Positions 1-32,326 of a stretch of DNA of 32,326 nucleotides are shown one piece after another (position 1 is the stretch's first letter; the number at the start of each line of letters is the position of its first letter). A program made the position numbers and the translations under genes. The stretch comes from Methylocystis sp. (lineage in GTDB: Bacteria > Pseudomonadota > Alphaproteobacteria > Rhizobiales > Beijerinckiaceae), in the NCBI GenBank assembly GCA_024506175.1, contig JAMBEQ010000165.1, positions 1 through 32,326 on the forward strand, written 5' to 3'. The notes beneath the pieces were generated by a model that had not been told where the DNA came from, searched no databases, and saw only the letters and a program-made list of their open reading frames with translations.

Positions 1-2
1 TT

Positions 3-962
3 CACGGCGACCAGGCGGCGATGCGGCTCGGCATGGCCGAGCGAGCCACGCTCTCCGCGCAGGTGGAAGGGCGCGACTATGATCTCGTTCATTGCAACCA
101 TTTTTTCCTGATGCCGGTCGCCCGGCGACTGGCGCGGGGGCGCGCGCCCATCGTGCTCGACACCCACGATCTGCAGGCGCGGCAATTCGCCCTTATTAAC
201 GAGCGCATGCCCTGGCTGTCGCCGCGCGTCAGTTACGAGGCCATGCTGGCGCAGGAACTGGAGGCGATGCGCGGCGCCGATCTCCTGCTCCATTTGAACG
301 CCCAGGAGGCCGAGGATTTTCGCGCGTTGCTGCCGGAAAAGCGTCACGAGCTGCTCTATCCGCCGACGCCTCCCGCTCCCACGGGCCCCGGCGGGCCGGA
401 CATCATCATTGTCTCGAGCAACAATACGGCGAATGTCGAGAGCATTGTCTGGTTCCTGCGCGAGGTCGCGCCGAAAGCGCCGGGCGTCACGGTGAAAATC
501 GCCGGCAACGTCGATGCGGGCGTGCGGGCTCGCGCCCCCGAGCAATATGCGGCCTATAAGGAGTGGTTCCTTGGCCGGGTCGAGGACCCTGGCGCAGTTT
601 ACGCGAGGGCAAAGGTTGTGCTTCTCCCGACGATCAGCGGCACCGGGCTTTCGATCAAGACAGCCGAGGCCATGTCGAGCGGCCTGCCGCTCATTGCGAC
701 GCCCCTCGCTTTGCGCGGGATGGATGCGGACGCCCTCGCTCTCCCTGGTCTGACTCTCGCGGAAACGGCCGAGGAGTTCGCCTCAGCGCTTCGCGCCGCC
801 GCGCTTGCGCCGGAAGACGAATCATACCGCATCAGCGCAAGCGCGGCGCGCTCATATTACGAGTCACGCTTCTCTCTCGCGGCCTATCAGCGAAAGCTCG
901 GCGTGTTGGTCGGATCGCTTCTGCATAGCTCAAATGCTGGGTTCCCAAATAAGAAACAGTAG
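3..962 (+). CDS. Glycosyltransferase, GT4-like, 5' end cut by window
   Basis: The frame is open from the first bases, so the true start lies upstream; the first ATG inside the window is at 21. What remains is the second half of a GT-B glycosyltransferase. It has an acceptor-side stretch (DYDLVHCNHFFLM) and then a nucleotide-sugar-binding domain ending in the family signature SGTGLSIKTAEAMSSGLPLI, where a Glu contacts the donor sugar and the following Gly/Pro-rich loop is conserved. Family knowledge: such enzymes transfer a sugar from an NDP-sugar in cell-envelope polysaccharide or glycan synthesis. The acceptor cannot be read from sequence. It probably belongs to an operon upstream of the window, because the next gene is unrelated and has its own 146-base leader. 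Confidence 0.75.
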   Translation, partial: HGDQAAMRLGMAERATLSAQVEGRDYDLVHCNHFFLMPVARRLARGRAPIVLDTHDLQARQFALINERMPWLSPRVSYEAMLAQELEAMRGADLLLHLNAQEAEDFRALLPEKRHELLYPPTPPAPTGPGGPDIIIVSSNNTANVESIVWFLREVAPKAPGVTVKIAGNVDAGVRARAPEQYAAYKEWFLGRVEDPGAVYARAKVVLLPTISGTGLSIKTAEAMSSGLPLIATPLALRGMDADALALPGLTLAETAEEFASALRAAALAPEDESYRISASAARSYYESRFSLAAYQRKLGVLVGSLLHSSNAGFPNKKQ

Positions 963-1108
963 ATTATCAGCAAGTGTGACGTGGGCGCAACGCCGCGCCT
1001 AAATTCGCCCCAGGTGGTGCGCCGACAATTTCTTCGTGCATTGTTGGGTGTTACTTCTAGATCTTGCTGCGCCGGCGACCGGGCGGCCTTGCTGTTGGAG
1101 ACTAAGAA

Positions 1109-1888
1109 ATGAATTTCAAGGCGACGGTTCTCGGCGCATTTGCGTCGATTCTGGCGTTTGGCGCGGCGGCCGCCGCGGACCTGCCAAGCTACAAAGCTCC
1201 GCCGCCGCCACCGCCCGCCATCGGCTTCGATTGGACCGCCTTTCACGTTGGCGTCACCGGCGGCTACGGGGGCGGCTCGGCCAACTATCTCTCTAGCATC
1301 TATACTTTAGGGGGTCCGTTCACCGCCTTCACCAATGTGCCGTCCTCCAATGGGACGAGCGGCTTTGTTGTGGGCGTCGAGAGCGGAGCGACCTGGCAGC
1401 TGCCTGGCAATATCGTGATCGGGTATGAGTCCGAGTTCAACTACGCCGATGTCAGCAGCACCAATGGCGGCTGGGGATCGGGCTTGAACAGCCGGCTGCG
1501 CTGGTTCGGGGCCGAGCGCGTGCGCTTCGGTTACGCCTTCGGCCGTGTCCTGCCCTATGTCACGGCCGGGCTCACTTATGGCGAGCTGCATGCGGACGGC
1601 GTCGACGCCGTCGGCGGCTTCCTCTTCCCGACCTCGACCTCACACTGGCAGGCGGGCTGGACCGCTGGCGCCGGCTTGGAATATGCGTTGCTGGACAGGG
1701 TTTCGGTGAAAGCCGAATATCTCTATTCGAGCTTGCAGGGCCCGCATGGCGCGGGCGCTGGGTTCCCCAATATCGCCTTCCGCACCTTCACGGGCAACGG
1801 ATTCGACACCCATATCGCCCGCGTCGGCGTCAATTACCACATCAAGAGCCTCGGCGCGCTGATCGGCATGCCCGAACTGGGGATTTGA
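1109..1888 (+). CDS. Outer-membrane beta-barrel protein, Omp25/31 family
   Basis: 259 aa. Residues 1-23 are a clean signal peptide ending A-A-A-A-D, followed by a short proline-rich segment (APPPPPPA) and then the start motif of the small rhizobial barrels (FDWTAFHVGVTGGYGGG). Alternating hydrophobic and aromatic strands follow (VIGYESEFNYADV, VLPYVTAGLTYGEL, WTAGAGLEYALL, VSVKAEYLYSSL), with a late strand HIARVGVNYHI. The family is an 8-stranded OmpA-like barrel common in Brucella, Bartonella and methylotrophs; its role is structural or porin-like. About 15 residues follow the last strand instead of the usual terminal aromatic, which is slightly unusual. The start at 1109 follows GGAGAC at a good distance. 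The gene stands alone and ends before a terminator hairpin. Confidence 0.85.
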   Translation: MNFKATVLGAFASILAFGAAAAADLPSYKAPPPPPPAIGFDWTAFHVGVTGGYGGGSANYLSSIYTLGGPFTAFTNVPSSNGTSGFVVGVESGATWQLPGNIVIGYESEFNYADVSSTNGGWGSGLNSRLRWFGAERVRFGYAFGRVLPYVTAGLTYGELHADGVDAVGGFLFPTSTSHWQAGWTAGAGLEYALLDRVSVKAEYLYSSLQGPHGAGAGFPNIAFRTFTGNGFDTHIARVGVNYHIKSLGALIGMPELGI

Positions 1889-1911
1889 GGCTCGCCTATT
1901 CACAAAAGCTC

Positions 1912-1934
1912 GACCCGGCCTTCTCGGCCGGGTC
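1912..1934 (+). terminator. First of two tandem GC-rich hairpins after the porin gene
   Basis: The 9-bp arms GACCCGGCC and GGCCGGGTC enclose a TTCTC loop. It begins 24 bases after the porin stop codon. There is no real T-run after it (TAGTTC), so alone it is a weak intrinsic terminator or a 3'-end stabiliser. Confidence 0.6.
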
Positions 1935-1980
1935 TAGTTCGAAGCACGAGGGGGCCAGCGACAATTTGTCAGCCAGCCAG

Positions 1981-2005
1981 AACCCGGCCGTCGGCCGGGT
2001 TTTTT
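1981..2005 (+). terminator. Intrinsic terminator upstream of hrcA
   Basis: The arms AACCCGGCC and GGCCGGGTT enclose a GTC loop and are followed directly by a run of T. This is a textbook rho-independent terminator. It shares its core arm with the hairpin at 1912-1934. It ends only about 35 bases before the hrcA start. Confidence 0.8.
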
Positions 2006-2039
2006 GTTTCTCGACGCCGCGCGCCGATGCGTTATTCTT

Positions 2040-3125
2040 ATGCCTATGATCAGACCTTCGCCGATCATGCCTTCCAATCTCGCGCTGCTCACTGACCGCT
2101 CGCGAGAGATTTTTCGGCAACTCGTCGACAGCTATCTGGCGACGGGCGAACCCGTCGGCTCACGGCAATTGTCGCGCCTTCTGCCGATGACTCTGTCCCC
2201 GGCCTCGGTCCGCAATGTGATGCAGGATCTCGAGGAGCTCGGCCTCATTTATGCGCCGCACACCAGCGCCGGGCGCCTGCCGACAGAGCTCGGCCTGCGC
2301 TTCTTCGTCGATTCCATGTTGCAGATCGGCGATCTGGAGGAAACCGAGCGCGCCCACATCGCGGCGGAAGTCGAGGCGGCGTCGAAGGACCACGATCTTG
2401 AAGGCGTGCTGGCGGAGGCGACGAGCCTTCTCTCGGGACTGACGCGGGTCGCCGGCATCGTCGTGGCGACCAAGGAAAATATGCGCCTCAAGCAGATCGA
2501 CTTCGTCCGCCTCGAGCCGGAGCGCGCGCTCGCCATCCTGGTCGCGGACGACGGGACGGTCGAAAACCGCGTAATCCCTGTTTCGCGCGATCTTCCGGCT
2601 TCCGCCCTGATCGAAGCGGCGAATTATCTCAATGCGCGCATCACCGGCCGCACGCTCGTCGAGGCGCGCGAAAGCATAGAGGCCTCGCGCCGCGCCGCCC
2701 GCACGGAGCTCGACGAATTGACCGCCCGGCTCGTGCAGGCGGGGCTTGCGAGCTGGGGCGGCCTCACGACCGATAATCGCCAGCTGATCGTGCGCGGCCA
2801 GGCGCATCTCCTCGAAGATCTAACTGCGGCGGCCGATCTCGAGCGTGTGCGCCTTCTATTCGCCGACCTCGAAACGAAGACCGCAGTGATCGATTTGCTG
2901 GAGCGTGCGGAGGACGGAGAGGGCGTACGCATTTTCATCGGCTCGGAGAATAAGCTTTTTTCGCTCTCCGGCTCCTCGATGATCACTGCGCCCTTGCGTG
3001 ACGGCGAGCGGCGCATCATCGGCGCGCTCGGAGTCATCGGGCCGACACGGCTGAATTACGCGCGCATCGTGCCGATGGTCGACTACACGGCAAAAGTGAT
3101 CGCTCGCGTCGTTGGCCGCAGTTAA
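2040..3125 (+). CDS. hrcA: Heat-inducible transcription repressor HrcA
   Basis: 361 aa from ATG 2040. The N-terminal winged helix is clear ([20 protein letters not shown], then [12 protein letters not shown] and [19 protein letters not shown]), followed by the conserved [18 protein letters not shown]. The GAF-like and dimerisation regions run to the C-terminus ([40 protein letters not shown]). HrcA represses groESL/dnaK-type chaperone genes by binding CIRCE operators with GroEL as co-factor. No CIRCE-like inverted repeat and no groES or grpE is visible here; hrcA-grpE is a common alphaproteobacterial order, so grpE appears to be elsewhere. The start is uncertain: TTG 2004, ATG 2040, ATG 2046 and ATG 2067 are all in frame and none has a good ribosome-binding site. 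Confidence 0.93.
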
Positions 3126-3129
3126 GAGC

Positions 3130-3165
3130 AGCGCGCGCCCGGACGCTTCGGGCGCACGCGCTTTG
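3130..3165 (+). terminator. Candidate hairpin terminator after hrcA
   Basis: AGCGCGCGCCCG pairs with CGGGCGCACGCGCT, with a 2-base bulge and a short loop, a few bases after the hrcA stop. The T-run is poor (CTTTGA). It lies between convergent genes and could act on either strand. Confidence 0.4.
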
Positions 3166-3266
3166 AGATATTGCAGCCCTTCGGGCCCGCGGCGCTTCTA
3201 TTTTTGTTGCGGCGGCGGTCGCCGGATTCAGTCCTTGTCCGATCGGCCGGATGGGCCATGGCCGCC

Positions 3267-3632
3267 CTATTCCCCGCGCTCTTCGCGTTCGTCTTTGTCC
3301 CCGCGCCCGTATCGCCCACGGTCGCGATCTTCGCCACGCTCTTCGTATTCGTCCCGATCCCGATAACCGGGATGACGCTCATATTCCTCGTCGCGATCAC
3401 GATCGCGATAACCGTAGCGTCCGCCCTGTTCACGATTCTCGTCCCACTGGACGCGGGTGGCGCGATATGACGACCGGCAGTCGCCTTTGTCGTTGCAGAG
3501 ACTGGCGAAAAGAGCGTTCTGGAGTGCGCTTTTTTGGGCCGGTTGCGCCAGCGGCATGGCCTTCGACACGGGCGCCGCGAGAGTGAGGGCGCCGAGCGAC
3601 GCAAAGGCTAATGAAGCAAGCGTATTCTTCAT
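3267..3632 (-). CDS. Small secreted protein with charged Arg/Asp/Glu/Tyr tail, unknown function
   Basis: 121 aa. The start at 3632 follows AGGAAAGGA; a longer in-frame start nine codons upstream looks worse. Residues 1-25 form a signal peptide (MKNTLASLAFASLGALTLAA) with likely cleavage near SKA/M. A short Cys-containing motif, LCNDKGDC (Cys46 and Cys52), follows. The last ~45 residues are low complexity, built on Arg-Asp/Asp-Glu-Tyr units such as YRDRDRDEEYE, YRDRDEYEERGED and RDRGRYGRGDKDE. The tail is highly charged and likely disordered, perhaps ion-binding. I recognise no family. The gene resembles its neighbour at 4056-4292 in its N-terminal half. It is convergent with hrcA. Confidence 0.65.
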   Translation of the reverse strand: MKNTLASLAFASLGALTLAAPVSKAMPLAQPAQKSALQNALFASLCNDKGDCRSSYRATRVQWDENREQGGRYGYRDRDRDEEYERHPGYRDRDEYEERGEDRDRGRYGRGDKDEREERGE

Positions 3633-3829
3633 CGTTCCGTCCTTTCCTGTCGAGGACAAGGGCTTTTCCTCGCGGGAGGTCCGTCGTATCTGTCGCCCGT
3701 TTATCTGCTTTCAATGCGCGCGTGACGCGCAGTGATAGCCCGCGCTTTTTTCGGCTTGTTCTCCAAAAAGAAAAAAGGCTCGCGGCTGCGTCGTAGCCTA
3801 TGACGGAGCACATGCTGGGCTCATCGCAC

Positions 3830-3947
3830 TTAGAGCGCATTCCGCAAAAGTTGACAGAATTTCGCGATAAGAATGCGCTCCAGATTTTTGATTTTGCGCG
3901 ATTTCTTATCGCTCGCATGATTTCCATGCGAGCGGAAAGCGCGCTAG
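3830..3947 (+). repeat. MITE-like CTAG repeat, copy A
   Basis: About 118 bp. It opens with TTAG-AGCGCATTCCGC and closes with GCGGAAAGCGCG-CTAG, so the ends are imperfect terminal inverted repeats (10 of 12 bases match). Internally it can fold as two hairpins: GAGCGCATTC pairing with GAATGCGCTC around a CGCAAAAGT-type arm, and CTCGCATG pairing with CATGCGAG. It is the most diverged copy in the first hairpin (GAATTTCGCG). It encodes nothing. Further copies are at 3944, 6747, 27294 and 29556. Confidence 0.85.
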
Positions 3948-4059
3948 AGCGCATTCCGCAAAAGTTGACAGACTTTTGCGATAAGAATGCGCTCCGGGTT
4001 GCGACTTTGCGCGATTGCTTGTGGCTCGCATGATTCCAAGCGAGCAGAAAACGCGCTAG
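3944..4059 (+). repeat. MITE-like CTAG repeat, copy B, tandem to copy A
   Basis: Same structure and orientation as copy A and directly adjacent, sharing one CTAG (3944-3947) with it. The first hairpin is intact: CGCAAAAGT, loop TGACAG, ACTTTTGCG, flanked by GAGCGCATTC and GAATGCGCTC. Its right-hand CTAG (4056-4059) contains, on the minus strand, the TAG stop codon of the small gene at 4056-4292. Confidence 0.85.
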
Positions 4060-4292
4060 TAACTGCGGTTCTGATTGGACCGCCCGCCGCTGTAACCCAT
4101 GCGCTCATGACGCCAGCCGGGATGATGGTAGGTCATGAAGCAGCGGCCGTGTTCGCACACCTTCAACATGTGCGCTTTCTGCACATCGACGCCAGGAGCC
4201 GCCAATGGCGCGATGGTCATGGCGGAAGCAATGGGCGCAGATGCGACGACGCCCCCGAGGAGCGCGGCGAAGAAGACTGGCTTGAGGTTCAT
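4056..4292 (-). CDS. Small secreted two-cysteine protein, unknown function
   Basis: 78 aa. The start at 4292 follows GGAAGGATC. A signal peptide (MNLKPVFFAALLGGVVASAP) with likely cleavage after ASA is followed by IAPLAAPGVDVQKAHMLKVC. Cys46 and Cys51 lie in VCEHGRC, and a His/Trp/Arg/Tyr-rich tail (MTYHHPGWRHERMGYSGG) ends the protein. The first Cys is at residue 46, exactly as in the neighbour at 3267-3632, and both share an Ala/Pro-rich post-signal segment, so the two may be distant paralogues. Its stop codon lies inside repeat copy B. Periplasmic location is inferred; function is unknown. Confidence 0.6.
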   Translation of the reverse strand: MNLKPVFFAALLGGVVASAPIASAMTIAPLAAPGVDVQKAHMLKVCEHGRCFMTYHHPGWRHERMGYSGGRSNQNRSY

Positions 4293-4428
4293 TCTAGATC
4301 CTTCCATGCCAAGAGGGAAAGCGCACGGGCGCTTTACAGCCACTGCTATTTGTCGCGGTATCCCGCTCTTTCAACCGCGTATGAGCCTGCCTGGCCCTCC
4401 CTCTCAGTCACGATTGAGAAGGCAGCGG

Positions 4429-6672
4429 TTACATGAAGTTCTGTGGATCGATGTCGATCTGCACGCGCACGCCGCCACGCTCTTTCGGCGCCGCCGCGAC
4501 GAGGTCGCGCAAAAAGCCTTGCACGTCGGCGCTTCGCGGCGCCTTCACCAGCAGGCGATAGCGAAACCGCCCGCGAATGAGCGCGATCGGCGCCTCGGCA
4601 GGGCCGAGAATCAGAATCTCTTCGGCTTCCGGCAATCCGCCGAGCGCTGCGACGCGATAGCGCGGCGACGGCGGCAGATCATTTGCGGCGCGCGCCAGGG
4701 CGCGCGCATGCGCTTCCGCAGCAGCGGCGTCCTTGCCGGAGACGATGAGCGCGGCGAGACGGCCGAAGGGCGGCAATCCGGCGCGTTCGCGCAGGGCGAT
4801 TTCCTGGGCGTAGAATTTCTCACAATCGCCCGAGAGCAAAGCGGCGATGACGGGATGCTCGGGCTGGAATGTTTGTATGAGCGCGCGCCCCGGCTTGTCG
4901 CCGCGTCCGGCACGCCCCGTCACCTGATTGAGCAATTGAAAGGTGCGCTCGGCTGCGCGCGGATCACCGCTGCCAAGCCCCAAATCCGCATCGACGACTC
5001 CGACAAGCGTCAGATGCGGAAAATTGTGACCCTTGGCGACGAGCTGCGTGCCGATGACAATGTCGAAGGCGCCTTTTGCAATTTCGTCGAGCTCGCGTCG
5101 CAGCCTTTCGGCGCCGCCGGGGAAGTCCGACGACAGCACGAGAATGCGCGCATCCGGGAAGAGCGTCGCGGCCTCTTCCGCCAGGCGCTCGACGCCAGGT
5201 CCGCAGGCTGCGAGCGAATCTTCCGCGCCGCATTCGGGGCATTTGTCGGGGCGCCGTTCGGTATGGCCGCAGTGGTGGCAGACGAGCGCGCGGCGGAAGC
5301 GGTGCTCGACGAGCCAGGCGTCGCAATTCTCACAACGGAAGCGATGGCCGCAGTCGCGGCAAAGCGTCAAAGGCGCATAGCCGCGACGATTGAGATAGAG
5401 CAGCGCTTGTTCACCGCGCGCAATGGTTTCGCCGATGGCGAGCGCGAGGCGCGGCGCGATCCAGCGCCCGCGTTCAGGGCCTTCGACACGCATGTCGATC
5501 GGCTCGAGCAGCGGCATTGGACGCGACCCCGCGCGAGAGTCGAGACGCAGATATCCATAGCGTCCACCTTCAGCATTGACGCGCGTTTCGATCGACGGCG
5601 TCGCCGACGCGAGCACAATCGCCGCGTTTTCAAATCGCGCGCGCACCACCGCCATGTCGCGGGCATGATATGACGCGCCGTCGTCCTGTTTGTAGGCGCC
5701 TTCATGTTCTTCGTCGACGACGATGAGGCGAAGGTCGCGGAACGGCAGGAAGAGCGCCGAGCGCGCGCCGGCGACAACCGAAAGCTCGCCCGTCGCCGCC
5801 GCCCGCCAGATGCGCGCGCGCTTACGCTCCGATACGCCCGAATGCCATTCGGCCGGCTTCTCCCCAAAGCGCGCTGCGAAGCGCTCGAGAAACTGCGCCG
5901 TGAGCGCAATCTCCGGCATCATGACGAGCGCCTGACCGCTGTCTTTCAGCGCGGCGGCGATGGCTTCGAAATAGACCTCGGTCTTGCCGGAGCCCGTCAC
6001 GCCTTCGAGAAGGAAAGGTTTGAACGCGCGCGCGCGAACGGCCTCGGTCAATGCATTTGCGGCGTCTTGCTGGGCGGGCTCCAGAACAGGCGCCGCGAAA
6101 TCGGGGTCGAGCGCGCGCGCGACGGGTTCGGGCGCCGCCGCTACAGCCTCCAAGGCGCCGTCGTCGGCCAGCGCGTCGATCACGCCCGGCGAGCAAGCGG
6201 CCGCCTCGGCAAGGGCTTTCTTCGAGAAGGCCATGCCGCCCTCGGCGGCTTCCAACACGCGCGCGCGGGTCGGCGTCAGGCGCCCGGGCTTCGTCCCGGT
6301 CGCGCGATAGAGCGTCCGCGGCGTATCGGGCGCGGCTTCCTCAGCCGCGCGCGTCGCGAGGCGAAGCGCCATGCCGCGCGGGGTCAGCGTGTAGCGCGCC
6401 AGCCAGTCGATGAAATCGCGCAGCTTCTGTGAGAGCGGCGGCCGGTCGAGCCGTGCGATGACGGTCTTGAGATTACTCCGGGCAGCGCGCTTCTCTTCCA
6501 CTGACCAGACGACGCCATAGGCCTCGCGCGTTCCGAGCGGGATTTTGACGCTGTCCCCGGGCTGCAGTCCGAGGGCCGGCGGGGCGATATAGGAATAGGG
6601 GGTGTCAACGGCGACAGGCGCCAGCACGTCGACGATCTGGGCCCCGTTCGATTCGTCCTGCCCCGCCTTCAT
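4429..6672 (-). CDS. priA: Primosomal protein N' (replication restart helicase PriA)
   Basis: 747 aa, close to E. coli PriA (732). The N-terminal 3'-DNA-binding domain (IVDVLAPVAVDTPYSYIAPP) and winged helix are followed by the helicase core: Walker A GVTGSGKT at 224-231, DEEH at 320-323, and ASATPSIET near 355. The zinc region has all eight cysteines (438, 441, 447, 450, 465, 468, 478, 481). The C-terminal helicase motifs include GTQLVAKGHNFPHLTLVGVV and LNQVTGRAGRG. PriA reloads the replisome at stalled or repaired forks. I chose ATG 6672 because GAGGCG precedes it; the frame continues 32 codons further upstream into repeat copy C, which is unlikely to be translated. It is divergent from the gene at 6883. 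Confidence 0.95.
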   Translation of the reverse strand: MKAGQDESNGAQIVDVLAPVAVDTPYSYIAPPALGLQPGDSVKIPLGTREAYGVVWSVEEKRAARSNLKTVIARLDRPPLSQKLRDFIDWLARYTLTPRGMALRLATRAAEEAAPDTPRTLYRATGTKPGRLTPTRARVLEAAEGGMAFSKKALAEAAACSPGVIDALADDGALEAVAAAPEPVARALDPDFAAPVLEPAQQDAANALTEAVRARAFKPFLLEGVTGSGKTEVYFEAIAAALKDSGQALVMMPEIALTAQFLERFAARFGEKPAEWHSGVSERKRARIWRAAATGELSVVAGARSALFLPFRDLRLIVVDEEHEGAYKQDDGASYHARDMAVVRARFENAAIVLASATPSIETRVNAEGGRYGYLRLDSRAGSRPMPLLEPIDMRVEGPERGRWIAPRLALAIGETIARGEQALLYLNRRGYAPLTLCRDCGHRFRCENCDAWLVEHRFRRALVCHHCGHTERRPDKCPECGAEDSLAACGPGVERLAEEAATLFPDARILVLSSDFPGGAERLRRELDEIAKGAFDIVIGTQLVAKGHNFPHLTLVGVVDADLGLGSGDPRAAERTFQLLNQVTGRAGRGDKPGRALIQTFQPEHPVIAALLSGDCEKFYAQEIALRERAGLPPFGRLAALIVSGKDAAAAEAHARALARAANDLPPSPRYRVAALGGLPEAEEILILGPAEAPIALIRGRFRYRLLVKAPRSADVQGFLRDLVAAAPKERGGVRVQIDIDPQNFM

Positions 6673-6746
6673 GACGCCTCGCTTAAAGCAATTCGCCGAC
6701 CGCCGGAAGCGTCGGAACCAAGCCGGCCCCCTTTGGTTGCACTTGC

Positions 6747-6862
6747 CTAGCGCGCTTTCCGCTCGCATGAATCATGCGAGCGACAAGAAATCGCGCAAAA
6801 CCAAGAATTTGGAGCGCATTCTCATCGCGAAAGTCTGTCAACTTTTGCGGAATGCGCTCTAC
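6747..6862 (-). repeat. MITE-like CTAG repeat, copy C
   Basis: Reverse orientation relative to copies A and B. The left end CTAGCGCGCTTTCC is intact; the right end reads GGAATGCGCTCTA without the final G. Both hairpins are preserved. It fills most of the 210-base divergent intergenic region between priA and the gene at 6883, so it lies within 75 bases of the priA start and 21 bases of the other start. On the minus strand it carries a perfect TTGACA facing priA. Confidence 0.85.
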
Positions 6863-6882
6863 GAAGCTCCTCGGAGGCCCTC

Positions 6883-7425
6883 ATGAACGAAGTTATGAAC
6901 AACGGATGGTCGCGTCTCGCGCTGTCCGCCGCGGTGACCGGCACGGTTGCCACGCTCGTCTCATCGGCGGCGCTGGCGGCGCTCGCCAAAATGGAGGGCA
7001 AGAGCGCGTTCCAGCCCGCCAACGCCACAAGCCACTGGATTCGGGGCGATGCGGCGGCGAATGTCGAGCTGCCGAGCGCGAGCCATACGCTGGTGGGCTT
7101 CGGCATCCATGAGTTCTCGTCTATCCTTTGGGCCGCGCCTTTCGAGGCTTGGCTGGCGATGAACCCGCCGCGCTCGCTCTGGGCCTTGCTGCGCGACGCG
7201 CTTGTGACGTCGGGGATCGCCGCGGCGGTGGATTACGGCCCGACGCCTCGTCGCTTCACCCCCGGCTGGGAGCTGGTGCTCTCCAAGAAGTCGATGGTCG
7301 CGTCCTATGTCGCGCTGGCCTTCGGACTTGCGGCCGGCGCGCTGGTTTCGGCGCAAGTGCGCGAGTCCCTTGGTGAATCGCAACGGTCGGGCTGGCGCGA
7401 GGCAATCCCCTTCTTGGGCAGGTGA
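6883..7425 (+). CDS. Conserved-looking membrane protein, unknown function
   Basis: 180 aa. The start at 6883 has a strong GGAGG ten bases upstream. A hydrophobic segment lies at about residues 12-35 (LALSAAVTGTVATLVSSAAL) and another near the C-terminus at about 138-157 (MVASYVALAFGLAAGALVSA). In between are weaker hydrophobic stretches around HEFSSILWAAPFEAWLAM and ALVTSGIAAAVDY. Distinct polar motifs are KSAFQPANATSHWIRGD and DYGPTPRRFTPGWELVLSKKS. The likely topology is 3-4 membrane helices in the inner membrane. I do not recognise the family. It is monocistronic, between repeat copy C and the RNase P RNA gene. Confidence 0.7.
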   Translation: MNEVMNNGWSRLALSAAVTGTVATLVSSAALAALAKMEGKSAFQPANATSHWIRGDAAANVELPSASHTLVGFGIHEFSSILWAAPFEAWLAMNPPRSLWALLRDALVTSGIAAAVDYGPTPRRFTPGWELVLSKKSMVASYVALAFGLAAGALVSAQVRESLGESQRSGWREAIPFLGR

Positions 7426-7476
7426 CGCGGATGTCGCGCCTTGACCTCGCGGCTTGCGCTCCCTATCCCTGATTGA

Positions 7477-7852
<376 letters not shown>

Positions 7853-7871
7853 CCAAGTTTTTTCGATGGGG

Positions 7872-7952
7872 CGTCATTGCGAGGAGCGAAGCGACGAAGC
7901 AATCCAGAGCGGTTATAGCGGCCCTGGATTGCTTCGCTTCGCTCGTAATGAC
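7872..7952 (+). repeat. Large inverted repeat of the GTCATTGCGAG type, copy 1
   Basis: The left arm begins GTCATTGCGAGGAGCGAAG and contains CGAAGCAATCCAG. The right arm is CTGGATTGCTTCGCTTCG through to CTCGTAATGAC. The arms enclose about 16 bases and would form a long hairpin in DNA or RNA. The same motif occurs at 20931-21011. GTCATTGCGAG...CGAAGCAATCC palindromes are known as interspersed intergenic repeats in many proteobacterial genomes. Confidence 0.85.
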
Positions 7953-8310
7953 CGGAAACCGGGTGGGGTCCGCGCAGTCACGGCAGGGGTTTGGGCTTTA
8001 CCCCACCCGGCTCCGCCATAGCCCGTGCAAAAGACGGGCGTCCCTTGGCTGGGGTAGCCGCTTGCATTTGACGCTACTTCCTGCAGGCGCCGGTAACCCT
8101 CCCTTAAGACTAACAAAGCTTAATGTTGTATGGCGCCGGAGGAGGCGCTGCGGCTTGCCCGCCGCTCCGCCGACGCTCTTGAACTCAACGATGGCCCGCG
8201 AAACGATTTCGCCCCGACGCTCGATGACTGCGCGTGGACCTCATAAAGGCCCGCTCGCGCATGGCCGCCGCGTTCGGGAGACGGCTTTGGCGAATGCGAG
8301 GGCGAGTGTG
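7953..8310 (+). other. Repeat-rich leader between rnpB and rsmH; no mraZ
   Basis: 358 bases without a convincing gene. It contains an inverted repeat CCGGGTGGGGT (7959-7969) with ACCCCACCCGG (8000-8010), whose CCCCACCCGG core also occurs in the palindrome inside murE. A possible -35 (TTGACG, 8068-8073) and a CtrA-like site (8093-8107) lie in the only AT-richer stretch, so the dcw promoter is probably near 8070-8125. An in-frame extension of rsmH back to ATG 8190 exists but has no ribosome-binding site. I find no MraZ-like coding remnant. Confidence 0.6.
8093..8107 (+). promoter_or_regulatory. Possible CtrA-like binding site
   Basis: GTAA-N7-TTAA, one mismatch from the alphaproteobacterial CtrA consensus TTAA-N7-TTAA, about 200 bases upstream of rsmH in the probable promoter region of the division cluster. 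A one-mismatch match to such a short motif can occur by chance. Confidence 0.25.
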
Positions 8311-9351
8311 ATGCGTAAGGACAGCGGCGCGGATCGGCTCCCAGCGGACGAAGCCCCGGTCCGGCATGTGCCCGTGCTGCTCAAGGAGGTGCTCGGAGCG
8401 CTGCGGCCGCGCGACGGCGGCCGCTACCTCGACGGCACTTTCGGCGCGGGCGGCTATACGCGCGCCATTCTCGCCGCCGCCGACACGAGGGTTCTGGCGC
8501 TCGATCGCGACCCGGCCGCCATTTGTGCGGGCGCGGGTCTCGTGTTGCAAGCGCAGCCAAGGCTCACATTGGTCGAAGCGCGCTTCTCGCAGCTCGAGGA
8601 GGTCGCGAAAGCGCAGAACTTCGCGCCCCTGGATGGCGTCGTCTTCGATATTGGCGTGTCTTCGATGCAGTTCGACGAGGTCGAACGCGGCTTCTCCTTC
8701 CGAGGCGACGGCCCGCTCGATATGCGCATGGAGGGCAAGGGCGTTTCCGCCGCAGAGATCGTCAACGAGGTCGACGAAGAGACGCTCGCCGACATTCTCT
8801 ATTTTTATGGCGAGGAGCGCGCCTCGCGCCGCATCGCCCGCGCCATCGTTCACGATCGCAAGCTTGCGCCTTTCACCTCGACCAAGTTGCTCGCCGAGAT
8901 GATCGCGCGCGTCGCGCCGGGGCGGCCGGGCGATATTCATCCGGCGACGAAAAGCTTTCAGGCGCTGCGGATCGCGGTCAACGACGAGCTCGGCGAACTG
9001 CTCGACGGCCTCGCCGCGGCCGAGCGTGTCCTCGCGGAGGGCGGTCGCCTCGCCGTCGTGACCTTCCATTCGCTCGAAGACCGCATCGTGAAGCAATTCC
9101 TCGCCGAGCGGTCGGGTCGCGGCGAGACCCGCTCGCGTCGCCTGCCGGGAGAAGCAGCGCCGCCGGAAACGAGCTTCATCTGCGAGGGCCGCCAGCCGAT
9201 CGCGCCGACGCGCGAGGAGGTCGACGCCAATCCACGCGCCCGCTCGGCCAAGCTGCGCTGCGCCACGCGCAGCGCCGCCGCTCCCTTGCCGCTCGGCGAC
9301 AAGCTCATGCGGCTTGCGCGCTTGCCGGCGCGCGAGAAAGGAAAAGTCTGA
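8311..9351 (+). CDS. rsmH: 16S rRNA (cytosine1402-N4)-methyltransferase RsmH
   Basis: 346 aa. It methylates N4 of C1402 in the 30S P site. The SAM-binding motif is at about residues 39-50 ([12 protein letters not shown]). Further family signatures are [38 protein letters not shown], and [14 protein letters not shown] with [16 protein letters not shown] near the C-terminus. The chosen start is ATG 8311, preceded by AGGG and 17 codons before the conserved HVPVLL; an upstream ATG at 8190 would add 40 Arg-rich residues. It is the first gene of the dcw cluster here. Its TGA overlaps the ftsL ATG by one base, implying translational coupling. Confidence 0.95.
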
Positions 9352-9830
9352 TGCTTCGGCTTCTCAACATTCTCGCGGTCGCGATACTGATCAGCTCGGC
9401 TGTCTACGCCTATTCGATCAAATATCAGACAGCCTACCGCCTGGAGCAGATCACCAAGACAAAGCTGGAGATAAAAGCGGAGCGCGACGCCATCGCCGTC
9501 TTGCGGGCAGAATGGGCCTATATGACGCGTCCCGAGCGGCTGCAGCCGCTCGCCGACCGATATTTGCCGGAACTCAAGCCGCTCCAGGTGTCGCAGCTCG
9601 TGACCGCGGCAAGCTTGCCCAATAAGACCCATACCGACACGATCGGCGCAAAGCTTAGTGAGATCGGTCTCTCCGCGCCGGCGACGCCTCCGGCGGCGCC
9701 CTCGGCTCCGACGACGACGCCCAAGTCCGAGGCCGCTAAACCCAAGACCGCCACGCCGAAGGTCGTCGCCGCGACCAAGGCGCAAAGCGTCGCTAAACCG
9801 GGCTCGAGCCGTGAGGCCAAAAAGCCATGA
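9351..9830 (+). CDS. ftsL: Cell division protein FtsL
   Basis: 159 aa bitopic membrane protein of the FtsQLB divisome complex. The single transmembrane segment is at the very N-terminus (LLNILAVAILISSAVYAYSI). A periplasmic coiled-coil segment follows (YRLEQITKTKLEIKAERDAI, then VLRAEWAYMTRPERLQPLAD). The WAYMTRPERLQ motif is typical of alphaproteobacterial FtsL. The last ~50 residues are a low-complexity Ala/Pro/Thr/Lys tail, which makes it longer than the E. coli protein (121 aa). Identification rests on topology, motif and position, since FtsL is poorly conserved. It starts on the stop codon of rsmH and its own ATGA overlaps the start of ftsI. Confidence 0.85.
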   Translation: MLRLLNILAVAILISSAVYAYSIKYQTAYRLEQITKTKLEIKAERDAIAVLRAEWAYMTRPERLQPLADRYLPELKPLQVSQLVTAASLPNKTHTDTIGAKLSEIGLSAPATPPAAPSAPTTTPKSEAAKPKTATPKVVAATKAQSVAKPGSSREAKKP

Positions 9831-11632
9831 TAGAGCGCCAGCCCATTCCGGACATGCTCGAAACGCCGCCATCGCGGCCGACGAGGAAGCCCTCGAAATA
9901 TGCGGGTTTTATCCGCGCTGTCTTTTCGACGAGGCTCGACGCGAGCGCCTCGCGCATGCGCCTTGCTGCGCTTGGCTTCCTCGTTCTTTACGGCGTGATC
10001 TGCGCGAAGCTTATCTATCTCGGCTTCAAGCCCGAGACAGCCCATCATCCGGCGGTCGAAGCCGTTTCCGCCTCGCGGCCGGACATCTTGGATCGCAACG
10101 GCCAAGTGCTGGCGAGCGACGTGAAAGTGATGTCCGTCTTCGCCGAGCCCAAACGTCTCATCGACAAGGACGAGGCGACCGAGCTGCTCACCGCGGTTCT
10201 ACCGGACGTGGACCCCAGGGAACTGCGTGATCGCCTGGGCGCCGCGAAGAAAGGCTTCGTCTGGGTGAAGCGCGAAGTCACGCCGCATCAGCGCGACGAA
10301 GTATTTCATCTCGGCCTGCCGGGCGTCGGGCTCATCGCGGAGAACAAGCGCGTTTATCCCAACGGGCCGATTGGAGCCCATGTGCTGGGCTTCGCCAATG
10401 TCGATAACCAGGGCATTGCCGGCATCGAGAAATATATCGACGGGCAGGGCCTCGCCGATTTGCATAACCTCGGCTTCGGCGCCACGCCTGACGAGCTGCA
10501 ACCGATCACTTTGTCGCTCGACGCACGCGCGACGCATGCGATGCGCGACGAGCTCGAGAGAGGCGTCACCCGTTTCAAGGCAAAGGCGGGCGCAGCGGCG
10601 ATCCTGGACGTGAACACGGGCGAAATAATCGCGCTCGCTTCGCTCCCCGATTATGATCCCAACAAGCCGACGGATGAAAAGGCCAACGCGCTCGACCTGA
10701 CGCATATCAACCGCATGAATGTCGGCGTCTACGAGATGGGCTCGACCTTCAAGGCGCTCACCATCGCCATGGCGCTCGACTCCGGCAAGGTGAATCTCAG
10801 CTCCCGCCTGGATGCGCGCGGGGCGCTCACCTTCGGCCGTTTTAAGATCCATGATTATCACGCGCAAAACCGCGCATTGACCGTGCCGGAGGTCTTCACC
10901 TACTCATCCAACATCGGCACGGCGCGCATGGCGATGGGGCAGGGTGTCGAGAAGCACAAGGTGTTCTTGCGCAAGATGGGGCAGCTCACGCGCATGCGCA
11001 CGGAGCTTCCAGAAAGCGCCGAGCCGATCTATCCGAAGAACTGGAGCGAGTTGAATACGATGACCATCGCCTTCGGCCATGGTCTCGCGGTGGCGCCGCT
11101 GCAGGCGATGATGGCGGTCGGCGCGTTGATGAACGGGGGCTATCTCATCACGCCCACCTTCCTGAAGCGCTCGCAGGAAGACGCGATGAAGGACGCCGCG
11201 CAGGTAGTGAAGCCCGAGACGAGCGAAGCCATGCGCTATCTCATGCGGCTCAACGCGGAAATCGGCACGGCGCGGAAGGTCAATATCGACGGCTATTTTG
11301 TCGGCGGCAAAACCGGCACGGCGGAGAAGGTCATCCACGGCCATTACGACAAGAACCGCCTGTTCACGACCTTCATGGCTGTCGCGCCCTCCGACAAGCC
11401 GAAATATCTTTTTCTGACCATCATGGACGAGCCGCAGGGCCTGCCCGAGGACGGCGGCCACGCGACGGCCGCCTTCAACGCCGGCTATGTGACGGGTCGG
11501 ATCATCGAGCGGACGGGGCCGGTTCTGGGCCTCGCGCCGCGCTTCGAGCCGCCGAATCAGCCCTTTCCGCTGCTCGCCAAACTCGGCTATGGCATGGCCA
11601 ATGTTCCTTCTTCCGGAGGCCACGGCCACTGA
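9827..11632 (+). CDS. ftsI: Septal peptidoglycan transpeptidase FtsI (PBP3)
   Basis: 601 aa class B penicillin-binding protein. A cytoplasmic N-terminus of about 45 residues precedes one transmembrane helix (LAALGFLVLYGVICAKLIYL). The pedestal domain starts with RPDILDRNGQVLASD. In the transpeptidase domain the nucleophile motif is STFK at 306-309, SSN at 360-362, and KTGT at 495-498. It cross-links septal peptidoglycan in the periplasm with FtsW as partner. The start at 9827 overlaps ftsL by ATGA. Its TGA shares one base with the murE ATG. Confidence 0.96.
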   Translation: MIERQPIPDMLETPPSRPTRKPSKYAGFIRAVFSTRLDASASRMRLAALGFLVLYGVICAKLIYLGFKPETAHHPAVEAVSASRPDILDRNGQVLASDVKVMSVFAEPKRLIDKDEATELLTAVLPDVDPRELRDRLGAAKKGFVWVKREVTPHQRDEVFHLGLPGVGLIAENKRVYPNGPIGAHVLGFANVDNQGIAGIEKYIDGQGLADLHNLGFGATPDELQPITLSLDARATHAMRDELERGVTRFKAKAGAAAILDVNTGEIIALASLPDYDPNKPTDEKANALDLTHINRMNVGVYEMGSTFKALTIAMALDSGKVNLSSRLDARGALTFGRFKIHDYHAQNRALTVPEVFTYSSNIGTARMAMGQGVEKHKVFLRKMGQLTRMRTELPESAEPIYPKNWSELNTMTIAFGHGLAVAPLQAMMAVGALMNGGYLITPTFLKRSQEDAMKDAAQVVKPETSEAMRYLMRLNAEIGTARKVNIDGYFVGGKTGTAEKVIHGHYDKNRLFTTFMAVAPSDKPKYLFLTIMDEPQGLPEDGGHATAAFNAGYVTGRIIERTGPVLGLAPRFEPPNQPFPLLAKLGYGMANVPSSGGHGH

Positions 11633-13287
11633 TGCGTCTCTCTAAGCTCCTCGCCCGAGACGATCTCGATCCCGCGATCGGGAGCATCGAGATCGAGGGC
11701 CTCTCGGCGGATAGCCGCGTCCTCGGCGAGGGTTTTGCTTTTTTCGCCATTCCCGGCCATGCCGGAGATGGCCTTTCCTATGTGAGCGACGCCAAGGCGC
11801 GTGGCGCCGCCGTCGTGATCGCGCAGCGGCCGGCCGAATGCCCTTTGCCGCTCGTGGTGGTTCCAGACGTTCGCGCGGCTCTGGCGCATGCGGCGGGGCG
11901 CTTCTATCCGCGCCAGCCGCAAACCATTGTCGCGGTCACGGGCACGAGCGGCAAGACCTCTGTCGTCGCCTTCCTGCGCCAGATCTGGGCGGCTTTGGGG
12001 CATGAAGCGGCCTCGCTCGGCACGGTCGGCGTCGTGGACTCGAAAGGCGCGCATTATGGCGCGCTGACGACGCCCGGCCCAGTCGAGCTGCACAAGACGC
12101 TCCAGGAGCTCGCCGATCGCGGCGTCACCCATCTCGCGATGGAGGCGTCGTCGCTGGGCATCGACCAGCGGCGCCTCGATGGGGTTCGACTGACGGCGGC
12201 CGGCTTCACCAACTTTTCGCGGGATCATCTCGATCACCACCGCGATATGGAAGAATATCTCGCGGCGAAGATGCGGCTCTTCGATACGCTGCTGCAGCCG
12301 GGCCAAACGGCGGTGATAGACGCCGACAGCGACGTGGCTGAGCGCGTCGCGGAGATCTCCCGGTCGCGTGGATTGAACATATTCGGCGTCGGCGCCAAAG
12401 GCGAGGCGATTGCGTTGCAGGGCAATCGGGATGCCGGGCGTGAGCCAATCCCTCCCCTTTACGGGCAGGGTGGCCCCGCGTCAGCGGGGTCGGGTGGCGC
12501 ACCTCAGCACTATGCAAGCGGCGAGAGCCCCACCCGGCGGCCTTTGGCGGCCGACCTCCCCGTAAAGGGGGGGTATTTCGGGGCTAACGAAGCCAGATCG
12601 CTACTCTACGTCGCGCTGAAGGATTCACGGGCGCATGCGCTGGCGACGAGCCTGGAGCTCATTCACGCCGGCAATCATTACAAGGTCGAACTGCCGCTCG
12701 CGGGCGCCTTCCAAACGTCCAACGCGCTCGTCGCGGCCGGTCTGGCCATCGCCTCAGGGGACGATCCGGCGCGCGTATTCGCCGCGCTGGACGATCTGAA
12801 AGGCGCACCCGGCCGGCTGGAGCTGATCGGCGCGCGCAATGGCGCGCCGGCCTTCGTCGATTACGCTCATAAGCCCGATGCGCTGGAGAAGGTGCTCGCC
12901 ACGCTGCGGCCGCTGACCAAGGGCCGCCTCATCGTCGTATTCGGCTGCGGCGGCGATCGCGACAAGGGCAAGCGCCCGTTGATGGGCGAGATTGCCGCAC
13001 GCGCCGCCGATGTCGTCATCGTGACGGATGATAATCCCCGCAGTGAGGAGCCAGGCGCGATTCGGGCCGCGATCATCGAAGGGGCCAAGGGCGCCGGCTC
13101 GGCGCAGCTTATCGAGATCGGCGACCGCGGCGAGGCGATCTCCCAAGCTGTCGCAGGGCTTCGCGCCGGCGACGTCCTCGTCGTCGCGGGCAAGGGGCAC
13201 GAGACTGGCCAGATTGTCGGCAATCGAATATTGCCCTTTTCCGACCACGAAGCTGTCAAGAAAGCGCTGCAGGAGCACGGTCCATGA
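11632..13287 (+). CDS. murE: UDP-MurNAc-tripeptide synthetase MurE, with in-frame palindromic insertion
   Basis: 551 aa, against roughly 480-500 for the family. It adds meso-diaminopimelate to UDP-MurNAc-L-Ala-D-Glu. The ATP loop GTSGKT is at 104-109, TTPGPVELH and MEASSLG follow, and the meso-Dap selectivity motif DNPR is at 467-470. The extra length is explained by an insertion at about residues 274-314 (12451-12573), rich in Gly/Pro/Ala/Arg with palindromic DNA ends. It keeps the reading frame and has no stop. It falls between AIALQ and the conserved strand HYKVELPLAGAFQTSNA, probably a surface loop of the central domain. The gene is otherwise intact and essential, so the longer protein should be functional. 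It overlaps murF by ATGA. Confidence 0.95.
   Translation: MRLSKLLARDDLDPAIGSIEIEGLSADSRVLGEGFAFFAIPGHAGDGLSYVSDAKARGAAVVIAQRPAECPLPLVVVPDVRAALAHAAGRFYPRQPQTIVAVTGTSGKTSVVAFLRQIWAALGHEAASLGTVGVVDSKGAHYGALTTPGPVELHKTLQELADRGVTHLAMEASSLGIDQRRLDGVRLTAAGFTNFSRDHLDHHRDMEEYLAAKMRLFDTLLQPGQTAVIDADSDVAERVAEISRSRGLNIFGVGAKGEAIALQGNRDAGREPIPPLYGQGGPASAGSGGAPQHYASGESPTRRPLAADLPVKGGYFGANEARSLLYVALKDSRAHALATSLELIHAGNHYKVELPLAGAFQTSNALVAAGLAIASGDDPARVFAALDDLKGAPGRLELIGARNGAPAFVDYAHKPDALEKVLATLRPLTKGRLIVVFGCGGDRDKGKRPLMGEIAARAADVVIVTDDNPRSEEPGAIRAAIIEGAKGAGSAQLIEIGDRGEAISQAVAGLRAGDVLVVAGKGHETGQIVGNRILPFSDHEAVKKALQEHGP
12451..12573 (+). repeat. Palindromic repeat inserted in frame inside murE
   Basis: The left arm CCTCCCCTTTACGGGCAGG (12451-12469) pairs with CCTCCCCGTAAAGGGGGG (12555 onward). 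The interior holds a second hairpin, CCCCGC-GTCA-GCGGGG (12474-12489), and a right-hand motif CCCCACCCGGCGGCC. It is about 123 bp, a multiple of three, so murE stays open. The CCCCACCCGG core is shared with the inverted repeat at 7959-8010. It behaves like the Rickettsia palindromic elements, which also lie in frame in genes; homology to them is not implied. Confidence 0.8.
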
Positions 13288-14702
13288 AGCAGGAACCTCT
13301 ATGGTCGGGACTGGCGCTTGTCGGCGCCCTGCAGGCTCGCGTCAGCGGCGCGCTGGCGCGGGAGGCGAACGGCGTCTCGATCGACACGCGCACATTGCAG
13401 CCCGGCGATCTTTTCGTCGCCATCAAGGGCGAGGCGCGCGACGGCCATGAATTTGTCCGAGCGGCTTTCGAGAGGGGCGCTGCGGCGGCGGTCATCGACG
13501 AAGCGCATGCGCGCGAGCTTGCGGGAGCGGGGCCGCTCTTCGTCGTAAAGGACGTGCAGCATTCGCTCGAAATGCTCGGGATGCGCGCGCGCGACCGTAC
13601 GGGCGCCTTGATCGCCGCCATCACCGGCTCGGTCGGCAAGACCTCCACCAAGGATATGACGCGGCTGATGCTGTCGCATTTCGGCGCCACGCATGCCTCT
13701 GTCGCCTCCTACAATAATCAATGGGGCGTGCCGCTCTCGCTAGCGCGCATGCCGGCCTCGACGCGCTACGGCGTTTTTGAGCTCGGCATGAACCACCCGA
13801 GCGAGATCGCCGCTCTCGTCACGCAGGTGCGCCCGCACGTCGCTGTGGTCACGCGCGTTGCGCCCGTGCACCTGGAATATTTCGATTCGGTCGCCGCCAT
13901 TGCCGACGCCAAGGCGGAAATCTTCACGGGGCTTGAAGGCGGCGTCGCAGTCATCAACCGGGACGATCCGCAATACGAGCGCCTCGCCGACGCGGCGTTC
14001 GCCTACGCCGGACATGTTCTCGACTTCGGTGAGTCCGAAAGGGCGCAAGCGCGGCTGCTCTCTTATAGGCAGATCGACGCTGGTTGCGAGGTCGAGGCCG
14101 ACGTACTTGGCAAGCGCCTCATCTACCGTATCGGCGCGCCGGGCAAGCATGTCGCGCTCAATTCGCTTGCTGCGCTGCTCGTCGCACTCTCATTCGACCT
14201 CGACCTGGAGAAAGTCGCCGCGACGCTCGTCGATTTCGCGCCGCCTCCGGGACGCGGCCAGCGCGAGACGCTTCCTGCCGGCAATGGCGCCTTCACGCTC
14301 ATCGACGAGAGCTACAACGCCAACCCGACCTCCATGCGCGCCGCTTTGGAGCTTCTCGCAGCCACCAGGCCCGGCGCTGGCGGGCGCCGTATCGCCGTGC
14401 TCGGCGACATGCTGGAGCTCGGGACCGAGGGCGCCGAGCTGCATGCGGCGCTGGCGCCCGACCTGATGCGCGCCAAGGTCGATCTCCTGTTCACGGCGGG
14501 GCCGCTGATGCAACGCCTTTATTACGCGGCACCGGAGGCCATGCGCGCCGCTCACCGCACGAGCGCTCTCGAGCTGGAGGAACCGGTTCTTGCCGCAATT
14601 CGGTCCGGCGACGTCGTCATGATCAAGGGCTCCAACGGCTCGCGCATGACAAGGATCGTTGCCGCGACGAAAGAAAAATTCGCGCCCGAGACGGCCAGTT
14701 GA
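13284..14702 (+). CDS. murF: UDP-MurNAc-pentapeptide synthetase MurF
   Basis: 472 aa. It joins D-Ala-D-Ala to UDP-MurNAc-tripeptide with ATP, the last cytoplasmic step of the precursor. The N-terminal domain has [20 protein letters not shown]; the ATP-binding loop TGSVGKTS is at 114-121. [16 protein letters not shown] and [12 protein letters not shown] are typical MurF motifs, as are [15 protein letters not shown] and LGDMLELG in the C-terminal part. Length is normal. It overlaps murE by ATGA and ends 10 bases before mraY. Confidence 0.96.
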
Positions 14703-14712
14703 GGAAGTCCAT

Positions 14713-15795
14713 ATGCTGACCCTGCTTGCGGATCTGTCTTACCTCTACAGTCCGCTCAATATCTTCCGCTACATCACATTCCGCGCGGCCATGGCGGCGG
14801 CGACGGCGCTGTTTTTCGTTTTCTTCTTTGGACCGGGCATCATCGCGGCGCTGCGCATCAAGCAGGGCAAGGGGCAGCCGATCCGCGAGGACGGGCCGCA
14901 GTCGCATCTCCTGACGAAAAAGGGCACGCCCACCATGGGCGGGTTGATGATCCTTTCCGGACTTGTCGCCGCCACCTTGCTTTGGGCTAATCTGCGCAAC
15001 TACTACGTCTGGATCGTGCTGTTTGTCACAGCCTCTTTCGGGGCCATCGGCTTTTACGACGATTATCTCAAGGTCACGCGGCAGACGCACGCCGGCTTTT
15101 CCGGCAAGGCGCGCTTGGCGCTCGAATTTCTTGCCGCGGGAATCGCCTGCTACCTGCTGATGGCGGTCGGTGGCGAAAACATGTCGAATCTCGCCATCCC
15201 CATGGTGAAGGGTTACGTGGGCTCGCTGGGCCTGTTCTTCATCGCGTTCGGCGCCTTCGTCATCGTCTCGGCGGGCAATTGCGTCAATCTGACCGACGGG
15301 CTCGACGGGCTTGCGATCGTGCCCTCCATGATCGCAGTCGGCGCATTCGCAATATTCTCCTACCTCATAGGCAATTCGATTTTCTCGAACTATCTCGGCG
15401 TCAACTACATCCCCGGCGTCGGCGAGCTGACCATCGTCTGTTCCGCCTTCATCGGCGCAGGGCTGGGCTTCCTGTGGTTCAATGCGCCGCCCGCGCAGAT
15501 TTTCATGGGCGACACCGGCTCGCTCGCGCTCGGCGGCCTGCTGGGCACGGTCGCCGTTGCAGTGAAGCAGGAGTTCGTGCTGGCGATCGTCGGCGGCCTC
15601 TTCGTCCTCGAAGGCGCTTCGGTCATCATTCAGGTCGCCTATTTCAAGGCGACGGGCAAGCGCATCTTCCTGATGGCGCCGATCCACCATCACTTCGAGA
15701 AACTGGGCTGGAAGGAGCCGCAAGTCGTCATCCGTTTCTGGATCATCTCCTTCGTTCTGGCGCTCATGGGTCTGTCGACCCTCAAGCTGAGGTGA
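14713..15795 (+). CDS. mraY: Phospho-MurNAc-pentapeptide transferase MraY
   Basis: 360 aa, the same length as E. coli MraY. It is a polytopic inner-membrane enzyme that makes lipid I from undecaprenyl phosphate and UDP-MurNAc-pentapeptide. Signatures are KKGTPTMGG near the N-terminus, [10 protein letters not shown] (the Asp pair), [10 protein letters not shown], the [12 protein letters not shown] loop, and the histidine motif [13 protein letters not shown]. About ten hydrophobic helices are visible. The start at 14713 follows GAGGAAG; in-frame extension upstream overlaps murF and is unlikely. murD follows after two bases. Confidence 0.97.
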
Positions 15796-15797
15796 CG

Positions 15798-17225
15798 ATG
15801 ACTCCAGTCAAGACTTTCAAAGGCAAGGCTGTCGCGCTGTTCGGTCTTGGCGGATCGGGTCTTTCTACCGCTAAAGCGCTGATGGCGGGCGGCGCCGAGG
15901 TCTATGCCTGGGACGATGGCGAGGCGGGGCGGCTTGCGGCGGTCAACGCCGGCGTGCCGCTGGAAGATCTGTCGCGCAGCGATTGGTCGCGTTTTGCCGC
16001 GCTCATCCTCTCGCCCGGCGTGCCACTCACACATCCGGCGCCGCATTGGACGGTCGAGCACGCCCGCGCCGCAGGCGTCGAGATCATCGGCGATATCGAG
16101 CTTTTCTGCCGCGAGCGCGCCGCGCACACCGGCCGCTCGCCCTTCATCGCGATTACCGGCACCAATGGCAAGTCGACGACGACCGCGCTCATTGCCCATA
16201 TTTTGCGCGAGGCGGGTCGCGAGGTGCAGCTCGGCGGCAACATCGGCGTGCCTGTTCTCGATCTCGAGCCGCCCGCGGATGATCGCATCCACGTTGTCGA
16301 ATGCTCTTCCTTCCAGATCGATCTCGCGCCCTCGCTCGGCCCCACAATCGGCATCTTGATCAATTTGACTCCAGATCACATCGACCGCCATGGCTCGATG
16401 GAACACTACGCGGCGGTGAAGGAGCGCCTTGTCGCGGGCGCGGAGGTCGCATTGATCGGCGTCGACGACGCCCATACGCATGCGATCGGCGCGCGCCTTG
16501 CCGCGGAGCCAAAACCGGAGCAACGCGTCGTGCCGGTTTCGGCCGCGCGCAGGCTCGATTGGGGTTTTTACGTCGAGGACGGAGAGATCTATTTCCGCGA
16601 GCAGGGCCATCCGCCGGAGGAGGCCGAACTGCTCGGCTCGGTGAAAGGCGCGCGGGCGCTACGCGGCGCCCATAATGCGCAGAACGCCGCTTTCGCCGCC
16701 GCCGCCGCCTGGGAATGCGGGCTCGACGACGAGGAGATCGCCCGGGGGTTGCTCAGCTATCCCGGTCTGCCGCATCGCATGGAGGAGGTCGGGCGCATCG
16801 AGCGCGCGCTCTTCGTCAATGATTCCAAGGCCACGAACGCCGATGCGGCGGAAAAGGCGCTTGCGAGCTTCACAGATATTTACTGGATCATCGGCGGCAA
16901 GGCGAAGGAAGGCGGCATCGAGCCGCTGCGGTCTTATTTCCCGCGCATTCGCAAGGCCTATCTGATCGGTCACGCCAGCGATGATTTTGCGCGCACGCTC
17001 GAGGGCGCGCTTCCCTATGAGCGTTGCGAGACGCTCGACGTCGCCACGACCCGCGCGGCGCTCGATGCGCTCGATGACGACGCTGCGGAGCCCATCGTGT
17101 TGCTCTCGCCCGCCTGCGCCTCCTACGACCAGTTCAAGAATTTTGAAGCGCGGGGCGACGCTTTCCGCGCCCTCGTCAACGTATTGCCCGCCGTCATCGC
17201 CGCTCGCAGAGGAGAGCATCCATGA
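15798..17225 (+). CDS. murD: UDP-MurNAc-L-alanine:D-glutamate ligase MurD
   Basis: 475 aa. It adds D-glutamate to UDP-MurNAc-L-Ala. The Rossmann-like N-terminal domain starts ALFGLGGSGLSTAKAL. The ATP loop GTNGKST is at 121-127, LNLTPDHIDRH-type text appears as INLTPDHIDRHGSM, and the C-terminal domain has the MurD motifs FVNDSKATNADAAEKAL, IIGGKAKEGG and LLSPACASYDQFKNFEARGD. Length is typical for rhizobia. It overlaps ftsW by ATGA. Confidence 0.97.
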   Translation: MTPVKTFKGKAVALFGLGGSGLSTAKALMAGGAEVYAWDDGEAGRLAAVNAGVPLEDLSRSDWSRFAALILSPGVPLTHPAPHWTVEHARAAGVEIIGDIELFCRERAAHTGRSPFIAITGTNGKSTTTALIAHILREAGREVQLGGNIGVPVLDLEPPADDRIHVVECSSFQIDLAPSLGPTIGILINLTPDHIDRHGSMEHYAAVKERLVAGAEVALIGVDDAHTHAIGARLAAEPKPEQRVVPVSAARRLDWGFYVEDGEIYFREQGHPPEEAELLGSVKGARALRGAHNAQNAAFAAAAAWECGLDDEEIARGLLSYPGLPHRMEEVGRIERALFVNDSKATNADAAEKALASFTDIYWIIGGKAKEGGIEPLRSYFPRIRKAYLIGHASDDFARTLEGALPYERCETLDVATTRAALDALDDDAAEPIVLLSPACASYDQFKNFEARGDAFRALVNVLPAVIAARRGEHP

Positions 17226-18382
17226 TTTCGCGCGCCGAGCGAACCGCATTTTCCGATTGGGCATGGACCATCGATCGCTGGCTTCTCGCCGCCATCGGCC
17301 TCCTCATCGTCGCCGGTCTGGTTTTCGGCATGGCCGGCAGCCCGCCGGTCGCGGAGCGGCTGCATCTTCCGGCCTTCCATTTCGTCAACCGCCAGGTGGC
17401 TTATCTTCTGCCGGCGCTTGCGGTGATGATTGGCGCATCCTTCCTCTCGCCGCGTCATGTGCGCCGCGCCGCGCTCATCGTCTTTCTGATTTCGCTGGCG
17501 CTGGTTGTCGCGACGCTGTTCTTTGGCCAGGAAGTGAAGGGCGCGCGGCGTTGGATCTTTGGCGTTCAGCCGTCGGAGTTTCTCAAGCCCGCCTTTGTCG
17601 TCGTCGTCGCCTGGGCTTTCTCGGAAGGCGCCCGACGCAAGGATGTTCCGGGCAATTGGCTCGCGCTTCTGCTTTTCCCGCTCACCATCGGGCCGCTTGT
17701 CCTGCAGCCGGACTTCGGACAGACCATGCTCATTTCCATCGTCTGGGGCGCGCTCTTCTTCATGGCAGGCCTGCATGTGATTTGGCTTTTCGGCCTTGGC
17801 GGCCTTGCTGTTTCCGCCGCAGCGCTGGCTTATAAATTTGCGCCGCACGTTCGCGCGCGCATCGACGCCTTTCTCGATCCGCCGCCGCCAGTCGCAGGGG
17901 TGCCGCTCAACTTCCAATCCGAGACGGCGCTCGAAAGCTTCAAGGCGGGCTCCTGGTTCGGCAAGGGGCCGGGCGAAGGCACAGTCAAGCGCATTTTGCC
18001 GGACTCCCACACCGACTTTATCTTCGCGGTGATCGGCGAAGAATTCGGCGTCATCGTCTGCGTCGGGCTTGCGATGGTCTTCGCGTTCATTGTTGTGCGC
18101 GGACTTTCTTCGGCGGCGCGCAACGAAGACCCCTTCTGCCGTTTTGCAACCGCAGGCCTTGTGATGCTCTTCGGCCTGCAGAGCTGCATCAATATGGCGG
18201 TGAATGTGCATCTCATGCCGGCGAAAGGCATGACGCTGCCCTTCGTCTCCTATGGCGGCTCCTCGCTGATTTCGCTCTCGCTGGGCATGGGCTTCCTGCT
18301 CGCCGTCACGCGCAAGCGCCCGCGCACGCGCGTGCTCACCGAGGTCGCAGCAAGCGGCGCGCCCGTTCAGGCGGCGGCCTGA
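17222..18382 (+). CDS. ftsW: Septal peptidoglycan glycosyltransferase FtsW (SEDS family)
   Basis: 386 aa with about ten transmembrane helices. It polymerises lipid II at the septum together with FtsI. SEDS signatures are present in order: GARRWIFGVQPSEFLKP, LQPDFGQTM, PDSHTDFIFAVIGEEFG (the loop carrying the catalytic Asp) and KGMTLPFVSYGGSSL. A short basic cytoplasmic tail (TRKRPRTR) follows. Its presence between murD and murG, rather than elsewhere, supports FtsW over RodA. murG begins two bases after its stop. Confidence 0.96.
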   Translation: MISRAERTAFSDWAWTIDRWLLAAIGLLIVAGLVFGMAGSPPVAERLHLPAFHFVNRQVAYLLPALAVMIGASFLSPRHVRRAALIVFLISLALVVATLFFGQEVKGARRWIFGVQPSEFLKPAFVVVVAWAFSEGARRKDVPGNWLALLLFPLTIGPLVLQPDFGQTMLISIVWGALFFMAGLHVIWLFGLGGLAVSAAALAYKFAPHVRARIDAFLDPPPPVAGVPLNFQSETALESFKAGSWFGKGPGEGTVKRILPDSHTDFIFAVIGEEFGVIVCVGLAMVFAFIVVRGLSSAARNEDPFCRFATAGLVMLFGLQSCINMAVNVHLMPAKGMTLPFVSYGGSSLISLSLGMGFLLAVTRKRPRTRVLTEVAASGAPVQAAA

Positions 18383-18383
18383 C

Positions 18384-19484
18384 ATGAACAACCGCCCAAT
18401 CATTCTCGCCGCTGGCGGCACCGGCGGCCATCTCTTTCCGGCCGAGGCGCTCGCCCATGCGCTCGGCGGGCGCGGCGTTCCGGTGGAGCTCGTCACCGAC
18501 GAACGCGCGTTGGCTTATGGCGGGAACTTCCCGGCGCGGGCGATGCATTGCATACCTTCCGCGACGCCGCGCGGCGGCTCGCTGATCGCCAAGGCGCAGG
18601 CGGTGGCGCGTTTGGCTTGTGGCACGGCGCAGGCCGCGAAGATGCTGCGCTGGCTGAGCCCACGCGCGGTCATCGGCTTCGGCGGCTATCCCACCGTTCC
18701 CCCGCTGCTTGCGGCGTCGTTCCTCAAAATTCCAACGGTTTTGCACGAGTCGAACGCCATCATGGGGAAGGCGAACCGCTTTCTCTCCGGCCATGTCGAC
18801 AAGATCGCCGCGGGGCTTCCGAATCTCCCCGTTCCTGCGGCCTTGCAAAGCAAGGTCGTTTTCACCGGCAATCCGGTGCGGCCCGCCGTGCTCGAGGCCG
18901 CGCAGCTCGCCTATCCGGATTTCGCCGACGGCGCTTTCCGATTGCTCGTCACCGGCGGTTCGCAGGGCGCGCGCGTGATGGCGGACATCGTGCCGGAAGC
19001 GATCGCCGCATTGCCCGAAGGCTTGCGTTCTCGCATCCGTCTCGTGCAGCAAACGCGCCCGGAAGACATTCCTCGCGTCGAAGCGATCTATCGAAGCGCT
19101 GGCGTGAACGTCGAAATCGCGCCCTTCTTCAAGGATCTCCCGCTGCGCATGGCTCAGGCGCATTTCGTCGTCGCCCGCGCCGGCGCCTCGACCGTGTCCG
19201 AGCTTGCGGTCATCGGACGGCCGTCGCTGCTCGTGCCGCTGCCTCAATCGCTGGACGGCGATCAGGCGGCGAACGCAGCATTCATCGAGCAGGCCGGCGC
19301 GGCGGAGACGGTGAAGCAGAGCGATTTTTCACCCGCCTTTCTTGCCGCGCGCCTTACGCAGGTCATCGAAGCGCCCGACGCTCTGGCGAAGAAGGCGGAA
19401 GCCGCGAAGCGCGTGGGCGTCGCCAACGCAGTTGAGCGGCTGGCTGATTTGATGTTGGAAGTGGCGCAAAGCCGCGCGTCCTGA
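18384..19484 (+). CDS. murG: Lipid II synthase MurG (GlcNAc transferase)
   Basis: 366 aa, GT-B fold (GT28). It adds GlcNAc from UDP-GlcNAc to lipid I on the inner face of the membrane. The N-terminal glycine loop GGTGGHLFPAEAL is at residues 11-23, IGFGGYPTVPPLLAA and LHESNAIMGKANRFL follow, and the donor-site motifs VTGGSQGARVM, ARAGASTVSELAVIG and PLPQSLDGDQAANA are intact. MurC begins 15 bases after the stop, behind GAGGAGAT. Confidence 0.97.
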   Translation: MNNRPIILAAGGTGGHLFPAEALAHALGGRGVPVELVTDERALAYGGNFPARAMHCIPSATPRGGSLIAKAQAVARLACGTAQAAKMLRWLSPRAVIGFGGYPTVPPLLAASFLKIPTVLHESNAIMGKANRFLSGHVDKIAAGLPNLPVPAALQSKVVFTGNPVRPAVLEAAQLAYPDFADGAFRLLVTGGSQGARVMADIVPEAIAALPEGLRSRIRLVQQTRPEDIPRVEAIYRSAGVNVEIAPFFKDLPLRMAQAHFVVARAGASTVSELAVIGRPSLLVPLPQSLDGDQAANAAFIEQAGAAETVKQSDFSPAFLAARLTQVIEAPDALAKKAEAAKRVGVANAVERLADLMLEVAQSRAS

Positions 19485-19498
19485 GGAGATAAATTGGA

Positions 19499-20908
19499 AT
19501 GAAACTGCCGCGCGATCTCGGCCCCATTCATTTCGTCGGAATCGGCGGCATCGGCATGTCGGGCATTGCCGAGGTGCTGCATAATCTCGGTTACGCCGTC
19601 CAGGGTTCGGACGCCGCCGAGAACGCAAACGTCAAGCGTCTCGCAGAAAAGGGCGCAAAGGTCTTCATCGGCCACGACGCCAAGAATCTCGTCGACGCCG
19701 CCGTCGTCGTCGTGTCGACGGCCATCAAGCGCGACAATCCTGAGCTTGTCGCCGCGCGCGAGAAGCGGCTTCCGGTGGTGCGGCGCGCCGAGATGCTCGC
19801 GGAGTTGATGCGCCTCAAGCAATGCGTCGCCGTTGCGGGCACGCATGGCAAGACGACCACGACGTCGCTCGTTGCGACCTTGCTCGACGCCGGCGGGCTC
19901 GATCCGACCGTCATCAACGGCGGCATCATCAACGCCTATGGCACCAATGCGCGTTTGGGCGCCGGTGACTGGATGGTCGTCGAGGCGGACGAAAGCGACG
20001 GCACCTTCTTGAAGCTTCCGGCCGACGTCGCGATCGTCACAAACATTGACCCCGAGCATCTCGACCACTTCCACACCTTTGACGCGATCAAGGAAGCGTT
20101 CCGCTCTTTCATCGAGAACCTGCCTTTCTACGGCTTCGCGGTCATGTGTCTCGATCATCCGACCGTGCAGGAGCTCGTCGGCAAGATCGAGGATCGCCGG
20201 GTCTTCACGTATGGTGAAAATCCGCAGGCCGATGTGCGCCTCCTCGACGTCAATCTCGAGGGCGGAGTCTCGCGCTTCAATGTGCTGTTGCGCGACCGCA
20301 AGACGTCGCAGGCGACCTATCTGGAAAACCTGCTGCTGCCGATGCCGGGCCATCACAATGCACTGAATGCGACGGCTGCGATTACTGTCGCCTATCAATT
20401 GGGCCTCTCGCCCGATCAAATCCGCAAGGCGCTTTCAGGCTTTGGCGGCGTGAAGCGCCGCTTCACACGCACCGGCGAGTGGAACGGCGTGCAAATCTTC
20501 GACGATTACGGCCATCATCCGGTCGAGATCGGCGCGGTGTTGCGCGCCGCGCGCGCCTCCACCAAAGGCAAGGTCGTCGCCGTGGTGCAGCCACACCGTT
20601 ATACGCGCCTGCAGTCGCTCTTCGACTCGTTCGCCACCTGCTTCAACGACGCCGATGTCGTGATCGTCGCCGATGTCTATCCGGCTGGCGAGCAGCCGAT
20701 CGACGGCGTCGACCGCGATGCGCTGGTGTCGGCCATTCGTGCGCATGGCCATCGCCGTGCGGTGGCCCTGCCGTCTCCGGAGGTTCTGCCGGCGATGGTG
20801 CGCGAAATCGTCGCGCCGGGTGACTATGTCGTGTGCCTGGGGGCGGGCAACATCACGCAGTGGGCTTATGCGCTCCCCGAGCAGCTCGCGGCGGGCGGGC
20901 AGGCGTGA
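19499..20908 (+). CDS. murC: UDP-MurNAc:L-alanine ligase MurC
   Basis: 469 aa. It starts the stem peptide by adding L-alanine to UDP-MurNAc. The N-terminal motif [17 protein letters not shown] is followed by the ATP loop GTHGKT at 114-119, [23 protein letters not shown], and the C-terminal [19 protein letters not shown] and QPHRYTRL. Length is normal. It is followed by a 117-base gap occupied by a large inverted repeat, the first real break in the gene string since rsmH. Confidence 0.97.
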
Positions 20909-20930
20909 GGATGCTCATGAGAGACGCAAT

Positions 20931-21011
20931 CGTCATTGCGAGCGAAGCGAAGCAATCAAGAACCCCGCCGCGGCGCTGGATTGCTTCGTCGCCTCGCTCC
21001 TCGCAATGACG
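20931..21011 (+). repeat. Large inverted repeat of the GTCATTGCGAG type, copy 2
   Basis: The left arm is CGTCATTGCGAGCGAAGCG with AAGCAATCAAG; the right arm is CTGGATTGCTTCGTCGCC through to CTCGCAATGACG. It is the same family as 7872-7952 and fills the murC-murB spacer. In a polycistronic transcript it would form a long stem and could affect read-through or mRNA processing. Confidence 0.85.
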
Positions 21012-21025
21012 GTGGAGGCGCTTGA

Positions 21026-21946
21026 ATGACCTTTCCTGACCTCACCCCCGAGATCACGGCCCTCATGCCCGAGCTGCGCGGGAGGCTCTCGGCGAACGAG
21101 CCGCTCGCGCCCTATACGTGGTTTCGCGTCGGCGGGCCGGCGCAGCTTCTCTACATGCCAGCCGATGAAGCGGATCTCGCTTATTTTCTGCCGCGCCTGC
21201 CGAGGCGCATCCCCGCCACCGTGATTGGACTCGGCTCCAATGTCATCGTTCGCGACGGCGGCGTCGAAGGCGTCGTCATCCGTCTCTCGGCGAAAGGCTT
21301 CGGCGAGATCGCGATTGAAGAAGGCAGCCGGCTGCGCGTCGGCGCGGCGATCCCCGATGTGAAAGCCGCGCGCGCCGCCGCGGAGGCCGGCATCGACGGT
21401 CTGGCGTTCTACCGCGGCATTCCCGGCGCCATCGGCGGCGCGCTGCGCATGAATGCGGGGGCGCACGGCGGCGAGACGAAGGACACGCTGATCGAAGCGC
21501 GCGGCGTCGACCGCGAAGGCAACATCCGCATCTTCTCCAACGCGGACATGGGCTACAGCTATCGCCACTGCTCGGCGCCGGAGGATATTATTTTCACGCA
21601 GGCGCTATTCCAGGGGCGGCCTGGCGATCCGGAGGCGATCCTGGCCGAGATGGACCGGATCACGCAAGCGCGCGAGGCTTCCCAGCCAATCAAGGAAAAG
21701 ACCGGCGGCTCGACCTTCAAGAACCCGGGGGGTCATAAGGCCTGGCAATTGATCGACGCCGCCGGTTGCCGGGGCCTCGTCGTCGGCGATGCCGAGGTCA
21801 GCAAGATGCATTGCAACTTCCTCATCAATCGCGGCCGCGCAAGCGCCGCCGACATCGAAAACCTTGGCGAGACTGTGCGCCGCAGGGTCTTCGAGAGGAG
21901 CGGCGTCGAGCTGCAATGGGAAATCAAGCGGATCGGCGCTGCTTGA
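21026..21946 (+). CDS. murB: UDP-N-acetylenolpyruvoylglucosamine reductase MurB
   Basis: 306 aa FAD enzyme that reduces UDP-GlcNAc-enolpyruvate to UDP-MurNAc with NADPH. FAD-binding signatures are [26 protein letters not shown] and [20 protein letters not shown]. The segment [16 protein letters not shown], with the Ser that donates a proton, and its position mark the shorter type II MurB. The C-terminal [17 protein letters not shown] is intact. The start follows GGTGGAGG-like sequence within the edge of the upstream repeat spacer. Confidence 0.96.
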
Positions 21947-21947
21947 A

Positions 21948-22079
21948 ATGAGCGCCGTCGAGCCGCGCGGCGGTGTCGCCGATCGATCCGCGAGGCTTGC
22001 GGCCATGGCCGGCGGTTCCTGGACGACGCTCCAGCTCGGCGGCGTTTGGGTCGGCCGCAAGGCCAGGCGGGCGATATAG
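21948..22079 (+). CDS. Possible 43-aa small protein after murB
   Basis: An ATG one base after the murB stop opens a 43-codon frame (MSAVEPRGGVADRSARL, later TTLQLGGVWVGRKARRAI). By hand count G/C at codon positions 1, 2 and 3 is about 70, 67 and 84 percent, mildly coding-like. No ribosome-binding site is visible, so it would depend on re-initiation after murB. No recognised family. It may be spurious. Confidence 0.3.
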   Translation: MSAVEPRGGVADRSARLAAMAGGSWTTLQLGGVWVGRKARRAI

Positions 22080-22153
22080 AAGTGTGGGTCCGCAGGACGT
22101 CCGACGGCGTTGCGCGGGCGCCAGCGCCGACGTAGCCTCGCTAGGCAGGGATT

Positions 22154-22171
22154 CGCCCGCGAAAGCGGGCG
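22154..22171 (+). repeat. GNRA-loop hairpin upstream of ddl
   Basis: CGCCCGC, loop GAAA, GCGGGCG: a 7-bp GC stem with a GNRA tetraloop in the 277-base murB-ddl spacer. It resembles short palindromic repeats found between genes in high-GC genomes. It could stabilise or terminate the mRNA; there is no T-run. Confidence 0.45.
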
Positions 22172-22223
22172 CGCGCCCGGCCACGTCGCGGCGTATCTTT
22201 TCCTCCCCAATCAAGAGGTCAAA

Positions 22224-23147
22224 ATGACCAAACATGTCGCCGTGCTGATGGGCGGACTTTCCGCCGAACGCGAGATCTCTATGCGCTCGGGCGCGGCCTG
22301 CGCGAAGGCGCTGGAGGAACAGGGCTATCGCGTCACGCCGGTCGACGTCGGGCACGACATCGCAAACGTGCTCGGGTCGCTCAAACCGGACGTCGCCTTC
22401 AATGCGCTTCACGGCAAATTTGGCGAGGATGGCTGCATCCAGGGCGTGCTCGAGCTGCTGCGCATTCCCTATACGCATTCCGGCGTGCTTGCCTCCTCGA
22501 TAGCGATGAAGAAGGACGTCGCCAAGGTGGTGATGGCGGCCGCCGGCGTGCCGGTGCCAAAAGGCCGCGTGGTGCATCGGCTCGAGGCAGCGAAGGCGCA
22601 TGTGCTGCCGACGCCATATGTGCTGAAGCCCGTCTCCGAGGGCTCCTCCTTCGGCGTCTTCATCGTCAGGGAGGACCAGGCCCATCCGCCGCAGGAGCTG
22701 ATGCGGGAAGACTGGGCGCACGGCGATTTGATGCTGGCCGAACAATTCATCGCCGGCCGCGAACTGACCTGCGCCGTGATGGGCGACCGCGCCCTCGACG
22801 TCATCGAGATTCTCGCCGCGGACGGCGGCTGGTACGACTATCACGCCAAATATGCAAAAGGCGGTTCAAAACATATTCTTCCGGCGAATCTTAAAGAGAA
22901 TATTTACCAAGAGGTTCAACATTTAGCCATCGAGGCTCATCGAGCTCTCGGCTGCCGTGGCGTCAGCCGCGCGGACTTTCGATACGACGACCGCCCTGAT
23001 GGCGCGGGAGAGCTCGTCGTGCTGGAGGTGAACACGCAGCCGGGAATGACGGAGACCTCGCTCGTGCCAGAAATGGCGGCTTTCGCAGGTTTTTCGTTCG
23101 GCGAGCTCGTGAAATGGATGGTGGAGGACGCGTCCTGCGATCGTTGA
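22224..23147 (+). CDS. ddl: D-alanine--D-alanine ligase
   Basis: 307 aa, matching DdlB (306). It makes D-Ala-D-Ala for MurF. ATP-grasp motifs are VLMGGLSAEREISMRSG, NALHGKFGEDGCIQGVLEL, PYVLKPVSEGSSFGVFIV, WYDYHAKYAKGGSKH and VLEVNTQPGMTETSLVPEMA, so catalytic and metal ligands are present. The start at 22224 follows CAAGAGG; an upstream in-frame ATG at 22110 would add an Arg-rich extension without support. Positions about 22850-22930 are unusually AT-rich with atypical codons (AAA, CAT, ATT, CTT, AAT, TTA). Its 3' end overlaps the probable ftsQ start by 34 bases. Confidence 0.96.
   Translation: MTKHVAVLMGGLSAEREISMRSGAACAKALEEQGYRVTPVDVGHDIANVLGSLKPDVAFNALHGKFGEDGCIQGVLELLRIPYTHSGVLASSIAMKKDVAKVVMAAAGVPVPKGRVVHRLEAAKAHVLPTPYVLKPVSEGSSFGVFIVREDQAHPPQELMREDWAHGDLMLAEQFIAGRELTCAVMGDRALDVIEILAADGGWYDYHAKYAKGGSKHILPANLKENIYQEVQHLAIEAHRALGCRGVSRADFRYDDRPDGAGELVVLEVNTQPGMTETSLVPEMAAFAGFSFGELVKWMVEDASCDR
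22850..22930 (+). promoter_or_regulatory. AT-rich island inside ddl, possible internal promoter of ftsQAZ
   Basis: About 80 bases in the 3' part of ddl whose codons end mostly in A or T, against a strong G/C preference on both sides. It contains the inverted repeat ATATTCT (22873-22879) and AGAATAT (22897-22903). It lies about 200 bases upstream of ftsQ. In E. coli, promoters for ftsQAZ lie within ddlB, so an internal promoter is a reasonable inference, but no clear -35/-10 pair is visible. Confidence 0.25.
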
Positions 23148-24112
23148 GGGAGTCGTTTACGACCTCCCTCCCGCTTGCCCATTTTCCCTTTGGCGCGCCC
23201 CGGCCGGCCGTCGCCGGCGCCCCCTATGCGAACGCCGCGTCAGCCGATGTCTGCGTCTCCCACTCAGCGCCTCGCCGCTCGATGGAGGAAGGCTCCCCGC
23301 TTTCGCGTTACGCCTTTTTGGCGCGCCCGGGCGTCGGTCTCGTCGGCTTGTTCCTTCTTTTCGGCGGGGTCGGCCTTGCGGGCCTCGTGCAGAGCGGCGG
23401 CTATGACGCGATCATCGCGCGTGAAGGCCAGCCTTGGGATATCGTCGCCCGCGCCGTCGGCTTCGAGATTTCGGGGGTCACGATCTCCGGCCAGTCGCAA
23501 CTGAGCGAAAAGGAACTCCTCGAGGCCGCAGGCGTCAGGCCGCAGCATTCGTTGGTCTTTCTCGACGCCAACGCCGTCCGCGATCGGTTGATGGCGGCTC
23601 CGCTCGTCAAAACCGCACGCGTCACGAAGCTTTATCCGGATCGCCTCGTCATTGCGATCGAGGAGCGCCGCCCGCACGCCCTTTGGCAGCGCGATGGCCG
23701 AGTCTCGGTGATCGCCGAGGACGGCGTTGTGATCGACGAGCTGCGGGACGAACGCTATCTCGGCCTGCCCTTTGTCGTCGGCGAAGGCGCGCAACAGCGC
23801 CTGCCCGAATTTCTGGCGCTCATGAATGACACGGGCGATCTCGCGCAGCGGGTCAAGGCCGGCGTTTTGGTCGCCAATCGCCGCTGGGACATCGAAATGA
23901 CCAACGGCGTCATCGTGAAGCTGCCGGAGCTCGACCCCGGTCGGGCCGTTGGAACCCTCGCGCGCCTCCAACGCGAGGCGCGCATACTGGATAAGGATCT
24001 GATGTCCATTGATTTGCGCGCCGCTGACCGCGTGACCGTGCGCCTCACGGAAGAAGCCGCGGCGGCGCGCGAAGCAGGTTTGCCTCACAAGACCAAGAAG
24101 TCTGGCGGGTAG
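23114..24112 (+). CDS. ftsQ: Cell division protein FtsQ
   Basis: 332 aa from ATG 23114. The bitopic divisome protein of the FtsQLB complex. A cytoplasmic N-terminus of about 70 residues precedes one transmembrane helix (GVGLVGLFLLFGGVGLAGL), then the POTRA domain (FEISGVTISGQSQLSEKELL, EAAGV) and the FtsQ domain (LYPDRLVIAIEERRPHALWQ, GVVIDE, PFVVGEGA, RRWDIEMTNGVIVKLPE). The start is a judgement: 23114 overlaps ddl and gives MDGGGRVLRSL, a style I associate with rhizobial FtsQ; ATG 23282 would give 276 aa but leave almost no cytoplasmic part. ftsA follows four bases later. Confidence 0.9.
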   Translation: MDGGGRVLRSLRESFTTSLPLAHFPFGAPRPAVAGAPYANAASADVCVSHSAPRRSMEEGSPLSRYAFLARPGVGLVGLFLLFGGVGLAGLVQSGGYDAIIAREGQPWDIVARAVGFEISGVTISGQSQLSEKELLEAAGVRPQHSLVFLDANAVRDRLMAAPLVKTARVTKLYPDRLVIAIEERRPHALWQRDGRVSVIAEDGVVIDELRDERYLGLPFVVGEGAQQRLPEFLALMNDTGDLAQRVKAGVLVANRRWDIEMTNGVIVKLPELDPGRAVGTLARLQREARILDKDLMSIDLRAADRVTVRLTEEAAAAREAGLPHKTKKSGG

Positions 24113-24116
24113 AGTC

Positions 24117-25430
24117 ATGAAGTCCCAGCTTGTTCCCCCGCGTCTGAAGCCCGTCTCGCCACGTCGCGCGGCGACGCTCGCCGTCCTCGACGTCGGCACG
24201 TCGAAAATCGCTTGCCTGATTGCGCGGCTCGCGCCGGCGGGCGAGGTCGCGCCGGAAGACTGGCGGACCCATCGGATTCGGGTCGTGGGGATCGGCCACC
24301 AGCGATCGCTGGGGATGAAGCATGGCCTTGTCGTCGACATGGACGAGGCCGAGCGCGCCATTCGCCTTACGGTGGATGCGGCCGAGCGAATGGCGGGCCT
24401 CCAGGTCGAGCATGTAATTGTCACCGCCTCGGGCGGCCGGCTGGCTTCCGAGCATTTTGCCGCAAAGCGCACGATCGGCGGCCGCGAGGTCGCCGAGGCC
24501 GATATTCATCGCGTGCTTGAGGCTTCCGCTGGGCGGCATCTTCATCGTGGTCGCGTCGCGATTCATTCTTTGCCTACGGGCTTCTCGCTAGATGGCGTCA
24601 GCGGCATTCGCGAACCCAAGGATATGGTCGGCGACGAGCTCGGCGTCGATCTGCATGTCGCGACCTGTGATCAGGCCGCTGTGCGCAATCTTATGCTCGC
24701 GGTGGAGCGCGCCCATCTCGTCGTCGAGGGCATGGCGGCGGCGCCTTATGCGGCTGGTCTCGCCGTGCTTGAGCCCGACGAAGCTGAAATGGGCGTCGTC
24801 GTGGTGGATATGGGTGCAGGCTCGACCTCGCTCGCCGTCTTCGCGCGCGGCGAAATGATGCATCTCGACGCGGTGACGCTCGGCGGCAATCACGTCACCA
24901 TGGATATCGCCCGTGGTCTCGACGCGCGGCTCGCGGACGCGGAGCGGCTCAAGACCTTTCACGGCTCGGCGATCTCGTCCTCTTCGGACGAGCGTGAGAC
25001 CGTGTCCTTCGAACATGTCGGCGAGAGCGGCCCCTACAAGGCGCATGCGCCGAAATCCCACCTCGTGCGCATCATCCGTCCGCGCATCGAGGAGACGTTC
25101 GAATTCTTGCGCGATCGGCTCGCGCGCGCCGGCTTCCCTTCAAGTCCCAACCGCCGCATCGTTCTCACCGGCGGCGCCTGCCAGCTTACCGGCGCGCCCG
25201 AATGCGCGCGCCGCATTCTCGGCGGCCAGGTGCGGGTCGGCCGCCCGATCGGAGTGGAGGGTCTTCCAGAGCCCGCGCGCAGCCCCGCTTTTGCGGCGGC
25301 GGCGGGATTGCTCGTCTATCCGCAGGTCGCCGGTCGCGAATACTTCGAAGCGCATCGGGGCGAAAGGTTTGCGGCAGGTACGGATGGCTACATGTCGCGA
25401 GTTGGTAGATGGTTAAAGGAAAGCTTCTAG
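24117..25430 (+). CDS. ftsA: Cell division protein FtsA
   Basis: 437 aa actin-fold ATPase that tethers FtsZ to the membrane. The phosphate-1 motif is AVLDVGTSKIACLIARL near residue 25; the 1C domain contains HSLPTGFSLDGVSGI; the phosphate-2 region is VVVDMGAGSTSLAVF, then GGNHVTMDIARGL, and the adenosine motif VLTGGACQLTGAPE. The C-terminus VGRWLKESF is the amphipathic membrane-targeting helix. It starts four bases after ftsQ. A small ORF begins inside its last 22 bases and leads into ftsZ. Confidence 0.96.
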   Translation: MKSQLVPPRLKPVSPRRAATLAVLDVGTSKIACLIARLAPAGEVAPEDWRTHRIRVVGIGHQRSLGMKHGLVVDMDEAERAIRLTVDAAERMAGLQVEHVIVTASGGRLASEHFAAKRTIGGREVAEADIHRVLEASAGRHLHRGRVAIHSLPTGFSLDGVSGIREPKDMVGDELGVDLHVATCDQAAVRNLMLAVERAHLVVEGMAAAPYAAGLAVLEPDEAEMGVVVVDMGAGSTSLAVFARGEMMHLDAVTLGGNHVTMDIARGLDARLADAERLKTFHGSAISSSSDERETVSFEHVGESGPYKAHAPKSHLVRIIRPRIEETFEFLRDRLARAGFPSSPNRRIVLTGGACQLTGAPECARRILGGQVRVGRPIGVEGLPEPARSPAFAAAAGLLVYPQVAGREYFEAHRGERFAAGTDGYMSRVGRWLKESF

Positions 25431-25588
25431 AATCGGGGGAAGTGATTCTCTCAAGTGAGGCGATTCGGCCGATAGGGCGGGCCTCGACGCAAACGACCGA
25501 GGACGACGCGTTCGGCGACGGGGCGTCCAAGGAGAAGGACAAACCGACGCCGATGAGCAGTAAAATTTTCGAGAGGCCAGGCAAATGA
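25409..25588 (+). CDS. Probable 59-aa small ORF bridging ftsA and ftsZ
   Basis: ATG 25409 (or GTG 25442) opens a frame that runs through the whole ftsA-ftsZ gap and stops at TGA 25586-25588, overlapping the ftsZ ATG by ATGA. The product begins [14 protein letters not shown], has an acidic then basic middle ([18 protein letters not shown]), and ends [12 protein letters not shown]. By hand count, from codon 25466 to 25553 G/C is about 60, 53 and 90 percent at positions 1, 2 and 3 (27 of 30 third positions), the same pattern as real genes here. No good ribosome-binding site precedes either start. It has no membrane segment and no family I know. It may act as a translational coupler for ftsZ or be a genuine small protein. 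Confidence 0.5.
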
Positions 25589-27297
25589 CGATCAATCTCA
25601 AAGCGCCCGAACTGCGGGAATTGAAGCCCCGGATCATGGTCTGCGGCGTGGGGGGCGGCGGCTGCAACGCCGTCAACAACATGATCGCCTGTGGTCTTAC
25701 CGGCGTCGATTTTCTCGTCGCCAACACCGATGCTCAGGCGCTGGCCTCTTCCGCCGCCGAGCGGGTGATTCAGATGGGCCTGCAGGTGACGGAAGGCCTC
25801 GGCGCCGGCGCCCAGCCGGAGGTCGGCCGCGCCGCCGCCGAGGAGGCGCGCGAGGAAATCCGTGAGCATCTGCAGGGCGCGCATATGTGCTTCGTCACCG
25901 CCGGCATGGGCGGCGGCACGGGCACGGGCGCGGCGCCGGTCATTGCGCAGATCGCGCGGGAGATGGGTATCCTCACCGTGGGCGTCGTGACGAAGCCTTT
26001 CCACTTCGAGGGTCAGCGCCGTCTGCGCATCGCGGATGCCGGCATCACCGAGCTCCAGAAGTGCGTCGATACGCTCATCGTCATCCCGAACCAGAACCTC
26101 TTCCGCATCGCGACGGAGAAGACCACCTTCGCCGACGCCTTCGCCATGGCGGATCAGGTGCTCTATTCAGGGGTCGCCTCGGTCACCGACCTGATGGTGA
26201 AGGAAGGCCTCATCAATCTCGACTTCGCCGACGTGCGCTCGATTATGCGCGGCATGGGCAAGGCGATGATGGGCACGGGCGAAGCGACCGGCGAGCGCCG
26301 CGCCAATCTCGCGGCTGAAGCCGCGATCGCCAATCCGCTTCTCGACGAAGTGTCGATGAAGGGCGCGCGCGGCCTGCTGATCTCGATCACGGGCGGCCAT
26401 GACCTCACGCTCTATGAAGTCGACGAGGCGGCGAGCCGCATTCGCCAGGAGGTGGACGAAGACGCCAATATCATCCTCGGCGCGACCTTCGATACGTCGC
26501 TCGAAGGCGTTATTCGCGTCTCGGTCGTGGCGACGGGGATCGACCTCGACGCGATCACGGCGGAGGATCCGACGAGCCAGAGCCGCATGGCCGAAGCCGC
26601 CGAGCGCCTGCGTCAGCAGCTGACGAAGTCGCAGCCGGCGCCTGCGCCGGTCGCAGAGTCGGCCCCGGCGCAAATCTACGCCATGCCCGAACGTGCGCCC
26701 GCGCCAGCATATCAGCCCGAAGCGGCGCCGATGCAGGCCTACTACGCAGAGCCCGCCCAGGCCGCTCCTGCCCAGATGACCACCAATGGCGTCTATCTGG
26801 AGCCGGTCGCGGCGCGTCCAACCTATGTTGAGCCTATGCCCGGGCCCGCGCCGCGCATGATGGCCGCCGAGCAGGCTCCCGCGCCTTACGTGCCGCCGGC
26901 GCCGGAAATGCCGCGCACGCCCCGCATGCCGTCGATCGAGGATTTCCCCAAGCCGGTGCAGGACCAAATTCGCCAGCACCGGGCCGAGGCCGCCCAGGAT
27001 CCGCGCCGCAAGTCGATCTTCGAGCGTCTTGCCTCCTTTGGCGCCAGCCGCCAGGAGGATACGATGCAGGGCGCTCCCGCTCCCGCGCCTTATCAGCAGG
27101 CGCCCATGCCGCCTCGCGCGCCGCAGCCCTCGCCGGCCCATGCCGAATATGGCAAGCGTCCGGCGGCGCCGGCTCCTCAGCAGGCGCCGGGCCACGCGGC
27201 GCTCGATACGCACGGCCGTCGCGCTCCGGCGCCGCGTCCGGTCGAGGAAGACCATCTGGAAATCCCCGCGTTCCTGCGCCGGCAATCGAACCACTAG
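25585..27297 (+). CDS. ftsZ: Cell division protein FtsZ
   Basis: 570 aa tubulin-like GTPase that forms the division ring. The nucleotide site shows [13 protein letters not shown] near residues 21-33, VANTDAQAL, and the tubulin signature GGGTGTG at 109-115. T7-loop text [20 protein letters not shown] is intact. The globular part ends near residue 320. A Pro/Ala/Gln-rich linker of about 230 residues follows, long but usual for Hyphomicrobiales, and then the conserved C-terminal peptide EIPAFLRRQ (559-567) that binds FtsA. GAGAGG precedes the ATG. Its TAG stop lies inside the CTAG end of repeat copy D. Confidence 0.98.
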
Positions 27298-27410
27298 AGC
27301 GCATTCTGCAAAAGTTGACAGACTTTTGCGAGAAGAATGCGCTCCAATGCATTGATTTTGCGTGATTTATTCTCGCTCGCATGATTCCATGCGAGCGGAA
27401 AGCGCGCTAG
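27294..27410 (+). repeat. MITE-like CTAG repeat, copy D
   Basis: Forward orientation, both CTAG ends intact (27294-27297 and 27407-27410). The first CTAG contains the ftsZ stop codon. The first hairpin shows a C-to-T change that keeps pairing as a wobble (TTCTGCAAAAGT). The second hairpin CTCGCATG-ATTC-CATGCGAG is perfect. It lies between ftsZ and its terminator. Confidence 0.88.
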
Positions 27411-27431
27411 CGGGAGAGTCTAGCGATTTCA

Positions 27432-27463
27432 CAAGGGCCCGCCGAGCGCGGGCCCTTGTTTTT
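27432..27463 (+). terminator. Intrinsic terminator after ftsZ
   Basis: A perfect 11-bp stem, CAAGGGCCCGC with GCGGGCCCTTG, around the loop CGAGC, followed by five T. It should end the dcw transcript, so lpxC needs its own promoter in 27464-27555. Confidence 0.9.
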
Positions 27464-27555
27464 ATCGGCTACTGAATGGCGTCTGCTTTGTAACAAACTG
27501 TAGGAAAGCGTTACTGGAGCCTTGCCAAGCCTCTGCGCTAAGATTTATCCAGTAA

Positions 27556-28494
27556 GTGGCTCTAACTTGGGCCTGTTCCAGCCCGCGCCGGGAGGGTTTA
27601 CTCATTCATCCGCAGTCTCGCGCCCAGACAACCCTTGCGCGTTCCGTGACGCTTTACGGCCGTGGCGTCCATGGCGACCGCCCCGCGCGAATGAACCTTT
27701 CGCCGGCGGCTGCGGATACGGGGATCGTCTTTAGCGCCGCAGGCGCCGATATCCTCGCTGACTGGCGGAACGTCGATGCAACGCAATTGCGCACTAGGCT
27801 TACCGGAGAAGGCGCGAGCGTCTCCACCGTCGAGCATTTGCTGGCGGCGCTCTCGGGGTTGAGGATCGACAACGTCCTTGTCGAGGTCAACGCCGACGAA
27901 ATACCCGCAATGGACGGCTCCGCCGCGGCCTTCGTCGCAGCGATCGACGAGGCGGGCGTCGTCGCGCTATCCGCCCGGTGCCGCTTTTTACGGGTGACCG
28001 CGCCTGTTCGGGTTTCCGACGGCGCCGGATGGGCCGAGTTGGCGCCGTCCGGCGGCGGGCTCACCCTCGACGTCGAAATCGCCTTCGAGGGCCGCATCGG
28101 CCGGCAGCGCCGCGCGCTGAAATTGACGCCGGAGGCTTTCCGCCGCGAGCTCGCCTGCGCCCGCAGCTTCGGCTTCTTGCGCGACGCGGAACGGCTGTGG
28201 CGCAATGGTCTCGCGCTCGGCGCCTCGCTGGAGAATACCGTCGTGCTCGACGGGGATGCCGTGCTCAATCCACAGGGCCTGCGCTTCGGGGACGAATTTG
28301 TCCGTCACAAGATGCTCGACGTCGTCGGGGACCTGACGCTCGCGGGCGCGCCGATCATCGGCGCTTTCCGGTCCTTCAGGGGCGGGCATGCGCTAAATGT
28401 GGCGCTGGTTCGCGCTGCTATGCGCGAAGGCGTCTTGGCGCTCGAGGGCGGGGGGCGCGCAGCCAAAAGATCGGCGTCGCGCCCTTCGCCATAA
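27556..28494 (+). CDS. lpxC: UDP-3-O-acyl-N-acetylglucosamine deacetylase LpxC
   Basis: 312 aa from GTG 27556. The zinc enzyme of the committed step of lipid A synthesis. Zinc ligands are His94 (VEHLLAALSG), His251 and Asp255 (RHKMLDVVGDL); the general acid His278 sits in FRGGHALNVALV. MDGSAAAFVAAI and RSFGFLRDAE are also typical. The start is uncertain: homology begins at about TLARSVTLYGRGVHG, while the best ribosome-binding site (GGGAGGG, 27590-27596) lies downstream of the GTG with only ATT (27604) as a possible start after it. GTG 27556 has no good site. The gene is downstream of a terminator and is probably transcribed separately from ftsZ. Confidence 0.93.
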   Translation: MALTWACSSPRREGLLIHPQSRAQTTLARSVTLYGRGVHGDRPARMNLSPAAADTGIVFSAAGADILADWRNVDATQLRTRLTGEGASVSTVEHLLAALSGLRIDNVLVEVNADEIPAMDGSAAAFVAAIDEAGVVALSARCRFLRVTAPVRVSDGAGWAELAPSGGGLTLDVEIAFEGRIGRQRRALKLTPEAFRRELACARSFGFLRDAERLWRNGLALGASLENTVVLDGDAVLNPQGLRFGDEFVRHKMLDVVGDLTLAGAPIIGAFRSFRGGHALNVALVRAAMREGVLALEGGGRAAKRSASRPSP

Positions 28495-28668
28495 TCTCGC
28501 CAGAAGGGAATCCTTCTCTAGCGCAACGGTCCATCGCCGCGCGCCGCCAGCGCCGCGATGACGCGGGCCCGACGTCGGCGCCGCGAGTGGCGATGATTGG
28601 CGGACTAGGCTAATAGGCTCTTAAGAATGCGGCGCAGTCGCCGCTCTTTGCCGCAAGGGGCGCTTCTT

Positions 28669-29559
28669 ATGTCAGTTTTCGCTGCTTCATTCCGCTCTTC
28701 CGCTCTGCTCGTCGCGGCGGCGGCCCTGGCGCTTTCAAGCGCGCCGGCCCGTGCGGACATCATGGATTCGATCACCAGCGGGTTCGGGCTTTTCGGCGGC
28801 GGCGAAAAATATAAAACGGAAATCACACCCGATATCCCCGCGGAAGATCTCTACAACCAAGGCTTGGCGAAGCTGAAATCCAAGCAATTTGAAGCGGCGG
28901 GAAAAAAATTCGGCGAGGTCGAAAAGAACTATCCCTCGTCCGAATGGGCGCGCAAGGCCCTGTTGATGACCGTCTTCTCGCAATTCGAGAAGCCGGCCTA
29001 CGACGACGCCGTTCAATCAGCCCAGCGCTATATCAACCATTATCCGAATTCTCCGGATACGCCTTATGTCTATTACCTCGCGGGCATGTCCTTTTATAAT
29101 CAGGTGCCGGACGTGATGCGCGACCAGTCGTCGGCGGAGAAGGCCATCCAGGTCTTCTCCGATCTGGTGCAGAAGTTCCCGAAGTCGGAATATGTCGCGG
29201 ACGCCAAATACAAGATGGGCGTCGCGCGCGACCAGCTCGCCGCCAAGGAGATGCAGGTCGGCCGCTTCTATTTGACCCGCAAGAACTATCCGGCTGCGAT
29301 CAACCGCTTCCACGATGTGCTCGGCAAATATCAGACAACGCGCCACACAGAGGAAGCGCTCTACCGCCTTACCGAGGCCTATCTTGCGATGGGCGTCACC
29401 AACGAGGCGCAGACGGCCGCGGCAATTTTGGGCCACAACTTCCCGGATTCGCAGTGGTACAAGGACGCGCACGCTTTGCTGAAGTCCGGCGGGCTGGAGC
29501 CGCATGAATATAGCGACTCGTGGCTTTCCAAGGTCGGCAAGACGCTGCACGCGATCTAG
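28669..29559 (+). CDS. bamD: Outer-membrane assembly factor BamD-like protein, lacking the lipobox cysteine
   Basis: 296 aa TPR-type protein of the BAM complex. The TPR region matches BamD (DIPAEDLYNQGLAKLKSKQF, KNYPSSEWARKALLMTVFSQ, YHYPNSPDTPYVYYLAGMSF in variant form, YLTRKNYPAAINRFHDVLGKY, HTEEALYRLTEAYLAMG). BamD is normally a lipoprotein. Here the signal sequence (SSALLVAAAALALSSAPARA, then DIMDS) ends in a type I cleavage site, and there is no Cys anywhere in the protein, including the longer form from ATG 28627. ATG 28669 is chosen because AAGGGG precedes it. The TAG stop lies inside the CTAG end of repeat copy E. Confidence 0.9.
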   Translation: MSVFAASFRSSALLVAAAALALSSAPARADIMDSITSGFGLFGGGEKYKTEITPDIPAEDLYNQGLAKLKSKQFEAAGKKFGEVEKNYPSSEWARKALLMTVFSQFEKPAYDDAVQSAQRYINHYPNSPDTPYVYYLAGMSFYNQVPDVMRDQSSAEKAIQVFSDLVQKFPKSEYVADAKYKMGVARDQLAAKEMQVGRFYLTRKNYPAAINRFHDVLGKYQTTRHTEEALYRLTEAYLAMGVTNEAQTAAAILGHNFPDSQWYKDAHALLKSGGLEPHEYSDSWLSKVGKTLHAI

Positions 29560-29664
29560 CGCTTTCCGCTCGCACAGAATCATGCGAGCGATAGGACGCG
29601 CAATTTCAAAAAGGTAGAGCGCAATCTTATCGCAAAAGCCTGTCAACTTTTGCGGAATGCGCTC
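29556..29664 (-). repeat. MITE-like CTAG repeat, copy E
   Basis: Reverse orientation. The left CTAG (29556-29559) contains the bamD stop codon. The right end reads GGAATGCGCTC followed by CGG, without CTAG. It is slightly shorter in the middle than the other copies. The hairpin near the left end changes CATG to CACAG with a matching change opposite. It separates the convergent ends of bamD and the hydrolase and may act as a 3'-end hairpin for both. Confidence 0.85.
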
Positions 29665-29670
29665 CGGTGC

Positions 29671-30561
29671 TCATCCGCCCGTGTGAGATCGAATGAAATT
29701 GCCGGCCTGCGCCAGCGCGCGCCTGCCTTCCGCCAGACGCGCGTTCCACAGCATCCACGCGTGAATCATGCGCGGCCAAATTTCGAGCGTCACGGCAACG
29801 TCCGCAGCGCCTGCGGCGGCGGCGAATCGGGTGGAATCCGCAAGCAGGGTCTCGTCTGAGCCCACCTGGATGAGTATTGGCGACACGCCCTTCAAATCCG
29901 CGAAGAGCGGCGAGACGCGCGGGTCCTTTCGGTCCACGCCAGCGGGAAGATAGGCGTCGGCAAGCTCCTCGACATACGGCTTGTGGATCAACGGATCGAC
30001 ACTGTCCTTTGTCGCCATTGTCTCGCCCGACAGGGTCAAATCCGCCCAAGGCGAGCAGAGCCAGAGACAGCCGGGCAAATCTTCTCCCATGTCGCGCAGC
30101 CTCAAGGAAAGCGCGACAGTCAGCCCGCCGCCCGCGCTGTCGCCGCAAACAGCAATGCGGTCCGCCGCGATTCCCTGCGCGCGCAAAAAACGCCAGGCGG
30201 CGAATGCGTCATCGTAAGCCGCCGGGAAGGGGTGTTCAGGCGCGAGCCGATAGCCGACGGCAAGCGTGCGCGCAGCGGCCGCGCGGCCAGCCTCCGTCAC
30301 CATGCGACGGTGGCTGATGAGGGAGCCCGAGCAATAGCCGCCCCCATGGAAGAAGAGTAGCGCACGCGAAGGATCGGCGCCCGGCGCAAGCGACCATTCG
30401 GCGGCCAATCCGTCGATCCTTGTCGGCGTGAGCGATATATCCGGCGAGACGGGCCAGGCTGAGCCAACTTCCTCGATCCGCGCGCGCCGCTCCGCCCAGC
30501 CTACGGGGCGGGGCTTCGATGCGAGAAGCGCGCGAATCTCGTTGATTTCGTCGTCGACCAT
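29671..30561 (-). CDS. Alpha/beta-hydrolase of the hormone-sensitive lipase (HSL) family
   Basis: 296 aa. The oxyanion-hole motif HGGGY is at 72-76, the nucleophile elbow GDSAGG carries Ser142, the acid is Asp236 in VGSDETLL, and the base is His267 in WPRMIHAWM. This is a complete HSL-type triad. Such enzymes hydrolyse short- or medium-chain esters or lactones; the true substrate cannot be read from sequence. ATG 30561 follows GGAGG; upstream in-frame text overlaps recN on the opposite strand and is ignored. No signal peptide, so cytoplasmic. It is antiparallel and sits between bamD and recN, which are usually adjacent in alphaproteobacteria, so it is likely an inserted gene. Confidence 0.88.
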   Translation of the reverse strand: MVDDEINEIRALLASKPRPVGWAERRARIEEVGSAWPVSPDISLTPTRIDGLAAEWSLAPGADPSRALLFFHGGGYCSGSLISHRRMVTEAGRAAAARTLAVGYRLAPEHPFPAAYDDAFAAWRFLRAQGIAADRIAVCGDSAGGGLTVALSLRLRDMGEDLPGCLWLCSPWADLTLSGETMATKDSVDPLIHKPYVEELADAYLPAGVDRKDPRVSPLFADLKGVSPILIQVGSDETLLADSTRFAAAAGAADVAVTLEIWPRMIHAWMLWNARLAEGRRALAQAGNFIRSHTGG

Positions 30562-30664
30562 GCGAACCTCCGCGAGTGGCGAATCACGGGTCATCCACAG
30601 GACAACAGCCCAATGGCAGAACCGTTGCATGCGGTTCGCCGGCCCAAGCGATAAAGTAAGCGCC

Positions 30665-32326
30665 ATGCTCACTCGTCTGTCCATTCGCGACATCGTGCTC
30701 ATCGACGCGCTCGATCTCGATTTCGGGCAGGGGCTGACGACTCTCACCGGCGAGACGGGCGCCGGCAAATCCATTCTGCTCGACGCTTTCGTGCTCGCGC
30801 TCGGGGGGCGCGGCGACGCTTCGCTTGTCCGCGCAGGCTGCGAGCAGGGGCAGGTGACGGCGGTCTTCGATCTCGTTGCGGACCACCCGGCCCACCTCGC
30901 CGCGCGCGAATTCGGGCTCACGACCGAAGACGAGCTGGTGCTGCGCCGCGTGCAGGCGGCCGACGGGCGCACGCGCGCCTTCGTCAACGACCAGCCGGCG
31001 ACGGCGCAGGCGCTACGCGCCATCGGTCGGGAACTCGTGGAGATCCATTGCCAGCACGACGACCGCGCGCTTGTTGACCCAAGCGCGCACCGCGCGCTGG
31101 TCGACGCCCATGGCGGGCTGCTCGCGCAGGCGACCGACGTGCGCGCGAAATACGGCGCATGGCAAGCAGCGCGGCGCGCCTTGGCCGATGAGGAGGCGCG
31201 CATCGCCAAGGCGCGCGCCGACGCAGACTATCTGCGCCACGCTTATGAGGAGCTTGCCAAGCTCGCGCCCGAGCCGGGCGAGGAGGAGGCGCTCGCCGAG
31301 CGGCGGCTTTTCATGCAGCGCGCCGAGAAGGTCGCGACCGACATTCGCGACGCCCTTGCGGTCTTCTCAGAGGACCGCGCGCCGGCGGTCGAGATCGGCC
31401 ACGCCGCGCGCCGCTTCGAGCGCCGCCTGACGCAAAACCCGCAGATTCTGGAGCCGCCGGCAAAAGCCCTGGCCCAGGCGGTCGATTCGCTGTCGCTCGC
31501 CGAGCAGGCGCTGGAGCAGGCCTTGGCCGAAACCCGCTTCGATCCTGCTGAATTGGAGCGCGTCGAAGAGCGGCTTTTCGCGTTGCGCGGGGCGGCGCGA
31601 AAATATCAGGTCGGCGTGCCGGAGCTGCCGAAGCTCGCGGAGAAATTCGCCGACGACATTGCGGCGCTCGACGCTTCGGAAGCGCGGCTCGTGAAGCTCG
31701 CGCAGGAGCTGGAGGCCGCAAAGGCCGCCTATGATTGCGCGGCGCGCGCGCTCTCGGCCGCCCGCCAGAAGGCGGCGAAAAAGCTCGACGCCTTGGTTGA
31801 CGCGGAATTGAAGCCGCTGAAGCTCGAGGGCGCGCATTTCTCGACGGAGGTGACGAGCGATCCCGAGAGCGGCGGCGCCGAGGGGATCGACCGCGTCGAA
31901 TTCTGGGTGCAGACCAATCCGGGCTCGCGGCCCGGCCCACTAACCAAGGTGGCCTCAGGCGGCGAGCTTGCGCGCTTCATGCTGGCCTTGAAAGTGGTTC
32001 TGGCGGATCGCGGCTCGGCGCCGACCTTGGTGTTCGATGAAATCGACACGGGCGTCGGCGGGGCCGTGGCGGACGCCATCGGCCAGCGCCTCGCGCGCCT
32101 CGCGGCCAAAGCCCAGGTGCTCGCCGTGACCCATGCCCCGCAAGTCGCAGCGCGCGCCAGCCGTCACCTGCGCATCAGCAAGGGCGCCTCGGCCAAGGGC
32201 AAGGAAAGGCGCGTCGCGACGAGCGTCGCCGTGCTGGCCGAAGCCGAGCGGCGGGAAGAAATCGCGCGGATGCTGTCCGGCGCGGCGATCACCGATGAAG
32301 CCCGCGCGGCGGCGATGCGGTTGCTG
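30665..32326 (+). CDS. recN: DNA repair ATPase RecN, 3' end cut by window
   Basis: 554 codons are visible without a stop; the family is about 555-560 aa, so only a few codons are missing. RecN is an SMC-like ATPase acting early in double-strand break repair. Walker A GETGAGKS is at 29-36, FVNDQPATAQALRAIGRELV and EIHCQHDDRALVD follow, two coiled-coil arms span roughly 155-380, then the ABC signature SGGELAR at 431-437, Walker B LVFDEIDTGVGG (Asp458, Glu459) and the H-loop VLAVTHAPQVAA. The start at 30665 has weak Shine-Dalgarno sequence (TAAG). It is divergent from the hydrolase gene, with 103 bases between the starts. Confidence 0.96.
   Translation, partial: MLTRLSIRDIVLIDALDLDFGQGLTTLTGETGAGKSILLDAFVLALGGRGDASLVRAGCEQGQVTAVFDLVADHPAHLAAREFGLTTEDELVLRRVQAADGRTRAFVNDQPATAQALRAIGRELVEIHCQHDDRALVDPSAHRALVDAHGGLLAQATDVRAKYGAWQAARRALADEEARIAKARADADYLRHAYEELAKLAPEPGEEEALAERRLFMQRAEKVATDIRDALAVFSEDRAPAVEIGHAARRFERRLTQNPQILEPPAKALAQAVDSLSLAEQALEQALAETRFDPAELERVEERLFALRGAARKYQVGVPELPKLAEKFADDIAALDASEARLVKLAQELEAAKAAYDCAARALSAARQKAAKKLDALVDAELKPLKLEGAHFSTEVTSDPESGGAEGIDRVEFWVQTNPGSRPGPLTKVASGGELARFMLALKVVLADRGSAPTLVFDEIDTGVGGAVADAIGQRLARLAAKAQVLAVTHAPQVAARASRHLRISKGASAKGKERRVATSVAVLAEAERREEIARMLSGAAITDEARAAAMRLL

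Follow-up and report, generated by a model that had tools for sequence, protein, structure and literature searches.

A probable decayed miniature inverted-repeat element with ISAs1-type ends lies in frame within murE of a Methylocystis genome

Palindromic DNA elements that sit in frame in genes for conserved proteins have been described as Rickettsia palindromic elements (RPE) and WPE. These elements are given as 105 to 146 bp long (PMC2229807), and their insertions are reported at solvent-exposed places (PMC10969869, PMC3767692). In the table of a review (PMC2229807), the target duplication of RPE, and with it the way in which such coding palindromes move, carries a question mark. Mainly intergenic miniature inverted-repeat elements (MITEs) with occasional in-frame insertion are also on record; three papers (PMC2759123, PMC2229807, PMC5896051) name the enterobacterial RU-1/ERIC, RU-2, and RU-3, Neisseria Correia, and Coxiella QMITEs. 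In-frame MITE fusions have precedents in this literature (PMC10969869, PMC2229807, PMC2759123), and therefore the kind of element considered here, a MITE with in-frame fusions, is known. The precedents RU-1/ERIC, RU-2, RU-3, Correia, and QMITEs have other hosts and, by their names and descriptions only, are other elements, whereas the insertion described here is in a cell-wall ligase. The family described below, its host, and its ISAs1 link were not found in the open-licence literature searched, nor was a paper joining Methylocystis with miniature inverted-repeat elements. Where Methylocystis does occur with "palindromic," in the available text of PMC3794950, the subjects are CRISPR and oriC, and no murE insertion was found in the available text of PMC5896051.

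The window analyzed here, a stretch of 32,326 bp, is contig C165 of a draft genome (G000; 3.37 Mb, 266 contigs, 97% complete) whose host is probably a methane-eating bacterium; the named MurE sequences nearest to its own are from Methylocystis. Its murE gene (positions 11632 to 13287, plus strand) is an open reading frame of 551 residues, the length given in the first-pass annotation, and its product matched the NCBIfam MurE model NF001124 with 616 bits in two stretches. A search at E ≤ 1e-30 gave this one MurE match only in the genome, and the lengthened protein is presumably a working MurE.

The first-pass annotation had placed about 41 extra residues (123 bp, 12451 to 12573) in this gene and had proposed that MurE of relatives be aligned. 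MurE matches were obtained in 40 of 41 genomes, the window genome included, and 28 of the 39 others were aligned (23 from the same genus and 5 from other families in the order); outside the alignment were L054, from the same genus and with the N-terminal part only, and 10 genomes of other orders. All 28 aligned relatives lacked 67 residues, with a gap between GEAI and ALKD. Among 80 named MurE loci, the region was 58 to 85 residues shorter in 79 (median, 67), and one locus was not measurable. Because the relatives miss 67 residues, the in-frame insert in MurE measures 201 bp (about 12418 to 12618 against the aligned relatives), and the stretch from 12451 to 12573 is its palindromic core only. 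The smaller size was thus corrected, and the frame stays open through the element, as had been claimed. The nearest aligned relative has 86% MurE identity, and the insert would be younger than the split from that relative if it was not lost in the others.

The MITE copy in murE was delimited by family alignments, a terminal inverted repeat search, and coordinates to 12418 to 12608 (plus strand, 191 bp). It comprises a left terminal repeat (CAGGGCAATCGGG...), the palindromic core, and a right arm (...GCCAGATCGCTACTCTA); the left end agrees with the family terminal repeat at 13 of 17 positions, and the right terminal repeat is lost. The core, as defined by its arms and fold, spans 12447 to 12577 (plus strand). 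Its arms (12447 to 12475 and 12549 to 12577) are 83% complementary, and the palindrome folds at −81.7 kcal/mol (z, −4.71), with equal stability in 0 of 200 shuffles. The internal CCCCGC/GCGGGG hairpin is present in both sequence and fold at 12474 to 12489 (plus strand). Both the inverted-repeat ends and the hairpin had been noticed from the letters alone.

Next to the copy lie two potential target-site copies, GATTGCGTTG on the left (12408 to 12417, plus strand) and CGTCGCGCTG on the right (12609 to 12618, plus strand). The empty site is GATCGCGCTG in the relative L037, with variants of it in other relatives; each flank agrees with the L037 site at 8 of 10 positions, and the two agree with one another at 6 of 10. 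Judged by sequence, the flanks may be the relic of a worn 10-bp target duplication, which the comparison fits without proving. In an alternative reading, GCGCTG would be the worn right end of the copy, with no duplication.

A structure of MurE was predicted with AlphaFold2 from 28 sequences (mean pLDDT, 81.7). Residues 265 to 317 (codons at 12424 to 12582, plus strand) were the only stretch with pLDDT below 50 over three or more residues; the blocks beside it had values of 87 and 82, and a few blocks elsewhere had values of 52 to 66. The best Foldseek matches to the model were MurE crystal structures (TM-score, 0.75 to 0.77 by query). In answer to the proposal that the insert might prove to be a surface loop, the model presents it as disordered, and it looks like a floppy loop.

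The element is one of a dispersed family. In the window genome, the core used as a query gave 82 matches at E ≤ 10 (both strands counted), and a fuller copy gave 46 matches at E ≤ 1e-4; in the aligned copies, the arms are conserved beyond the core. At E ≤ 0.001, 22 of 41 genomes matched, the window genome included; 19 of these are among the 24 congeners, and some of the 19 had just one to three matches. Beyond the genus, weak matches came from 2 of the 16 genomes that represent other families (16 genera) and from 1 of 288 other genomes across the class, where no more than two candidate places were scored per genome, and plasmids gave one match of about 50 bp. Within the window, CCCCACCCGG occurs 3 times versus 0.09 expected. 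The recurrence of this sequence that the first-pass annotation had reported is at 8001 to 8010, beside or inside a 59-bp fragment that also belongs to this family (7959 to 8017, minus strand; nhmmer E value, 2e-9). Both expectations attached to that annotation were borne out, in that the relatives lack the segment and other copies of the element are present in the genome. The gene for RNase P class A RNA (7478 to 7854, plus strand) is just upstream of the 59-bp fragment, and a search of the whole window against Rfam at gathering thresholds returned RNase P RNA alone. Separately, short pieces of the element, many of about 50 bp and from the left core, form clusters in G020 contig C1 at about 2,435,000 to 2,448,500 and at 3,602,675 to 3,603,061.

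The outermost conserved sequence of the end-intact copies is a terminal repeat, CAGGGCAATCGGGTGAA. A pattern search that allowed 2 mismatches located it 48 times in 4 genomes, versus 0 for the reversed control. In genome G009, an inverted pair of this repeat (17/17 and 16/17) bounds a 1,254-bp element whose target duplication of 10 bp, ATACGGGGGT, is exact. The element contains a gene for an ISAs1-family transposase (NF033564; two pieces scoring 261.9 and 99.4 bits) with one internal stop. Target duplications of the ISAs1 family are 8 to 10 bp. ISAs1 matches at E ≤ 1e-20 were found in 11 of 39 genomes of the genus, and exact 10-bp duplications were found at 7 of 10 loci examined, with locus ends picked by best repeat plus duplication. 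Six of these seven carry CAGGG at each end, including four from G024 and one from G052 with frames that contain no stop; the inner ends of the full-length, stop-free ISAs1 elements in these two genomes are of the CAGGGCTATCGCATTTGA type, unlike those of the element. The window genome, G002, and G020 were searched for an ISAs1 transposase and yielded none.

Both ends are intact at 12 or more of 17 positions in nine copies of the element, eight of which are 205 to 211 bp long and one of which is 240 bp long. The flanking 10-mers of these copies, taken with no shifts, agree at 9, 9, 7, 6, 5, 5, 4, 3, and 2 positions. The mean of 5.56 of 10 compares with 2.96 for shuffled pairs, and the maximum of 2000 shuffles was 5.11; a 10-bp duplication is thus above chance at the level of the family (n = 9). 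A second family of palindromic MITEs shares these terminal repeats and has another interior (L150, 442 to 615; L151, 436 to 609; L152, 385 to 556). By reading, its 10-bp duplications are exact in L150 and L151, which are 174-bp palindromes, and imperfect in L152.

Taken together, it is likely that the murE segment is a decayed MITE with ISAs1-type ends that was moved in trans by an ISAs1-type transposase and is now in frame in murE. The element shares with ISAs1-mobilized MITEs the CAGGG-type terminal repeats, the 10-bp duplications, the lack of a transposase gene (at 191 bp, the murE copy is too short for one), the short palindromic form, and the many copies; it differs from them in that the ends are worn in most copies and that no ISAs1 transposase was found in the window genome. 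Against this reading, the element has its ends alone, and not its interior, in common with the ISAs1 element, recognizable ends are kept in the nine copies only, and the duplication reaches 9/10 in two of them. The lost right repeat and 6-of-10 flanks of the murE copy also speak against it, as do the internal stop in the G009 transposase gene with matching ends and the different inner ends of the stop-free elements. The terminal repeats are of the ISAs1 type and therefore point to a likely mobilizer. An ancestral MITE, originally about 205 to 211 bp long and bounded by CAGGGCAATCGGGTGAA, would most likely have been recognized at these ends by an ISAs1-family transposase acting in trans, which placed it in murE and duplicated 10 bp of target. 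The murE reading frame would have survived because the phase happened to fit: after small losses, the element and the duplication together came to 201 bp. In the protein, the 67 added residues would make up a flexible loop of the central domain, with no disruption of the MurE fold. A decayed ISAs1-type MITE accounts for the size, the ends, the dispersion, the absence in relatives, and the disordered loop.

The principal competing explanation is a coding palindrome of the Rickettsia type, kept compatible with coding and spreading in genes by a conserved open frame. We consider this unlikely, even though three unrelated genes of a single genome carry the element in frame. Across four genomes, 84 copies or fragments were examined (36 in G000, 23 in G002, 19 in G009, and 6 in G020). 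For this census, L031 to L033 and the window itself were removed as duplicates; G002 and G009 were counted from about 100 bits upward and profile hits from 60 bits upward, and most of the short matches in G020 were set aside. Only 6 of the 84 are in frame between coding flanks: murE in G000, dnaE2 and ligD in both G000 and G002, and dnaE2 in G020, where the insert is mixed and, by reading, in a further frame than the other copies. The frames were assigned by a codon-usage score with a threshold set here, and the six in-frame cases were checked by Pfam or homologues. In 36 copies, coding sequence lies on a single side, and in 29 it lies on neither; the rest have coding flanks on the same strand in different frames (7 copies), in the same frame with a stop (3 copies), or on opposite strands (3 copies), and may represent either disrupted genes or pairs of neighboring genes. 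Ten open frames that overlap copies were compared with Pfam; families were found in dnaE2 and ligD, and the eight frames with none were not counted as genes. The ligD and dnaE2 copies of the window genome are in-frame copies in other genes, of the kind that the first-pass annotation had proposed counting. The insert is absent from G009 ligD, both G010 and G007 have a shorter dnaE2 at the site, and G009 dnaE2 has a different insert at the place.

Frame counts in 68 near-complete copies also argue against coding specialization. A surplus of open frames over shuffles was sought in these copies and not found: there were 1.04 open frames per copy versus 1.17 in shuffles, and at least one open frame was present in 52 of 68 copies versus 72% of shuffles. 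These counts therefore give no support to a palindrome built for coding; in GC-rich sequence, about one of six frames is open in any case. In favor of a coding palindrome, ligD and dnaE2 share one frame (peptide TSPLRGGRRP...), the one of the six that is most often open (21 of 68 copies), and the copies are common to G000 and G002; against it, murE reads the opposite strand of the element, in a frame open in 15 of 68. Between G000 and G002, insert pN/pS is about 0.25 in dnaE2 (46 codons) and 0.36 in ligD (48 codons), versus 0.10 and 0.15, respectively, outside the inserts. The insert values come from few changes (10 and 21) and could stem from the palindrome at the DNA level. By these sequence comparisons, constraint on the inserts is weaker than that on the host proteins, with perhaps some left. 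Of the first-pass proposal of a protein-coding mobile palindrome, the mobile, dispersed element in frame in an essential ligase stands, and the coding specialization is not supported. Most copies lie outside genes or at gene edges; on the reading as a decayed ISAs1-type MITE, those in murE, ligD, and dnaE2 would be rare genic insertions tolerated by selection.

The same region of dnaE2 carries differing palindrome-like inserts across species (L077, L078, L141, and L084, which are dnaE2 of G002, G009, G020, and a genome of another family), one of the peptides being TPTPNPSPQGGGG; it looks like a place where palindrome insertions are tolerated. In G000, a stretch at an end of contig C245 (54990 to 55484) repeats the opening 165 residues of the C249 dnaE2 piece with 98% identity, probably because the contig ends overlap or because strains vary.

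An extragenic palindrome of the REP/BIME type, for which a REP-associated tyrosine transposase (RAYT) and not a DDE transposase would be the mover, would also have GC-rich stem-loops, occur in both orientations, and lie mostly outside genes, as the element does. The length of about 200 bp, the 17-bp terminal repeats, the 10-bp target duplications, and the match of the ends to an ISAs1 element make this reading very improbable. Mis-joining of a repeat into murE during assembly is hardly credible, even in a draft of 266 contigs and with repeats known to break assemblies, given that the sequences on either side make up the two halves of a single murE, correctly ordered and in one frame, that the genome has no other MurE match, that a possible duplication relic flanks the insert, and that the in-frame ligD and dnaE2 copies are common to the separate assembly G002.

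Comparison with the RPE and WPE gives a mixed picture. Like them, the element is a palindrome found in frame in several unrelated conserved protein genes (murE, ligD, and dnaE2). Unlike them, it is about 205 to 211 bp long, lies mostly outside genes, has open frames at the shuffle level, is read on both strands, and has ISAs1-type ends with target duplications; its host, too, falls with Methylocystis and not in the Rickettsiales. Membership in the RPE was considered and is not claimed, since the element shows no sign of keeping a coding-compatible frame or conserved peptide and its host is not in that order. The likeness in behavior to RPE suggested in the first-pass annotation therefore holds at low frequency and without the coding specialization.

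With readable ends, duplications, and a candidate transposase in congeners, a family that behaves like RPE at a lower frequency makes the question of movement testable. It also supplies comparable cases of mobile DNA lengthening core enzymes, murE in one species and ligD and dnaE2 in two. A more ambitious interpretation, which we regard as possible but doubtful, is that this is an RPE-like family outside the Rickettsiales with a nameable, ISAs1-type mobilizer, in which one could retrace and test how MITEs seed new peptide loops, in frame, within essential proteins and in which the ligD and dnaE2 inserts, kept in two species with pN/pS below 1, may already be under protein-level selection.

Two further repeats were seen in the window. 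One (TAGAGCGCATTCCGCAAAAGTTGACAG...) is dispersed, with five copies in 32 kb (3831 to 3922, 3945 to 4036, 6769 to 6861 on the minus strand, 27295 to 27387, and 29597 to 29664 on the minus strand), and one of its copies starts at the stop codon of ftsZ. The other, CGTCATTGCGAGGAGCGAAGCGACGAAGCAATCC, and its partner are at 7872 to 7952 and 20932 to 21011, inverted and 13 kb apart.
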